A stretch of 64,000 nucleotides of DNA. It comes from Paenibacillus glycanilyticus. GTDB taxonomy: Bacteria; Bacillota; Bacilli; Paenibacillales; Paenibacillaceae. The position numbers were made by a program, and so were the translations under genes. The notes under the pieces are model-generated. The model did no database searches. It was not told the DNA's origin and saw nothing but the letters and a program-made list of their open reading frames with translations. This document shows positions 1 to 64,000 of this stretch, in pieces. The stretch lies in the NCBI RefSeq assembly GCF_030161375.1, contig NZ_BSSQ01000001.1, positions 1 through 64,000 of the forward strand, in the 5' to 3' direction. Within the stretch, counting starts at the first letter, position 1. Each line of letters starts with the position of its first letter.

Positions 1-53
1 GCTGGTAAAGTTGACAAGCTATTAGCTGGTATAGTTGAATTAGCGGCAGCCTG
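1..53 (+). CDS. Possible C-terminal end of a gene entering from the left
   Basis: Frame 1 is open from the window edge and reads AGKVDKLLAGIVELAAA before a TGA at 51-53. It is followed by an inverted repeat (TAGCGGC at 41-47, GCCGCTA at 65-71) that could be its terminator. Too short to assign a family; it could equally be a chance open frame. Confidence 0.2.
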
Positions 54-78
54 AACGGGGGACCGCCGCTAATACGCA

Positions 79-921
79 CTAAAAAAATCGCTTATAAAGT
101 TCTCTTCGACGCTCACCGCGGAGCTGTGCGTAGATTTGAGTTGTCGATGCTTTCTCATGACCGAGCATACCTTGGATAAAATCTAGTGGGGCACCGTTAT
201 CAAGGAGTTGGCATGCATAAGTATGTCGAAAGCGATGGGGGTATACGTTCGCTTCAATTTCTCCCCGAACAGCAAGCCGTTTTAAAGCCCATCTAATCGT
301 AGGTATGGCCATCCGTTTTGTTGGATGCGTATCGGTAACAAATAAGGCTTTGCAGGAGTCCTCACGGCTGGCTAGGTACTTCTTTAACCATACTTTGCAC
401 TCTGTTGTAAAGTAAACTTCTCGCTGCTTCGATCCCTTGCCATTAACGATCGCTGAGCAGTTCTCCCAGTTTAGATCCTCGATGTTGATCTTCTCCACCT
501 CCCCAACTCGGCAGCCGGTACAGTAGAGGAACTCAAGAAGCGCTCTTTCCCGGAGTGATTGGCATGAGATCTTCAAATGTATAACATCTTCCTCAATTAA
601 GAACTTAGGAATACGCTTATCTAATTTTGGTTCTCTTAATTTTAGAGAGGGATTCGAAGTAAGATACGTCTCTTCATAAGCGTAACGGAAAAGAGAACGA
701 ACAAACCGAATTCGATGGCCTAGGCTGCTCGGCTTCAGCCGGTCTGCTTGTTTTGCTAAGTATTCCTTCAGCATTGCTAGCGTCACTTCCGTTATTCCTA
801 GATCGCCTAGCTCCAACATCAACATTTTGTGCTGAAGGGCATATGCCTTTAATGTTTTTGGACTGAATCCTTGAATTCGTTTATCAGCTTCATACAACCT
901 CCACAACTCACTTAGTTTCAT
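79..921 (-). CDS. Tyrosine recombinase / phage-type integrase (XerC/D-like)
   Basis: A 280-residue site-specific recombinase that would cut and rejoin DNA through a phosphotyrosine intermediate. The N-terminal 90 residues form a SAM-like core-binding domain. The catalytic domain keeps the full set: Arg in CTGCRVGEV, Lys in GKGSKQREV, His-x-x-Arg in HRFRHTYA, His in LGHEKASTT and the nucleophile Tyr in QIYAQL. Length and composition match XerC/XerD-type and small integron or transposon integrases rather than large phage integrases. An AGGGAGG ribosome site sits about 8 bases before the ATG. It stands alone at the left edge of an accessory region. Whether it acts on the cotJC repeats farther right is unknown: it lies about 5.4 kb outside them. 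Confidence 0.9.
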   Translation of the reverse strand: MKLSELWRLYEADKRIQGFSPKTLKAYALQHKMLMLELGDLGITEVTLAMLKEYLAKQADRLKPSSLGHRIRFVRSLFRYAYEETYLTSNPSLKLREPKLDKRIPKFLIEEDVIHLKISCQSLRERALLEFLYCTGCRVGEVEKINIEDLNWENCSAIVNGKGSKQREVYFTTECKVWLKKYLASREDSCKALFVTDTHPTKRMAIPTIRWALKRLAVRGEIEANVYPHRFRHTYACQLLDNGAPLDFIQGMLGHEKASTTQIYAQLRGERRRELYKRFF

Positions 922-994
922 AACAAAACCTCCCTTTAGAAGCTATTAAATCTAGTTTGCTTCTAAGGAGAGGTTTTAATAATCTGCGTAGCTC

Positions 995-1022
995 GTTGAA
1001 CTAGCGTTCTCCGATAGCTTAA
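995..1022. repeat. Gene-end repeat, partial copy 1
   Basis: Only the GAACTA...GATAG half of the repeat family described at 1190-1285 is present. It lies directly beyond the stop of the small gene at 1029-1154, and no terminator hairpin is attached. Confidence 0.5.
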
Positions 1023-1028
1023 GATCGT

Positions 1029-1154
1029 TTATGTTTTATCTCTTATTTCACGAAGAATAGTTTCAATTTTATCCATCTTTCTTATCATAAAATTTTGGTA
1101 CCCCAAAGTACCGACCAAACCGATTATAACCGCAATAAAAATAAGAATTTCCAT
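1029..1154 (-). CDS. Small single-pass membrane protein (41 aa)
   Basis: A short frame encodes MEILIFIAVIIGLVGTLGYQ followed by NFMIRKMDKIETILREIRDK and a final Thr. That gives an N-terminal hydrophobic helix of about 17 residues and then a charged amphipathic helix. A GGAGG lies about 12 bases before the ATG. The gene ends just before a partial copy of the gene-end repeat, as its neighbours do, which supports it being real. The overlapping longer frame at 1069-1290 runs into repeat sequence and is less likely. The shape resembles small holin-like or regulatory membrane peptides, but no family can be named. Confidence 0.5.
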   Translation of the reverse strand: MEILIFIAVIIGLVGTLGYQNFMIRKMDKIETILREIRDKT

Positions 1155-1189
1155 TTCTTGTCCGTCCCTCCAAGGTTGTAATTATTCCA

Positions 1190-1285
1190 TATGTTGCCCC
1201 AACTCCCTTTAGTTGAGAAAACGGCAGCATATCAAGATAAGCTGCCGTCGTTCTGTCTTGAACTATCGTTTCCCGATAGTTGAAT
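1190..1285 (-). repeat. Gene-end repeat with terminator hairpin, copy 2
   Basis: Read on the minus strand after the gene at 1301-1945: a small hairpin (arms AACTATCG and CGATAGTT, 1261-1281), then a strong GC hairpin (ACGGCAGC/GCTGCCGT, 1221-1248), then a T-rich stretch and a variant of the GGGCAGGATA tail. The second hairpin plus T tract has the form of a Rho-independent terminator. Related copies lie near 2007, 2617, 3196, 5644, 6277 and, split by an intron, 19519/21404. Confidence 0.75.
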
Positions 1286-1300
1286 ACCACTATTAATTTA

Positions 1301-1945
1301 TCATCTTAAATTCTCGGGCACCCTTTCAGGTGAACCTGACTTAATTATCATAACATCTATTTCTGTTTCAGTAAGTTTGGTTAACTGAAGATTTTTTATC
1401 TTAAAACTAGTAAATATGTCCTTCACCCGTACTGAGACATACTGATTCAAGGTATACCCTCGTTCATCAGGGTTATCCATAAAAATATCAGTTCCATCCC
1501 AAGCATCATCCTTAAAATAGCTACCCTTAAATCGAGGAAATATCCCTCCTGGATATTCCTTATGTACAATTCCACTGCGGTGGTAATCGAGTGGATTGCA
1601 TCTACCTAAAATGGAGATGCCAGAATAATTGGGAATGATTTCATCGTTTTTTCCATAGAGGGTTATTCGGAAAGGTTTCCAGCCTGTGATTTGGTTTTGA
1701 ATGAACGTTTCGATAATCGAATCATGTAGCAATAAAGAAAAACCGGTATGAATAGCAAGTGCCGGTGTGTGAGTTCCTCTCAAATGTCTAACTTCAATTG
1801 TTTCAGAAGGCGTAATATCCCCCCTTAACAAGGCACAGGAATAATCAAAATCGGCTTCTATACCTGCTTTAAATGGTCTTGTCGAATCAATATCAGAACA
1901 TTTGAATAACTTATCGTAATCTGGTTTATAAGGCGACATCTTCAT
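1301..1945 (-). CDS. Imm11/DUF1629-like protein, putative immunity protein
   Basis: A soluble 214-residue protein with no signal peptide. The central stretch (residues about 70-130), with TGWKPFRITLYGKNDE followed by GISILGRCNPLDY, has the look of the DUF1629/Imm11 family found as immunity proteins beside polymorphic toxins. This assignment rests on remembered motif resemblance, not a search. No cognate toxin gene lies next to it; the nearest toxin-like gene is the RHS gene about 9 kb away. A terminator-type repeat follows the stop. It may be an orphan immunity gene or a housekeeping paralogue. Confidence 0.5.
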   Translation of the reverse strand: MKMSPYKPDYDKLFKCSDIDSTRPFKAGIEADFDYSCALLRGDITPSETIEVRHLRGTHTPALAIHTGFSLLLHDSIIETFIQNQITGWKPFRITLYGKNDEIIPNYSGISILGRCNPLDYHRSGIVHKEYPGGIFPRFKGSYFKDDAWDGTDIFMDNPDERGYTLNQYVSVRVKDIFTSFKIKNLQLTKLTETEIDVMIIKSGSPERVPENLR

Positions 1946-2006
1946 CTTTCACTCCTTGTTTTATTAAAGCAGGCTGATATGAAAATTATTCGTTATCCTA
2001 ATTAGG

Positions 2007-2090
2007 TTATCCTGTCCTAAAAAAGAAGCAGTTGCCGCCGGCAAACTGCTTCTGAATGTCCCTGAACTAATGTTCCCCGTTAGTGCAACG
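2007..2090 (-). repeat. Gene-end repeat with terminator hairpin, copy 3
   Basis: Contains TTATCCTGTCC, a long perfect hairpin (GAAGCAGTTTGCC-type arms around 2025-2052) with an A-rich flank that reads as a T tract on the minus strand, and GAACTAATG...CGTTAG. It follows the lipoprotein gene at 2122. Confidence 0.75.
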
Positions 2091-2121
2091 TTATTGAACT
2101 TGCTCAACCAAATTTATTAAA

Positions 2122-2562
2122 TCAGATTGAGTTAATTTGAATTTGCCTAAGGGCTTCTGATTTGCCGTTAATGTAATAAACAAAACGAGCAATAAATCCG
2201 TTTTCACTTTCCCACCATATTGACTGACTATACTCATCTTCCTTGTAATAGGCATGGGTTCCATTTTTAAGGTCTATGGGCTGCATTTTTTCCTTTTCAG
2301 AAAATACATAGGGTTCATCATCAATCACTTTGCTCAAAATGTACTTTATTTCTTGTGTAGTTTCCTTATTTAGATAATGATATACAAATTGGTGCAAGCC
2401 ATCTTTAATCCCAATCTCAGAATGGGCTTCATTAACTTCAAACGGAAACTGTAATGGTTCTGAAAAATCATACTGAATCGGCTTATTTATGATTTCAGAT
2501 TGGTTATTACTACTGCATCCACTCATAAAACAACATATTAGTATAAAAATAATAATACGAAT
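2122..2562 (-). CDS. Small lipoprotein, apparently started from ATT
   Basis: The frame from the first ATG (2526) begins MSGCSSNN, which is too short for a signal peptide. Upstream, the same frame continues as RIIIFILICCF before MSGC. Together these give a basic residue, a hydrophobic core and a lipobox-like FMSGC with the Cys as lipidation site. No ATG, GTG or TTG is present in that extension. The codon with correct spacing (6 bases) from a strong AAGGGGGG is an ATT at about 2554-2556, and a second ATT lies at 2560-2562. Either ATT initiates, or an original start was mutated. The mature part (about 130 residues) is polar and unrecognised. It would sit on the outer face of the membrane. Confidence 0.55.
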   Translation of the reverse strand: MRIIIFILICCFMSGCSSNNQSEIINKPIQYDFSEPLQFPFEVNEAHSEIGIKDGLHQFVYHYLNKETTQEIKYILSKVIDDEPYVFSEKEKMQPIDLKNGTHAYYKEDEYSQSIWWESENGFIARFVYYINGKSEALRQIQINSI

Positions 2563-2616
2563 CTCAATCCCCCCTTACGTGGATTAATCACCCAAATAAT
2601 AATACCACATATTGGA

Positions 2617-2709
2617 ACTATCCTGCCCTTTCGCTCAACAAAAAAAGCAACCGGACGTAATGCGCCGACTGCTGTCGTGTTGCTTAACTATCGTCTCCCT
2701 TTAGTTTAA
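2617..2709 (-). repeat. Gene-end repeat, copy 4
   Basis: Has TATCCTGCCC, a run of A, an imperfect GC hairpin at 2647-2672 and TTAACTATCG...TTTAGTT. It overlaps the end of the NUDIX gene: the last codons and stop (AAC TAA) of that gene are part of the repeat. Confidence 0.75.
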
Positions 2710-3156
2710 TAACTTGCACCATTTAAGAACTTCTTTATCAACTTCATCAATGTAACCAATGTCTTCGGTTAAATCCCAGAAGATGATTTTATCTGTTTCA
2801 TCATTTTCTTTAAAAGGGACTATACAATCCAGTTCCGCAAAATAAATCGGATTACACTTTACTAATCCATCTGCCTTCCTAACCTTCAGGAGTCCCATTA
2901 GATCCATTTCATGAACAACCTGCCCTGTTTCCTCGAAAAGCTCTCTTTTAGCACATTCCTCAGCCGATTCATTTATTTCTCTTCCTCCGGCAGGGACTTC
3001 CCATTGTTTCCTCCACGTATTAAAACAAAGGAGATATTTGCCTTCGAATCTCACCACTGCATAGGAACCTGACAGTGGTTGATTTAATAGTTTAGGTTCT
3101 TTTATTGGAATACACTCGATAAATTCGTAGCCATATTTGTTCATAATAACGGTCAA
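2701..3156 (-). CDS. NUDIX hydrolase
   Basis: A 151-residue protein that would hydrolyse a nucleoside-diphosphate-linked substrate with a divalent metal. The NUDIX box is complete: GGREINE, seven residues, then RELFEETG (GX5EX7REUXEEXGU), at about residues 57-79. The start is a TTG 7 bases after AGGGAGGG; an internal ATG four codons later has poor spacing. The substrate cannot be predicted. It stands alone among small accessory genes, and its stop codon falls inside a gene-end repeat. Confidence 0.85.
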   Translation of the reverse strand: MTVIMNKYGYEFIECIPIKEPKLLNQPLSGSYAVVRFEGKYLLCFNTWRKQWEVPAGGREINESAEECAKRELFEETGQVVHEMDLMGLLKVRKADGLVKCNPIYFAELDCIVPFKENDETDKIIFWDLTEDIGYIDEVDKEVLKWCKLLN

Positions 3157-3195
3157 TAACAGTCCCTCCCTTAATGCAAATTATATATGAGGCGT

Positions 3196-3270
3196 ATTAA
3201 GCAAAACAGCAGCCATTTACGCGCCGGCTGCTGTCGTGTTGGTTTTGAACTAATGTTACCCGTTAGAATT
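3196..3270 (-). repeat. Gene-end repeat, copy 5, next to the IS110-type element
   Basis: Hairpin CAGCAGCC/GGCTGCTG (3207-3233) followed by GAACTAATG...CGTTAG. By analogy with the other copies it should follow a minus-strand gene on its right, but the IS110-family element lies there instead. The gene this repeat once served was probably displaced or deleted. Confidence 0.65.
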
Positions 3271-3378
3271 CCTGTAAAACGAATAATTTGGAGTTTGCAC
3301 AAAAACGAGCGCCTCTGTACGATGGGGTTACGCACGAGGTCAATTGCCTCAAAAAGCCCATCAGGAGGTCGCTCTATC

Positions 3379-4644
3379 ATGAAGTTTAAGGCACAAGATA
3401 AGCAAAATCAACTCATTGAAAATATTACCGTTCATCACTTGGTCATTGGCGTAGACATCGCTCAAGAAACTCACGTAGCTCGTGCTGTCAGCTTTCGCGG
3501 GATTGCTCTGGGAACTCCACTCGAGTTCGGTAACCATCGCGAAGGGTTCGATCAGTTCAAACGCTGGATTCATGATCTGCTCAAATCCAACAAACTTAGC
3601 AGCGTCATCGTTGGCATGGAACCTACCGGCCACTACTGGTTTAGCCTTGCACGTTGTCTCCTAGATCAAGGCATAGAGCCTGTTCTGGTGAATCCTCATC
3701 TCGTCAAAAAGAACAAAGAAAACCGAGATAATACACCGTCTAAGAGCGATCATAAGGATGCACTAGTCATTGCAGACATGGTTAAAAACGGGTACTACTC
3801 CCCTGTTCGTTTTCATCCTGAAGACTACGAGGAATTGCGTATTCTAATGGCAAATCGAGAGACCATTACCAAACGGCTGAACGCTGCGGTGAATCAGATT
3901 CATCGCTGGGTAGATATTGTTTTCCCTGAACTTCGCCAAGTCTTTAAAATCCTTACTTGCACCAGTGCAATCGCAACACTTAGGCTCTTCCCTCTACCGA
4001 AAGAAATTAGTCGGCTAGATACGGAACAAGTCCTTGCCGGTTGGAAGCAATATGTTAAGCGTCATGCTGGTGTTAAACGTGCTGAACTACTCATTTCACT
4101 TGCAAAAACCAGTGTGGGTACCACTCAAGCACTTCATGCTTACAAGCTCCATCTTGGGCAATTAATCGAAGAATATGACCTGGCTCAGCGCCAGCTTGAA
4201 CAAATAGAGCGTGAGCTCCGAATCATTCTTGAACGCATTCCCTATGTACAAAAACTCCTTGAAATAAAGGGAATCTATGTAACAAATCTTGCTGGTATTC
4301 TTGGCGAGGCTGGTGATCTAAGTGGCTATGCGCATGGAAATGCTCTGCTTCGTCATGCTGGATTAAATCTAGCTGAGGCTAGCTCAGGGAAATGGCGAGG
4401 AAAGATGGTACTTAGCAAGCGAGGCCGGCCTCGCTTACGTCATTTTCTTTATCTCATGACGATGAGTATGGTCATGACCAATACGGATATTCGAGCGTCA
4501 CATCGTTACAATGTAGAAGAAAAGAAAATGAAGAGGATGAAATCCATCATGAAATTAATTGGTAAAGTAGCGCGAATACTAATCGCTTTGGCTAAAAGCA
4601 GTACAGCTTACGAACCCAATAAGGTATTCTCGCAAGCAGCATAA
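3379..4644 (+). CDS. IS110-family transposase (DEDD recombinase)
   Basis: A 421-residue recombinase. The N-terminal RuvC-like DEDD domain shows Asp in VIGVDIAQETH, Glu in VGMEPTGHYW and the Asp pair in SKSDHKDALV. The C-terminal Transposase_20 domain has IKGIYVTNLAGILGE and AEASSGKWRG, with a serine in the position of the catalytic Ser. The gene ends in a basic tail. It appears full length with no frameshift. I chose the ATG at 3379 because AGGAGG lies 10 bases before it; the frame is open upstream to 3187 but that part reads through repeat sequence. Known IS110 enzymes are guided by an element-encoded bridge RNA. Confidence 0.93.
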   Translation: MKFKAQDKQNQLIENITVHHLVIGVDIAQETHVARAVSFRGIALGTPLEFGNHREGFDQFKRWIHDLLKSNKLSSVIVGMEPTGHYWFSLARCLLDQGIEPVLVNPHLVKKNKENRDNTPSKSDHKDALVIADMVKNGYYSPVRFHPEDYEELRILMANRETITKRLNAAVNQIHRWVDIVFPELRQVFKILTCTSAIATLRLFPLPKEISRLDTEQVLAGWKQYVKRHAGVKRAELLISLAKTSVGTTQALHAYKLHLGQLIEEYDLAQRQLEQIERELRIILERIPYVQKLLEIKGIYVTNLAGILGEAGDLSGYAHGNALLRHAGLNLAEASSGKWRGKMVLSKRGRPRLRHFLYLMTMSMVMTNTDIRASHRYNVEEKKMKRMKSIMKLIGKVARILIALAKSSTAYEPNKVFSQAA

Positions 4645-4855
4645 ATTCGCTTTTTCCTCATCAGCTCATGCATTCGCAGGATAACAAGAAGCACGGAGTA
4701 TCGGGAGATGTTACGCAAAAGGGCTCGGACCCGTTCCGTTAGAAAGACCGACCTCCACCCCTTAGTTAAGATGTGACGAAGGAATGAAAGGGCTATGACC
4801 CGTTGAGACGTGGGAGCGTGAATCGCTAGGGCGAAGTGGAGACGTGCACATTATG
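4645..4855 (+). ncRNA. Candidate bridge-RNA region of the IS110-type element
   Basis: About 210 bp of non-coding DNA after the transposase stop carries two look-alike stem-loops, AAAGGGCTCGGACCCGTT (about 4718) and AAAGGGCTATGACCCGTT (about 4788). The stretch before the gene is only about 95 bp. IS110 elements carry the bridge RNA in a non-coding end (upstream in the IS110 group, downstream in the IS1111 group), so the longer downstream end is the better candidate. The RNA boundaries and guide loops were not derived. Confidence 0.35.
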
Positions 4856-5031
4856 GAACAATATGGGTGATTCTCTATTCACCTTTATTTCCGCATGCCC
4901 AACTCTATATCTCCCAACCACCGGCTCCCCCATCATCCTCTTCTTTCACTTAACTACAGGGATGAAATCCTGCGAATTCATGAGTCTGAGTGAGGAAATT
5001 GAATCATATCGAGGGAGCGTAATGGTCAATG

Positions 5032-5541
5032 CTAATTCCTAATTGGTTCTCCATACTTAAATTCAATCATTCGTAATTTATATTTATCTAAATCTTCTAT
5101 TGATGCAAGCCTAGAAATTATTGATTTTCCTGATTTCTCTTCTTTTTGTATAACTGGTATTCCGTAGTCTTCTGAAAGCACATTATCTTCAAGATGGTAA
5201 TTAATCTCTCTGACCGATAGTATAATTCTTATTGAATCACCATCCTTTAATAAGACAACTTCTTCATTCCCAGACGCTAAGGTTTGCTTCCATTTAATAA
5301 ATTTTTCAGTACCTTCGCTTAACCCGACTCCATCATATTTAACAATTACAGTATCCTCAATAGTCATTGTCTTACCGTCAACCTGATATTTTGCATAAAA
5401 AGGAAATTCTCCATAAGTATATTTAGGCAGAGGAGGATCTTCTTGAAATGAAAGACCCCAATAAACTAATAGCCAAGGACCTGCAATAGCAAAAAACAAA
5501 AGAACAACAACTATCGAGATAACAGCTAATAGCGGCTTCAT
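5032..5541 (-). CDS. Membrane-anchored hypothetical protein
   Basis: 169 residues with a hydrophobic segment at residues 4-24 and then about 140 polar residues predicted outside the cell. No conserved catalytic motif is recognised. The ATG follows AAGGGGGATGTA. The gene is AT-rich like its neighbours and lies in the strip of small unknown genes between the IS110-type element and the cotJC remnant. Role unknown. Confidence 0.65.
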   Translation of the reverse strand: MKPLLAVISIVVVLLFFAIAGPWLLVYWGLSFQEDPPLPKYTYGEFPFYAKYQVDGKTMTIEDTVIVKYDGVGLSEGTEKFIKWKQTLASGNEEVVLLKDGDSIRIILSVREINYHLEDNVLSEDYGIPVIQKEEKSGKSIISRLASIEDLDKYKLRMIEFKYGEPIRN

Positions 5542-5643
5542 TACATCCCCCTTGTATTAAGGCTATCAGAGCCTCTTTCATACCTTATCTCCATATTTTT
5601 TATGGTATTAGTATCCTAATTGAAATACAACGAGTTAATTCCA

Positions 5644-5735
5644 TTATCCTGCCCTTTAGTTGAAAAAACGGCAGCGCATCATTTGATAAGCGCTGCCATC
5701 GTGTCGTATTGAACTATCATTTCTCTTCGTGCAAT
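5644..5735 (-). repeat. Gene-end repeat with terminator hairpin, copy 6
   Basis: Contains TTATCCTGCCC, hairpin GGCAGCGC/GCGCTGCC (5670-5697) with a T tract on the minus strand, and GAACTATCATTTC. It follows the hypothetical gene at 5746. Confidence 0.75.
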
Positions 5736-5745
5736 GATATCTGAA

Positions 5746-6207
5746 TTAAGATTTATTTCTTAGCTTGTTGAAGTTACTAATTATTGTTTCTACATCTTGA
5801 ACTTCATTCAAATCAATAATCCTACGAAGTTTCATACTCCAGCAACTTAAGTTCAAGGAGTTACATAGTTCCCTGCAAATATGTAAAGCTTCAGTTATAC
5901 TTCCTTCTTCTTTATAATAATTAGTTCTGACAGAAATCATTTCAGCCTGTTCAGATACAGTGCCAGCGTTTAGTTCAATTTCTACTTTGTACTGCTCATC
6001 GTTATATAGAAAATAACACGCATCATCGAATGAATTCCAACTTTTCAATGTTGGGTCATTCTTTATTTTATCTATTTTTTTGAGCTCATTTACTGCTTGG
6101 ACAAAGTTAAAATAATACGGCCCAATAAACTCCATACCTTCTTCCGTAAGCATAGATGAATTTCCTATAGGATACAAAATAAACTGGTAATCACCTAATC
6201 CCATCAA
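5746..6207 (-). CDS. Hypothetical protein
   Basis: 153 residues, acidic, without signal peptide or membrane segment. The ATG has a good GGAGGTG about 7 bases upstream. Residues 60-110 (SWNSFDDACYFLYNDEQYKV) look like a small alpha/beta fold. Such single small cytoplasmic proteins in accessory strips are often immunity or orphan genes, but nothing in the sequence proves this. A gene-end repeat follows. Confidence 0.6.
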   Translation of the reverse strand: MMGLGDYQFILYPIGNSSMLTEEGMEFIGPYYFNFVQAVNELKKIDKIKNDPTLKSWNSFDDACYFLYNDEQYKVEIELNAGTVSEQAEMISVRTNYYKEEGSITEALHICRELCNSLNLSCWSMKLRRIIDLNEVQDVETIISNFNKLRNKS

Positions 6208-6276
6208 AAATCACCTCCGGTAACAAGTAGTTACGCATCTAGTATTTATTAATCATTTATTCAAGATAGTTTCCAC

Positions 6277-6340
6277 GTTATCCTGCCCGTTAGCGTAACA
6301 AAAAAGCAGCCGATATCGGCTGCTATCTGACTATTCTTCA
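6277..6340 (-). repeat. Gene-end repeat with terminator hairpin, copy 7 (cotJC remnant)
   Basis: GTTATCCTGCCCGTTAG, a run of A, then the perfect palindrome GCAGCCGATATCGGCTGC (6306-6323). It terminates the cotJC remnant on the minus strand. The same hairpin follows the intact cotJC, where it is interrupted by a group II intron. Confidence 0.8.
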
Positions 6341-6356
6341 ATATTAAGTCCTATCC

Positions 6357-6746
6357 TTAAACTTTAAATACTTTCTTAGTTCCCCAGTCAGACTTGATCA
6401 TCTCAACCGCTTCCCTAAACCTCAACGAATGTACGATCTCCCGCTCACGAAGGAACTTTAAGCCATCCTGCAAATCCACATCATCTGTCATATCGATCAA
6501 CCATTGGTACGTCGCACGTGCCTTCTCTTCTGCCGCAATATCCTCGTACAAATCTGCTAGTGGGTCGCCTTTAGTTCCAATGTATGCTGCCGTCCATGGA
6601 ACACCGGATGCATTCACATACATCATTCCATTATCATGGTTCACAAAATTTTCTCCAAGGCCGGCTTCCATCAGCTGTCTAGGCGTGGCGTCTTTTGTCA
6701 ATTTATATACCATTGTGGCAATCATTTCCAAGTGCCCAAATTCTTC
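6357..6746 (-). pseudogene. cotJC: Truncated second copy of cotJC (3' part only)
   Basis: Encodes the last 130 or so residues of the manganese-catalase-like coat protein CotJC, from EEFGHLEMIATM to VFKV. Over the last 124 residues it differs from the intact protein (21462-22037) at one position (Leu for Ile in GDPLADLYED). The DNA differs at many, mostly silent, sites. Homology to the intact copy stops abruptly at 6746/6747, and the N-terminal third, including the first metal-ligand region, is absent. There is no promoter or ribosome site at the break, so it should be silent. The pattern suggests it is the original 3' end of a cotJC gene displaced by insertion of the DNA to its right. Confidence 0.9.
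6682..6746 (-). repeat. 65-bp direct repeat, left copy (candidate att core)
   Basis: Identical base for base to 21787-21851, at an offset of 15,105 bp. Beyond 6746 the two loci are unrelated; before 6682 they are alleles with many silent differences. The repeat encodes the conserved EEFGHLEMIATMVYKLTK stretch of CotJC. Confidence 0.85.
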
Positions 6747-6906
6747 CGTACACTATAGATGTAGGTGATAAAACCTTGCTTTCTATTACGAAAACTACAT
6801 ATTCAAGGTTGTATATTAAAGATCTAACGTTCTTCTTGATTTTCAATTTTCACCAGAAAGCAGCATTATCCCTCAAGTATTGAAGCAATATATGAGTGTA
6901 CTTTTT

Positions 6907-7212
6907 CTAATTAAATAACACAAAAACCCCAACAATTGACAATATCAAAATAATAATACCAATATCGAAAAGCCTATTGTGTATTAAGGCTAGTTGATAA
7001 TTATCGTAACGATTACGGACCAACGATTCATCTATGTAATCCAAAATACCATCGTCATTGATCAACATATATCCTGATTCTGTTTGTTGTTTAACTTTAT
7101 ATATTTTGTGTGCTGTGAAAACTGAGTTCTTATTATAATAGATATCTTTTACAGGAACTACATACAACCACTTCTGACTCCCCTCAGGTATTTTATTATC
7201 AACGTCTAACAT
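6907..7212 (-). CDS. Small C-terminally membrane-anchored protein, unknown
   Basis: 101 residues: a polar N-terminal domain of about 75 residues (YKVKQQTESGYMLINDDG resembles a small beta-barrel) followed by a hydrophobic segment IGIIILILSIVGVFVLF at the extreme C-terminus. No family recognised. It is the outermost gene inside the repeat-bounded island. No clear ribosome site was identified, so the start is uncertain. Confidence 0.5.
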   Translation of the reverse strand: MLDVDNKIPEGSQKWLYVVPVKDIYYNKNSVFTAHKIYKVKQQTESGYMLINDDGILDYIDESLVRNRYDNYQLALIHNRLFDIGIIILILSIVGVFVLFN

Positions 7213-7579
7213 CTATTCGTCTTATACGTGGCTAGTGATTGCAATCAAAATTTATTAGAGATTCCATTAACCCTAGCATAAAACACAAACAACCAAATTA
7301 TCATTTCAAAAAACAGTTTTGTATCTAAACAAAATATCACAGATCGGAAGTTCGAAATTTCAATCAATGTACACAATAATTATGACTGTTTTTCGCGTCT
7401 GCTTTCACTATTTTAGCATCGAATTAATATAAAAAAGTGTAGTAATTAAAGGAAAGATAGAGACTCCATATCGTAAGACATGGGGGGATTCAGGCATATT
7501 TTATTTATTTTTCTATTAATTACTATCTAACAATAGCTATATTTAATCGTTTCATTTTGTTAAAGTTATCACACTGGAT
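7213..7579. other. AT-rich intergenic stretch
   Basis: 367 bp between divergently transcribed genes. No convincing frame, hairpin or repeat was seen. It presumably carries promoters for both sides, but no well-spaced -35/-10 pair stands out among the many AT runs. Confidence 0.4.
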
Positions 7580-8938
7580 GTGATACTGTTGAAATATCTC
7601 CCCAATCATGAAAACCGTACTATAAATAATTCTCGATTTAAATTTTATATTCCGATAAAAATTAAATTCTTAATAGGTCATTTCATCGCAATATTCTGGC
7701 TTACTTTTTCAATATTTATTTCTAAAGCTTGGGTTACATCATTAGGCCAAATTATAAGCATGCCGGCAGCTATTGTCATCATTATGGGAATTGCCTATAT
7801 CCCTGGGTATTTAATCAGTTTTATGGTTGGGAGCCTTCTTCTAGATAAACAACCAAAGTTTGCTGTTGAATTACCTCAGTCACCTGTAACAATACTAATA
7901 GCAGCTTGGAATGAAGAAAAGAACATTGGTGCTACGCTTCACCAACTAGCAAAACAAGATTATGATGGTGATATAAAAATAATTCTCATTAATAACAATA
8001 GTTCGGATAATACAGTTCAAACCGCTCTTCAAACAGCAGATGAACTGGGACTTTCTATGCAAATTATTGAAGAACAGCGCGCGGGGAAAAACTATGCATT
8101 AAATACTGGCCTTACTTTTGTAGACACCGAATTTATGATTACATTAGACGCTGACACTTTGCTCCATCCTTCTGCTATCCGATACATCATTAGCCGTATA
8201 CTTAGTGCACCGGAGGATGTCTGTGCAGTTGCAGGTGCGATACTTGTCCGTAATAGCCGCCAAAATATTTGGACTAAGATACAAGAGTGGGATTATTTCC
8301 TAGCTATAGCCTCCGTGAAACGACTTCAAGGAATGTTTCAGCAAACACTTGTTGCACAAGGAGCTTTCAGCCTTTACAAAACCAAAGTCATTCAAGAAAT
8401 AGGTGGTTGGGATGATGTAATTGGCGAAGATATAGTATTGACATGGAAATTTATGAAGAAAGGATACCGTGTATTTTTTGAACCTTTATCAGTGGCTTTT
8501 ACATCGGTACCAACCTCATTTCGAGGTTTTTGCATACAACGTAGTCGATGGGCAAGAGGGATGATTGAAGGACTAAAAACGGTAAAACCATGGCAACAGC
8601 CTCGTATTTATGGAAAATATTTAACTGGTGTGAATTTTGTATTACCATATGTAGACGCAATCTATACTTTTTGCTGGCTACCAGGTTTGATTCTTGCTTT
8701 ATTCGGAGTATATTGGATCGCCGGGCCGATGACTATTCTGGTGCTTCCTGTTACGATATTAAGCTACTTGATCTTGTACCGATATCAAAAATCAATTTTC
8801 AGAAAACTAGATTTAAAAGTTCGAAAAAATAATATAGGTTTCATTTTATTTATTCTTATTTATCAAATTATTATGAGTCCAATTTCAATCTTTGGATATA
8901 CACAGGAATTACTGAAGCTTAAGCGGATTTGGAGATAA
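7580..8938 (+). CDS. Membrane glycosyltransferase family 2 (PgaC/hyaluronan-synthase type)
   Basis: 452 residues. Membrane segments at about residues 25-50 and 55-80 precede a GT2 catalytic domain starting at SPVTILIAAWNEEKNIG. Conserved residues are visible: DADT (about 190, metal and nucleotide sugar), GED (about 282, catalytic base) and QRSRW (about 320), the Q-x-x-R-W signature of processive synthases. Two or three further membrane helices follow (about 350-440). It probably polymerises a hexosamine or glucose polymer across the membrane, like poly-N-acetylglucosamine synthase. No partner genes (deacetylase, PilZ protein) lie nearby. The GTG start has only a weak ribosome site. Confidence 0.85.
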   Translation: MILLKYLPNHENRTINNSRFKFYIPIKIKFLIGHFIAIFWLTFSIFISKAWVTSLGQIISMPAAIVIIMGIAYIPGYLISFMVGSLLLDKQPKFAVELPQSPVTILIAAWNEEKNIGATLHQLAKQDYDGDIKIILINNNSSDNTVQTALQTADELGLSMQIIEEQRAGKNYALNTGLTFVDTEFMITLDADTLLHPSAIRYIISRILSAPEDVCAVAGAILVRNSRQNIWTKIQEWDYFLAIASVKRLQGMFQQTLVAQGAFSLYKTKVIQEIGGWDDVIGEDIVLTWKFMKKGYRVFFEPLSVAFTSVPTSFRGFCIQRSRWARGMIEGLKTVKPWQQPRIYGKYLTGVNFVLPYVDAIYTFCWLPGLILALFGVYWIAGPMTILVLPVTILSYLILYRYQKSIFRKLDLKVRKNNIGFILFILIYQIIMSPISIFGYTQELLKLKRIWR

Positions 8939-9256
8939 TACAAATCGTACCTACAAGTAACAATATAGAAAGAAATTTTGGCCTTTATGGAGGATTTGTT
9001 TGGCAGATAGTTGTTACTTTAGAAGGATTAATTATGTTCGAGCTCACGCGGTATGTTCTTGGGGATGATTATCTAATTCGTAATCAGTACCAATTCTATT
9101 TTCATGCTTGATATTGAGTGGAGTCTTTATAAGCAGCCAGCGATTGAATTCCGCTAATAGTTAACCAATATATAGTGAAGTTCATTAACTGGCTGCTATC
9201 TAAGTGATCTTATTTGGTTAAAACACTATGCTCTTTACACCTTGAACACTTTTTTT

Positions 9257-9292
9257 TGTAGCCCTCATCTTAATATAATAAGATGAGGGCTA
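9257..9292. terminator. Bidirectional terminator between convergent genes
   Basis: Hairpin arms TAGCCCTCATCTTA and TAAGATGAGGGCTA around a short AT loop, between the glycosyltransferase (plus) and the WG-repeat gene (minus). A second, long-loop inverted repeat (AGCAGCCAG/CTGGCTGCT) lies at about 9132-9197. Confidence 0.7.
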
Positions 9293-9354
9293 TTTGACGC
9301 TTAAGTCAGTTTAAAGTTTCTTCGTGAGTACCAGATTTTAATTTTACTAAAGAA

Positions 9355-10446
9355 TCACAATTCTATTGCATCTCCAGTATTTCTAGTAATACTGTAACTC
9401 TTTCCTGCAATTTGCACTAAAAAGACACTACTATTCATCAGATACGATTGAGTATCAATATAATCATAATGTTTATTAGTAAATATATATTTTCCTTGTT
9501 TGTCTATAAGGCCCCAAACACCATTGTTTGATACAAGTGCTCCACCATTAATAAAAGGAAGAGCCTCATCAAAGTAATCACTAAAAGCTAACTCTCCAGA
9601 AGTAGTAATATAGCAATATTTATCTTCCTCTAACATCACAAGAGCAAGCCCTTCTGAGAAGAAATCAGGATTTGAAAATTTCTCGTTAATTACAACTTGA
9701 CCATTTGTATTGATATAACTTGACTTTAAAGTATAAGAATTAAGCAATGAAGCCATGCCTTCTGAGAATGTACCGGGTATATAACCATCTGGAATACTAA
9801 CTACTTTTTGACCATCAGTATTAATATAATAGTATTTATTATCTTCATCTCTTACCCATGCTAATCCATTTACAAAAGGTCCTGATTCAAGAAAATTACA
9901 TTCAATTACTACGTCTCCTTTAAGGTTAATATATCCAGTCCTACCATTCTCAACGACTCTAATTCTACTAATTCCATTTCTAATAGGTTCATCTATTTCA
10001 TACTTTGCTGTAATCCTCTTCTGTACTGCCCCGTTGATATCAATTAACTCATAAGAATTATTACTTGTTGCTACTATTGCTTCATCATCATAAAATGGGC
10101 CAGCGAACAAATATTTCGGGGCAATTTTCATATCACCATCAGTCCCGATATAGCCCCATTTTCCTGACACCATTACAGCCGATAAACTATTACTAAAATA
10201 TTCTACCTCATCAAAAACAGGTTTAATCTTCAAATCACCTTCTGTATCAATAAAGCCCCATCCCCCCCCTTTTTTGAAGGGTATCAAGGTGTATGCATCT
10301 CCATAAGGATATATACTGTCTACAATTACTGGTAATTTTTTTCCATCTTGATTCATTCTTTTTAGCATCTCCTTATTACCACAACTAACTGCCAATATAA
10401 AATAAATTAGCAATGAAGTTAGGATCAATAATTTACGTATTATCAA
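9355..10446 (-). CDS. WG-repeat lipoprotein
   Basis: 363 residues. The N-terminal hydrophobic stretch ends in LAVSC, a lipobox, so the protein should be anchored on the outside of the membrane. The body consists of about six WG beta-repeats, for example GGWGFIDTEGDLKIKP, GKWGYIGTDGDMKIAP, GRTGYINLKGDVVIE and GVWGLIDKQGKYIF. WG repeats usually form solenoid binding surfaces and have no known enzyme activity. It lies 62 bp after the giant RHS gene in the same direction, where the immunity gene of a toxin is normally found, but a hairpin terminator separates them. A lipoprotein is an odd immunity partner for a nuclease tip. It could instead be a surface-binding component. Confidence 0.8.
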   Translation of the reverse strand: MIIRKLLILTSLLIYFILAVSCGNKEMLKRMNQDGKKLPVIVDSIYPYGDAYTLIPFKKGGGWGFIDTEGDLKIKPVFDEVEYFSNSLSAVMVSGKWGYIGTDGDMKIAPKYLFAGPFYDDEAIVATSNNSYELIDINGAVQKRITAKYEIDEPIRNGISRIRVVENGRTGYINLKGDVVIECNFLESGPFVNGLAWVRDEDNKYYYINTDGQKVVSIPDGYIPGTFSEGMASLLNSYTLKSSYINTNGQVVINEKFSNPDFFSEGLALVMLEEDKYCYITTSGELAFSDYFDEALPFINGGALVSNNGVWGLIDKQGKYIFTNKHYDYIDTQSYLMNSSVFLVQIAGKSYSITRNTGDAIEL

Positions 10447-10469
10447 AGGATTCTCCCCTTTCCGTTAGA

Positions 10470-10501
10470 ATCACCCTATGAAATTTTTTCATAGGGTGAT
10501 T
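10470..10501 (-). terminator. Terminator after the RHS gene
   Basis: Nearly perfect hairpin TCACCCTATGAAA/TTTCATAGGGTGA with an A/T-rich loop, directly beyond the stop of the RHS gene and before the WG-repeat lipoprotein. Confidence 0.7.
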
Positions 10502-10508
10502 GAGGTAT

Positions 10509-13500
10509 TTAACCGAAGATTGCTTTCACGGATCCTGCAATAGCTCCTCCAATCTCAGCTGCTGCAGTAATTGCAGCCACACCTACTGTTGTAACTCCTA
10601 CTACAACAGCTTGCCCCAGTCCAGCGTTTTTACTTCTTCTTTCATATTCCGAATTTACATAGGTTCTGGCTTGTGCAACAGTTAATGGTGTATATACACC
10701 ATCATCATACCAATAGAGTTCATATTTCACCTCTCCTGGTGCTACAAAATAAACACCCATGTATAAAATACCGTAAATATGAAAACGCGTTACATCATTC
10801 AGTTCATTCCCTCTTGTAAAATCTCCATTTCCTTCTTCTACGTAAGCAGAAAGTTGCTCCTCAGCACTTTGACCCCAAGGTTTTACTTCCCAAATCTGAC
10901 CAAAGTACGCAATGTCTATTTCTCTTCCACTAGGTAACTTCCACTCCAAAACTGGCATAATATTTCTACCTTTTCCGTAAGCTTTATATACCTGTTTAGC
11001 TGCAATTAATTGAGCTATATCATGGAATACGGTATTATTACCTTCCTTTATACCTCCAGCCTTCTCAAGTCCATTTGCAATAAGAACTTTTGGACCAAGA
11101 TTAGCATCCGCTATATACCCTTTGTTATATTGGTCGGACAATTTTTGAAGGCCGCTGACTTTTAAGTGACCAGTAGGATCAACATATCCTAATGGATTAT
11201 TCTCTACATATGTGTAGAGATTTAAACTTAAAGAATTACTTAGTGTACCTTCGTATGTGTCTTCTGAAATAAACCGACCTATCCCGGGATCATACCATCT
11301 TGCTCCCAGATATTGTAGTGCGATATCTTCATCCCAGTACTCCCCTGAGTACTTAAAAGGATTTGATACTGATTCTTTTATTGTAGTTGGATTGCCCCAA
11401 ACATCATACTTATATTGATTCTCTATCCCTCCTAAGCTATTTATTATTTCTACTACATCACCATGACCATTCGTCAGATAGTAAAATTTATTATCTTCCT
11501 TATCCATCTTACTAATTAGTCCCATACCATAAAGATATCTTCCTTTTAATGACACTGTATTGTCTGATTTGACAGTTCCCTCAGCAATAATATTGCCTAA
11601 ATAATAATAGTACCTTGTTTTATCATTATTATAATTTCTTTCATATAGAAATCCGTCTGGGTCATATTTCAGTGTAACTTCTTCCCCATTTTCCATTGTA
11701 ACTTGTACTAATTCATTCCAAATATTATAACGATAAGACGCCGGCGATATGTCAATCACCTTATTGCTTGTTAACTGAATCCTATTTCCATTCGTATCAT
11801 AAGAATAACTTTCTTCATCTCCATTAACAGTCGATAGTCGATTCACTGGATCATAATTAGCGCTTATAATCTCGGTAGAACTTCCAATCTTAGAGGTAAC
11901 ACTTGTAGTATTAAAATTCTTATCATAGATATAATCATATTGATTAATTATTGTCCCGGAAGAATCTTTATGCTTTATATTTTTAAGTTGGGCTGAATCA
12001 GTATCACTATATTGGTAATCAATCTCATAATTATTGGGAAATTTAATTTGATTAATATAGCCACTTGGTGTGTATGAATAATCCGCTTCTTTTGTACCCG
12101 TTAATGAGTCTAGTGTTACGTAATCAAGTCTATTTAACTTATCATACGCATAGTATGATATTTTACCAAATGGATCCTTAATCTTACTGTAAGGAACCGA
12201 TGCAGTAAAATCTTCTGAAGTTTCTACATAATGCCCATCAGGGTATTCCATTTTCCTAAGAGAACCGTTATCATTCCTGTACTCATACGAGAATTCCAAA
12301 GAACCTACAGTGGCGCTAATTCTTTGACCTGCAGCATTATACTCAAAACTCTTGGTTTCAGTCGTTGTTCCTGAGTTAGCAATAATTTGTGTTAACCACC
12401 CCCGGTTATTATAACCATAATCAAATTTGGTTTTATTACGATCAATATGAATGTCTACTTGTCCATTTTTATCATAAGTGAAAGTATCTTCAAGCTTACT
12501 TTGATTCATTTTCTTAATCAATCTTCCAGCATCATCATAATAATTTTCTTTAGTGCTATCATCATTGAATATGGTTTTTGTTAGATTGCCGAAATTATCA
12601 TATTCATATCTAGTAGTTTCTAATAAAGGATTTGTTACCTTTATCAACCGACTTAGATCATCATAAGAATATGTCGTGACATTCCCCTTTGCGTCCTTTA
12701 CCGAAATTAAATTACCAGCATAATCATAATTATAAAGAGCTGTATAATTTACTGGTGTTCCTGAATCTAAATTTAATACTTGAGCTATATCACTAACAAA
12801 GAATGCTTTCTTTCGTCCTGCTTTATCATTGAACGTATACGTTGACTTGCCAGACTCATCAATTACTTGTACTCGGTTTGTATTATACTCATAAATCCAA
12901 GCATCTTGATACTTAACTTGTTTAAAAGTCGAGTCTGGATTTGTTTGTTTAATTATGCGACCTAATACATCGTAAGTATAAAATGTTTGGTTATTTGATA
13001 TGTTTTTAGTCCAATCTATTAATCCTAATTGATTATAATGATTCTCTTCAGTAGTAATCCAAGAAGAATCTTTGTACATTTGTTTTCGAACAAGTCTACC
13101 AAGATTATCATAGATATTTTTATGACTAACCCCTACTTCATCAATGTAAGTAATGATATTATTGGTATCGTCATAAATTATTTCTTTATTAATTGTTAGC
13201 TCTTCCGTAGAGCCAGGAAAAGCAATTAAAGTTAATCTACCTAAATTATCATATAGGTATTTATATATGTTTTTTTCACCATCAGTGTATGTCTTTAACT
13301 TCCCTGAATTAAAGTAATATTCATAGATATTATCGATTGTTTGATTATTTCCATTTACATCTTTTATCGTCTGAGATTCTTTTGTTAAGTATCCATAATT
13401 TAGAAGTGGATCGTAAGTGAATGATACTACCGCACTTGTCCCGTCTTTTTTCTTAATACTCTGGGTTAACATATTACCATAGATATCATAAGTTAAATTG

Positions 13501-16500
13501 ACAACTATACTTTGATCCATCCCATTCTCTACATGAGAAACTATTAGTTTATCAACATTTCCATTATTTTGATTGATCTCATAGCTGGTTTTTTGTTGAT
13601 TAGTTGAATTCAAATTTCGTATTTCAGAGTTTCTAATATGGAACTTATTATCGTAAGTATAAGTTGATACATTTTGAAACGGGTCCTTGTAGGTTAAAAT
13701 ATCTCCCCAATCATCATAAGTATATTCAATGGTCTTTGAAGCATTTTCAGTTGTTCCGATATTATATTGTGTTGTCGTAATCGTAACTGGCTGTTTGTTT
13801 AAATTATAACTGTAGGTAGTTGATTCAATATTTTTTGAACCTGCTTGGATATCCCGCTTCTCAATTAAATGATTACTATTCAATTTAATAGTTGTTGTTT
13901 TAGGATCAGTTCCTATTTTATTGTAAACATCAGTAATATTCATTGAATAAGAAAAGCTTGTTGGTAAATTTGATGGGTCAGTATACGTAGGATATCCTGA
14001 AAAATTGTTAACGTAATCATAAATTAACTTTGCATTTGACACCCCTTCAGAAAAGTCTTCTCTTGATTTCACACGGAAATACTCATAAGAACCTTGACTA
14101 CCTAGATTTGCTACAGCCTTTTCGTAGATATAGGTAGTTTTGGCTTTTGTAGGATGTGTAACTGTAGCTAAACAAGCGTATACATTCTCCGTATTCCTAT
14201 TGGTTTTACTGAAAAAATTAAAATTTGACTTGCAATTTGATGTATCATAATTGAAAACAGTTTCTCTGTTCTTCTGGTCAACTATTTTACTAAGAACAAA
14301 CTCGTTATTATATCCTTCAATTGGTAATGAAATGTATTTTATCGTGTTGTTGTCAGGCAGAGTAATTGTCAACGTTTTCTGGGTCGATGTTGTAGCATAT
14401 GTGAAAGTTAGTACTCGACCCAATGAATCCGTTATCTTAGATATAACTGGAACACCATTTATGTACTGGTGCTCAAAAGAGATATTATTGCCATATCTAT
14501 CTATCATGACTAATAGTTGACCATTTGAGCCAAAGTATTCTCTATATCCACTTTTATTTATTAAAACATAGGAAGATTTTACGTTTTGAGCGTTCGTGTA
14601 GGTTCCATTGTCAGGTTCCAACCGGATATCTTTTAATTTGTAGTTTTCAAGATTTGAATCCCCCTCTGCTGATGTAATTTTTATCTTAAAGATGCCCCCA
14701 CTTGCTAAGTGTAAATATTTATTATCATTTTTATCAATTTCAATTGAAGAAAAACCAAATGTCCAACCTGAACCAATGTTACTTTGAAGTTCAGTATATG
14801 TGTCATTGATTTTAGTATTTCCTGTCGAACTGTAACTATCTGTTGGATCATACTGCTCCACTATCACTGAATAGTAATTAATCTTTAAATCTGTCCCGTC
14901 CTCCCAGTAATCATTAATTGTGTAATCTTGATCTGCATAGATTGCCGCTACAGTTACTGCGTCTTCTAAAGTTTCATAAACTCCTAGTGTTGATGATGGA
15001 ATATCACCGGAGGGATATCTGTCAGTACCGATCCAGTTTTCCCAGTAAGCTAGTGCGCCACCTATAACTTTATAATCATAATCAGTGTAACTAGATGACC
15101 AATAATCAGCCTCATATATGTTTGATTCTGATGAATTATAACGCACCTGAAGAGTTAGATCTAATCCATTTCTTCCTGACAATTGATAATTGGTTTGATC
15201 ATATTCTAAAGATCCCGTTCCTGCTTGAACAGTTTCATTCCTATTTTGTGCTAAATTAAAAGGAGCCTGTAGATACTTGTTATAATCTACTACTTCCTCT
15301 GGTGTTTCAGTTTGAAGTGTAGATGTTGTTGTAGATGTTTTAGCCGGTTGCTCTTCAGTAATTTTGGTAGTTAATAATTTCACAGTATTCTGAATTTTAT
15401 TTTCTATATCAGCCCAAGTACTTTTTGAGTTTTCTAATTCTGATTGAATAATTTGTAATTTAGTTGGGTACTGTTTAACTATTCTCTCTACAATACTATA
15501 TTCGTCTTCAGGTAACTCGAGTTTTATTAATTGTAAGTCAGTTTCTGCTTCGTTATGATTTTTTAAAACTAAGGATGAGATTGGGAGACCTGAAGAAATT
15601 CCCATGACGTAAGCAGCATAAACATTATGAAATTGATATCCAGTTAAAAACAATGACTTAATCTCATTGATATACTGAAAATCAACATTATATCTTTGGA
15701 GAAATTGATTATAAGATTGAACCTGTACGTCAAGTTCCTTTAGATCTTCATGTTCTAGAATTAATTGTTTTACTTCTTCATAAGGTAACTTATATTCTTC
15801 TACTCGAGTTGCAATTTGTATAGACTGAATGAGAGTTACGCCACTCTTCTCCCCCTGAAGTAACAATTCTTTAGAAACTTGAAAAAAGTCACTTATTTCT
15901 TCTTGTTCTGACTCAGTAAACTTACTAAACGATTCTTTGCTTTTGATTAGTGAGAATACTCCTTCTGCTGAAATGCTTTCTTTAGGACTAACGATAACGG
16001 CTGAAGCATCAACCAAACCATAGCCGAATAAGTCACTTCTCGTACTTGTTAAATGTTTAGCTTGAGTGTCAAGTAAATTACGAAGTTCTTTATTATTCAT
16101 TTCTGGATATTTGTTCTTTATTAAAGCTAATGAAGCAGCAACATGTGGAACTGCAAATGAAGTGCCACTTTTGTTAATGACAGTTTGCCCATCCTTATCT
16201 AATCCTTGAATATTAACACCAGGTGCAACTAATTCTACCTCTGGTCCCGTATTTGAGAAGAAAGCCAAATTATTTTCTGCGTCCACTGCTCCGACAGCAA
16301 TAACTGTATTGAACTTTGCAGGATAAAGAACATTTTGTGATCCATCATTTCCTGTAGGTGCTACAAGTAAGATATCATTTTCATAGGCTAATTCCATGGC
16401 TTCTTCAAGAGCTTTTGAATATTCCTTTCCAACTAAACTCATTGAAATAATATCAACTTTGTTATTAATTGCCCATTCAATACCTTCAATTACTTGGCTA

Positions 16501-17195
16501 TATGTTCCTTTTCCGTTTTCATTTAGGACTTTAACAGCATACAAATCAACATTTGGGGCTATTCCTATTAACCCTTGTGAATTACGGAGTGCAGCAATTA
16601 TGCTAGATACAAATGTACCATGCCCATTCAAATCATCGTAATTTTGTTCCTCAGGTATAAATGAAACTCCATCAATGATTTTAAGATCCTTTGAATCAGA
16701 ATCAATTCCTGTATCAAACACCGCAACTTTCACATTCTCACCATAAATACCTAAATCATGTACCTGATGTGTATTGATTTGTTTAATATTGCTAGTATAA
16801 GTATCTTCAGCAATTGCTGTTGATGTATTACCTTCATAGTAAATAACATTTGGGTCAGCTTTAATCAGCTCGATTTCCTTATCTGAAACACTATCTATAA
16901 CTGCAATCGAAAAGTGTTTTAAAACTCTTAATTGAATACCTTTCTTCTTATAATCTTCTTCTGCTCTATCAACATCAATAAATTTCACTAAGACTCCATT
17001 TGGATACTCATTCTTCTTTTCTCCAATCACAGAATCCGTTATCGTATCACTGCCAAATGAGTTAACTTCATTAGTTTCATTGAATTGTACTGACTCCGCA
17101 TAAGCTGAAAACTGATTTAAAGAGAATAATAGTATTGAACAAACAAGAACAACTACAAGATATTTACGTATTTTTATAGGATTTGTCGTTTTCAA
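10509..17195 (-). CDS. Giant secreted subtilisin-RHS protein with nuclease-like C-terminal toxin
   Basis: 2228 residues. A signal peptide (about 1-34) precedes a pro-region and a subtilisin-like S8 protease domain (about 150-400) with an intact triad: Asp161 in FDTGID, His192 in NGHGTF, Ser346 in SGTSFA, plus Asn283 in the oxyanion hole. A helical linker to about 650 is followed by an RHS/YD-repeat shell (about 690-2010) closing with the canonical core (YLGARWYDPGIGRF to GYVDPTGH). The last 218 residues (coordinates 10512-11165) are the variable tip. They contain REIDIAYFGQIWEVKPWG, the D-x8-E-x-K arrangement of PD-(D/E)XK nucleases, then an unusual Ala/Gly/Val-rich hydrophobic tail of about 35 residues. 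RHS shells encapsulate and deliver toxins, so this is probably a contact-dependent antibacterial effector with its own protease. Strongly AT-rich. Regulation not visible. Confidence 0.9.
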   Translation of the reverse strand: MKTTNPIKIRKYLVVVLVCSILLFSLNQFSAYAESVQFNETNEVNSFGSDTITDSVIGEKKNEYPNGVLVKFIDVDRAEEDYKKKGIQLRVLKHFSIAVIDSVSDKEIELIKADPNVIYYEGNTSTAIAEDTYTSNIKQINTHQVHDLGIYGENVKVAVFDTGIDSDSKDLKIIDGVSFIPEEQNYDDLNGHGTFVSSIIAALRNSQGLIGIAPNVDLYAVKVLNENGKGTYSQVIEGIEWAINNKVDIISMSLVGKEYSKALEEAMELAYENDILLVAPTGNDGSQNVLYPAKFNTVIAVGAVDAENNLAFFSNTGPEVELVAPGVNIQGLDKDGQTVINKSGTSFAVPHVAASLALIKNKYPEMNNKELRNLLDTQAKHLTSTRSDLFGYGLVDASAVIVSPKESISAEGVFSLIKSKESFSKFTESEQEEISDFFQVSKELLLQGEKSGVTLIQSIQIATRVEEYKLPYEEVKQLILEHEDLKELDVQVQSYNQFLQRYNVDFQYINEIKSLFLTGYQFHNVYAAYVMGISSGLPISSLVLKNHNEAETDLQLIKLELPEDEYSIVERIVKQYPTKLQIIQSELENSKSTWADIENKIQNTVKLLTTKITEEQPAKTSTTTSTLQTETPEEVVDYNKYLQAPFNLAQNRNETVQAGTGSLEYDQTNYQLSGRNGLDLTLQVRYNSSESNIYEADYWSSSYTDYDYKVIGGALAYWENWIGTDRYPSGDIPSSTLGVYETLEDAVTVAAIYADQDYTINDYWEDGTDLKINYYSVIVEQYDPTDSYSSTGNTKINDTYTELQSNIGSGWTFGFSSIEIDKNDNKYLHLASGGIFKIKITSAEGDSNLENYKLKDIRLEPDNGTYTNAQNVKSSYVLINKSGYREYFGSNGQLLVMIDRYGNNISFEHQYINGVPVISKITDSLGRVLTFTYATTSTQKTLTITLPDNNTIKYISLPIEGYNNEFVLSKIVDQKNRETVFNYDTSNCKSNFNFFSKTNRNTENVYACLATVTHPTKAKTTYIYEKAVANLGSQGSYEYFRVKSREDFSEGVSNAKLIYDYVNNFSGYPTYTDPSNLPTSFSYSMNITDVYNKIGTDPKTTTIKLNSNHLIEKRDIQAGSKNIESTTYSYNLNKQPVTITTTQYNIGTTENASKTIEYTYDDWGDILTYKDPFQNVSTYTYDNKFHIRNSEIRNLNSTNQQKTSYEINQNNGNVDKLIVSHVENGMDQSIVVNLTYDIYGNMLTQSIKKKDGTSAVVSFTYDPLLNYGYLTKESQTIKDVNGNNQTIDNIYEYYFNSGKLKTYTDGEKNIYKYLYDNLGRLTLIAFPGSTEELTINKEIIYDDTNNIITYIDEVGVSHKNIYDNLGRLVRKQMYKDSSWITTEENHYNQLGLIDWTKNISNNQTFYTYDVLGRIIKQTNPDSTFKQVKYQDAWIYEYNTNRVQVIDESGKSTYTFNDKAGRKKAFFVSDIAQVLNLDSGTPVNYTALYNYDYAGNLISVKDAKGNVTTYSYDDLSRLIKVTNPLLETTRYEYDNFGNLTKTIFNDDSTKENYYDDAGRLIKKMNQSKLEDTFTYDKNGQVDIHIDRNKTKFDYGYNNRGWLTQIIANSGTTTETKSFEYNAAGQRISATVGSLEFSYEYRNDNGSLRKMEYPDGHYVETSEDFTASVPYSKIKDPFGKISYYAYDKLNRLDYVTLDSLTGTKEADYSYTPSGYINQIKFPNNYEIDYQYSDTDSAQLKNIKHKDSSGTIINQYDYIYDKNFNTTSVTSKIGSSTEIISANYDPVNRLSTVNGDEESYSYDTNGNRIQLTSNKVIDISPASYRYNIWNELVQVTMENGEEVTLKYDPDGFLYERNYNNDKTRYYYYLGNIIAEGTVKSDNTVSLKGRYLYGMGLISKMDKEDNKFYYLTNGHGDVVEIINSLGGIENQYKYDVWGNPTTIKESVSNPFKYSGEYWDEDIALQYLGARWYDPGIGRFISEDTYEGTLSNSLSLNLYTYVENNPLGYVDPTGHLKVSGLQKLSDQYNKGYIADANLGPKVLIANGLEKAGGIKEGNNTVFHDIAQLIAAKQVYKAYGKGRNIMPVLEWKLPSGREIDIAYFGQIWEVKPWGQSAEEQLSAYVEEGNGDFTRGNELNDVTRFHIYGILYMGVYFVAPGEVKYELYWYDDGVYTPLTVAQARTYVNSEYERRSKNAGLGQAVVVGVTTVGVAAITAAAEIGGAIAGSVKAIFG

Positions 17196-17222
17196 ATGTA
17201 ATTCCTCCCTATCTAAATTGAT

Positions 17223-19133
17223 TTATAGTATATCTGTTTTCACATTAGTGATCTTACTTTTTAGATTACCGTTAAAATCATACGTGTATAATGTACTATT
17301 ACGGTAAATCCCTTGTTCATTATATAGTTCTACTAATCGATTAGATGAATCATAGACATAGTAATAGTAATTTAAATTTGAAATACGTATTCTATATAAA
17401 GAACTCATTGAGAAAGATGTACTCCCATTATTGAACAATTTTATAGTTATTGTTTGTCCTGCTGTCATTTTTAAATTTAACAACTCGGCGTCCGATGTAG
17501 GATTAGATCCTGACATAAGTTCGTTTGAACTACTATCATATACCTTCATATCAATATTTTGATTTGATGGAGGTTTCATCCCAATACAATAATCGCCGTT
17601 TCTAAGGGCTGTAAATGTGAAATATTCTACATCTGTGGAATTACTAAGATACCCCCTATAATTAATCTTTTCATATATTTTCAATGAATTTTGAGCAGTA
17701 TCATTTGCCGTTTCAAAATAGTTTATTGTTAGAACAGGTTCGCCTATTGTATTTTTACTAGAATGAAACCACAAATTAAAGAAATAACCCGATTGTGGTT
17801 TTATAACAAAACCATAAAATTCATTTTTTGCATACATATCTGTGACCATTTGAGTAACATCCACATCTACCCAACCATATCCATTTAAAGGTGCTATAAA
17901 ATTAACAGAATTAACTGATGTATCAGATGGTTTATTGCCCCATACTAATGTCGACGTTAGCCATGATGAAGTAACACGAGAAATTGTCATATTCGCTGTT
18001 CCTGGAGTGCCTTCTCGATTATCTTTTAAAAACAATGAAAGTTTTGCACTGTTGATTATCTTTCCTCTTAATCCATAGAAAGTAGAGTAATGCTCAAAGT
18101 CAATATATGTTCTGGATTCATCACCATTAGCATTTTTCATTACTTGGAGTTGAGTAGACGTTCCAAAATTAATACCTGAACCTGTGTTATTAGCTACATA
18201 GGAATCTGTCAGGCCAGCTTTACTAGTTTTATCTGTTATTGTAGGGTCAATAATAATTGGATAGGAAAGATTCGTGGTATCAATCTCAAACTTTAACAAC
18301 GTATGATTAGCTTCTTGTTCAATTACAGGTTGAATCTCTCTATGCGTTCCACTTGCATCTTCAAACCACATTGGATCAATTTGAAGCTGCCCTGATGACA
18401 AATTGCTATCCAGCTTCTTATTAATACGATACGAAAATTGCGTTGGGGCATTTTTACTTTTTAAATAGATTGTTTCCTTAATTCCATAAGACTCAAGTGA
18501 AAGTCTGACGTCTGTGTCTTTCCAAACATTCGGATAATACATTACATTCGTTTCCGAACTACTTAAAGATCCTTTGCTTCTGTTTGCATTAATAGGTACG
18601 AGAGATATCCTATCTGTGCCTTTAGACATGGTGTAGCCTTTACGGTAATCCTTTGGAATCCTAATATTAAATGGTACCTTTAATGCACGATAATCCGAAT
18701 CTAGCAGTGAGGCTTCCTCTTTACTAATAGATTTCTTTTGATTGTTTTTTCTGGCAATTTCTTTTACTTCTTTAGCAACTTCTTTAGAGTAAATATCATG
18801 ATCGTCCACTATTAATGCTTCATCTACAAATTGAGTATCAATGTCTTGTAATCTACCTTTCTCATCTTCATAATGGATAGCGTTTGAATAAAAATTAGCC
18901 TGAATCGATCCATCTTCAAGTAGGAATTCTTTGGAGGCTATTTTTCTCCGATCGGATAATTCCTTTACTATTTTTTTCGATTTTTTTTCATCTGAACTAG
19001 TAATACTAGTATTTTGACTTGCGGTATTTTGACTTGCGAATGTTTTCTGACCAATTAGTGATGTTAATAATAACAAACACAAAATAATTTTAAGAAATTT
19101 ATTGAATAAAGTTTTTGACATAATTATCTTCAT
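17223..19133 (-). CDS. Secreted DNRLRE-domain protein ending in YD repeats (RHS companion)
   Basis: 636 residues. I place the start at the ATG 19131-19133, which has AGGGGG about 6 bases upstream; the frame is open 7 codons further. A signal peptide is followed by a long extracellular region. Residues about 320-480 match the DNRLRE domain (DSYVANNTGSGINFGTSTQL, later YIDFEH and YGFVIKPQ), a beta-sandwich typical of WapA/RHS-type wall proteins. A PPC-like beta domain follows, and then two YD motifs at the very end (YDSSNRLVELYNEQG, YTYDFNGNLKSKI). It lies only 27 bp upstream of the RHS gene in the same operon. In WapA-like toxins these parts form one protein, so here the wall-targeting half and the RHS half appear to be split. 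It may dock onto the RHS shell. Confidence 0.85.
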   Translation of the reverse strand: MKIIMSKTLFNKFLKIILCLLLLTSLIGQKTFASQNTASQNTSITSSDEKKSKKIVKELSDRRKIASKEFLLEDGSIQANFYSNAIHYEDEKGRLQDIDTQFVDEALIVDDHDIYSKEVAKEVKEIARKNNQKKSISKEEASLLDSDYRALKVPFNIRIPKDYRKGYTMSKGTDRISLVPINANRSKGSLSSSETNVMYYPNVWKDTDVRLSLESYGIKETIYLKSKNAPTQFSYRINKKLDSNLSSGQLQIDPMWFEDASGTHREIQPVIEQEANHTLLKFEIDTTNLSYPIIIDPTITDKTSKAGLTDSYVANNTGSGINFGTSTQLQVMKNANGDESRTYIDFEHYSTFYGLRGKIINSAKLSLFLKDNREGTPGTANMTISRVTSSWLTSTLVWGNKPSDTSVNSVNFIAPLNGYGWVDVDVTQMVTDMYAKNEFYGFVIKPQSGYFFNLWFHSSKNTIGEPVLTINYFETANDTAQNSLKIYEKINYRGYLSNSTDVEYFTFTALRNGDYCIGMKPPSNQNIDMKVYDSSSNELMSGSNPTSDAELLNLKMTAGQTITIKLFNNGSTSFSMSSLYRIRISNLNYYYYVYDSSNRLVELYNEQGIYRNSTLYTYDFNGNLKSKITNVKTDIL

Positions 19134-19518
19134 ACATTTCCCCCTACAATCCATAATTTAGTTGATTTAGCATAATTCATCACCAAAAATAACATCAAGA
19201 CATTTTTTACTCAATAATAATATATTTTATATATCACCTTCTTCCTATTAAGCAATTTAATATACATCTTTTGTAATATCAAATCAAATATAAATATAAT
19301 ATTAATAATATACATATTTTAATATGTAGTTTTTTTTGATTTATGGTAAAATTTTTGGGATTTTTCCGATAACCACCTACTTTTTAAACAGAACTGTAAC
19401 CGACAATGTACTTATTCCTTTTTCCAGTAATTAATTCTTAGACTGAATAGCTTGTTTATATTAATAAAGTCTAGTCAAGTTTCATCCCCTTAAATAACGA
19501 ACGTACCGTTTAGATACG
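19134..19518. other. Very AT-rich promoter region of the RHS operon
   Basis: 385 bp with runs of TATATT and TTTAAT. It should contain the promoter of the DNRLRE-RHS operon. Several TATAAT-like elements exist, but none has an unambiguous -35 at the right distance. No gene seen. Confidence 0.4.
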
Positions 19519-19528
19519 TTAGAGCGTA
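19519..19528 (-). repeat. 3' exon side of gene-end repeat copy 8
   Basis: CGTTAGAGCGTA-type sequence that continues the repeat interrupted by the group II intron. It corresponds to CGTTAGCGTA at about 6288 beside the remnant copy. Confidence 0.55.
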
Positions 19529-21403
19529 ATCGAGTAGGAGGGGGCGGCTAGCCCCCGTCCTCTCACACCACCGTACGTACCATTCGGTATACGGCGGTTC
19601 ATGCATATTCCGCAATTGTTTGTATTTGTCCATTAAACCCTGTAGCCCGATGGTTGACCAATACTGGTTATTCAATGCACGGCTAAGGATTGGACTACTA
19701 GCTATTCGCCAATATTTCTTCCTCGAATTGCCCCATTCATAGGCTTTCTGCTTTGAGATACCTAGTGAAATCAGTTCTCTTACCTTTGTCCTCGGTAGCT
19801 TCTACTGCTTCCACGTACACATCCGAAGTCTTCTTCTTATCCACTTGTCCAATTCTCGAAACGTACTTTCCGTTTCCGCTAATGCGTAGTAGCCACACCA
19901 TCCCATCAGATATTGGTTGAGTTCCTTTATACGGACCTCCATGGGAGTTGACGAACTCCGCGATGTGATCCATTTAATCTTTACCTTTACTCGTTGCAAA
20001 GAAAATCCTTATTCGCGGATTTTCCTTCTCTCTCCCGAACGTGAATCCAAGGAATTTTCTTTCCTGCTTTTCGTTTGGTTGACCTTCAATTTTTAGTTTT
20101 CGTTCAATAAAAGAGGAGACGGAGTCCATCACACGTTGACCTGCTTTCCACGTTTTCACATAGATGTTACAGTCGTCCGCATAGCTTACGAGCCGAAGGT
20201 TTCGTTTCTCCAATTCTTTATCTAATTCGTCTAAGACAATATTAGATAGTAGTGGACTTAGTGGACCTCCTTGTGGAGCACCTTCTGCTGTTCCTCTTAT
20301 AAGACCATTTTCCATCACTCCTGCTTGCAAGTAGGAACGAATAAGCTTCAGTACTCTTTTATCCGGTACTCGTTCTGCGAGTCTTGCCATCAGCCGATCG
20401 TGATGAACGCGGTCGAAGAACTTCTCAAGGTCGATCTCGACTACGATTCGGTATCCTTCTTGCATATACCCTTTTGCTTTCCTTACTGCATCATGGCCTC
20501 GCCTTTGTGGGCGGAATCCATAACTATGTTCGGAGTAAGCGGGGTCAAATACGGGCGTCAATACTTGCGTGATCGCTTGTTGAATAAGACGGTCTGTCAC
20601 GGTAGGTATCCCTAAAGACCTCGTTCCACCGTTCGGTTTCGGGATTTCGACCCGACGGACTGGACTCGGTTCGTAGGTTCCGTTCCTTATGCTTTCTCGA
20701 ATGGTCGGCCAGTTTTGTACGATGTGTTCGCGTAAGGTTTTTACCGACATACCATCTACGCCGTGACTCCCTTTATTCGCTTCGACTCGTGCTAGAGCCG
20801 TTAGCATGTTTGCTCGTGACAGCACTTCTTCGATCATCTTTTGATACACTCCTTGCGTGAATAGTTCTTCCTTTTTGTGCCGCTGATGGACTATGCCCTT
20901 CTGAGTTCCCTCGCGTACTCACCGCTACTTCTCTCAGATAAGTCCCTTAAAAAAAATAGGGATTGTCTGCTTTCTTCGCCCATCTTCGAACGCCAAGTTG
21001 TCCCATTCCTATTCCATGTTCAGCCCTTCTGCAACTGTTGCAACAGTCTGCATACTATGGCCTCTGCTGACTTCTGTAGGTTCAGCACGCCTTCTCAGGC
21101 ATGTTTACAGCTTGATTGCTGCCTGCCATACAGATCTCCCCAGGTAAGAACGCTATCTTCCTCTCCATCTATCTGCTCCATTTACTCTCGTACGCCTTCG
21201 GCAGTATGGGCTTTGGTTTGTTGTGCAACCTCACCCAACGTACGTTAGCCTTATATGAAGTTCGTGTTCCTCAGACCGGAGATTTGCCGCCGACTTCCTT
21301 CAGATTCCATCTCACGATGGACACCCTTGTCTTAAGCTATGGTTACTACTGCCTTCACCATTCGGGACTTGAACCCTAGAGATAGCGCCCATGCTGGGCG
21401 CAC
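19529..21403 (-). mobile_element. Group II intron (class C-like), 1,875 nt
   Basis: On the minus strand the intron starts GTGCGCCCAGCATGGGCG (GUGYG type) and ends with a domain V/VI-like fold (CCGTAT...ATACGG-type stem, GGGGGCTAGCCGCCCCC hairpin) and ...CTACTCGAT. The boundaries are confirmed internally. Joining the flanks gives ...TTTTTTGT|TACGCTCTAACG, which matches the uninterrupted cotJC-remnant locus (TTTTTTGTTACGCTAACG at about 6288-6303). It sits directly after a Rho-independent terminator hairpin, the preferred target of class C introns. Its reverse transcriptase gene is broken, so it can move only with help in trans. Confidence 0.88.
19607..20849 (-). pseudogene. ltrA: Broken group II intron reverse transcriptase/maturase
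   Basis: The N-terminal 291 codons (20849-19974) are intact, including GSHGVDGMSV, the RT fingers, APQGGPLSPLLSN and the catalytic YADD. Near 20005 a +1 frame change ends the frame at RIFFATSKGKD. The domain X part (ELNQYLMGWCGYYALAETES, RRLRMCTWKQ) continues in another frame. That frame then meets a TAG at 19802-19804 where related maturases have Trp. After it the reading continues normally (KVRELISLGISKQKAYEWGN and LNNQYWSTIGLQGLM). Two independent lesions make this a dead gene; the intron would need another maturase to splice efficiently. Confidence 0.9.
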
Positions 21404-21440
21404 ACAAAAAAGCAGCCGATATCGGCTGCTATCTGACTAT
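21404..21440 (-). repeat. Gene-end repeat copy 8, hairpin part (cotJC terminator)
   Basis: The palindrome GCAGCCGATATCGGCTGC followed on the minus strand by TTTTTTGT, identical to copy 7. It is the terminator of the cotJ operon. The group II intron begins right after the T tract. Confidence 0.8.
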
Positions 21441-21461
21441 TCCTCAATATTAATGCCTAGC

Positions 21462-22037
21462 CTACACCTTAAATACTTTCTTGGTCCCCCAGTCAGACTT
21501 TATCATCTCAACCGCTTCCCTAAACCTTAGAGAATGGACAATCTCACGCTCACGTAAAAACTTAAGACCATCTTGCAAATCCACATCATCTGTCATATCA
21601 ATTAGCCACTGGTACGTAGCACGGGCCTTCTCTTCGGCTGCAATATCCTCATATAGGTCTGCGATCGGATCACCCTTGGTACCGATATAGGCTGCCGTCC
21701 ACGGTACCCCTGATGCATTCACGTACATCATCCCATTATCATGGTTTACAAAATTTTCTCCAAGGCCAGCTTCCATCAGTTGTCTGGGCGTGGCGTCTTT
21801 TGTCAATTTATATACCATTGTGGCAATCATTTCCAAGTGCCCAAATTCTTCAGTCCCTATGTCTGTCAAAAGACCTATCACTTTGTCGGGTATGGAATAA
21901 CGCTGATTCAAATAACGAAGAGCCGCGGACAACTCGCCATCCGCCCCTCCGTATTGCTCAATTAAGTATCGGGCCATCATGGGGTCACACTTTCCAACTT
22001 TTACCGGGTATTGCAGCTTTTTCTCGTATAACCACAT
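21462..22037 (-). CDS. cotJC: Spore coat protein CotJC, manganese-catalase family
   Basis: 191 residues, usual length. It belongs to the dimanganese catalase ferritin-like family and is deposited in the spore coat or outer spore layers during sporulation. Metal-ligand motifs are visible: Glu-Glu-x2-His in TDIGTEEFGHLEM, and Glu...His in EDIAAEEKA and REREIVHSLRF. It is the last gene of cotJA-cotJB-cotJC. The 3' two-thirds lies on the island side of the 65-bp repeat, so this gene is probably a hybrid: the N-terminal third (22037-21852) is original and the rest was supplied by the inserted DNA. A full-length product is still made. Confidence 0.95.
   Translation of the reverse strand: MWLYEKKLQYPVKVGKCDPMMARYLIEQYGGADGELSAALRYLNQRYSIPDKVIGLLTDIGTEEFGHLEMIATMVYKLTKDATPRQLMEAGLGENFVNHDNGMMYVNASGVPWTAAYIGTKGDPIADLYEDIAAEEKARATYQWLIDMTDDVDLQDGLKFLREREIVHSLRFREAVEMIKSDWGTKKVFKV
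21787..21851 (-). repeat. 65-bp direct repeat, right copy (candidate att core)
   Basis: Identical to 6682-6746. To its right the intact cotJC continues towards its N-terminus. To its left is the diverged 3' allele. Confidence 0.85.
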
Positions 22038-22087
22038 CCGTTTGACACGTCCCCTTTCTCAGGCGGATTTTCAGAGCGGAACTGGCA

Positions 22088-22351
22088 TTACACCTGCCAC
22101 GGCCATGGACTTTCTGACCACTGCCACGGGTATTTCGAAAAGCTATTGCCGTATTGAAGCGTAGGTCCATATAAGCTTTCAAACATTTGCCTGCATTGAT
22201 GCTGCTGCATCGCTAGTTGATTAAACTGCTGGATTGCCTGCGCGTCGTGCGGATGGGTATCCAAATATAACGTTAATTCCACTAAAGCAAATCCAATTGC
22301 CTGAAGTTCCTCCAGCTTGCTGTAATATTGTTCGTCGAGAACGATGCTCAA
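22088..22351 (-). CDS. cotJB: Spore coat protein CotJB
   Basis: 87 residues, matching the CotJB family (YYSKLEELQAIGFALVELTLYLDTHP, then CRQMFESLYGP). The start is a TTG at 22349-22351, 9-10 bases after GAGGAGG. The frame is open further upstream, but that part is repeat sequence. It is the middle gene of the cotJ operon, 50 bp before cotJC. In Bacillus CotJA and CotJC are incorporated together; the exact role of CotJB is not known. Expression is expected in the mother cell during sporulation. Confidence 0.9.
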   Translation of the reverse strand: MSIVLDEQYYSKLEELQAIGFALVELTLYLDTHPHDAQAIQQFNQLAMQQHQCRQMFESLYGPTLQYGNSFSKYPWQWSESPWPWQV

Positions 22352-22372
22352 GGAATTCGACCTCCTCAAAAG

Positions 22373-22427
22373 AATTGCGAAGCAATTCTTGCTTCGTAAG
22401 GACCAGCTTAAAGAATTGTCACACAAA
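22373..22427. repeat. 55-bp direct repeat between cotJA and cotJB, copy 1
   Basis: Starts AATTGCGAAGCAATTC (a palindrome), then TTGCTTCGTA and AGCTTAAAGAATTGTC. Repeated with few changes 102 bp further right. A related TACTTCGTAAGCAT occurs between the two copies and again at about 41115. Confidence 0.75.
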
Positions 22428-22474
22428 TAGGAGCATTAACGCCTATTTGTGATAATTCTTACTTCGTAAGCATT

Positions 22475-22529
22475 AATTGCGAAGCAATTCTTGCTTCGTA
22501 TGGAACAGCTTAAAGAATTGTCATACAAA
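22475..22529. repeat. 55-bp direct repeat between cotJA and cotJB, copy 2
   Basis: Second copy of the element at 22373. It ends 6 bp beyond the cotJA stop. The embedded palindrome GAATTGC/GCAATTC can form a hairpin in the cotJ transcript. Confidence 0.75.
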
Positions 22530-22535
22530 ATAAGC

Positions 22536-22970
22536 TTACAAATAATATCTGGATTGATAGTTGCTGTACAAAGCCGGCCAGAGCGTCCCCCGCTTCAGCG
22601 CCTCATGAATCGAATATTGAGGCAGCCCTTGCGGTTGATATGCAATAAACTGATTAGGCGGTACTACATAGGTTTTTAGTTTCATTGGCGGACATGGATC
22701 GCATGGACCAATAAACGGCTCATAGACATGTATCTGATTTAAAGGATTTTGATTATTAGCAGTCTTGTATTCTTTTTTCTCTTTGCCCTTCTCCGTATTT
22801 TCTGCAGCAGCTGCATTTACTTCTGTGTTTGCTGCATTGGCTGCCGTATTTGCCGCGTTAGCTGCGTTCGCCGCATTAGGAGCGCTATTCGTAGCCTGAG
22901 CCGCCAGATTGGCATTGTTCTCGGCTCGGTCATTTCTCTCGGTGATCATCCGGTTACCCCTCCCTGACAT
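22536..22970 (-). CDS. cotJA: Spore coat protein CotJA with Ala/Asn-rich N-terminal extension
   Basis: 144 residues. The C-terminal 65 (VYEPFIGPCDPCPPMKLKTY through EALKRGTLWPALYSNY) are the CotJA family. The first 75 are low-complexity repeats of Ala-Asn-(Thr) (ANAANAANTAANAANTEVN) that most CotJA proteins lack. Two starts are possible: ATG 22970 with AGGAG 8 bases upstream, or ATG 22949 with GGGAGGGG. First gene of the operon. The extension probably forms a disordered region at the coat surface. Confidence 0.9.
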   Translation of the reverse strand: MSGRGNRMITERNDRAENNANLAAQATNSAPNAANAANAANTAANAANTEVNAAAAENTEKGKEKKEYKTANNQNPLNQIHVYEPFIGPCDPCPPMKLKTYVVPPNQFIAYQPQGLPQYSIHEALKRGTLWPALYSNYQSRYYL

Positions 22971-23126
22971 TTAGACATCTCCTAATCACTTTATGCCGGC
23001 AGGGCTTTTCCCCATTAACACAATTACAAAAACCTGGTATTTTCTGCTCAATGCAGCATCTTGTAACAGCTGGTTCAGGTTCTAACGCGGGTTTAGGGCT
23101 TATTGGGTAACAACAATTTATTCATC

Positions 23127-23153
23127 AAAAAAAGCCGTCCAAAGGACGGCTTC
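23127..23153 (-). terminator. Terminator of the AI-2E-type transporter gene
   Basis: Hairpin AAGCCGTCC/GGACGGCTT with a run of T on the minus strand, 12 bp after the stop. Confidence 0.85.
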
Positions 23154-23165
23154 AAAAGTGCGATT

Positions 23166-24197
23166 TTATAACTTAATATTAATTCTGAACAAACCAGCTT
23201 TGCGTATCGCCATATAGATAATAACGACCAGCGGCCCGAGGAATACCCCGATTACGCCAACCAGCTTAAAGCCGACATACAAACTGATTAAAGCGGATAA
23301 GGACCCGATGCCCACCGCGTCACCCAAAATTTTTGGTTCAACTATACGGCGGAAGATCGTCATAAATACGAATAAGATGTACAACCCGATCCCTGCGTAT
23401 AAATCACCGGTAATGATCAGATAGGTGCCCCAAGGCACTAGCACGGTACCTGTACCCAGAATAGGCAGAATATCGACAATGACGATTAACAAGGCAATCG
23501 CGAGCGGGTATTTGATATCTAGAATGATCAGGCCAATCAAAGAAATGATGTACGTTAGAGCACTGAGAATAATTTGCGAGCGGAGAAAACCAAAAATCGA
23601 CTTTTTCAAATTTTCCAGAACTTCATTAACTTGCGGACGCGACTTTTCTTCGAATAACGTCAGGAAAGTCGTTTTCATCGTATTTAAGCTAAATCCGAAC
23701 ATGTAGACGGCTACTAGGAAAACGATAAAGAAGATAAACATTCCTGGAATGCCCGAGGCAAACGAAATAACGGAAGAAGACAAGCTGCCTACCATACCCG
23801 TCAATGATTTGCTGACATCCGTCAGCCAATCCTCAATCTGGCTCACCGTGTCCGGAGAGAAGTTAGCGTAAAGCGATCTTGCGTTCTCGACGAGATCTGT
23901 GACATATGTACTGGCGTCTCCGAAATAGTTTGGAACTTTTTGCGCGAATGCAATGAGCTCGGCCACTACTTTTACGCCAAGCAACGCCATCAGTCCGATC
24001 AGTACAAACGTAAACAAACTGCTAGAAATGGTTGAAGCCAGCAACCGGTTTGTCTTAAATCGACGGATGAAAAATTGCGTCAGCGGCTCCATAAATATAG
24101 CTACCACAAGCGCAAGCAGAAACGGCGCCCCTACCGTAAACAAGAGGTACAACAGGAATAATGATAAACCTACCATGACTATAGTTTTGATCGACAC
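23166..24197 (-). CDS. AI-2E transporter family membrane protein (YtvI/PerM type)
   Basis: 343 residues with about eight hydrophobic segments in the order typical of this family: two pairs at the N-terminus, an extracytoplasmic amphipathic region at about 75-140 and four at the C-terminus. The conserved stretch DILPILGTGTVLVPWG lies near residue 245. Members range from sodium/proton antiporters to putative exporters; the substrate is not predictable here. The start is GTG (24195-24197) with AGGAGG 11 bases upstream. It is a single gene with its own terminator. Confidence 0.85.
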   Translation of the reverse strand: MSIKTIVMVGLSLFLLYLLFTVGAPFLLALVVAIFMEPLTQFFIRRFKTNRLLASTISSSLFTFVLIGLMALLGVKVVAELIAFAQKVPNYFGDASTYVTDLVENARSLYANFSPDTVSQIEDWLTDVSKSLTGMVGSLSSSVISFASGIPGMFIFFIVFLVAVYMFGFSLNTMKTTFLTLFEEKSRPQVNEVLENLKKSIFGFLRSQIILSALTYIISLIGLIILDIKYPLAIALLIVIVDILPILGTGTVLVPWGTYLIITGDLYAGIGLYILFVFMTIFRRIVEPKILGDAVGIGSLSALISLYVGFKLVGVIGVFLGPLVVIIYMAIRKAGLFRINIKL

Positions 24198-24333
24198 GTT
24201 AACGGTTTCCTCCTTTCCTCTGAAAAATGGACCTGACCTATGTATGAGGGGCCATGACTTTCGTATGAGCTTCGTCCACTATCAGCATACGCCCATTTTC
24301 GAAAGTAATGTCCCCCTTACCATCAATAATTTC

Positions 24334-25470
24334 CTATAAAATAGCCTTTTTCTGAAGGAAGTCTACTTCTTTGTAATACATGTCTTTCACCAGCAGATTA
24401 GGACCGCAACATGACGCTGCAGGACAATGGCAATTCACGCCGCTTGCCAGATCATGGCCTAGCCAACGGTCGAACAACTGGTCAAGCTGCTCATCCTGGA
24501 TGTTGCCAAACGCCGGTACGTCGGAGAAGTCCGTCACGTATACGTCGCCGGTGAACAAGTTCACATTAAGACGGTTCCGGCCGTCCGGGTCATTGCGTAC
24601 GGTGACATTTGGTTCCGACGCAAGTCTCTTCAAGAGCTTCCGCTCCTCTTCGTTATCGCTGCAATGGTAGAACGGCAACGTGCCGAACAACATCCATATG
24701 TTTTTATCCCGAATATCAAGGAGCTTGCTGATCGCACGCTGCATATCTTCCTTCGATAGAACGGGAAGATCCTTAGCGAACGAACTCGGATACATCGGAT
24801 GCACTTCATGACGCTGGCAACCCATTTCAATAATAAGCCGATGGATCTCTTCAATCCGATCATGAGTCCGATAGTTAATCATCGACTCGGCGGAGACAAG
24901 AACTCCCGCGTCGCTCAACCGTTTGGCGTTATCGATCATCCGGTCGTACAGCTTTGCGGCTGCATCGCGCGATACCGCATGGCCTGCCTTCGCGAACCCG
25001 ATCTGATGGAAGTCGTCGGCATTCGTGTAATTAAACGAAATGTGCATGACATCCAAATAAGGAGCCAATTGCTCGTACCTGCTGTACGGCAGCGTGACAT
25101 TCGAATTAATCTGAGAACGGACGCCGCGGCTCCGCGCATATTGAAGAAGAGGAACCATATATTCCTTCACCGTCTTGTCCGAGAAGGATGGCTCACCGCC
25201 CGTAATACTGATCGTCTCCAGATATTTCACTTCATCCAGACGTTTGATCATCAGCTCCAGAGGCAGCTTAGCCGGTTCCAGCATCACAAGCGTATCGCCT
25301 ACGGCACAATGCTCGCAGCGCATATTGCAAAGATTGGTCACCGTCATCTCAACGCTTGTCAAGGTATGACGGCCGTATTTTTGCAAGGAACGAATGGGGT
25401 CCCAAGGATCATTTTGCGGAGATAATGGTGTTAAAGGATTGGAGTTTAAAGCAAAATCTAACGTATTCAT
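24334..25470 (-). CDS. yfkAB: Radical SAM/CxCxxxxC motif protein YfkAB
   Basis: 378 residues from the ATG at 25470 (MNTLDFALNSNPLTPLSP), which fits the family start; the frame is open upstream but lacks a ribosome site. The radical SAM cluster motif is TNLCNMRCEHC. TGGEPSFS binds S-adenosylmethionine. Near the C-terminus NCHCPAASC gives the family's CxCx4C motif, probably for a second cluster. The reaction and substrate are unknown for the whole family. Single gene, leftward. Confidence 0.88.
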   Translation of the reverse strand: MNTLDFALNSNPLTPLSPQNDPWDPIRSLQKYGRHTLTSVEMTVTNLCNMRCEHCAVGDTLVMLEPAKLPLELMIKRLDEVKYLETISITGGEPSFSDKTVKEYMVPLLQYARSRGVRSQINSNVTLPYSRYEQLAPYLDVMHISFNYTNADDFHQIGFAKAGHAVSRDAAAKLYDRMIDNAKRLSDAGVLVSAESMINYRTHDRIEEIHRLIIEMGCQRHEVHPMYPSSFAKDLPVLSKEDMQRAISKLLDIRDKNIWMLFGTLPFYHCSDNEEERKLLKRLASEPNVTVRNDPDGRNRLNVNLFTGDVYVTDFSDVPAFGNIQDEQLDQLFDRWLGHDLASGVNCHCPAASCCGPNLLVKDMYYKEVDFLQKKAIL

Positions 25471-25601
25471 AAATATCAGCACCTGACTTACATGGATAGA
25501 ATGAGTATAACTTATACTATTGTAATGTTCGAAGGGAAATGAAGCAAATAAAATAGGTATAAAAAACGAAAAAGGAGGCATCGCTGCCCCCTTGTCTCTT
25601 C

Positions 25602-26720
25602 TTATATTCCTGATGCCATGCCGACATCGGACTGCTCTCCGTTGACTCTGACGATCATCGTGCTGAGCTGCTTCGACAAATCGATCTCATAAGGCGAGCC
25701 GAGTTGTTCTCCTGCTTCATTATATAACAGACGAACGATTGGACGATGCGGATACGAATGGTTGAAATCAACCACAACTCCAGTCTCCCCGGTATGAAGC
25801 TGTACCGTAATTCCAATCGGATAAATCGCAACTTTATCCCGGAACAGCTGTACCATATGCTGTTCGTACAAAGTACCGGTACCGGCATACAGCAGCTCGA
25901 TAGCTTGATGAGGCAGCATGGGCGAACGGTATACGCGATTCGTTGTCATGGCGTCATAGGAATCTACAAGGCCAATCCACTTGGCGTATTCATGGATCTC
26001 ATCCCCCGCTATGCCGCGCGGATAACCGCTTCCATCGATCCGTTCATGATGCTGGAAGGCACAATGGGCCACTACAAGCGGCATATTGGGCTCATCCTTG
26101 AGCAGCTCAAAGCCGAACTTGGCGTGATTCCTCATCATCTGGAACTCGTGGTCCGTTAAGGAGCCGGGTTTTTTCAGCACATCCATCGGAATTTGCGTTT
26201 TCCCTATATCATGAAGCAATGCGCCCATGCCGAGCTTCATTAATTCTTCTCTAGGGTATCCGTATGCGGAGCCCAGCAGTGTGGTATAGACACATACATT
26301 AAGCGAATGCTGATACAGATAGTCATCAACAATGCCCATATTCATCAGCATAATCATGGCGTCCTTATGGTTGGACAGGTCGTCTATAATCATGTTCATT
26401 ACTTGTTTGAAGGGTTGTGCAATATAGGGATAAGGCGCGCCTTTTTTCTGCTTCGGAAGGTCCATCATGGCGCGGAAATTCGATTTGATCTCTTTCAGAG
26501 CGAGACTGATCGTATTCTCGGAAATGATTTCCGGCATGACGATATCGTCCGTCCTCGGATCTTTAATGAATACATACTGAATACCATATTGGTCCAAGCG
26601 GACAATATGGCGGCTAGTCAATTCGATGTTTTCTCCTAAGAGGACTAAACCGTCGCCCGAGAAAATTTTTTTGGCAAGTCTCATGCCAGGCTGGCATTGT
26701 GTTATAGGTACCAAGCGCAT
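25602..26720 (-). CDS. HD-GYP domain cyclic-di-GMP phosphodiesterase (paralogue 1)
   Basis: 372 residues from the ATG at 26720, preceded by AAGGGG. The N-terminal 100 residues (MRLVPITQCQPGMRLAKKIF) form the small domain common to Bacillota HD-GYP proteins. The HD-GYP domain at about 140-310 shows HSLNVC, HDIGKTQIP, HHERIDGSGYPRG and DSYDAMTTNR, so the metal-binding His/Asp and the GYP signature are all intact. It should hydrolyse cyclic di-GMP. A second protein of the same layout is at 30295. No receiver domain, so the input signal is unclear. Confidence 0.9.
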   Translation of the reverse strand: MRLVPITQCQPGMRLAKKIFSGDGLVLLGENIELTSRHIVRLDQYGIQYVFIKDPRTDDIVMPEIISENTISLALKEIKSNFRAMMDLPKQKKGAPYPYIAQPFKQVMNMIIDDLSNHKDAMIMLMNMGIVDDYLYQHSLNVCVYTTLLGSAYGYPREELMKLGMGALLHDIGKTQIPMDVLKKPGSLTDHEFQMMRNHAKFGFELLKDEPNMPLVVAHCAFQHHERIDGSGYPRGIAGDEIHEYAKWIGLVDSYDAMTTNRVYRSPMLPHQAIELLYAGTGTLYEQHMVQLFRDKVAIYPIGITVQLHTGETGVVVDFNHSYPHRPIVRLLYNEAGEQLGSPYEIDLSKQLSTMIVRVNGEQSDVGMASGI

Positions 26721-26850
26721 AATCCCGATTCCCCTTAATACGGCGTCTATAACTATCATCCGAAGAAATAGATCTATATCTTTATATTCGGACAAAACTA
26801 GCCGTATTGTTAATGTAAGGGAAAATTTGTCGCTTGGCAACTATTTTACG

Positions 26851-28290
26851 CTAAAAATTCGACATTATTCTCCATCTTTCATAATGGCAGGCGGAAATAC
26901 CGTGACCACTGGCCAATTCCGAAGCAAGCAAATCCCGGATAAACTCAGGCAGATAGTAGGAGACGTCCTTCGCCCGTCCTAACGATAAGTAACCGATATG
27001 GAACGTAAACATATCAATGCTTCCCACAACATAATCCCTGCTATCCGAAAGCGGTTCGCCATTCACGGTGATCGACACAATTCGACTAAGTTCCGGAAGC
27101 GACGGGTCATATTCCACTTCCATGCCGTCGATCGCAAGCGTGCCAAGCACTTCCCCGCGGAAGCCGTATCCCTTAATCGGCATTCCTGTAAAACTTGGCA
27201 GCAACGCCTCTTCGAGCGCTGCTCTTATATTGGTGCCGCTAATCAGCATGCGGCACGGATTGATCGGCGACGGACAGAGGGCATGCAGCTGCCCCTCTGT
27301 CACGTCGCCCTGCTGCAGGCCGCCAAGCAGCTGCCCCGTATTTACGATGCCAATCTCGGCATCGGTATGGCGGCGCAGGCCGGCGGCCAGCAAGTTCCCG
27401 AGCGGCGATTCCCGCTCGGGGAGGGCGGGCAGCGGCGCATCCAGCCGGGTAATTACCCGGCTGAGCCGCAGCTTGCCCGCCTCGCGGTAGCCGCCGATAA
27501 TCGCGGCGGCTTCCGGATGCTCCGCATAGGCGGCCATCGGCACGCATGCTGCGCGAATAACCATGCGCTGTGCGCTCTCGTCCCGCTCGAGCTCCACGCG
27601 CCCGATCTGTTCGCCGAATTTCCCGGCGGCGCAAATCGAGGTGCCGCCGATAACCAGCGGCTCCTCTAACAAATGATGCGTATGCCCGCCCATGATCAGA
27701 TCGATGCCGGGTACTTGCTCGGCTAATTGTTTATCTATATTAATGCCGAGATGCGACATCACGGCAATAACGTCCGCTTGCTCTCTTAATTTCTTGACTT
27801 CTTCGCCAATCGCCTCGAGCGGATCCGTCAAATCCCAGCCAAGCAATTCGTAGAAATCCGTATAACGGGTAGTCGCGGCAATTAGTCCGATCTTGATGCC
27901 GCCTTTCTCCACAATCATGCTTGGCAGCATCCACTCCGGCAGCTTGCCCGAATCCGTCTCGCGCATGTTGGCGCCAAGAATCGTAAAGTTCGCATCGCGG
28001 TATACCCGCTCAAGTGTCTCCTTCGAATACGTAAGCCCTTCGTTGTTGCCAAGCGTAATCGCATCGTAGCCCGCGGCGTTTAATAACGCGATGTTAACCA
28101 TGCCGTCGCTGCCTTCGGTCTCCAGCCGAATCCGGTCCATATGATCGCCGATATCCAGGCAGAGAAGATGGTCTCCGCCTTGGATCGTCCGCTGCTCTTC
28201 GATATAAGAAGCGATTCTCGCCGCATTCTCGAGACGGCTGTGAATATCGTTGCTATGCAGAATGATGATGGGTCTATTAGAGAATGTCAT
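26851..28290 (-). CDS. yunD: 5'-nucleotidase-family metallophosphoesterase (YunD-like)
   Basis: 479 residues. The metallophosphatase half shows ILHSNDIHSR (DxH), IGDHMD, LGNNE, SHLG and GGHTHH, which bind two metals. The second half is the 5'-nucleotidase C-terminal domain (ESPLGNLLAAGLR, GQLLGGLQQGDVT). No signal peptide, so it is cytoplasmic, unlike secreted UshA-type enzymes. In Bacillus YunD belongs to the purine-salvage-related genes; the substrate here is inferred to be a nucleotide. Its stop is 15 bp after moaA's in the reading order moaA then this gene. Confidence 0.88.
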   Translation of the reverse strand: MTFSNRPIIILHSNDIHSRLENAARIASYIEEQRTIQGGDHLLCLDIGDHMDRIRLETEGSDGMVNIALLNAAGYDAITLGNNEGLTYSKETLERVYRDANFTILGANMRETDSGKLPEWMLPSMIVEKGGIKIGLIAATTRYTDFYELLGWDLTDPLEAIGEEVKKLREQADVIAVMSHLGINIDKQLAEQVPGIDLIMGGHTHHLLEEPLVIGGTSICAAGKFGEQIGRVELERDESAQRMVIRAACVPMAAYAEHPEAAAIIGGYREAGKLRLSRVITRLDAPLPALPERESPLGNLLAAGLRRHTDAEIGIVNTGQLLGGLQQGDVTEGQLHALCPSPINPCRMLISGTNIRAALEEALLPSFTGMPIKGYGFRGEVLGTLAIDGMEVEYDPSLPELSRIVSITVNGEPLSDSRDYVVGSIDMFTFHIGYLSLGRAKDVSYYLPEFIRDLLASELASGHGISACHYERWRIMSNF

Positions 28291-28305
28291 GCCTGCCTCC
28301 TCAGA

Positions 28306-29316
28306 TCACCCGCCGATTTGTGACATGCGGCGGTCGGTCGGTGTATGGGTTAACGCCTCATTTGCGAGTTTTGCCGCCATTTCATGATTTTCCGGCTTCA
28401 GGTCCATTGCTCTGTAAAAAATATTTCGCATGGCTTCCGGATCGCCTAACGCTTCCTTCACATTGAGTTCATCCACCCAATACAGGCATGGCTTCATCGA
28501 ACCGTCCGCCGTCAGACGGAGCCGGTTGCAGCTCTTGCAGAAATGGTCGCTGACCGGATGAATAAGTCCAAAAGAGCCTTGGCCGCCTTCCATCTGCCAA
28601 TCATCCGACGGACCATTTCCCTTTACGTTTAATCTTCTTGTAATCGTATAACCTTCACGCTCCGCCGCATCGAGTACATGCGACAACGGCAAATAATGGT
28701 TGCGCCAATTCTCGTCCGCGTGACCAATCGGCATATATTCAATAAACCTGACATGCATCGGCTGTTCGTAAGCCAGCTTCAGGAAAGCCGCAATCTCATC
28801 CTCGTTTATGCCTTTAAGCAGCACGCAGTTCAGCTTAATCGGAGCAAGCCCGACACGTCCGGCTGCTTCAATACCTTCTATAACGCGTTTCAAATCGCCT
28901 CTGCGGGCAATGAATTTAAATCTCGTTGGATCCAGCGTATCGAGGCTAATGTTGACCCGGTTTAAGCCAGCAGCCTTTAGCGCTTCGGCATGTTTGCCGA
29001 GCAGCATGCCATTGGTCGTCAACGCTATGTCCTCAATGCCCGGAATCGCCTTCAACCTGCGAATCAAGCCGTCCAGACCAGGGCGTACTAGCGGTTCGCC
29101 GCCCGTGATTCGAAGCTTCGAAATACCAAGTTCCGCTGCCGTTTCCACAACCTGAACGATATGATCGTAACTTAGAAGATTGCTGGCGTCCTCGAACTCC
29201 ATTCCTTCCTCGGGCATGCAATATAAACAACGCAGATTGCATCGATCTGTAACCGAAATACGCAAGTAATCGTGTTCTCTCCCGAAACGGTCCACCAATG
29301 GGGGCATGCCTCTCAC
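28306..29316 (-). CDS. moaA: GTP 3',8-cyclase MoaA
   Basis: 336 residues. First enzyme of molybdenum cofactor synthesis: a radical SAM enzyme turning GTP into 3',8-cyclo-GTP. The N-terminal cluster CNLRCLYC, the SAM-binding TGGEPL and the C-terminal second-cluster cysteines FCKSCNRLRL...CLY are all present, as is the strictly needed Gly-Gly C-terminus (SQIGG). Divergent from the moaD-moaE fusion, 89 bp away. The remaining cofactor genes (moaB, moaC, mogA) are not in the window. Confidence 0.96.
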   Translation of the reverse strand: MRGMPPLVDRFGREHDYLRISVTDRCNLRCLYCMPEEGMEFEDASNLLSYDHIVQVVETAAELGISKLRITGGEPLVRPGLDGLIRRLKAIPGIEDIALTTNGMLLGKHAEALKAAGLNRVNISLDTLDPTRFKFIARRGDLKRVIEGIEAAGRVGLAPIKLNCVLLKGINEDEIAAFLKLAYEQPMHVRFIEYMPIGHADENWRNHYLPLSHVLDAAEREGYTITRRLNVKGNGPSDDWQMEGGQGSFGLIHPVSDHFCKSCNRLRLTADGSMKPCLYWVDELNVKEALGDPEAMRNIFYRAMDLKPENHEMAAKLANEALTHTPTDRRMSQIGG

Positions 29317-29405
29317 TCCTTTTCTCTGCTACTAGAATAACATTTTTCAACTGATTATGGTATGCTAATACGGAGTTCAACCTAATTAATGAGAGGTTAT
29401 ATGAC

Positions 29406-30155
29406 ATGACATACACTTGGAAAATACAACTGTTTGCAGGGCTGGCTGGCCGTTTCGGCAGCCCCGTTATTCATATCGAGAAGGATGCGCCTTCCATGAC
29501 GGTAGCCGCTCTGAAGCAAGAACTAGCTGACCAATATCCGCAGGAGGCTGATCTGATTCGGATTTCGTTCGTCGCATGCAATCAGACTTACGCCTCGGAT
29601 GAGACCGTCATTCAGGCAACGGACGAGCTTGCCGTCCTTCCTCCCGTATCGGGCGGAGAACCGGAGGATCAAGAACCGGATTCGCAAGAATGCGTATCCG
29701 CAAACGGCCATTATGTGATAACCAAACATCCGATAACTTCCGATGAAGTTCTTGCCAAAGTAATCGTACCCGAGCATGGTGCGGCGATTGCGTTTGTTGG
29801 AACAACCCGCGAGTGGACGAACGGCCAACGTACCGTGCGGCTTGAATATGAAGCCTATGCGCCTATGGCTGTTCGGACGATGGAGCAGATCGGCGCCGAG
29901 CTTAACGAACGTTGGCCCGGTACCCATTGTGCGATCTCGCACCGTATTGGCGTTGTGGATCTTGCGGAGACCAGTGTAGTCATTGCCGTTTCCTCGCCGC
30001 ACCGCGATGCTTGTTACGACGCCAGCCGTTATGCGATCGAAAGACTGAAGCAAATTGTTCCGGTCTGGAAAAAAGAAATATGGGAAGACGGTTCTGAGTG
30101 GAAAGGCCATCAGTTAGGGAGTCCTTGGAACCCAATAGAAACATTATCCAATTAG
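29406..30155 (+). CDS. Fused molybdopterin synthase MoaD-MoaE
   Basis: 249 residues. Residues 1-84 are MoaD, a ubiquitin-fold sulfur carrier, ending VSGG at positions 83-84. An acidic linker of about 20 residues follows. Residues about 103-249 are MoaE, with RRxR-less but otherwise conserved SHRIG, SPHR and the catalytic-lysine region VWKKEIWEDGSEWK. MoaD works only with a free C-terminal Gly-Gly thiocarboxylate, so the chain should be cut after Gly84, as reported for mycobacterial MoaX. The start ATG at 29406 has GAGAGG upstream. Divergently arranged with moaA. Confidence 0.92.
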   Translation: MTYTWKIQLFAGLAGRFGSPVIHIEKDAPSMTVAALKQELADQYPQEADLIRISFVACNQTYASDETVIQATDELAVLPPVSGGEPEDQEPDSQECVSANGHYVITKHPITSDEVLAKVIVPEHGAAIAFVGTTREWTNGQRTVRLEYEAYAPMAVRTMEQIGAELNERWPGTHCAISHRIGVVDLAETSVVIAVSSPHRDACYDASRYAIERLKQIVPVWKKEIWEDGSEWKGHQLGSPWNPIETLSN

Positions 30156-30294
30156 TGGAATAATTATTTTACAAGTGGGACCGAAAGTATAGGACAATAG
30201 TCATAATTTCTCGCCCCTCTTATTGCCATAACATTCATTCATTGTTACTATTACATCATACATACCGTTCATAATTTACTATTGAGGTGCAACG

Positions 30295-31359
30295 ATGAGG
30301 CTGCATATTTCTGATTTAAAAGAGGGAGATATTTTACTCAAGGACACCTTTAACGGTTACGGCCTGCATGTTTTGTCCAAGAGTACCGTTCTAACGCACA
30401 AGGATATTGCGAAGCTGTTTCAGCATCAAGTTGACTATGTTGACATTGAGGACCGGAGAACTACTGAGCAACCTGATCATCGAACACTGGAAAATTCCGT
30501 TCACCCCAAATGGCTGCCAAACGTACGGCCCGATTACGAGAACGCCGTCAAAGGCTTCCAGGATTTGTTCTTGAAAGCAACCGCCGGCGGAGTCGTGAAC
30601 CAGGATGAAGTTGCAGCTGCCTTCTCGCCTCTTCTGAAAAATTTCCAAATGGAGCGCGATGTCGTCTCCATGCTGCTGCTCTTGAATACGGCAGACGATT
30701 ATACTTACCAGCATTCCGTTCAAGTTGGGATGTTGTCTTATTACCTTGCTTCCTGGCTTGGCTACACGGAATTGGAAGCGCTTGAGATCTCCAAAGCCGG
30801 TTATCTTCATGACATTGGCAAGAGCAGAATTTCGTCCAGCATTCTGGACAAGCCTGCCAAGCTTACCGAACAGGAATTTGAAGAAGTAAAGAAGCATACG
30901 CTTTACGGGCATGAAATTATTCAACAATCTTTCCATGATCAATCGGAATTTTTGTCCGTTAGCGCCCTGCAGCATCATGAACGAATCGACGGCAGCGGAT
31001 ATCCATACGGCCTGCATGGCGATGAGATACATCCCGTAGCGAAAATCATTGCCGTTGTAGACATTTACAGCGCGATGATCTCCGAGCGCGTCTACAAGAA
31101 GAAACGCGATTTGTTCTATGTCCTCAAGGAACTCTACAAGATGAGTTTTAACGAGCTCGATGCCCGCACGACCCATACGTTTATCAAACATATGATTCCT
31201 AACTTTATCGGTAAAAAAGCCGTTCTCGAGAGCGGCGAGGTTGGCACGATCATTATGACTCATCCAACCGAATTTTTCAGGCCGCTTATTCAGATTGGCG
31301 AACAGTTTATCGATCTGACCGTAGACCGCGATTATGAGATTAAAGCCATTATTTTCTAG
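30295..31359 (+). CDS. HD-GYP domain cyclic-di-GMP phosphodiesterase (paralogue 2)
   Basis: 354 residues. Same layout as the protein at 25602: N-terminal MRLHISDLKEGDILLKDTF, then the HD-GYP domain with HDIGKSRIS, HHERIDGSGYPYG and DIYSAMISERV intact. ATG with TTGAGGTG upstream. It is transcribed alone, with a clean terminator. Its likely role is lowering cyclic di-GMP, which would affect motility and biofilm. The presence of two near-twins flanking the moa/yunD block suggests an old duplication. Confidence 0.9.
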   Translation: MRLHISDLKEGDILLKDTFNGYGLHVLSKSTVLTHKDIAKLFQHQVDYVDIEDRRTTEQPDHRTLENSVHPKWLPNVRPDYENAVKGFQDLFLKATAGGVVNQDEVAAAFSPLLKNFQMERDVVSMLLLLNTADDYTYQHSVQVGMLSYYLASWLGYTELEALEISKAGYLHDIGKSRISSSILDKPAKLTEQEFEEVKKHTLYGHEIIQQSFHDQSEFLSVSALQHHERIDGSGYPYGLHGDEIHPVAKIIAVVDIYSAMISERVYKKKRDLFYVLKELYKMSFNELDARTTHTFIKHMIPNFIGKKAVLESGEVGTIIMTHPTEFFRPLIQIGEQFIDLTVDRDYEIKAIIF

Positions 31360-31383
31360 CTTTGTATGGCAGCCAGCATGAAG

Positions 31384-31414
31384 AAAGCCCGTCCTTAGTG
31401 GACGGGCTTTTTAT
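31384..31414 (+). terminator. Terminator after the second HD-GYP gene
   Basis: Hairpin AAAGCCCGTCC/GGACGGGCTTT followed by TTATT. Perfect 11-bp stem. Confidence 0.9.
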
Positions 31415-31420
31415 TATGCC

Positions 31421-31457
31421 AAAAAAATACGTGTCCGAGATGAAGTTCTCGGACACG
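31421..31457 (-). terminator. Terminator of the suf operon
   Basis: Hairpin GTGTCCGAGA/TCTCGGACAC followed on the minus strand by TATTTTTTT, 15 bp beyond the sufB stop. Confidence 0.9.
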
Positions 31458-31471
31458 CATCCCTATCTTTA

Positions 31472-32869
31472 TTAACCGATCGAACCTTCCATTTCGAACT
31501 TGATGAGACGGTTCATCTCAACCGCATATTCCATCGGAAGTTCTTTCGTGAACGGCTCGATGAAGCCCATTACGATCATTTGCGTTGCTTCCGCTTCGGA
31601 CAATCCGCGGCTCATCAGGTAGAACAGCTGGTCCTCGGATACCTTCGATACGGTTGCTTCGTGCTCAAGCGTAATGTTGTCGTTCATGATCTCGTTGTAA
31701 GGAATCGTATCGGATGTCGACTCGTTATCGAGAATAAGCGTATCACACTTAATGTTCGACTTCGAACCTTCGGAGTTGCGTCCGAAGGAAGCAAGACCGC
31801 GGTACGTTACTTTACCGCCATGTTTCGAGATCGATTTCGATACGATCGTCGAAGTTGTGTCTGGAGCCAGGTGAAGCATTTTCGCGCCTGCATCCTGGTG
31901 CTGGCCTTTGCCTGCAACAGCGATGGAAAGTACCATGCCTTTTGCGCCGCGGCCCTTCAGAATAACAGCAGGGTATTTCATAGTCAGCTTGGAGCCGATG
32001 TTGCCGTCAACCCATTCCATCGTCGCGTTTTCTTCTGCAACCGCACGTTTTGTAACGAGGTTGTAGATGTTAGGCGCCCAGTTCTGGATTGTCGTATAAC
32101 GGCAGCGAGCGTTCTTCTTAACGAGAATCTCTACAACCGCGCTATGCAGCGAGTTTGTGCTGTAGATTGGAGCCGTACAGCCTTCTACGTAGTGTACGAA
32201 GCTGTCTTCGTCAGCAATGATCAGCGTACGCTCGAATTGACCCATGTTCTCGGAGTTAATGCGGAAGTAAGCTTGCAGAGGCACTTCGCATTTTACGCCT
32301 TTTGGTACGTAGATAAAGCTGCCGCCGGACCATACCGCACTGTTCAGAGCAGCAAATTTGTTGTCCGTACGCGGGATGATTGTGCTGAAATATTCTTTAA
32401 CGAGATCCGGATATTCGCGAAGAGCCGTATCCATGTCTGTAAAGATAACGCCTTGCTTCTCCAGGTCTTCTTGCATGCTGTGGTAGACAACCTCGGACTC
32501 GTATTGAGCCGATACGCCCGCAAGGAACTTTTGCTCCGCTTCAGGGATACCCAGCTTATCGAATGTTTCTTTGATTTCTTGCGGTACTTCTTCCCATGTC
32601 TTGCCTTGTTTCTCGGACGGCTTAACATAGTATTGAATGTCGCTGAAATCCAGATCAGCCATGTCGCCGCCCCAGTTAGGCATCGGCATTTTGTTGAATT
32701 GCTCCAGCGATTTCAGACGGAACTCGAGCATCCACTCGGGTTCGCCCTTCATCTCGGAAATCGTGCGAACGATCTCTTCCGTTAATCCTTTACCGGATTG
32801 GAAGACCGCTTTATGCTCGTCACGGAAACCATACTTATAATCTTCCATTTCAGGCATTGTTCCTGGCAT
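31472..32869 (-). CDS. sufB: Fe-S cluster scaffold SufB
   Basis: 465 residues. Core scaffold of the SufBCD complex on which iron-sulfur clusters are built. Beta-helix family motifs are visible ([61 protein letters not shown]). Last gene of sufC-sufD-sufS-sufU-sufB, the standard Bacillota order. The ATG at 32869 has AAAGGAG 11 bases upstream. Followed by the operon terminator. Confidence 0.97.
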
Positions 32870-32904
32870 GGTTATTCACACTCCTTTATTTAATTATACC
32901 CCTA

Positions 32905-35847
<2,943 letters not shown>

Positions 35848-35872
35848 CCCGTTATGCTCCCTTCTCCGCCGA

Positions 35873-36652
35873 TTAAGCTTGGCCTACTGTTTCGTCAACA
35901 ATGCCGAGTTCTTCTTTAACCCAATCGTAACCTTCGTTCTCAAGACGCTGAGCAAGCTCAGGACCGCCGGATTTCACGATGCGGCCTTGCATCATAACGT
36001 GTACGAAGTCTGGAGTAATGTAGTTCAGCAAACGCTGGTAGTGAGTGATGATCAGGAATCCGCGGTCTTCGGAACGCATAGCGTTAACGCCGTTGGATAC
36101 GATTTTCAGAGCGTCGATGTCAAGACCGGAGTCGATCTCGTCAAGTACAACGATCTTAGGATCAAGCATAGCCATTTGAAGAATCTCGTTACGTTTCTTC
36201 TCGCCGCCGGAGAAACCTTCGTTCAAATAACGGTGAGCGAACTCAGGGTTCATTTCGAGTTCTTTCATTTTCTTTTCCATTTGGCGGATGAACTTGATCA
36301 GAGAAATTTCTTCGCCTTCTTCACGGCGCGCGTTGATCGCGCTGCGCAGGAAGTCGGAGTTTGTAACGCCCGGAATCTCGCTTGGATATTGCATCGCAAG
36401 GAACAGACCGGCGCGTGCTCTTTCGTCTACGCTCATCTCGAGCAGGTCTTCGCCGTCGATTGTAGCCGAGCCTTCTGTTACTTCATATTTCGGGTGACCC
36501 ATCAGCGCGGAAGCAAGCGTACTTTTACCAGTACCGTTTGGACCCATGATTGCATGGATTTCTCCGCCTTTGATTTCAAGGTTAATGCCTTTCAAAATCT
36601 CTTTTCCTTCGATCTCTGCTTTCAGGCCATCGATGACAAAATGTGTTGCCAT
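35873..36652 (-). CDS. sufC: Fe-S assembly ATPase SufC
   Basis: 259 residues from the ATG at 36652 ([10 protein letters not shown]), which has GGAGGGA about 11 bases before it; the frame is open further but without support. ABC-type ATPase: Walker [10 protein letters not shown], signature [10 protein letters not shown], Walker [14 protein letters not shown]. Drives the SufBCD scaffold. First gene of the operon. Confidence 0.97.
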
Positions 36653-36724
36653 AATATTGTTATCCCTCCAAGGTTGGTAATCGGATTTTAGGTTCAACCC
36701 TATAAACAAATCCCAAATGGGAAT

Positions 36725-36753
36725 ATTATAGAGTGATTCTCATTGATTCTCAA
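36725..36753 (-). promoter_or_regulatory. suf operon promoter overlapping a repeated TGAGAATCA element
   Basis: On the minus strand TTGAGA, 17 bases, TATAAT. The -35 and spacer contain TGAGAATCA twice, one base apart (36734-36752), which resembles half-sites bound by Fur-family repressors. The placement over the -35 and spacer predicts repression. The transcription start would lie about 65 bp before sufC. Confidence 0.6.
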
Positions 36754-36811
36754 TAATTATTTTATTATAAGTTTGATTATTAATCAATGCGAGAACGTCC
36801 TGAGACTGGAA

Positions 36812-37417
36812 TTACGCGCCACCCGAAATATCGCTTCCTATTAATGACTGTTTGATTTCCTTGATTTTCTTTGCAAACTCATCATCGGACAAAACCGGGG
36901 TCATTACGGACTGAGGCATTCCTTCATCCAGTTTTACCCAAGATTTGCATCCGTTATAAGCAGGCTGCATCGGCAATTCGACCGGCTCTTCCAGTCGGTA
37001 TACTCGAAGCAGCAGCAAATGCAGCGGCTTGGCGCGCTTCCATTTGAGCCGTTCTTCCGCGAAAGCGTCCGTCCAAATGTGATAATTCCGAATCCGGTCC
37101 AACGTCTCTTGGTCCGTGATCTCGATATCCTCCACCGCTTCCGCATAAGAGCCTAGCTTAATCGTAGGCATGTCAGGCGTCCAGCCCTGCATGGTCCCTT
37201 GAATTTGGCCTTGGTATTCCTCTTTCAGCAAATGTTCCTTCTGATGTTCAAAAGCCGGCATGAGATAGAAGCCTTTGCTCACCAATTGAAAGTCGCGGGT
37301 TTCCTCAATGATCCCGCCTTTGCGCATAACAAGCATAAGTTGCCCTTCTTGCAGCGCTTTTACCGTTACGGCCCATTCTTTTAATGCAACCGGTTCGCGT
37401 GATTGAGCTGCCTCCAT
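36812..37417 (-). CDS. DUF1802 family protein
   Basis: 201 residues, cytoplasmic. Family features are KEWAVTVKALQEGQLMLVMRKGGI near the N-terminus and YHIWTDAFAEERLKWK in the middle. Function unknown across the family; it is sometimes found near nucleic-acid-related enzymes. ATG with AGGAGGGG about 9 bases upstream. Single gene. Confidence 0.8.
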   Translation of the reverse strand: MEAAQSREPVALKEWAVTVKALQEGQLMLVMRKGGIIEETRDFQLVSKGFYLMPAFEHQKEHLLKEEYQGQIQGTMQGWTPDMPTIKLGSYAEAVEDIEITDQETLDRIRNYHIWTDAFAEERLKWKRAKPLHLLLLRVYRLEEPVELPMQPAYNGCKSWVKLDEGMPQSVMTPVLSDDEFAKKIKEIKQSLIGSDISGGA

Positions 37418-37495
37418 TTGTCGTTCCCCTCCTAAAAATGAGATTAATCAACGTCGCTTGTCCTTAATCACGTAACATTATATCATTTGAAGGTA

Positions 37496-37524
37496 TTCCA
37501 AGGCGAAATAATATCCGCTATACT
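37496..37524 (+). promoter_or_regulatory. Candidate mtnKA promoter
   Basis: TTCCAA, 17 bases, TATACT, about 65 bp before the mtnK start. The -35 is weak. No S-box (SAM) riboswitch or T-box is visible in the 170 bp upstream, unlike the arrangement known from Bacillus. Confidence 0.4.
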
Positions 37525-37589
37525 ATGTTGAGGACTTTACTCGGCATTATGTTGCCTTTTATAAATATGAACCCGGAGGTGGACGAACC

Positions 37590-38801
37590 GTGTCTGCTTA
37601 TCATGCATTAACCGAACAAGAAGCGATTGAACTCGCAGGACGACTCGAAGGGTTTTTCCCTGCTGGAGCTGCGTTGAACTGCCGAGAAATCGGCGATGGA
37701 AACTTGAATCTCGTCTTCCACATTACCGATCCCGCAAGCGGAAAGAGCCTTATCATGAAACAAGCCCTTCCATACGCGAAGGTCGTTGGCGAATCCTGGC
37801 CGTTGTCGCTTGACCGCGCCCGTATCGAAAGCGAATCGCTTATTCTTCAGAACAAGCTCGCTCCGGGACTGGTGCCGGCGGTTTACAAATATGACGCTGA
37901 GCTTGCTCTCACCGTTATGGAAGACCTGAGTGACCACCTCATTATGCGACATGGTCTGATCAAAGGGATTCGTTATCCGAAATTTGCGGATGATATCTCT
38001 ACCTTTATGGCCAATACGTTGTTCTTCACTTCGGATCTCGGCATGAATCAACAAGAGAAAAAGCAAAACGTCAAAGCGTTCATTAATCCGGATTTGTGCA
38101 AAATAACGGAAGACCTGATCTTCGACGATCCTTACACGGTCTCCGCTAACAATAATATCGATTCTGCTATCGAAGATGCTGCGGCTGCCCTTCGCGAAGA
38201 TCAAGCACTCCATCTTGAAGTTGCCCTTCTCCGCGAGAAGTTCCTGACCAGCGCGCAAGCTTTGCTGCATGGCGATCTTCATACGGGAAGCGTGTTCGCC
38301 ACGCCGGAATCCACCAAAGTGATCGACCCTGAATTTGCTTACTACGGCCCGATCGGCTTTGATATCGGCGCGGTTATTGCCAACCTGCTTCTTAATTATG
38401 CCGGCCAAGGCCACTGGATCAAGGACGAGAAAGAGCTTGCCGATTTCCGCAATTACCTGCTTGAGACGATCCGCGATACATGGACCAAGTTCGACCAGAA
38501 ATTCCGCGCTTTATGGAATGCGCATGGCGTAGACCGCATGGCTAACGAAACGGCTGGCTATCAGGATCTGTACATGAGCCGTCTGCTTCAGGACGCCATT
38601 GGTTATGCCGGCTGCAAAGTTGTGCGCCGCGTAGTTGGTCTCGCGCATGTTGCCGATATTGATACGATTCCGGATGCGGCGGCACGCGAGCGGGCTGAGC
38701 GCCTCGCTCTGGAGATTGGTACATCCCTTATTCATATGAACCGCCGTGCGGTATCCATTGAGCAAGCGATTGACGTTGTCTTGACCGCTGTAGCAAAATA
38801 G
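37590..38801 (+). CDS. mtnK: S-methyl-5-thioribose kinase MtnK
   Basis: 403 residues. Phosphorylates methylthioribose in the methionine salvage pathway. Choline-kinase-like fold with the family's GDGNLNLVFHI nucleotide loop, the catalytic HGDLHTGSVF and the metal-binding IDPEFAYYGPIGFD. The start is GTG at 37590, 7 bases after GGAGGTGG. Followed after 36 bp by mtnA, with which it forms an operon. Confidence 0.96.
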   Translation: MSAYHALTEQEAIELAGRLEGFFPAGAALNCREIGDGNLNLVFHITDPASGKSLIMKQALPYAKVVGESWPLSLDRARIESESLILQNKLAPGLVPAVYKYDAELALTVMEDLSDHLIMRHGLIKGIRYPKFADDISTFMANTLFFTSDLGMNQQEKKQNVKAFINPDLCKITEDLIFDDPYTVSANNNIDSAIEDAAAALREDQALHLEVALLREKFLTSAQALLHGDLHTGSVFATPESTKVIDPEFAYYGPIGFDIGAVIANLLLNYAGQGHWIKDEKELADFRNYLLETIRDTWTKFDQKFRALWNAHGVDRMANETAGYQDLYMSRLLQDAIGYAGCKVVRRVVGLAHVADIDTIPDAAARERAERLALEIGTSLIHMNRRAVSIEQAIDVVLTAVAK

Positions 38802-38837
38802 TAAGCCGCAATACTGATACAAGAGAGGAATTGCAAG

Positions 38838-39896
38838 ATGACTACAACCAATTATGAAGGCCTTCAATCCGTCATTTGGCATGACGACAAGCTGGACCTG
38901 CTCGATCAACGGCTTCTGCCGGAAGAAATCGTATATTTGCCGCTTGTGACAAAAGAAGATGTATGGGAAGCGATCCGCCATTTGAAGGTAAGAGGAGCTC
39001 CTGCAATCGGAATCGCTGCTGCGTATGGCGTTGCACTCGGAAGCCGCTCGGCTGAATCCGCGGAAGCTTGGCTCGCCGATGTCCGCCAAGCAGCGGAATA
39101 CCTCGCAACTTCCCGCCCTACGGCGGTCAATCTGTTCTGGGCTCTTGACCGGATGAAAGCCCGTGCCGAAGCTCTAGCTTCCGAAGGCCATTCGCTTGAA
39201 GCGCTCAAGCAGGCGTTATTAGACGAAGCCATCGCCATTCAGAGCGAAGACGAAGAAACAAACCGCATGATCGGCGAACATGCATTGTCGCTGTTCCAAG
39301 ACGATATCGGCGTACTGACGCATTGCAACGCCGGCGGACTGGCTACAGCCAAATACGGTACGGCGCTTGCGCCGTTTTATCTGGCGAAGGAACGCGGCAT
39401 GAACATCCGCGTCTTTGCCGACGAGACTCGTCCTGTCCTGCAAGGCGCGCGTTTGACTGCGTTCGAGCTGCAGCAAGCAGGCGTAGACGTTACGCTCATT
39501 TGCGATAACATGGCCGGACATGTCATGTCCAAAGGCTGGGTAAATGCCGTAATCGTGGGAACAGACCGTGTTGCCGCTAACGGTGACGTAGCGAACAAAA
39601 TCGGCACTTACAGTGTTGCCGTACTAGCCAAAGCGCATGGCATCCCGTTTTATGTAGCTTGCCCGCTCTCGACGATCGACCTCAATACGCCAACCGGCGC
39701 GGAGATTCCGATCGAAGAGCGTAATGCGGAGGAGATCACGGAAGGCTTCGGCAAACGTACGGCTCCGCAAGGCGTTAAGGTATACAACCCTGCATTTGAT
39801 ATTACGCCTAACGAATACGTGACAGCGATTATTACGGAGAAAGGCATTATCGAAGCGCCTTTTGACGTGAATTTGAAAAAGCTGTTTGAATCCTAA
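38838..39896 (+). CDS. mtnA: S-methyl-5-thioribose-1-phosphate isomerase MtnA
   Basis: 352 residues. Converts the product of MtnK to methylthioribulose 1-phosphate. Family signatures are [25 protein letters not shown] (catalytic Cys), [14 protein letters not shown] and [19 protein letters not shown] (catalytic Asp). ATG with AGAGAGGA upstream. The remaining salvage genes are not in the window. Confidence 0.97.
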
Positions 39897-39908
39897 TTCC
39901 ATGAAGAT

Positions 39909-39945
39909 AAGGCAGTCTCCGTTATGACAAGGAGGCTGCCTTTTT
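39909..39945 (+). terminator. Terminator of mtnKA
   Basis: Hairpin AAGGCAGTCTCC/GGAGGCTGCCTT (one G-T pair) followed by TTTTT. Confidence 0.88.
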
Positions 39946-39961
39946 CATGTGCACTCGTGTG

Positions 39962-40267
39962 CTATATCATCAAACGGAGGGCATCTGTTCCGTTCATTCC
40001 AACCGTGATGCCAAGTGCTTCCGCAGTAGTTGTAACGGATTCAAGAGGCGCCGCAAGCAATTCCTCCAGCGTTTTCACTCCAACTGCTCTACCCGCTATA
40101 ATCTCTCTATCTTTCAGTCGGTCATTAAGCAGCCCCACATCCAAAGCACCGCACATGATATAACCTCTATCCGTTGAGATCGCAAGCAAAGTTGTTTTGG
40201 GCAACTTCACCTCAACGCCAAGAGCGGTTACACCTTCTCCAAGCGGCACAGGAACCATTCTCATCAT
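39962..40267 (-). CDS. yunC: DUF1805 protein (YunC-like)
   Basis: 101 residues. Matches DUF1805: VEVKLPKTTLLAISTDRGYIMCGALDV followed by a short C-terminal half. Function unknown. The ATG at 40267 is preferred because AGGAGG lies 8 bases before it; an upstream GTG overlaps the ribosome site. Convergent with mtnA. Confidence 0.8.
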   Translation of the reverse strand: MMRMVPVPLGEGVTALGVEVKLPKTTLLAISTDRGYIMCGALDVGLLNDRLKDREIIAGRAVGVKTLEELLAAPLESVTTTAEALGITVGMNGTDALRLMI

Positions 40268-40438
40268 TCTGGACACCTCCTTTACAACAGGCCATGACAG
40301 GTCAGTTCGAACCGCAAGAACATTATATGCAGAACCTGCGAAGCAGTGTTGGTCACCTGCTCATTTTTGGGACTATGTGGACATCTTATTTGATGATATA
40401 GTTAATGTTATGTTTGCATAACTTAGTCCGGAGGAACT

Positions 40439-40921
40439 ATGAACCCAACACAATCGGCCCGCACAAACTCATATGTATTCCAGGTTGAATTACTTATTGA
40501 AGGAGACAGCAACGGCGCTGCTTTGGAGAAGCTGATCAAGTCGCTTAACCAAGGCGGTTATACGGATTACCGCATCCTAAACGGCATTCAGCTCGGACGA
40601 ATCATTGATCAACGCAAGTCAGAATTGCCGGGAATACAGCAAATTCCCGTACCGCCGTTCGTCAAACCGGCAGCTCCGGCTCCCGCAACCGCAGCATCCG
40701 CGGTTCCCTCAATAAACAACGGCCTCGAATCCTTCCGGGCATGCATGAAAAACAATAAATTAATACGGCTGATCGTAAACAAAGGGCTTGGCATCAAGCT
40801 CAGCATCCCTTGCCGCATTCTGAATATCGATGAACAAGGTCATCTGGTCACGGTTTATCATGTGGACGAGAAGCAAGTGTATACGTTCAGATTGAACGAA
40901 ATCGAGGATTTTCAAGTATAA
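40439..40921 (+). CDS. Hypothetical cytoplasmic protein
   Basis: 160 residues in two parts joined by a Pro/Ala linker (PVPPFVKPAAPAPATAASAVPS). Residues 10-62 form a small domain, and residues 95-160 look like a beta-barrel (LGIKLSIPCRILNIDEQGHLVTVYHVDEKQVYTF). CGGAGGAACT precedes the ATG. Not recognised by family; the tandem small-domain layout hints at a nucleotide- or RNA-binding adaptor, but this is speculation. Confidence 0.7.
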   Translation: MNPTQSARTNSYVFQVELLIEGDSNGAALEKLIKSLNQGGYTDYRILNGIQLGRIIDQRKSELPGIQQIPVPPFVKPAAPAPATAASAVPSINNGLESFRACMKNNKLIRLIVNKGLGIKLSIPCRILNIDEQGHLVTVYHVDEKQVYTFRLNEIEDFQV

Positions 40922-40936
40922 ACAACCAAATAAAGG

Positions 40937-40983
40937 GGGTGTCCCATAAGTCATGAAAATGACGATGGGACACCCTGTTTTTT
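40937..40983 (+). terminator. Terminator after the hypothetical gene at 40439
   Basis: Stem GGGTGTCCCA/TGGGACACCC with a 19-nt loop, then TGTTTTTTG. Confidence 0.85.
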
Positions 40984-41031
40984 GTTTAGGTAAACCAGCT
41001 GCCTGCGCATTAAATGTTCTTCCAATCGCCA

Positions 41032-41130
41032 TTGCTCAGGGATTCCCTTTAATCAACGAGGTAAGGTAGGAATCCCTGAGCAAAAGCGACCGCTTCAAAG
41101 CTTTCTGAAAGAAAGCTACTTCGTAAGCAT
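41032..41130. repeat. Inverted-repeat element in a gene-free stretch
   Basis: TTGCTCAGGGATTCC (41032-41046) is repeated inverted as GGAATCCCTGAGCAA (41069-41083), a perfect 15-bp stem. It is followed by AAAGCTTTCTGAAAGAAAGCT and CTTCGTAAGCAT, the last shared with the repeats between cotJA and cotJB. Together with the transposase remnant this fills the 600-bp gap 40922-41525. Confidence 0.65.
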
Positions 41131-41265
41131 AAACTTCGCTTCTCCAGAATCATTTAATCCTCCGTCTGCCTTTAACCTGTTCATGAAATGCTCAAACAAA
41201 AAGAAGCCAACCCTTGTTAAAATGGAGGTACCACCCAACCATTCTAAGTAAAGAGAGGCTTCTTT

Positions 41266-41385
41266 ATGTACAAAGAATATAACATGGATTAACTGTCCTT
41301 GCCAATGGACTTGCAAGAAGATATCCCCGAAAATCATCTCGCACGCGTCATCAACGATACGGTCAATCGCTTAGATATGAACTGA
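41266..41385 (+). pseudogene. IS1182-family transposase remnant (N-terminus only)
   Basis: Translates as MYKEYNMD, stop, LSLPMDLQEDIPENHLARVI, NDTVNRLDMN, stop. This is the conserved start of IS1182-type transposases, with TAA in place of a Gln codon. Nothing of the remaining 400 or so residues is left. The AGAGAGGCTTC leader before it and a hairpin (41402-41442, AAAATAGTGCTGCA/TGCAGCACTATTTT) after it are probably also element sequence. Confidence 0.75.
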
Positions 41386-41525
41386 AGAAAGCAGCAAGAA
41401 CAAAAATAGTGCTGCAAGGGTAACCCTATGCAGCACTATTTTCATAAGAATCACTCTTTATTTACTAATGCGAGCCGTCTTTAAAGTGAGCGATCACCTT
41501 TGAGACGGCCCCTTGTTATGAATAA

Positions 41526-43424
41526 TCAGATATAGGCCGCTCCAAGCATTTGTTCAATGGCCGTGCTAGACACAGGTGGACTCCAGAAGTAACCTTGCAT
41601 TTCATCGCAATTATGCTTGCGCAAAAACTCCATTTGCTCCTCGTTCTCGACGCCTTCGGCAATAACTTGAATGTTCAAGTTATGGGCCATCGCGATAATA
41701 GCGGCAACAATCTCCGCATCGCTAGGATCCTGCTGGATATCCCTAACGAAGGAACGGTCGATCTTGAGACGGTCGATCGGGAAGTTCTTCAAGTAATGGA
41801 AGGAGCTATAGCCGGTTCCGAAATCGTCCACGCTTATCCCAATGCCCATATGGGTAAGTTCCAGCAGGCAACGGGAGACATGGCCCGTATCCATCGTCAT
41901 GGACTCGGTAATTTCCAAGTCTAAATATTCCGGTTTGAGGCCCGTCTTCTGCAACACGGAAGCAACCTTGCTCGCAAGGTCCTGCTGCACGAATTGCCTG
42001 ATCGAGAGGTTGACCGATACCGGCATAGGCGGTAGACCGGCATCTTGCCAGGCTTTACTCTGGCGGCATGCCTCCTCCAGCACCCAATCCCCGATCTGGA
42101 CGATCATTCCGCTCTCTTCGGCTATTGGAATGAAATCGCCTGGAGGAATCATCCCTCTCACCGGATGTTTCCAGCGAACAAGCGCTTCGACCCCCACCAT
42201 CATGCCGGATATCATATCGTATTGCGGTTGATAATGCAGAATAAATTCCTTGCGTTGAATGGCGCGGTACATCTCGTGTTGAAGCGTCAAGCGTTCGAAT
42301 GAAGAATTGCTCCAGCTCTCGGAATATAGCATGCTGTCGTTTTTTCCGCTCTCCTTCACCTTTACAAGCGCAATGTCCGCTTTCTTGAGAAGGGAATAGC
42401 CGTCATCTTCACTCAATAGGCTCGTCACAGCCCCGAGACTTGCCGTAATATGCAACGGGAACCCTTTCAGCTCGAAAGGCTCGTCAATCGCGTGCAAAAG
42501 CTTCCGGGACCAGTCAGCAAGCTGCTCTTCCGACTCGATATCCTGCAGTAATATAACAAATTCGTCGCCTTCCAGACGGGCTACGATACCCTGTTCGCCA
42601 ACCGCGCTTGTCAGCCGTTCCGCAACTTGAAGAAGAAGCATATCTCCAAACTCTCTTCCAAACGATGCGTTAACTAGCTTGAAACGGTCAAGGTCCAAAT
42701 AACAAAGGCCAATCATACGGTTATGTTCTCTTGCAAATGCAAGCGTCTCGTTCATGCGGATATGGAATAACGTCCTGTTCGGGAGTCCGGTCATATCGTC
42801 GTAATAAGCCATGTAACGGATCCGCTCTATGTTGCGCTTCCGATCGCTTAAATCTTGACTGACAATAACGGTTCCTATCACTTCGTCTTCCTTCAGCATT
42901 GGAGAACTGATAATTTGAAGCTCCAGCGGAAATCCAGACCGGTGCGTAATGTTAATATTGCGCTGCTCCGATTTACCTTGAAGCGCATGATCCAGCATTT
43001 CCTGCAGACTGCTGCGGCTTCCCGGTTCTACCAACGGAGCAAGAGGCGCGCCCAGAAGATCAGCCCGCATATAGCCTAACGTATTGCTGGATGCCACATT
43101 CATCTCCATAATAACGCCATCCCGATCCAAAATAGCGAGCGGAACAGCTTCCGATTGGAGCAATGTCTCAACAATTGGCGTATGGAAGTTCCGGAAACCG
43201 ATCAGTTGACGATCCTTGGCAAACAAAACTATCGATATGATAATCGCCGCAACGGCAATTATTGACGAAATCCATTCCAACACGGGGTCGGCGTTCCTAT
43301 ACAAGGCAGCTGCGGTAAACAGCGTCGCGACAATGGCAATCGTAAGAGCGGCTGTTCGCAGAATAGGATAAAACCGCGAAATTTGGAGCCGTCTGTTAGG
43401 CGAACCGTCCATCCGTTTCGTCAC
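41526..43424 (-). CDS. Membrane PAS-GGDEF-EAL cyclic-di-GMP protein
   Basis: 632 residues. Two membrane helices (about 24-44 and 50-70), a PAS domain (about 80-195), a GGDEF domain (about 200-360) and an EAL domain (about 375-625). The GGDEF signature is changed to EGDEF, so cyclase activity is doubtful. The EAL domain looks active: EALVRWKHP, NLSIRQF, EITES, DDFGTGYSS and DRLKIDRSF. Most likely a phosphodiesterase with GTP or PAS sensing. Third cyclic-di-GMP gene in the window. It is encoded alone. Confidence 0.9.
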   Translation of the reverse strand: MTKRMDGSPNRRLQISRFYPILRTAALTIAIVATLFTAAALYRNADPVLEWISSIIAVAAIIISIVLFAKDRQLIGFRNFHTPIVETLLQSEAVPLAILDRDGVIMEMNVASSNTLGYMRADLLGAPLAPLVEPGSRSSLQEMLDHALQGKSEQRNINITHRSGFPLELQIISSPMLKEDEVIGTVIVSQDLSDRKRNIERIRYMAYYDDMTGLPNRTLFHIRMNETLAFAREHNRMIGLCYLDLDRFKLVNASFGREFGDMLLLQVAERLTSAVGEQGIVARLEGDEFVILLQDIESEEQLADWSRKLLHAIDEPFELKGFPLHITASLGAVTSLLSEDDGYSLLKKADIALVKVKESGKNDSMLYSESWSNSSFERLTLQHEMYRAIQRKEFILHYQPQYDMISGMMVGVEALVRWKHPVRGMIPPGDFIPIAEESGMIVQIGDWVLEEACRQSKAWQDAGLPPMPVSVNLSIRQFVQQDLASKVASVLQKTGLKPEYLDLEITESMTMDTGHVSRCLLELTHMGIGISVDDFGTGYSSFHYLKNFPIDRLKIDRSFVRDIQQDPSDAEIVAAIIAMAHNLNIQVIAEGVENEEQMEFLRKHNCDEMQGYFWSPPVSSTAIEQMLGAAYI

Positions 43425-43686
43425 GCACCAACTTCCTTCCTCTTGTCAGTTCATGCAAAGTTAGATTCATTATAAACGAAATGAGGATGATGGTATAGAA
43501 ATATTTACTAAATCTATAAAAACTTCTTGTAGAAATAAGGCGAGTTATGTCGAATAACAAGGTAATTCGCCCGTTTTCTGATTTTTTCCTAGCATTTCAG
43601 TCCTATTTGAAGATGCATTATTCCCATTTTCCACAATATAAAAAGGCCGCTCCAACGATAGCGATGAGCAAGCCTTGATATACTTC

Positions 43687-44070
43687 TTATTCTTTTTTTC
43701 CGGCACGCCATGCCGCTGTTGCAATACAACCCCAGCCCGCCAGGAAAGCTACGCCGCCAAGCGGAGTAATGGCCCCAAGAATGCCAACATCCGTTAAAGC
43801 AAGTACGTATAAGCTTCCGCTAAACAAAACAATTCCGGCGATCAGCAAACGGGATCCCACTCTGATCAGCTTGGAGTCTCCGATTCGGCCAGCAAGCAAA
43901 GACACGAGCATTAATCCTAGAGCATGATACATATGGTACCGGACACCGGTTTCATAAACCTCCAGCATATCCTCGGACAAAGTATCCTTTAAACCGTGGG
44001 CGCCAAAGGCGCCAAGAGCTACGGCAAGCGCAGCGCCAATTGCTCCGTACGCAAAATATTTATAAGACAT
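43687..44070 (-). CDS. DUF423 membrane protein (YwdK-like)
   Basis: 127 residues from the ATG at 44070. Four hydrophobic segments with the family motifs GAFGAHGLKD, YETGVRYHMYHALGL and SGSLYVLALTD. Function unknown. AAGGGATG upstream. Divergent from the DUF4190 gene. Confidence 0.88.
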   Translation of the reverse strand: MSYKYFAYGAIGAALAVALGAFGAHGLKDTLSEDMLEVYETGVRYHMYHALGLMLVSLLAGRIGDSKLIRVGSRLLIAGIVLFSGSLYVLALTDVGILGAITPLGGVAFLAGWGCIATAAWRAGKKE

Positions 44071-44145
44071 CCTGTTTTCATCCCTTTCATGTTTGTGTAT
44101 AATCTTACAAGTAAATCCACCTATTGCAAAGGAGTCGATCTTTCT

Positions 44146-44655
44146 TTGGAAGAACCACGCCATCCATCGGATCCGCATAATAGCTCGCCCGCAAATCCCG
44201 AGCAGCCTTATGATAACCCATACGCATCAAGACCTGAACAGCCGTTTGCTCCGGTCAGAGACAATGAACCCATGAAACAATCGGGCCTTGGCATCGCTTC
44301 TTTCATCCTGGCACTCGTTACCGTTCTCCTTGTCGTTGGCTCCATTATCGGCGTCACCGTATTCGTCAGCTCGGTCGCGGACGATGCGCAAGGCTTTCTG
44401 AACGAGATGGAAACTATGGAGGGGGATTCTCTCCCATCAGACTTCGTGCCGATTCTGATAGCAGGGCTATGTATCCTCGCTTCCATCGGTGTCGCTATTG
44501 TCGGCTTGATTCTCGGCATTATTGGCGCCGCACAGAAAAATCGCCGCAAAGTATTTGCCATTATCGGCATTGTGCTGAACGGGCTCATAGTGCTTGGAAC
44601 AGCCGGCCTTGTCATTATAGGTCTTGTCTCCGCTGCCGCGCAATCGACAATTTAG
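44146..44655 (+). CDS. DUF4190-type membrane protein
   Basis: 169 residues. A Pro/Asn-rich cytoplasmic N-terminus (about 45 residues) is followed by paired hydrophobic segments (SGLGIASFILALVTVLLVVG; later GLCILASIGVAIVGLILGIIG and IIGIVLNGLIVLGTAGLVIIG). The start is a TTG at 44146 with AAAGGAG about 11 bases upstream. Function unknown. Confidence 0.75.
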   Translation: MEEPRHPSDPHNSSPANPEQPYDNPYASRPEQPFAPVRDNEPMKQSGLGIASFILALVTVLLVVGSIIGVTVFVSSVADDAQGFLNEMETMEGDSLPSDFVPILIAGLCILASIGVAIVGLILGIIGAAQKNRRKVFAIIGIVLNGLIVLGTAGLVIIGLVSAAAQSTI

Positions 44656-44662
44656 CAACAAA

Positions 44663-44706
44663 TACAAAGAAGAGGCAGCCCTATACGGGATTGCCTCTTC
44701 TTTGTA
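44663..44706. terminator. Bidirectional terminator
   Basis: Perfect 15-bp stem TACAAAGAAGAGGCA/TGCCTCTTCTTTGTA between the convergent genes ending at 44655 and 44709. Confidence 0.9.
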
Positions 44707-44708
44707 TA

Positions 44709-45524
44709 TTAGCCAAGCTGGATAGCTACCGACTTATTGATGTCTGCAATTTTACGTTCATAACCGTCTATCTTCGTCTGCTGATCGATTATTTGTTTCG
44801 CCACGCTACTGAGCGTAGTGAGCGAACGAAGAGAGGTATTTCCATCATAACTTCGCAAGGCGTATAACAAGTCGCTCCACTCGGACGATTTTTGCTTGTT
44901 CAGCTGGCTAATGGCAGTCTTGGCTATTGAGACTTTCCGTTCTTCATCCGTAATGGCATCAAGTTGGGCGCGCAGACGTTTCATTTTGTCGTTCGCGGCT
45001 GTTTTGGCCGTGCTTAACCCAGACTGCGCGCTTCGAATTTCTTCTTTGGCGCTCCTCACGGATATTTCCAGCAAATCCACTTTCAGCTGAACGGCTGCCG
45101 TCAGCTCTTTTATCCCGAACTTTCTAGCCGTCCTGAGCTCCGCTTGCGCAGCCTCATACCGGTTGAACAAGGGCTGGTAATAAGATTTCAGCTGAGTGAT
45201 TTTCTTGTCCAGCGCATCGAGCTTGGCTTTGTCGATCAGCCTGATTTTCTGCCGAAGTTCAGATTCCTTGCTATCGTTCGTTGCGGCAGCCGCCTTCATT
45301 CTCGTATCCTGGTACCCGATCGTATTCTGCTGCTGGACAAAACTCTGGTACAACGCCTGAAGCTTAGATGCATCTGCTGATGCCATACCCGCTTTGGTCT
45401 TGTCGAACTGCTTCTGTGCCGTCGCGGACAACACGTTTACTGCCGCATCCGCAATTGCTGTAGGGAGCAGAGCGGACAGAATCAGGGTCAGTAGCAAAGC
45501 TACCGCCGGCAATCGAGTTTTCAT
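44709..45524 (-). CDS. Secreted coiled-coil protein
   Basis: 271 residues from the ATG at 45524, with GGAGGAG about 10 bases upstream. Signal peptide (LPAVALLLTLILSALLPTAI, cleavage after about ADA), then almost wholly helical and charged with long coiled coils (residues about 60-230). No catalytic motif. Such proteins are common in Paenibacillus surfaces; role unknown. Confidence 0.75.
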   Translation of the reverse strand: MKTRLPAVALLLTLILSALLPTAIADAAVNVLSATAQKQFDKTKAGMASADASKLQALYQSFVQQQNTIGYQDTRMKAAAATNDSKESELRQKIRLIDKAKLDALDKKITQLKSYYQPLFNRYEAAQAELRTARKFGIKELTAAVQLKVDLLEISVRSAKEEIRSAQSGLSTAKTAANDKMKRLRAQLDAITDEERKVSIAKTAISQLNKQKSSEWSDLLYALRSYDGNTSLRSLTTLSSVAKQIIDQQTKIDGYERKIADINKSVAIQLG

Positions 45525-45581
45525 ACTAATAACTCCTCCTTGTTTCAAGCAATTCATAGCGGCAACTATGCACGCAAACGC

Positions 45582-45632
45582 AAAAAAGCACCCTCCAAAC
45601 CAAGCCGTAAAAGGCTGGTTCGAAGGGTGCTT
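45582..45632 (-). terminator. Terminator of sbcDC
   Basis: Long hairpin AAGCACCCTTCGAACCAGCC/GGCTTGGTTTGGAGGGTGCTT on the minus strand, followed by TTTTTT. It lies about 70 bp after the sbcC stop. Confidence 0.88.
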
Positions 45633-45702
45633 CCCGTCCGATCATCATGTTGCCGCATATGTTCTTTCACTATACGGCTTGTCCGAACGAGGTGTCAACC
45701 TA

Positions 45703-48700
45703 TTATTTTACAGAAATGGAGGTTCGGCTGTAGCCTTCCTTCGTCTTGTACACCTCAAGAGTAGCAGGGAATGCCTGCTTCAGCTCCTGCACGTGCGAGA
45801 TGACGCCAATCATGCGTCCCGAACGCTGCAAATCAACTAACGCCTCAATCGCTTTGTTAAGCGAATCCTCATCCAAAGAGCCAAAGCCCTCGTCGATAAA
45901 CATCATTTCGATCGAGACGCCGCCCTGGTAAGATTGAATAACATCCGTCATGCCTAGCGCGAGGCAGAGCGAAGCGTTAAACTTCTCGCCCCCCGACATC
46001 GTCTTCACGTCGCGGTTTTGCCCGGTGTATGCGTCATAAACGTCAAGCCCAAGCCCGCTCTGCTTGCCGCGCGTCTCCAGACGGTCGCTGCGCTGCAGAA
46101 TAAATTGCCCTCCGGACAAATGACGGAGTCTAACATTGGCAGCGTGCAAGATCTGTTCCAGGTATTCAATCAGTATATAACGTTCAAATGAAATTTTGAG
46201 TGCGTTGTCTCCCTTAAGCATTTGATACAAATCAAGCACCTGCGCAAGCTTCGCCTCAAGCTCTTTCACCCGGTGGGCCGCTTGATCAATGGATGCCTTC
46301 AGCTTACCCGCATCCTCGGCGAATCTGGAGGCAATCTGGAGCGCATTGGCGGCAGCTTCAATCCGTTGCTTAAGCTCCGCAATGGCAGCTTTCATCGCCT
46401 CGGTATCCGCCTGCACTTTGCCCGCAAGCTCTTGTTCAAGCTCTTCCGCTCGCTTATGAACGGCAGCGACAGCCGTCTTATACGCTTCTATGTGATCCTT
46501 CAATGCACGTCTTTCCTGATCCGGCAGATGGGCTGCGCGGAAGGCCTCCAAATGTTCGAACTCCGCCTTGGCCAGCTCATCCTCGAAACGTTTGGCTGCA
46601 AGCGCCGCATTGTTCCGTGCTTCAGCGAGCTGCTGCTCGGTTTGCTCCGCATGAGCTTGCTCCTCGGCAAACTTCGCGCGCATCCGAAGCAGCTCGTCTT
46701 GCGCTTGCTTCCAGGCAACGGCTAGCGACTCTGCCAAACTGCGTTGCTTCTTCAGTTGCTCTTCCATCTGCTTCGGCGAACGGAGCTCCTCCGGAATACG
46801 CTCGAGCTCCTTCTCCAGCGCCGACTGCTTGGCGCCGCGCTCTACCGCAATCTGCTGCTGCTCCGCTTGCAGCTTATCCTTCGCCTGCTGCAGCTGGTCC
46901 AGCTTCTGCTCGATCTCTTCAGAGCGCTCTTTCAGCTGCTTGCCTAACTCAACCTGCTGCCCAAGCCGTTCCGCTTCATCGTTCAGCTGCTTCCAGCGTT
47001 TCCGCAAGCTTGCCTGCTGCTCGGCAAGGCCGGATGCTTCCGCTCCGTACTCCGCTAGCTCCGCAGCGCTTCCTTCCCAGCTCGAACGCGCCGCTGCCGC
47101 TTGCAGCTGCGCTTCATTCAGCTCGCGTTCATACCGGGACAACTGCTCCTTCGCCTGCTGGAGCTGTTCTCTGGATGGCACGGCTTCCGCCGCAACCGCC
47201 TTATCCGGATGCTCTTCGCTGCCGCAGACCGGACATGGCTGTCCGTTATGAAGATGGGCGGCCAGCAGACTCGCTTGTCCTTCAATCCAGCCGCGTTCCA
47301 GCCGGTCATGCTCCTCTCGAATTCGAGCAAGAAGTGCTGCCCGCTCCTCGATCACGTTAGCATGAGCAGCAAGTTCCTTCTCGAGGTCAATTAGCCTGGA
47401 AATATATTTGCCGGTTTGGACAACCTGATTTCTCTGCTCAATCATGCCGGGCAGCTGCTCGACCGCACCTTCAATCGCCTTGAGCTGTGCGGCGAATCCT
47501 GCCTTCGCTTCCTTCGCTTCTGCGATCAACGCTTCCGCCGACGAGAGCTTCGCCGCGCCGCTGCTCTCGGCAACGCGAAGCCGCTCAACCGCGACGCGTT
47601 GCGCCTCCAGCGTCTCAACCGCCGGCGCCAGCTCCGCTAGGCGGTGCAGCTCGCGCTCCGCCGCTTGCCGCTCCGCGCCGCGTTCCTCCTCGCGACGATG
47701 CCGCTCCTCGGCTGCCGCAAGCGCCGCCTTCGCGGCTTCCGCAGCCGCGCGTCGCGTACTTGCGGCCTGCTGCTTCGCCGCGGCGTCCCGCTCCGCGCGG
47801 ACCGCCTGCTCCGCGTACGGCGCCAGCAGCGCCGCGCGCTCCGCGAGCAAGAGCCGGCGCTCTCGCTCCGCATGCTCGCCGCTTTGCGCCGCGAGCCGCT
47901 CCGCTTTGGCCCGCTCGCCGGCCAGCTCAATAAAGCGCGCATGAAGCGCCAGCTCGCTTTGCAGCGCCAGCTCCTGCTCGCCAAGCTGCCGCTGCAGCTC
48001 GCGCTTGCCTGCTTCCCCTTCCGCTGCCAGCTCGCGGTAATACGCAATCTCCTGCTCCAGCGCCTCCGACAGCTGGGCCGCATTGTACAGCTCCTGCTCC
48101 AGCGTCTGCGCAAGCAGACTGTTATCTCTTCGCGGCAAATTACCCGCCGCTTGCTTCATATAATGATCAACGCTAATCTTCGCTTCCTTCAACTGGTCGC
48201 CTAGCTCCCGGTTCTGCTGCTGGAAACGCGTCTCCAGGCGTTGATACAACTCCGTCCGGAAAATCCGGCGAAGAATCTCTTCCTTGTTATCCGTATCCGA
48301 AGTAAGCAACTTGCGGAATTCGCCTTGCGGCAGCATGACGATCTGATTGAACTGCTCCTTCGTCAGGCCAATAATCGTCTCCAGCTTCGCGTTAACGTCA
48401 TTGACCATAAACCGGTCCACAATCGGTACCGCTTCACCGCCGGTCAGCTCGTACAACTCGGCTTTGCCGCCAGTCTCGCTTTTATTCGTTCCCTTCCGGT
48501 GAGGAAGCTGACGGAATACGCGGTAAATCCGGCGCCCCACTGCAAAATCCAGCTCAACGGCCGTATGTTTCTCGTCATCGGCGAAATGGCTGCGCAGCAT
48601 GCGGGGCTCCGAGCGGTCTTCGCCGCTTGCCGTTCCGTATAGCGCAAAACAAATCGCGTCAAAAATCGTTGTTTTGCCCGCTCCGGTACTGCCGGAAATA

Positions 48701-48795
48701 ACAAACAGGCGGTGCTCGCCAAGCTCGTTGAAATCCACAATCTCCGCGTCGCGGTAAGGACCAAATGCGGTCATCGTTATTTTGAGAGGTCTCAT
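45703..48795 (-). CDS. sbcC: Exonuclease SbcCD subunit C (Rad50-like ATPase)
   Basis: 1030 residues. Walker A GSTGAGKTT at about residue 35. Long coiled coils meet at the zinc hook CPVCG (Cys521 and Cys524). The signature TMSGGEKFNASL and Walker B FIDEGFGSLDED are near the C-terminus. With SbcD it opens hairpins and DNA ends. The coil-encoding part around 47480-48000 is very GC- and Ala-rich. The start overlaps the sbcD stop by 4 bp (ATGA), so the pair is translationally coupled. Confidence 0.97.
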   Translation of the reverse strand: MRPLKITMTAFGPYRDAEIVDFNELGEHRLFVISGSTGAGKTTIFDAICFALYGTASGEDRSEPRMLRSHFADDEKHTAVELDFAVGRRIYRVFRQLPHRKGTNKSETGGKAELYELTGGEAVPIVDRFMVNDVNAKLETIIGLTKEQFNQIVMLPQGEFRKLLTSDTDNKEEILRRIFRTELYQRLETRFQQQNRELGDQLKEAKISVDHYMKQAAGNLPRRDNSLLAQTLEQELYNAAQLSEALEQEIAYYRELAAEGEAGKRELQRQLGEQELALQSELALHARFIELAGERAKAERLAAQSGEHAERERRLLLAERAALLAPYAEQAVRAERDAAAKQQAASTRRAAAEAAKAALAAAEERHRREEERGAERQAAERELHRLAELAPAVETLEAQRVAVERLRVAESSGAAKLSSAEALIAEAKEAKAGFAAQLKAIEGAVEQLPGMIEQRNQVVQTGKYISRLIDLEKELAAHANVIEERAALLARIREEHDRLERGWIEGQASLLAAHLHNGQPCPVCGSEEHPDKAVAAEAVPSREQLQQAKEQLSRYERELNEAQLQAAAARSSWEGSAAELAEYGAEASGLAEQQASLRKRWKQLNDEAERLGQQVELGKQLKERSEEIEQKLDQLQQAKDKLQAEQQQIAVERGAKQSALEKELERIPEELRSPKQMEEQLKKQRSLAESLAVAWKQAQDELLRMRAKFAEEQAHAEQTEQQLAEARNNAALAAKRFEDELAKAEFEHLEAFRAAHLPDQERRALKDHIEAYKTAVAAVHKRAEELEQELAGKVQADTEAMKAAIAELKQRIEAAANALQIASRFAEDAGKLKASIDQAAHRVKELEAKLAQVLDLYQMLKGDNALKISFERYILIEYLEQILHAANVRLRHLSGGQFILQRSDRLETRGKQSGLGLDVYDAYTGQNRDVKTMSGGEKFNASLCLALGMTDVIQSYQGGVSIEMMFIDEGFGSLDEDSLNKAIEALVDLQRSGRMIGVISHVQELKQAFPATLEVYKTKEGYSRTSISVK

Positions 48796-49961
48796 TTGGC
48801 TTCCCCCTCCTCTCGCAGCAATCCGCCAAAGGCGTCCGCAAACAGCTTTTTCTTCGGTTCATCGAGCGGAATGCCTTTAACTTCCATGTAAAAAGATTCA
48901 AACAAGCTGACCGGATCGGCTTCGCTTCTTCGCATAGTCTCCTCCGGGGCATCGCCGTCTTCGCCCAAACCGCGAACAGCCGTTACCCGGCGCTCCACGT
49001 GGAGCGCGTTCGGATACACCGCACGAACCTTTTCCATCGGGAACAAAACGGGGTTATCGTTGAGCAACGTGACGAACACATAATCTTCGTTCACCGGATG
49101 CGTCTCGATCTCTTCGATTGGACCGGCAATCCGGCGCATATCGCGAAGGGGCTGGAGCTCTCTTTTCTCAATCGACACCTGCCCGTTCGCATCCAACTCG
49201 ACGACCAGATAACCTTTCTTGTGATTCTCCTCGGAGATCGAATATTTCAGGGGAGAACCCGCGTAACGAATTTTATCGCTGCCAACAAAATGCGCCTGAT
49301 GCAAATGCCCCAGAGCCGTATAATGAAAAGGCTCGAAATAAGCAGCCCGAACATGTTCGGCCCCGCCGATCGAGAGCGGACGCTCGGAATCGCTCGTATT
49401 GGGTTCAGCTTCGCCCGTCGCGGTTACGAAAGCATGTCCAACAACGATATGTCTGGCTTCCGGATCCATCTGACTAGCAATACGCTCCGTAATCGCCCTC
49501 ATCGCTTCATCATGCGTCCGGATGCTCTCGTCTTCAAACGCAACGCGTACCTGCGCAGGATCCGCATAAGGAATCAGATGCACATGCACCTCGCCACACG
49601 CATCCTTCAGCACAACCGGCTTATGTTCCGTTCTTAGCCTTCCGGCAATATGAAGCCCGCGGCTTTCCATCATCGCCGTGCCGAAGTCAATGCGGTCCGG
49701 ACTGTCATGGTTACCGGAAATCGCAAGCACCGGCGTATCGAGCCCAACTACGATTCTCTCAAGCAGCTCGTCAAGCAAATCGACCGCTTCCGTCGGCGGA
49801 ATCGCCCGGTCGTACAAATCGCCTGCAATAATGACCGCATCCGGCCGCTCCTGCTCAACCGCGCTTACAAATTGCTCCAGCACGTAACGCTGGTCTTCCG
49901 TCATATATACACCCTGCACAAGCTTGCCTAAATGCCAGTCGGCAGTATGAAAAAATTTCAC
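48792..49961 (-). CDS. sbcD: Exonuclease SbcCD subunit D (Mre11-like nuclease)
   Basis: 389 residues. Metallophosphoesterase motifs are complete: HTADWHLGK, AGDLYDR, GNHDS, VGHAF and GHLHQ. Nuclease partner of SbcC. First gene of the pair, divergent from the MFS gene. Confidence 0.97.
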   Translation of the reverse strand: MKFFHTADWHLGKLVQGVYMTEDQRYVLEQFVSAVEQERPDAVIIAGDLYDRAIPPTEAVDLLDELLERIVVGLDTPVLAISGNHDSPDRIDFGTAMMESRGLHIAGRLRTEHKPVVLKDACGEVHVHLIPYADPAQVRVAFEDESIRTHDEAMRAITERIASQMDPEARHIVVGHAFVTATGEAEPNTSDSERPLSIGGAEHVRAAYFEPFHYTALGHLHQAHFVGSDKIRYAGSPLKYSISEENHKKGYLVVELDANGQVSIEKRELQPLRDMRRIAGPIEEIETHPVNEDYVFVTLLNDNPVLFPMEKVRAVYPNALHVERRVTAVRGLGEDGDAPEETMRRSEADPVSLFESFYMEVKGIPLDEPKKKLFADAFGGLLREEGEAK

Positions 49962-50116
49962 TTTATGAACATTCCCTTCTGATACTCCTTAACCGTACAT
50001 ATATTCGCGTTTTCCTCTCAATTTCCTTCCTGAAAATATTTCCCCAAAGCCCTATCAATGGTACAGTAGTAGACAGACTTTATAGATTTCGTTAGAGGAA
50101 GAAACAGGAGGATCAC

Positions 50117-51382
50117 ATGCACACAGAATCAGAAACAAGGACCAAACGTTCCTTGTTCAGCAACTATTCGTTGCTGCTGGCCGTCGTATTTGGCGGTTTT
50201 CTCATCTTTGGTTTCTCGGAAAATATTAAAGGACCCGCCATCCCTCGCATGCAGGCCGACTTCTCGCTTAGCGAAGCGCAGATCGGGATGTTACTTGCCC
50301 TGAATTCGCTCGGCTACCTGATCGCCTGCAGCTTTACAGCCTGGCTGGTCAAAACAATCGGCATCAAGCTGACGACTCTTCTCTCGTTTGGTTCGATGGT
50401 TATCTCGGGCTTCTGCCTTTACTACTCCGTCAATTATTCAACGATGGTACTATCCTACTTCTTCATGTACATCGGCAATGGCCTGCTCGAGATCGCGCTG
50501 GCGATTCTGGCAGCGCAAATCTTCACTCGCAACACGGGAACGATGATGAATCTGGCTCACTTCTTTTATGGACTAAGTTCGATTGTCGCTCCGCTTCTTG
50601 CCGCTAATCTGATGGGCGTCCATCTGTTTGGCGCAAGCGCCGAGCTGGGCTGGCGGGGAATGTATTGCCTGATGTTGTCGCTGGCTATACTGCCGATGAT
50701 TCCGACGATTCTAGCCAAATCTCCTAAGAAGGAAGAAAAACACGGAGAGCGGTTGTCGCTCAAGGAATACATGAAAGATAAAGCGGCTTGGCTGCTTGTT
50801 GGCGTTCTCTCTCTTGGCGTCGTGTCGGAGCTTGCGATCGGAAGCTGGCTCGTAAACTTTCTCGAAAAAGCTTACGACTGGAGTAGCGGCGAGTCTGCTG
50901 GCATGTTATCGGCCTTTTTCCTTTGTTTTACGTTTGCGAGGCTTGTATTAGGTCCGGTTACGGATCGAATCGGCTATACGTTATCGCTAATCCTGCTGTC
51001 CGCTTTCTCGGGACTCTGCTCAATAGCAGCCGTTATTGCCGGCGAGCCCGGTGCATTCCTGTTCGCGGTAGCCGGCATAGGGATCGCGCCGATCTATCCG
51101 ACGGTCATGGCGCTGATCGCCAAGCGTTATCCGAAGGAAAGCGACACGGCGATTACGTTTACGGTGACGCTGATGGGGATTGCGACGGTAGCGGGGAACT
51201 ATTTGATCGGACTTATTATCGAGTTATTCAAGAACGGCTTTGCGGAAGCCGCGCATCCAAAGGCGGGGTTAATTGCCGGTCTGCAAGCTGGTTACGTCTT
51301 CATCGGGGCATGCGCTTTGTTATGTTCCGTTATGTCGGTTTGGCTGTACCGCCATTTGAAACAACGCGGCGCCTTGCTGTAA
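50117..51382 (+). CDS. Major facilitator superfamily transporter
   Basis: 421 residues, 12 predicted helices in two halves, with a central cytoplasmic loop at about 195-215 (AKSPKKEEKHGERLSLKEYM). The second-half motif RLVLGPVTDRIG is the MFS G-x-x-x-D-R-x signature. Layout resembles FucP/sugar-type MFS permeases, but the substrate is not predictable. AGGAGGATCAC precedes the ATG. Confidence 0.85.
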   Translation: MHTESETRTKRSLFSNYSLLLAVVFGGFLIFGFSENIKGPAIPRMQADFSLSEAQIGMLLALNSLGYLIACSFTAWLVKTIGIKLTTLLSFGSMVISGFCLYYSVNYSTMVLSYFFMYIGNGLLEIALAILAAQIFTRNTGTMMNLAHFFYGLSSIVAPLLAANLMGVHLFGASAELGWRGMYCLMLSLAILPMIPTILAKSPKKEEKHGERLSLKEYMKDKAAWLLVGVLSLGVVSELAIGSWLVNFLEKAYDWSSGESAGMLSAFFLCFTFARLVLGPVTDRIGYTLSLILLSAFSGLCSIAAVIAGEPGAFLFAVAGIGIAPIYPTVMALIAKRYPKESDTAITFTVTLMGIATVAGNYLIGLIIELFKNGFAEAAHPKAGLIAGLQAGYVFIGACALLCSVMSVWLYRHLKQRGALL

Positions 51383-51387
51383 ATGAT

Positions 51388-51434
51388 AAAGGCTGCTCCG
51401 GTCACCGATTCGGGTGGACTGGAGCAGCCTTTTC
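51388..51434. terminator. Bidirectional terminator after the MFS gene
   Basis: Hairpin AAAGGCTGCTCC/GGAGCAGCCTTT, then TTCT. It serves the MFS gene and the convergent oxidoreductase gene. Confidence 0.88.
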
Positions 51435-51450
51435 TATTCCTATTCGGAAC

Positions 51451-52086
51451 TTAGTTTTCGGAAGATACCGTGAAACGCTCGTTCAGATGCGCTGCATTCT
51501 CGATCTCATCCACAAGCGCAATGGCAAAGTCCGCATAACTTACATAGCTGTTGCCTTTCGAATTCACGAGCAGATGGTCTTTCCCTTTCGTATAAGAACC
51601 GGTGCGCGCTCCTTCCGGGTCAAAGAAAGCGGACGGGCTGATGAACGTCCATTTCAGAGCTGTTGTTTGTTTAAGGTCTTCCAGGTTTTGTCCTTGATTT
51701 TTCGCCGTGGCAAGGAACATCTCCGGGAACTCCGGCGTGTTGAAGAGCTGGACCGTCTTCGCTTCATCCACGTACAAGCTGCCCGCTCCGCCAATGACGA
51801 TAAGGCGGGTGTCCGATCCGGACAACGCTTCGATCAAGGCTTTGCCAGCCTTAACATGCAGCTCTTCTTGGCCAAGCGGCGCGCCAAAAGCGTTCACGAC
51901 TACGTCGAACCCTTGCAGGTCGGCCGTTGTCAGGTCAAACACTTCTTTTTCGATAACTTGAACGCCTTCCGTAGTTAGTTTGGAACGGTTCCGTACAACC
52001 ACCGTTACTTCATGTCCGCGGCTCAGCGCCTCTTTGACAACTTGTTGACCGGCTTTGCCGGTAGCACCTACAACTGCAATTTTCAT
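51451..52086 (-). CDS. NAD(P)-binding oxidoreductase (YwnB-like)
   Basis: 211 residues from the ATG at 52086, with GAGGAGG 7-8 bases upstream. Atypical short-chain dehydrogenase fold: the GATGKAGQQVVKEAL nucleotide loop followed by VVVRNRSKL as the NADP-type second strand. It lacks a clear YxxxK pair, as usual in the NmrA/YwnB type. Downstream of the Rrf2 regulator gene in the same direction, so probably its target, perhaps in a thiol or quinone stress response. Confidence 0.85.
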   Translation of the reverse strand: MKIAVVGATGKAGQQVVKEALSRGHEVTVVVRNRSKLTTEGVQVIEKEVFDLTTADLQGFDVVVNAFGAPLGQEELHVKAGKALIEALSGSDTRLIVIGGAGSLYVDEAKTVQLFNTPEFPEMFLATAKNQGQNLEDLKQTTALKWTFISPSAFFDPEGARTGSYTKGKDHLLVNSKGNSYVSYADFAIALVDEIENAAHLNERFTVSSEN

Positions 52087-52159
52087 ATTAAATTCCTCCT
52101 CAAATGAATGGTTATCCAACGTGATGATGCATGCTTCGATAGCATAAGCCTGATTAACG

Positions 52160-52594
52160 TTACGTTTGTTGATTCGTACGAATAAGATCCGCGACCAGTT
52201 CTTCCAGCGTAATTTCCGAGAGGACGTTTTCCATCGCATGCTGCGCTTTCTTCAACACCAGCTCCAGAACAACTTGTATGCTTGCTCCAACCGGACACTG
52301 GGGATTAGGCTCCTCATGAATGTGAAAAAGCTGCCCCTCCTCAACGACATCCACCGCTCGAAAAATATCCAGCAGCGTAATCTCGCTCATTTCCCTTGTC
52401 AAATAAGCGCCTCCGGTACCTGCCCGAACTTGAACAAGTCCCGCTTTTTTCAATTGGCCCAGTAGCCTGCGTATGATGACCGGGTTTGTATTGACGCTGC
52501 CCGCGATCCACTCCGAGGTGTTATGGGCATCCTTCGATATTTCTAGCAAGGATAAAATATGGACCGCTATGGAGAAACGGCTGCTGATTTTCAT
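52160..52594 (-). CDS. Rrf2-family transcriptional regulator (YwnA-like)
   Basis: 144 residues from the ATG at 52594, with GCGGAGG about 11 bases upstream. The winged helix begins MKISSRFSIAVHILSLLEI with the recognition helix around NPVIIRRLLGQLKKAGLV and the wing RAGTGGAYLTR. There is a single cysteine (NPQCPVG), so it does not carry the three-Cys Fe-S site of IscR/NsrR. It may sense a thiol modification or a small molecule. A perfect palindrome overlaps its promoter, indicating autoregulation. The NAD(P)-binding oxidoreductase gene follows after about 75 bp. Confidence 0.92.
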   Translation of the reverse strand: MKISSRFSIAVHILSLLEISKDAHNTSEWIAGSVNTNPVIIRRLLGQLKKAGLVQVRAGTGGAYLTREMSEITLLDIFRAVDVVEEGQLFHIHEEPNPQCPVGASIQVVLELVLKKAQHAMENVLSEITLEELVADLIRTNQQT

Positions 52595-52621
52595 GGTTTG
52601 CGTTAACCTCCGCTGTAATAT

Positions 52622-52659
52622 GTTGTAACTATTGTAGTTACAACTGGGGTAGAAGTCAA
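52622..52659 (-). promoter_or_regulatory. Rrf2 gene promoter with overlapping operator
   Basis: On the minus strand TTGACT (52659-52654), 17 bases, TACAAT (52636-52631). The -10 sits inside a perfect palindrome, GTTGTAACTA and TAGTTACAAC with a 3-nt spacer (52622-52644). Binding there would block RNA polymerase, the usual mode of an autorepressing Rrf2 protein. Confidence 0.85.
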
Positions 52660-52693
52660 CGACGCTACGGTTGTTTCGGTTGATTGGTCTACG

Positions 52694-52873
52694 GTTGTTT
52701 CGGTTGATTGCTCCGTAGTAGTTTGTTCTTTGATTCAATTTTCTATAGGTTGGAACAAACGTACAAAGTCGCACTCAACTCGAAACAACGCTCCGCTTAC
52801 CGGTTTAAACCACTTCAAAAGCTGTTACAACATTGAAGCTGTTACAACATTCACAAAAGACAAGGGAAACTTT
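52694..52873. repeat. 180-bp tandem repeat, unit 1
   Basis: The first 126 bp (52694-52819, beginning GTTGTTTCGGTTGATTGC) recur at 52874-52999 with a single mismatch. The rest of the unit is diverged but carries GTTACAAC half-sites at 52824 and 52841 and a TTGTCT where the -35 would be, that is, a decayed operator module. A shorter piece of the repeat start also occurs at 52669. Confidence 0.9.
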
Positions 52874-53053
52874 GTTGTTTCGGTTGATTGCTCCGTAGTA
52901 GTTTGTTCCTTGATTCAATTTTCTATAGGTTGGAACAAACGTACAAAGTCGCACTCAACTCGAAACAACGCTCCGCTTACCGGTTTAAACCACTTCAAAC
53001 CACTTGTTGTAATAACGAAGGTTACAACACGAGTAAAAGTTAAGGAAAAACTC
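52874..53053. repeat. 180-bp tandem repeat, unit 2
   Basis: Second unit. Its end contains a degenerate operator (GTTGTAA...GGTTACAAC, 53006-53028) with TTAACT 17 bases away, at the same place in the unit as the half-sites of unit 1. Part of the repeat (CTCAACTCGAAACAA) appears again at about 53050. Confidence 0.9.
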
Positions 53054-53128
53054 AACTCGAAACAAACTCCGCTGGCGGGTAACTACATCACAATGAAAAA
53101 TCTCGGCTCCCCTTGATTAGAACAGGTC

Positions 53129-53166
53129 GTTGTAACCATTGTAGTTACAACTAGCATGAAAGTCAA
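53129..53166 (-). promoter_or_regulatory. Second full promoter-operator module, 500 bp upstream of the Rrf2 gene
   Basis: Palindrome GTTGTAACCA-TTG-TAGTTACAAC (53129-53151, one mismatch) with TTGACT, 17 bases, TACAAT on the minus strand, matching the module beside the Rrf2 gene. It faces the same direction but has no gene immediately after it. Confidence 0.75.
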
Positions 53167-53184
53167 GATCAATAAAAGTTCCCT

Positions 53185-53410
53185 CGAAAATGCTACAGCA
53201 GAGCTGTAGTTGGTCTATGTTGTACGAAATACAGCATATTAGCCTCGATTTACACCAAAAAGAAAATATAATGCACGTAATGCAGTATATTCCTTATAAT
53301 CGAGACTATATGTTCTCAACCAGCCGATTATCCTGCATTCTCTACAATGCAGGTCCCGTACTAGGGACAATTCCTTCAAATATGCTGCATTGCGTGCAAC
53401 GGAGCGAACG
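53185..53410. repeat. Interspersed intergenic repeat with several small hairpins
   Basis: Inverted pairs CTCGATT (53244) / AATCGAG (53298) and CTGCATT (53333) / AATGCAG (53346), plus several TGCA-rich motifs (ATGCACGTAATGCAG, CTGCATTGCGTGCAA). Frames on both strands are open by chance. It resembles repeats I recall between genes in other Paenibacillus genomes, but this is memory, not a search. Confidence 0.5.
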
Positions 53411-53485
53411 GTAGCGAACGGATAGAAGCGGATCTGATTTGTTTTCGGGAACTTTTTATCCACCATGAAATCCAGAATTGAATCA

Positions 53486-53514
53486 TTGACAAAAATATTT
53501 TTATGTGATATAAT
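53486..53514 (+). promoter_or_regulatory. Consensus sigma-A promoter of the MBL-fold gene
   Basis: TTGACA, 17 bases, TATAAT: exact consensus. A partly symmetric TTACAACTGATC-TTTA-GATCTGTAA follows within the leader and could be an operator. The leader is about 90 nt. Confidence 0.85.
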
Positions 53515-53610
53515 ATTAAATTTTATTATTTACAACTGATCTTTAGATCTGTAATATAGTCACATGACCTCGGCCGGGTCCCTTCATTTTGCGCGAGGAG
53601 TGTGACCTTT

Positions 53611-54342
53611 ATGCAAGCTCAACTTGCCGTATTATCCATAAGTGCCCCTGTTATGGGAAGAATAGATACCGTTCATCCTGTATGGATCGGGAATGATCAA
53701 CATCAATTGCTGCTGGATACCGGTTATCCGGCCCAGCTTCCTCAGCTTCAGGCTGAGATCGAAAGAGCTGGCGGCAGTCTTGCCAATTTAACTCATATTC
53801 TAATGACGCATCAGGACATTGACCATATCGGCAATTTACCGGAATTAACGTCAAATGCCGGGATCAAAGTGTTGGCCCATCCACTCGAGAAACCATACAT
53901 TCAAGGCGACAAAAGACTTATCCGTTTCACCGACGAAGCAATCGCAAGCATAGACCGGATGCCGGACTCCGTACCGGAGTCGTTCAGGAGCGGTTTGAAA
54001 CGGATGATGCTGAACCCGCCTAAAGCTACTGTTCATCATGAACTAATAGGCGGAGATGATCTCCCCTATTGCGGAGGCATTACGGTTATCGACACTCCTG
54101 GCCATACGCCGGGCCATATTAGCTTTTATCATAAACCTTCGCGTACCTTTATTGCCGGAGATGCCTTGACGGTGAGAGACGGCGAGCTTTATGGAGCAGA
54201 TCCTACCACAACGCTAGACCCGAATACCGCGCAAGCTTCCATTTCCAAATTGCTTGATTTCGACATCCAAACCGTCGTCTGCTATCATGGCGGAATATAC
54301 AATAAGCGAGTCATGGAACGTTTGGCCGAACTTGCACAATAA
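53611..54342 (+). CDS. MBL-fold metallo-hydrolase
   Basis: 243 residues from the ATG at 53611 (GAGGAG 10 bases upstream; a GTG at 53602 is too close). The metal motif is THQDIDHIG, with Asp replacing the second His of the classical HxHxDH. Further ligands are PGHTPGHIS, AGDAL and CYHGG near the end. Substrate unknown. It has its own strong promoter and terminator. Confidence 0.88.
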   Translation: MQAQLAVLSISAPVMGRIDTVHPVWIGNDQHQLLLDTGYPAQLPQLQAEIERAGGSLANLTHILMTHQDIDHIGNLPELTSNAGIKVLAHPLEKPYIQGDKRLIRFTDEAIASIDRMPDSVPESFRSGLKRMMLNPPKATVHHELIGGDDLPYCGGITVIDTPGHTPGHISFYHKPSRTFIAGDALTVRDGELYGADPTTTLDPNTAQASISKLLDFDIQTVVCYHGGIYNKRVMERLAELAQ

Positions 54343-54358
54343 TCTATCCGACAAAAAG

Positions 54359-54390
54359 AAGCCCGTGATTTACCCACGGACTTTTTTTTG
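54359..54390. terminator. Terminator after the MBL-fold gene
   Basis: GCCCGTG/CACGGAC hairpin with one mismatch followed by TTTTTTTT. It lies between convergent genes. Confidence 0.75.
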
Positions 54391-55500
54391 TTATTGATAA
54401 CGAACAGCCGTAAGTTTTGCCTCCACGTCCGATGACTTTCCATATACGATCCAATGGTCGGAAATGAGCGGATCAATCTGCGGCCCCTCTCCCGTCACTA
54501 ACCTTTCGGTTCCCTTTTCCAGATCGGCCATGTAGATATCAGAATTATGCGGACCCGGTCCGACATCATGCGTTGATGACCCGTTTCGTTCATCCATCCA
54601 AGCAACGATATGACCGCTAACAACCGGTGTCCTCTGATTTTCCTTCAGATGGGTAAGCTGATCCGTTTCTCCGGTAGCCAGATCATGGACGAATATATCC
54701 CCTGAATACGAGCCGTTAAAAACCTCCCACGTGACGATGTTGCCTGAAATTTGCGGGCGAGCCTCCTTATAATCTTCCGCTGCAATCGAAACGGTCACGC
54801 CTGTATCGATACTGTACAAGGAGATGTCCGTATTGTTCTCCGGCACATTCTCGCCTGCTCGAAGTCCCCGGTCCGTCACGCGACTACCGTTTTCCCAGAC
54901 CACCTTACCCGCATCGATATCCGGATTCGTATGACCGCCTTTGCCCGTCGTAATGGTCTTTTGTTCTCCTGTCTTCACATTGAATAAGACAAGCTGCCAA
55001 TCGGAGGGATAGTCTTTTGCAGCATCGCTAGCGTTATCCATCCAAACGACATAGTTGCCCGAAATCTTGGGATTGATTTGCGCAGAAGGGTCTGTCGTTA
55101 GTTGACGCTCCTCTCCCGTGGACAAATCATAGAGAAAAACATCCGCATTTGCGACATCATAACTTCCCAGCTCTCCAATTGGAGTCTCTTCATTCCTTAG
55201 ATCGGACCAGACTAAATAGTTGCCCGAAATATCAAAGCCTACGTCTTGTTTAACAGGAATCGATGCTAATGGTTTATTGGCAGCAAGATCAGTTACGGTC
55301 AAGCCAGACTTGTTTCTTGCTACCAGAATGTCTCCGTCCAGCGCACCTTGCCAGCCGTCCAATTCGCGTTGATCCAACGCTTGAAACGGTTCACTGTCGG
55401 GAGCCATTGACTTGGAGGCCGACCTAGAGCCACAACCGGTTGTGAGTAGGACCAGCGCAAGCGCGGTACTGACTAGCATAGAAAAATAGCTATTTCGCAT
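54391..55500 (-). CDS. Beta-propeller lipoprotein (TolB-like)
   Basis: 369 residues from the ATG at 55500 (AGGGGGC upstream). Signal with lipobox LLTTGC, so anchored outside the membrane. The body has repeated blades with ISGNYLVWSD, ISGNYVVWMD, ISGNIVTWEV and VSGHIVAWMD alternating with LYDLSTGEERQLT-type strands, about six blades. Such propellers bind partners or ligands. No enzyme motif is seen. Confidence 0.82.
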   Translation of the reverse strand: MRNSYFSMLVSTALALVLLTTGCGSRSASKSMAPDSEPFQALDQRELDGWQGALDGDILVARNKSGLTVTDLAANKPLASIPVKQDVGFDISGNYLVWSDLRNEETPIGELGSYDVANADVFLYDLSTGEERQLTTDPSAQINPKISGNYVVWMDNASDAAKDYPSDWQLVLFNVKTGEQKTITTGKGGHTNPDIDAGKVVWENGSRVTDRGLRAGENVPENNTDISLYSIDTGVTVSIAAEDYKEARPQISGNIVTWEVFNGSYSGDIFVHDLATGETDQLTHLKENQRTPVVSGHIVAWMDERNGSSTHDVGPGPHNSDIYMADLEKGTERLVTGEGPQIDPLISDHWIVYGKSSDVEAKLTAVRYQ

Positions 55501-55648
55501 AAAAGCCCCCTGTAGCATTGTTGTCCAATTAAACGTTTTAGCCCGATGGAATGTTGCTCTCAATATTCTTCCAGACATATCCTGGTGAAACCACGGAACT
55601 GATAGCTGTATGCTTAGCTATTGAATGATCTGAAGGGAGTCAAGCATT

Positions 55649-55942
55649 TTGGCGTTGTTTTTGGCAATACTATGCTGGGTTATTGCGGCAGTTGCAATCG
55701 GTTATGGCTTTGCTCTTACCAAGGAAGTTCATAAGAGCAGAGACTATTCTATCCAACCTGATTTATTCAATCTTACATCCGACTCTATCTTGGGATGGAT
55801 TTTCGGAGCAATAATTACTATGCTTTTTGCAATATTTGCCGGGCTGTTCTTCCGGGCACTTCCTTGGCGGCTAGCAAAAACGATTCATTTCGGAGTGGGT
55901 ATCCTCTTGATCGCAATCGGCATCTACGCTTTGCGTACATAG
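55649..55942 (+). CDS. Small membrane protein, three helices
   Basis: 97 residues with hydrophobic segments at about 3-23, 47-70 and 78-95. The start is TTG at 55649 with AAGGGAG 11 bases upstream. No family recognised. A terminator follows. Confidence 0.65.
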   Translation: MALFLAILCWVIAAVAIGYGFALTKEVHKSRDYSIQPDLFNLTSDSILGWIFGAIITMLFAIFAGLFFRALPWRLAKTIHFGVGILLIAIGIYALRT

Positions 55943-55967
55943 CTCTTAGCAAACCTTTCTCTAAACC

Positions 55968-56007
55968 AAACAACCTTAGTCCGGCGTCCGCCGGGCTAAG
56001 GTTGTTT
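55968..56007. terminator. Bidirectional terminator
   Basis: Stem AAACAACCTTAG.CCGGCG/CGCCGG.CTAAGGTTGTTT with a G-T pair, between convergent genes ending at 55942 and 56019. Confidence 0.88.
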
Positions 56008-56018
56008 GTGCGATTGCC

Positions 56019-56558
56019 TTAATGAACAAGCTCTTCCGCAGGAAGCCGGATATGCTTTGCGAACCGCTTAGCTTCATCCGCCAAATACTCTCCGGAGCCA
56101 GCGTTCGCATTATAGGAAATAAATCCGGGAAGAAACGTGCCTTTACAGGTAAAGATGGTTTGCTCGATCGGCCGCAACAATTCGCTAACCGTGAACCGAT
56201 TGCTTCCTCCCGAGCGATAAGAGTTTTCCGTACCGCCTGCGGTTGTGGCAAGCATGAACTCTTTGCCCAGCAAACGGTCTCCCGAAGGGCCAAACGCCCA
56301 TCCGAACGTCAAGACGTCATCGAACCATTTCTTCATCAAAGGCGGACAGCTGTACCAATAAAGCGGGAACTGAAATACGATGCGGTCATAACGAAGGAGA
56401 AGTTCGCGTTCCTTATCCGCATCTATGTTCCAGTCGGAGTATTCCTCGTACAGATTGCGGTAATCCATGTCCGGCTGTTTCGTTATTTCAAGAGAAAGCG
56501 CCTGATTGGCGCGGGATTGTTCCGGCCGGGGATGCGCTGCAATGACCAAGATTCGCAT
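56019..56558 (-). CDS. NAD(P)H-dependent flavodoxin-fold oxidoreductase (YwrO/KefF-like)
   Basis: 179 residues. Flavodoxin-like: AAHPRPEQSRANQAL binds FMN phosphate, FQFPLYWYSCPPLMKKWFDDV and TTAGGTENSY are family motifs of modulator-of-drug-activity/KefF-type quinone reductases. Divergent from the HxlR regulator with operator-like palindromes in between, so likely its target; a role in quinone or electrophile stress is inferred. Confidence 0.88.
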   Translation of the reverse strand: MRILVIAAHPRPEQSRANQALSLEITKQPDMDYRNLYEEYSDWNIDADKERELLLRYDRIVFQFPLYWYSCPPLMKKWFDDVLTFGWAFGPSGDRLLGKEFMLATTAGGTENSYRSGGSNRFTVSELLRPIEQTIFTCKGTFLPGFISYNANAGSGEYLADEAKRFAKHIRLPAEELVH

Positions 56559-56636
56559 AGGATGATGCTCCTTTTCGGTTTGATGTTAACCTCGCGAGTT
56601 ACATCCCCATTATTGGCGAGATCCCGGTCGTTGCAA

Positions 56637-56657
56637 AGTACGCAGTTTCTCCGTACT
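56637..56657. promoter_or_regulatory. Operator-like palindrome 1 in the divergent HxlR region
   Basis: AGTACG, 9 bases, CGTACT. It is the nearer site to the oxidoreductase gene. Confidence 0.55.
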
Positions 56658-56699
56658 AAGTCTGCTAAATCATACGATTGGCGCCATATGACACAAGGA

Positions 56700-56718
56700 T
56701 ACGGTACGAAATACCGTA
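56700..56718. promoter_or_regulatory. Operator-like palindrome 2 in the divergent HxlR region
   Basis: TACGGTA, 5 bases, TACCGTA, a perfect 7-bp inverted repeat. Extra GTACT motifs (56715, 56738) surround it. Probably HxlR-family binding sites controlling both directions. Confidence 0.6.
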
Positions 56719-56804
56719 CTAAGTATGATAGAACGTCGTACTGTTTAATTCCCGGATACTCTGATACAGTAACGGTAAGAAAGTTAAGATCGGGAGTGTA
56801 AACA

Positions 56805-57185
56805 ATGCCTAACGAAATACGCGAGCATGGTTCAACGCAAGGCGTATTAACGATGCTGCAAGCGATCGGCGGAAAGTGGAAGCCGCTTATATTGTTCATA
56901 TTGCTGCAAGAAGGAACCAAACGGTTCGGGGAACTCCGACGCCAGTTGCCTCATATTACGCAAGGCATGTTGACCAACCAGCTGAGAGAGCTTGAACGGG
57001 ATGGACTGATTGTACGGACGGTCTATCAGGAAATCCCGCCCAAAGTCGAATATCAATTATCCGAACACGGACTTACGTTGCAAACCGTGCTAGGCGAGAT
57101 GTGTACGTGGGGATATCAGCATTTGGATTTTTTGAATCAGCACAACGTAGACACTGGATCTGCAGATCAAACGGAAAATCCCTAA
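56805..57185 (+). CDS. HxlR-family transcriptional regulator
   Basis: 126 residues. The winged helix is typical: [50 protein letters not shown] and the wing [12 protein letters not shown]. One cysteine at GEMCTWGY; the N-terminal redox cysteine of YodB/HypR is absent. GGGAG upstream of the ATG. The last 4 bp overlap the convergent gene. Confidence 0.92.
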
Positions 57186-58762
57186 TTGCCAATCCCTTTA
57201 TAAATGAACCCGCTTCGCCCGCTGATTGAAGGTTCAACTGTCAAGCTTGCCTTACGGAAGCGTTCTGTAAAAGCCGAGAGACTCTCTATGCCAAGCGCGG
57301 TAGCTTCATCCAATCCCCATACCTCGACCGCTAAAGCAGCCGGATCACCTTGCAGACGAACCTCATCGCAATGCTCATGCTCCACAATTTCATAACGTCC
57401 TTTAATAACAATGGAGACAAAGCAATTTTGCACTTGCCCCACCAATCCCGCTTCCTCCATAAACCATAAGCCTTTCGGCAGGATGCCGATCACTTCTTGT
57501 TGGCTGGCATCAGCCGGAATCGGGAATACCGCCAATATGCGGTTCTTCTCGTACAGCACCTCCGCATATTCGCTTTGATGCCGCGGATCGCCTTCTCTCC
57601 AGCCTTCGCCGGGATGGAAGAAGTACAGCTGGTTCACGCTGTTGTCAGCGGTAACCGGGAACGAGACCATCCACCGGATTTGCTCATTATCAAACTCTTG
57701 AACGCGCTCCAGAATACCTCCCGCCGCATAATCCTTCCTCACATACGTATAGGAGTGAAGTGGTATCTCTTCGCCGGTATCAATCTTAATGATCTGCTTC
57801 CGAACCTCGGCCGGTTGTTCGCGTTCCAGCGCCGTTTCCCTGGCATCCTGCGGAGCAGGATAACAGAGGAAGCCGGCATATTCCGTTCGAGGCATATAAT
57901 CCCCCAGCGGAAAATCTCCAAATTGCGCATAATCATGCAGAACGTTGCGGTCCGCCGGCGCATCATGCGGCCAACCTCTGGAGTGGGCGCCGACCCAAGC
58001 CCCTTTTAAATAAAACAATGCCCTCTCCCGCCACAAGTAGTCCAGCATGTCGGCAAGCTGCCGTTGTAACACGGGCTCGCCCGTTAGCTCCCATGCAGAC
58101 GTAAACGCCTGAACCCAATGCCAGAACCACGGCAAAGCTCCGTACTCGGGCATACCTTGCGAAGTTACCCGCTCCATCGTACGTTTCAAGGAAGCGATTC
58201 CGTCATCTAGCAGCTCTTGATCTTCAAAGCGTTGTCCGAATATGATTTTCGCCGCCGTATATTTCGCTTCATGATGGTTAAACATCTGTACAGGCTTCCG
58301 GAAAAATCCCCCGCGATAAATATGCACAAGCGTTCGCTCAAACTTTTTACTTAAATCCGCCACCATTTGTTCCTTATAACGCTGGTAAAAATAAACCATC
58401 AAGCTGCCCATCAGTTCGACCGGCAGCTCGTGAGGATTCGCCAGCTCGGGCGCTGGGTTAAGGTTTAGCGGAAAATGGCCGTATAACGGCTGCTCCGGAT
58501 TCTGCTGCTGAAGCTCCAGCACAATTCGGAGCACGTTTTCCGCTTTCTTTTTCTCATCGGCTGGATTAACCAATAGTGATTGCATTTCATTGTCCACTGC
58601 AGCAGCAAACAGATACGAAGCATAGTAGAAATTATCCCGAATATCGTGATGGAACCATAATCCGCTTGCAAGCATGGGCTGGTTCTGCGCTTTTAACGCT
58701 ACCGCGCGAATGATCTCTCGCTGGCGTTGCTCTTGTCCGTTCAACAACTCACTCCCCCCCAA
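57182..58762 (-). CDS. Uncharacterised protein with an alpha/alpha-toroid look
   Basis: About 520 residues, no signal peptide. The N-terminal 300 residues are helical with aromatic motifs ([61 protein letters not shown]), reminiscent of toroid glycosidases and lyases. The C-terminal 200 residues are mostly beta ([25 protein letters not shown]), as in heparinase-like enzymes. No catalytic residues can be named. The frame opens at a TTG (58762); a TTG 5-6 codons later sits better after GGGGGGGAG. Divergent from a DeoR-type sugar regulator, which suggests carbohydrate metabolism. Confidence 0.7.
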
Positions 58763-58772
58763 ACAAGTATGT

Positions 58773-58802
58773 ATAAGTTCATTTAAGTTTATTTTAGTTC
58801 AT
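58773..58802. promoter_or_regulatory. Three helically phased 10-bp direct repeats
   Basis: ATAAGTTCAT, TTAAGTTTAT and TTTAGTTCAT lie end to end, just upstream of the leftward gene. DeoR-family regulators often bind direct repeats with helical spacing, so this is a candidate operator. Confidence 0.6.
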
Positions 58803-58837
58803 TCTGAGAGGTTTGTGGTAATAAATTTTCGTTGTAT

Positions 58838-58857
58838 GTTTGGATGTACACCCAAAC
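58838..58857. promoter_or_regulatory. 20-bp palindrome in the divergent region
   Basis: GTTTGGATGTACACCCAAAC, symmetric except for one base pair. It lies about 60 bp before the DeoR gene. Candidate second operator, possibly for another regulator. Confidence 0.5.
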
Positions 58858-58914
58858 TCGCAAATTCTATTGTGTTACAATAAGGGCTATAACATGGAGA
58901 ACGGATGAACGAAT

Positions 58915-59667
58915 ATGAACCATTTGCGGAGATACGAGAATATTATGGAGGTTCTGCTGACGCAGAAGGAAGTTACCGTTGCGGAGCTAAGCGAGCGGCT
59001 TAACGTTACCGGCAAGACGATTCGGGAGGATCTGACGAAGCTGGAGGAGCAAGGACTGGTGAAACGCGTCCATGGCGGAGCCGTCCTGGCGAACAGCGAT
59101 CAATTCGGCATCCTTCCGGTGAAGGAGCCGCTTGTTAAACACGCGGATGAGAAATCCGATATAGCCGGAATAGCCATTCGACTGATCTCCGACAATGATA
59201 TAATAGCGCTCGACGGCGGCAGCACTACGCTTGAAATCGCCAAACGGCTTGGTGATCTCCCGGTTACCGTTATTACAAACGACGTATATATCATTAGCGA
59301 ATTGGCGGCAAAAGAAAACGTCCGTCTCGTAGTTCCCGGCGGCTATCGTGTCCGCAATGTACTTGCTGGCCCGGAAGCGGTGGCTTACGTGCGCAACTTG
59401 AATATCAATAAGGCGTTTATTTCCGCAACCGGCGTTCATCTTGAATACGGGTTGTCCGTTTATACCGGCGATTTGATCGACTTCAAGCAAGCGCTTATGG
59501 CAACCGCCCGCGAGTGTTACGGCGTTGCCGACCATCATAAATTCGGTCACAGCGCCCTTCGCACATTTGCGCAGTTATCCGAGCTGACGGCGCTCCTTAC
59601 GGATCAAGGCCTCCCTGAAGAAACAGCCTCCGCCTTCCGAGCGGCAGGCGTTCGCGTGGAGTATTAA
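58915..59667 (+). CDS. DeoR/GlpR-family transcriptional regulator
   Basis: 250 residues. N-terminal helix-turn-helix (VTVAELSERLNVTGKTIREDL, then VKRVHGGAV), C-terminal sugar-phosphate sensor with IALDGGSTTLEIAKRL and VITNDVYIISEL. Effector presumably a phosphorylated sugar. Divergent from the toroid protein, with repeats between them suggesting control of that gene and itself. Confidence 0.93.
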   Translation: MNHLRRYENIMEVLLTQKEVTVAELSERLNVTGKTIREDLTKLEEQGLVKRVHGGAVLANSDQFGILPVKEPLVKHADEKSDIAGIAIRLISDNDIIALDGGSTTLEIAKRLGDLPVTVITNDVYIISELAAKENVRLVVPGGYRVRNVLAGPEAVAYVRNLNINKAFISATGVHLEYGLSVYTGDLIDFKQALMATARECYGVADHHKFGHSALRTFAQLSELTALLTDQGLPEETASAFRAAGVRVEY

Positions 59668-59765
59668 ACGTAGCGCTATGCAGCGTACAACAGGCCAGTC
59701 CACAGCGCAAAAAGCCAGTCTGCGTGCGGAGTACTATAGCGCTATAGCCCATCTGCCAAGCACAA

Positions 59766-59800
59766 AAACGCCAGTACCTCCCTTGCAGGTACTGGCGTTT
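59766..59800. terminator. Terminator of the SDR gene
   Basis: Perfect 14-bp stem AAACGCCAGTACCT/AGGTACTGGCGTTT; T-rich on both sides, so it may also serve the DeoR gene. Confidence 0.88.
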
Positions 59801-59806
59801 ACTACA

Positions 59807-60544
59807 TTAGTTAAATCCGCCGTTCACGCGGATCGTCTGTCCGGTAATCCAACGGGCTTTATCGCTGACGAGCAGTTCTACGGCATTAGCGATGTCATTC
59901 GGTTCGCCAAGACGTCCAAACGCGTTCATCCGGCGGAACGATTCCACAAGCTCCTCGGATTTGCCGTTCAGGAAGAGCTCGGTCGACACCTGGCCCGGAG
60001 CTATACAGTTGATGATAATATCTTTCGGGCCAAACTCTTTGGCAAGCTGACGAGTTAATTGCTCGACGGCTCCTTTGGTTGCGGCGTATACGCTATAAGT
60101 CGGCAGCATAGCCCCCGACACGGAAGTCGAGAAGTTGAGGATCGTCCCGCCGCTTGCCATATGCTTCATCGCTTGCTGGCAGGCGAAGTAGGTTCCTTTT
60201 ACATTAATCGTGAACTGCCGGTCGAACATCTCTTCCGTTACGTCCCCGATTGGCGTACAGGTCATCACGCCCGCATTATTCACGAGAATATCTACGCGTC
60301 CGAACCGCTCCAGCGTCTCGGCAAACATTCCCTCAACATCGCCAACCTTGCCGACATCGCCGCGGACCGCAACGGCTTCCCCGCCAGCCTGCTCGATTAA
60401 ACGAACAACTTCATTAGCTTTCTCTTCATTGGAAGAATAATTAACGACAACTTTAGCGCCGGCTTCGCCCAGTTGAATGGCAATTTGCCGTCCGATTCCT
60501 CTCGAGGCTCCCGTAACGATAGCAACTTTTCCTTGTATGCTCAT
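59807..60544 (-). CDS. Short-chain dehydrogenase/reductase (FabG-like)
   Basis: 245 residues. Classical SDR: TGASRGIGRQIA nucleotide loop, NNAGVMT, catalytic Ser in NFSTSVSG, YSVYAATKG for the Tyr-x-x-x-Lys pair and the C-terminal RWITGQTIRVNGGF. Reduces or oxidises an unknown alcohol/ketone; a FabG role in lipid synthesis is unlikely given its isolation. AAGGAGAG precedes the ATG. Divergent from the AraC regulator, its probable controller. Confidence 0.92.
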   Translation of the reverse strand: MSIQGKVAIVTGASRGIGRQIAIQLGEAGAKVVVNYSSNEEKANEVVRLIEQAGGEAVAVRGDVGKVGDVEGMFAETLERFGRVDILVNNAGVMTCTPIGDVTEEMFDRQFTINVKGTYFACQQAMKHMASGGTILNFSTSVSGAMLPTYSVYAATKGAVEQLTRQLAKEFGPKDIIINCIAPGQVSTELFLNGKSEELVESFRRMNAFGRLGEPNDIANAVELLVSDKARWITGQTIRVNGGFN

Positions 60545-60720
60545 GGTTCTGTCTCTCCTTAATAGGAAGTTATTTTGTTTCTTTATTCTCTACGGCTACA
60601 TCATCATTATAGAGAGTTTGAGGGCAAGGCCGTTAGAACAGAAGCGTTCATTCCTTGCCTATTTCTCTTTTGCTATTTTACAATAATCATAACCACTTCT
60701 CGGAAAGGAATGCATGAGCC

Positions 60721-61638
60721 ATGGACGAAACTTTGCGTTTGGAGCAGACTTTGCGGCAGCTAGCGGACTTGATCCTGCGCCACGCTCCATCAAGCGGTAC
60801 TTATCCGACGCCTGTCCCTCATTTGTCTTTGATGCATGCCACGCATGAATCGGAGCCGCTGGAATCCGTCTATAAGCCCTCCCTTTGTTTGGTCGCGCAA
60901 GGCGCAAAGACGGCTTCCTTGGCCGATGAGACCTACCGGTACGATCCAATGACATTTGTCGTTATTGCCGCTGAATTGCCGATAATAAGCAAGATTGTCG
61001 AGGCTTCGCCCGAAGTCCCCTATCTTAGCTTGAAGCTTAGCTTTGAACCGGATGTTATTCTTGATCTTATCAAAGACAGCAGCCCTTCCGATGAAGGATC
61101 CACGGAAGCATCGCCCGGCATAACGATGAACCATACGTCCCCCGGACTGCTTGACGCCGCCGTGCGGCTGGTTCAATTACTGGACACGCCGGAGGATATT
61201 CCGGTTCTGGCCCCGCTTATCGTCCGCGAGATTCTGTACCGCGTGCTTCAAAGCGAACACGGCGCGCTTATTCGCTCGTTTGCCATGATCGGGAGCCATT
61301 CGCATAACATCGCGCAAGCGATCCGGATCATTAACCGGCAATACGCCAAGACGCTTGTTATCGAGGATCTGGCGAAGTCGGCTAAGCTAAGCACTTCGGC
61401 TTTCCACAAGCATTTCAAACGCGTAACGGGGATGAGCCCGCTTCAATATCAGAAAACGTTGCGCCTGCAAGAAGCAAGACGTTTCATGCTGACGGAATCG
61501 ATGCAAGCTTCGGAAGCGGCTTTCCGCGTCGGGTATGAGAGCCCGTCCCAGTTCAGCCGTGAATATGCCCGGATGTACGGCAAGCCGCCTACGCTCGATA
61601 TGCAAGAGCTCCGCGGCACCGCAATAATAGGGCCGTGA
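60721..61638 (+). CDS. AraC-family transcriptional regulator
   Basis: 305 residues. The N-terminal AraC_N-type ligand domain (YKPSLCLVAQGAKTASLADETY, then LSLKLSFEPDVILDLI) is followed by two helix-turn-helix motifs (VIEDLAKSAKLSTSAFHKHFKRVTG and ASEAAFRVGYESPSQFSREYARMYG). In this subgroup a divergently encoded dehydrogenase is usually the target, which fits the SDR gene next door. Its stop codon lies inside the terminator stem. Confidence 0.93.
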   Translation: MDETLRLEQTLRQLADLILRHAPSSGTYPTPVPHLSLMHATHESEPLESVYKPSLCLVAQGAKTASLADETYRYDPMTFVVIAAELPIISKIVEASPEVPYLSLKLSFEPDVILDLIKDSSPSDEGSTEASPGITMNHTSPGLLDAAVRLVQLLDTPEDIPVLAPLIVREILYRVLQSEHGALIRSFAMIGSHSHNIAQAIRIINRQYAKTLVIEDLAKSAKLSTSAFHKHFKRVTGMSPLQYQKTLRLQEARRFMLTESMQASEAAFRVGYESPSQFSREYARMYGKPPTLDMQELRGTAIIGP

Positions 61639-61666
61639 CGTTTCAAACCGTCACGGCCCTGTTTTT
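61629..61666 (+). terminator. Terminator containing the araC-type stop codon
   Basis: Stem AGGGCCGTGACG/CGTCACGGCCCT then GTTTTT. The TGA (61636-61638) is part of the left arm. Confidence 0.88.
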
Positions 61667-61671
61667 CATTG

Positions 61672-63684
61672 CTATTTAGGATCTACCGGCAGGCCTTTGC
61701 TCTCCCGCATCAGCTGGAAGTACACATCCGGCCGAACAAACACAACGTCCTTGTTGTCTTTGTACATATTTACGGCATTCACGAAGTTCTGATAGTTCAC
61801 CTGCCAAGGGTTCGCTTGAATGGAGACAAAACCTGGCGATTTGCCGTCCCAGTTCTTGAGACCGTCGGCAATGCCGCCCGTCACGTCGCTCTCCGCGCTG
61901 CCGTAAGCCACGTTTAACTCCTGGCCTGGCATCGAATTGTTGTAAACCCCGATTGTCCCGGTACCGAACTGGGAAGTGAATCCGAGCAGCGACGGAGCAT
62001 ACTTAGCAAGCTTGTCGCCTACTTCCGGCTTGATCTCGCCCTTCACGTAATTCCATACCGTCAATACTTTCAGACCCGACTGCTCCATGTAAGAATTCGT
62101 ACGCTCGATGAATTTCTGGAGTCCGTCTTCTTTCTCCATGAAGTTCGGGTACGTATAACCAACGCCGGATGGACCGGATACAAACGCGTCGTTTGGCGTA
62201 GCTTGGCTGTACAAGTAATTCAACATCCCCGGCATCGTATCTACCATTAGAGGCGAGATCGTCCAGCCAATCGGCACCTCTCCGCGGCTTGGATTATTCC
62301 ACAAATTCCAGAAGGAATGCTCCATATACTGCAGATTGTCGCCATCGCTCAGAATAAACGAGACATATAGCTTATTTTCCAGCTTTGGTTTCTCCGGAGC
62401 TTTCGGCATGGTAATCTCGCGTGAAGTTCCGCTAAGTACGCTAAGGTTGGAAGAGAAGTCGCTTGCGACGGTCGCAAGTCCGTAATCGGCCGTTTTCTTC
62501 ACGCCCATCCCTTCATCCGGCCACCAGCCAAGATACAAGCCTTCTCCGTAAGGCATATCCTGGAAAAATTTATCCAGAAGCTTAGACTCGCTATCGTCAC
62601 CCGGATTCAACCAAACAACGGCCGCATCCATTCCAATCGCATAGTCCCGAAGGTAAGACTGAATGCCGGGATCAAGACCGATGATTGCTTTATGCGTCGT
62701 TTGCTTCCAATAGTGGTCATAGAGATATTGATAGACATCCAGCTTGGAGCTGAATTTGCCTCGCAAATCCTCAATGATTGGTAGATTATAAGGTTCGCCC
62801 GCAAGCTTATCCGCAAGGGATGGCGGGGTAACGATGCCATGTTTCAATCCTGCCATCGTCGTTGCGAGATTAATCGTATCCGGTTGCTGATCATCGTAAA
62901 TAATTAGCCCTTTAATCTCCGAACGGTATTTGTCCACCAGTTCCCAATTATCTTTCACTTCGGTATATTTCAGCCCCAGATGATCGAGCATGGAAGTTCC
63001 CGTGGAACCACGGACATTGTCCGTATAAGAGTAAATACGCGGCTGTTTCTCGTTGACGATGCCCTTTAGAGAGGTGAACAATAAATTCTCTTCCTTGCGC
63101 AGCGGCCAGAATACGCCGACATCAAACAGCTTCACGGTCGATTTGCCGGTCCACAGTACCTTGAACTCCAATTCATGCCCTTCACCCGGTGCGGTGAACG
63201 AAAGCTCAAAGCTTTGGGAAGCGTTAGGCAGCCGGAAATCCCAGTTTTTCACTTCCTGCGAAGCAAGAACGGCATTCGCCGTCTGGTCCCGCACTTCCAA
63301 AGTCGCTACAACGCCATCCTCATCCGCAAAATTATCGACTTGCAAGTTAAACGCGGCTTTAATGTCTCCCGCCGGTATTTCCTTGCGGCCGGTTACGTCC
63401 AACATCGCTTTGTTAGCAGCGTCGGTTCCCGCAGCCGCTACCCAGCCGTCTCCATCCGCCTTGCCCGTTTCATGCCCAAACGTCTCGTTCTCTGCTTGGT
63501 AGTAATAACTGTCTGTCGTGTAGATCATATCGAGCGTTTCAGCCGGGGTGTTAAACGAAGGCAAAGCCTGCTTGCTCGGCCAGCTGATCCCTTCCTTCTT
63601 CTCGGGCCATGCGAAATAGGCGGATACGGCTGCAACAAGGATGACGGCCAGAGAGATGCTTATCACTTTACCTTTGCCCTTCAA
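61672..63684 (-). CDS. GxGYxYP-type putative glycoside hydrolase, membrane-anchored
   Basis: 670 residues. The start is a TTG at 63684 with GGGGGGGAA upstream. An N-terminal hydrophobic helix (residues 5-24) acts as signal or anchor. A beta-sandwich follows (about 60-190), then the GxGYxYP N-terminal and C-terminal domains with PSGVGYTYPNFM near residue 510. Family members lie in polysaccharide-use clusters, and activity is presumed on glycans, not proven. The preceding gene ends 30 bp upstream in the same direction. Confidence 0.85.
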   Translation of the reverse strand: MKGKGKVISISLAVILVAAVSAYFAWPEKKEGISWPSKQALPSFNTPAETLDMIYTTDSYYYQAENETFGHETGKADGDGWVAAAGTDAANKAMLDVTGRKEIPAGDIKAAFNLQVDNFADEDGVVATLEVRDQTANAVLASQEVKNWDFRLPNASQSFELSFTAPGEGHELEFKVLWTGKSTVKLFDVGVFWPLRKEENLLFTSLKGIVNEKQPRIYSYTDNVRGSTGTSMLDHLGLKYTEVKDNWELVDKYRSEIKGLIIYDDQQPDTINLATTMAGLKHGIVTPPSLADKLAGEPYNLPIIEDLRGKFSSKLDVYQYLYDHYWKQTTHKAIIGLDPGIQSYLRDYAIGMDAAVVWLNPGDDSESKLLDKFFQDMPYGEGLYLGWWPDEGMGVKKTADYGLATVASDFSSNLSVLSGTSREITMPKAPEKPKLENKLYVSFILSDGDNLQYMEHSFWNLWNNPSRGEVPIGWTISPLMVDTMPGMLNYLYSQATPNDAFVSGPSGVGYTYPNFMEKEDGLQKFIERTNSYMEQSGLKVLTVWNYVKGEIKPEVGDKLAKYAPSLLGFTSQFGTGTIGVYNNSMPGQELNVAYGSAESDVTGGIADGLKNWDGKSPGFVSIQANPWQVNYQNFVNAVNMYKDNKDVVFVRPDVYFQLMRESKGLPVDPK

Positions 63685-63714
63685 TTGTACTTCCCCCCCT
63701 ACATAATTAACCGT

Positions 63715-64000
63715 TTACCAAACAGCTTTCACCGTTACCCCTGCCGGAACGTTCTCATAGCGGAACAGTACCGTCGAGCTTGCTTCATCCCATTTGAAAT
63801 CCATCGCCATACGGATGGAGGCACCGGCCGTGCTGAAAGCTACGGTCTTAGGCTTGCGTGGGCATTGGAATCTCGCCACAGCTTGAATCCCTTCGGGTCC
63901 GTATGCCGTAAAGGCAAAGCCGTCGGATGACTCCGTGATCTCATCGATTCGGGATGCTGCAGCAATAAGCTGCACGCCGTCTCCCGCTTTGCTCAAGTCG
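63715..64000 (-). CDS. C-terminal end of a gene running in from the right
   Basis: The frame is open to the window edge (...DLSKAGDGVQLIAAAS), so the start lies beyond 64000. The last 90 residues are beta-rich (GFAFTAYGPEGIQAVARFQC, LFRYENVPAGVTVKAVW), like a C-terminal Ig-type domain of a glycan-active or secreted protein. Same strand as, and 30 bp before, the GxGYxYP gene, so likely co-transcribed. Family not recognised. Confidence 0.6.
   Translation of the reverse strand, partial: DLSKAGDGVQLIAAASRIDEITESSDGFAFTAYGPEGIQAVARFQCPRKPKTVAFSTAGASIRMAMDFKWDEASSTVLFRYENVPAGVTVKAVW

Follow-up and report, generated by a model that had tools for sequence, protein, structure and literature searches.

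Two promoter-operator modules among hairpin elements upstream of a putative YwnA/SifR-type Rrf2 regulator gene in a Paenibacillus clade

SifR of Streptococcus pneumoniae is described, in the sections of its report considered here, as a quinone sensor of the Rrf2 family with a single cysteine and the operator TGTAA-N9-TTACA. Direct targets named there are catE, ywnB, yhdA and fre; trxB is listed as a possible target. The same sections mention the ywnAB gene pair in Bacillus subtilis and call the function of YwnA unknown (PMC9218516).

A related locus is found in the window, i.e. the whole analysed stretch of 64,000 nucleotides, which belongs to the draft genome of Paenibacillus glycanilyticus (36 contigs, 6.65 Mb). 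The gene of an Rrf2-family regulator of 144 AA is located at 52160-52594 on the minus strand (Pfam Rrf2, 112 bits). Directly downstream of it follows, at 51451-52086 on the minus strand, a ywnB-like gene for an NAD(P)H-binding protein (Pfam NAD_binding_10), and thus the locus has the same gene pair as ywnAB of B. subtilis. The nearest PDB sequences of the regulator are 1ylf and 1xd7, the latter being YwnA (PDB 1XD7), to which the protein is a close sequence relative. Its sole cysteine, Cys100, lies inside a PNPxCPxG stretch and aligns with YwnA. According to these sequence features (Rrf2 family with YwnA as near relative, the lone cysteine in PNPxCPxG, and TGTAA-N9-TTACA at the promoter), the protein is presumably a quinone-sensing, single-cysteine repressor of the YwnA/SifR type. 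HypR, a hypochlorite sensor with two cysteines, was ruled out, since there is only one cysteine and no widely spaced pair, and the NCBIfam HypR model gives 55 bits versus a cut-off of 180.

Promoter-operator modules upstream of the regulator gene

Four modules were delineated on the minus strand upstream of the regulator gene, using sequence inspection, palindrome search, promoter scan and comparison of genomes for the intact ones and repeat search and unit alignment for the others. The proximal module P2 (52622-52659; five genomes compared) consists of the promoter TTGACT-17-TACAAT at 52659-52631 over a perfect 10-3-10 palindrome at 52622-52644. The distal module P1 (53129-53166; six genomes compared) is located 507 bp upstream of P2 and carries the same promoter at 53166-53138; in its palindrome at 53129-53151, the 8-base half-sites are perfect and one inner pair does not match. 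In both modules, the -10 sits within the palindrome. P3 (53006-53043), which was additionally found by palindrome search, has retained the operator core TGTAA-N9-TTACA (53006-53028) and lost the -10; TTAACT is found in the place of the -35 and CTTCGT in the place of the -10. P4 (about 52824-52869) is broken: at 52841 there are two direct half-sites 17 bases apart, with neither a palindrome nor a -10, and the module contains a 17-bp internal repeat. The first-pass annotation had proposed a multiplication of the promoter-operator at the Rrf2 gene, with a perfect palindrome under the gene's promoter, an intact second module at 53129-53166 and decayed copies near 52841 and at 53006. Two intact and two decayed modules are indeed present and the coordinates were right.

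The palindrome of the module, GTTGTAAC-N7-GTTACAAC, contains the exact TGTAA-N9-TTACA core. Allowing one mismatch, it occurs at three sites in the 6.65-Mb genome, which are P1, P2 and P3; allowing two mismatches, five sites were counted in the whole genome versus two for the reversed control. When the core was shortened to TGTAAC-N7-GTTACA, again with one mismatch allowed, nine sites were found versus 15 in the control, i.e. no genome-wide excess, and a regulon based on this short core alone was therefore rejected. Without mismatch, the short core is found only in P1 and P2. A plain promoter scan of 52500-53700 resulted in five promoter-like sites versus 3.1 ± 1.8 in shuffled sequences, which is not above chance; thus, promoter likeness by itself is no proof. 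The fused promoter and operator is specific, with no control match across 394 genomes of the family.

The divergent metallo-hydrolase gene (53611-54342) has a 12-of-12 consensus promoter of its own at 53486-53514, about 320 bp from P1, which makes it unlikely that P1 serves this gene as promoter or operator. Its leader at 53550-53610 (GACCTCGGCCGGGTC and neighbouring bases) looks well conserved in the relatives compared. The filler between P1 and the metallo-hydrolase promoter (53180-53480) contains recurring TGCAGTATA-like words; a similar filler is present at loci L025 and L028 and absent at L026, L027 and in genome G016.

The hairpin element within the 180-bp units

The two 180-bp units share 126 bp with one mismatch, whereas the other 54 bases differ at 29 positions in an ungapped comparison; hence, the near identity does not extend over the entire units. 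The near-identical 126 bases correspond to an imperfect palindrome of about 120 bp, termed hairpin element in the following, plus some flank, and the decayed operators fall in the divergent 54-base part. The 180-bp repeat noticed in the first-pass annotation is therefore real with regard to its 126-bp block, although the near identity claimed for entire units is not, and that its bulk is a dispersed element had been missed. Likewise, the recent duplication that had been proposed fits the element block of this genome only; for the whole unit it is ruled out by the strongly diverged operator parts.

Two complete copies are present on the minus strand: copy B at 52684-52805 (118.3 bits to the element model R1, which was built from 14 copies; fold -34.4 kcal/mol, z -4.9) and copy A at 52865-52985 (113.3 bits; -37.4 kcal/mol, z -5.9). 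Elements folded alone gave -33.6 to -37.4 kcal/mol and z values of -4.0 to -5.9. The truncated left arm of a third copy is located between P1 and P3 (53050-53079, minus strand) and was recognised by its sequence and a shared 16-mer family (D5). A 24-bp tandem repeat of 1.9 copies was found by repeat search at the element's end (52665-52710, minus strand). Since the element is palindromic, both strands can match the model.

Above 100 bits, 23 copies were found in seven genomes, including the genome of the window. Nine of them lie at the Rrf2 locus, where each of the six clade genomes has a strong copy. The 14 copies elsewhere are located between the genes of an ABC-transporter ATPase and its permease (seven genomes), behind an RND-type transporter gene (three genomes), between the genes of a thioesterase and polyphosphate kinase (ppk; three genomes), and, in G016, at one additional site. 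The element is truncated at the RND site in G000, G007 and G010, and further genomes show remnants or unclear gaps at the ppk site, which indicates that the element is old at its dispersed sites and often decaying. It has terminal inverted repeats and occurs at more than one site, and in this it resembles a MITE. There was no match in the plasmid or phage collections, and carriage by plasmids or phages was thus dismissed. A known structured RNA was rejected as well: SNORD43, the only Rfam match at E ≤ 1 within 52000-54000, stays far below the gathering score. Weaker matches to the model range from 22.8 to 73 bits and several are probably due to chance. Those with 41-57 bits at L048, L065, L049, L051, L067 and L053 (genomes G006, G030, G031 and G049) lie beside near-identical translated stretches, which are perhaps ribosomal RNA regions.

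Occurrence of the modules and conservation of P1

The module was found at up to one mismatch in 111 of the 394 family genomes. Two modules side by side occur only in G000, G009, G010, G027 and G036, all of which belong to this clade, at a limit of one mismatch, by which weaker second modules could be missed and G006 itself was missed. In G007, P1 is followed by a run of N, and P2 is not readable; in G145, two modules are located on different contigs. Modules free of mismatches are P1 of seven genomes, including an orphan P1 in G016, and P2 of the window. The named relatives are Paenibacillus species.

Thirty module loci from the 111 genomes were read. An Rrf2 gene is found at the module in 22 of them, and in 20 of these 22 the reading frame has its first start codon 2-16 bp past the module. 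Among the other eight loci, six modules precede a gene for an NmrA-like NAD(P)-binding reductase and one a ywnB-like gene. In a separate comparison of upstream regions, in which the gene passed the motif filter at 12 of 30 loci, an operator within three mismatches was present in ten of the 12 and in neither L080 nor L092. For the 12 non-clade loci L029-L040, a proximal operator within three mismatches was present in seven and in none of the other five. In the outgroup G006, where the regulator has 80% identity, a single module precedes the gene and the element is absent from this place. A second operator-like palindrome was observed just behind the Rrf2 gene in other lineages (L031, L033, L034, L169, L177 and L184-L186) and in G006 (G006:C1:1042629), where it lies ahead of ywnB; judged by sequence, this may be an operator duplication by another layout.

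P1 is present in six genomes whose regulators are at least 93% identical, and five of them also show P2. The doubling had been taken for recent in the first-pass annotation, which does not hold, because the two-module layout is common to at least five genomes. In all six, pairwise comparison shows no difference in the -35 or in either half-site of P1 (22 of 22 defining bases kept) and the -10 reads TAnnnT, whereas the mean identity of the flanks is 0.33 and 0.32, values which were obtained without gaps and are too low for the closest pairs. The identity of the half-sites is partly ascertained, since P1 was found through the palindrome; the -35 and -10 are both outside the search pattern. The six genomes represent about four independent lineages on a weak tree, in which one of five inner branches is well supported. 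For P2, the -35 and the first half-site are identical in five genomes, the second half-site has an identity of 0.88, and the flanks have 0.40 and 0.38. The spacers of P1 and P2 are unlike within each of the five genomes in which both are readable; therefore, whole-block copying does not account for the uniformity of P1, and a block-wise homogenisation by P2 is ruled out. An unchanged P1 amid drifting DNA suggests that P1 still works, and the distal module probably serves as a second promoter which is controlled by the repressor and maintained by selection. The additional start site considered in the first-pass annotation thus gains support for P1 from its conservation in six of six genomes.

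The same conservation weighs against the assumption that the modules are left over from recombination of the hairpin element, with only P2 being of importance and P1 a passenger. P3 and P4 are plainly decaying, as are element remnants at other sites, and in G016 a P1 persists without the regulator. In this genome, no regulator match was obtained at E ≤ 1e-20; the MFS and metallo-hydrolase genes, which flank ywnB-ywnA in the window, adjoin each other with the orphan P1 between them. Its palindrome still has perfect 8-base arms, from which it follows that persistence of P1 without a regulator is possible. Against such a neutral origin stand the 22 of 22 bases kept in P1 in each of the six genomes versus about 0.33 in the flanks, and P1 is more symmetrical than P2 in four of the five genomes with both readable. 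We consider a neutral array rather unlikely.

The distances between P1 and P2 are 115, 187, 240, 280 and 507 bp in the five genomes. Such variation is expected if P1 is a free-standing promoter. Alternatively, P1 and P3 might be auxiliary operators, which increase the concentration of repressor around P2 in a cooperative or looped repression; P3, which has lost its promoter but kept the operator core, would fit well. However, P1 keeps the -35 and TAnnnT as well, and the distances are not whole helical turns. The identity of P1 relative to its flanks and the variable distance speak for a promoter that works rather than for an auxiliary operator tied to its position, and the latter appears distinctly improbable.

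It is still more doubtful that P1 exists to transcribe the hairpin element as a functional part of a leader RNA. Paired columns of the element change on both sides in six of 34 pairs and folding of the P1 leader gives z -5.4, but any imperfect palindrome should give covariation and fold signals of this kind, whichever strand is read. Furthermore, the element is also located at unrelated genes, is truncated there in some genomes, and matches no Rfam family. Titration, the first option in the first-pass annotation, in which extra operators would soak up repressor and set the induction threshold, ranks lowest and is scarcely plausible: three operator cores lie within 530 bp, but two or three extra chromosomal sites would probably be few for a repressor produced from the same operon, and just one more conserved, imperfect site was recognised beyond the Rrf2 locus.

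Proposed origin, a candidate second target and comparison with known systems

We regard it as fairly probable that an autoregulated operon of the YwnA/SifR type underwent an element-linked tandem repetition, after which both P1 and P2 were retained as additive promoters under the control of the repressor. An old low-copy hairpin element would have come to lie in the leader of the Rrf2 operon. Promoter-operator and element would have been tandemly repeated, via recombination between element copies, in the common ancestor of a small Paenibacillus clade. The two modules that would have stayed intact are P2, close to the gene, and P1, at a distance of 115-507 bp upstream of P2. As the -10 is inside the palindrome in both, the repressor should shut both promoters. 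Upon modification of the cysteine by a quinone, P1 and P2 would both fire and their transcripts would add, the P1 transcript having a longer leader which carries the hairpins. A transcript begun at P1 would have the long leader RNA that was considered in the first-pass annotation. P3 and P4 would be decaying by-products of element recombination in the lineage of this genome, of which P3 may still bind the repressor.

A conserved site similar to the operator was found upstream of an operon for a DsbA/thioredoxin-like and a DsbB-like protein; gene pairs of this kind are named bdbDC. DsbB proteins hand electrons to quinones. The promoter TTGACA-17-TACACT (TAAACT in G007) of this operon overlaps GTTGTAACTA(C/A)ACTGG(CT/TC)ACAAG, which has two mismatches to the extended palindrome, and each of the six clade genomes that carry the regulator has this operator (G000:C19:327047-327547; L013, L136). 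The DNA search in G006 gave no match to this region. In G016, in which the regulator was not detected, the promoter is shortened inside the operator and the operator is thus broken; this loss is suggestive only, since it is a single event and the promoter is altered as well. The operon is a candidate second target of the regulator and would, if confirmed, tie a quinone-sensing repressor to the disulfide pathway. A wider reading, in which hairpins drive a cassette of variable copy number, recombination adding and removing units of promoter-operator and hairpin and selection having fixed two as additive promoters, and the same repressor controls the DsbA/DsbB-like operon, linking quinone sensing to extracytoplasmic disulfide formation, is put forward tentatively as the less probable extension.

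If P1 works, the locus is a natural case of a repeat element multiplying a whole repressor-controlled promoter with selection keeping two copies, and the dosage of an autoregulated stress switch would have evolved via the number of promoters instead of their strength. Since unit numbers and spacings vary among species of a single genus, this is open to direct tests.

Regulator, operator and repeats of this sort all belong to kinds already known. In the open-licence literature searched, no report was found which combines Rrf2, tandem promoters and operator, none which links Rrf2 with BdbD, and nothing that looks relevant for Rrf2 with DsbB; neither a fused promoter-operator that is doubled among hairpins at this gene, limited to one clade and conserved in it, nor the disulfide target was met there. 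The hairpin element is like the short palindromic or MITE-like intergenic repeats of bacteria (e.g. RU, REP) in being short, non-coding, imperfectly palindromic and dispersed between genes, but unlike these, it has only three to four strong copies per genome, at sites mostly shared by descent. Compared with SifR, as far as it is covered by the sections considered, the Paenibacillus system shares the operator TGTAA-N9-TTACA, one conserved cysteine and a ywnB homologue, which is a target of SifR and here the next gene. It differs from SifR in the two intact modules among hairpin elements which precede the regulator gene, and from the SifR targets named in those sections in having a DsbA/DsbB-like operon as candidate target.
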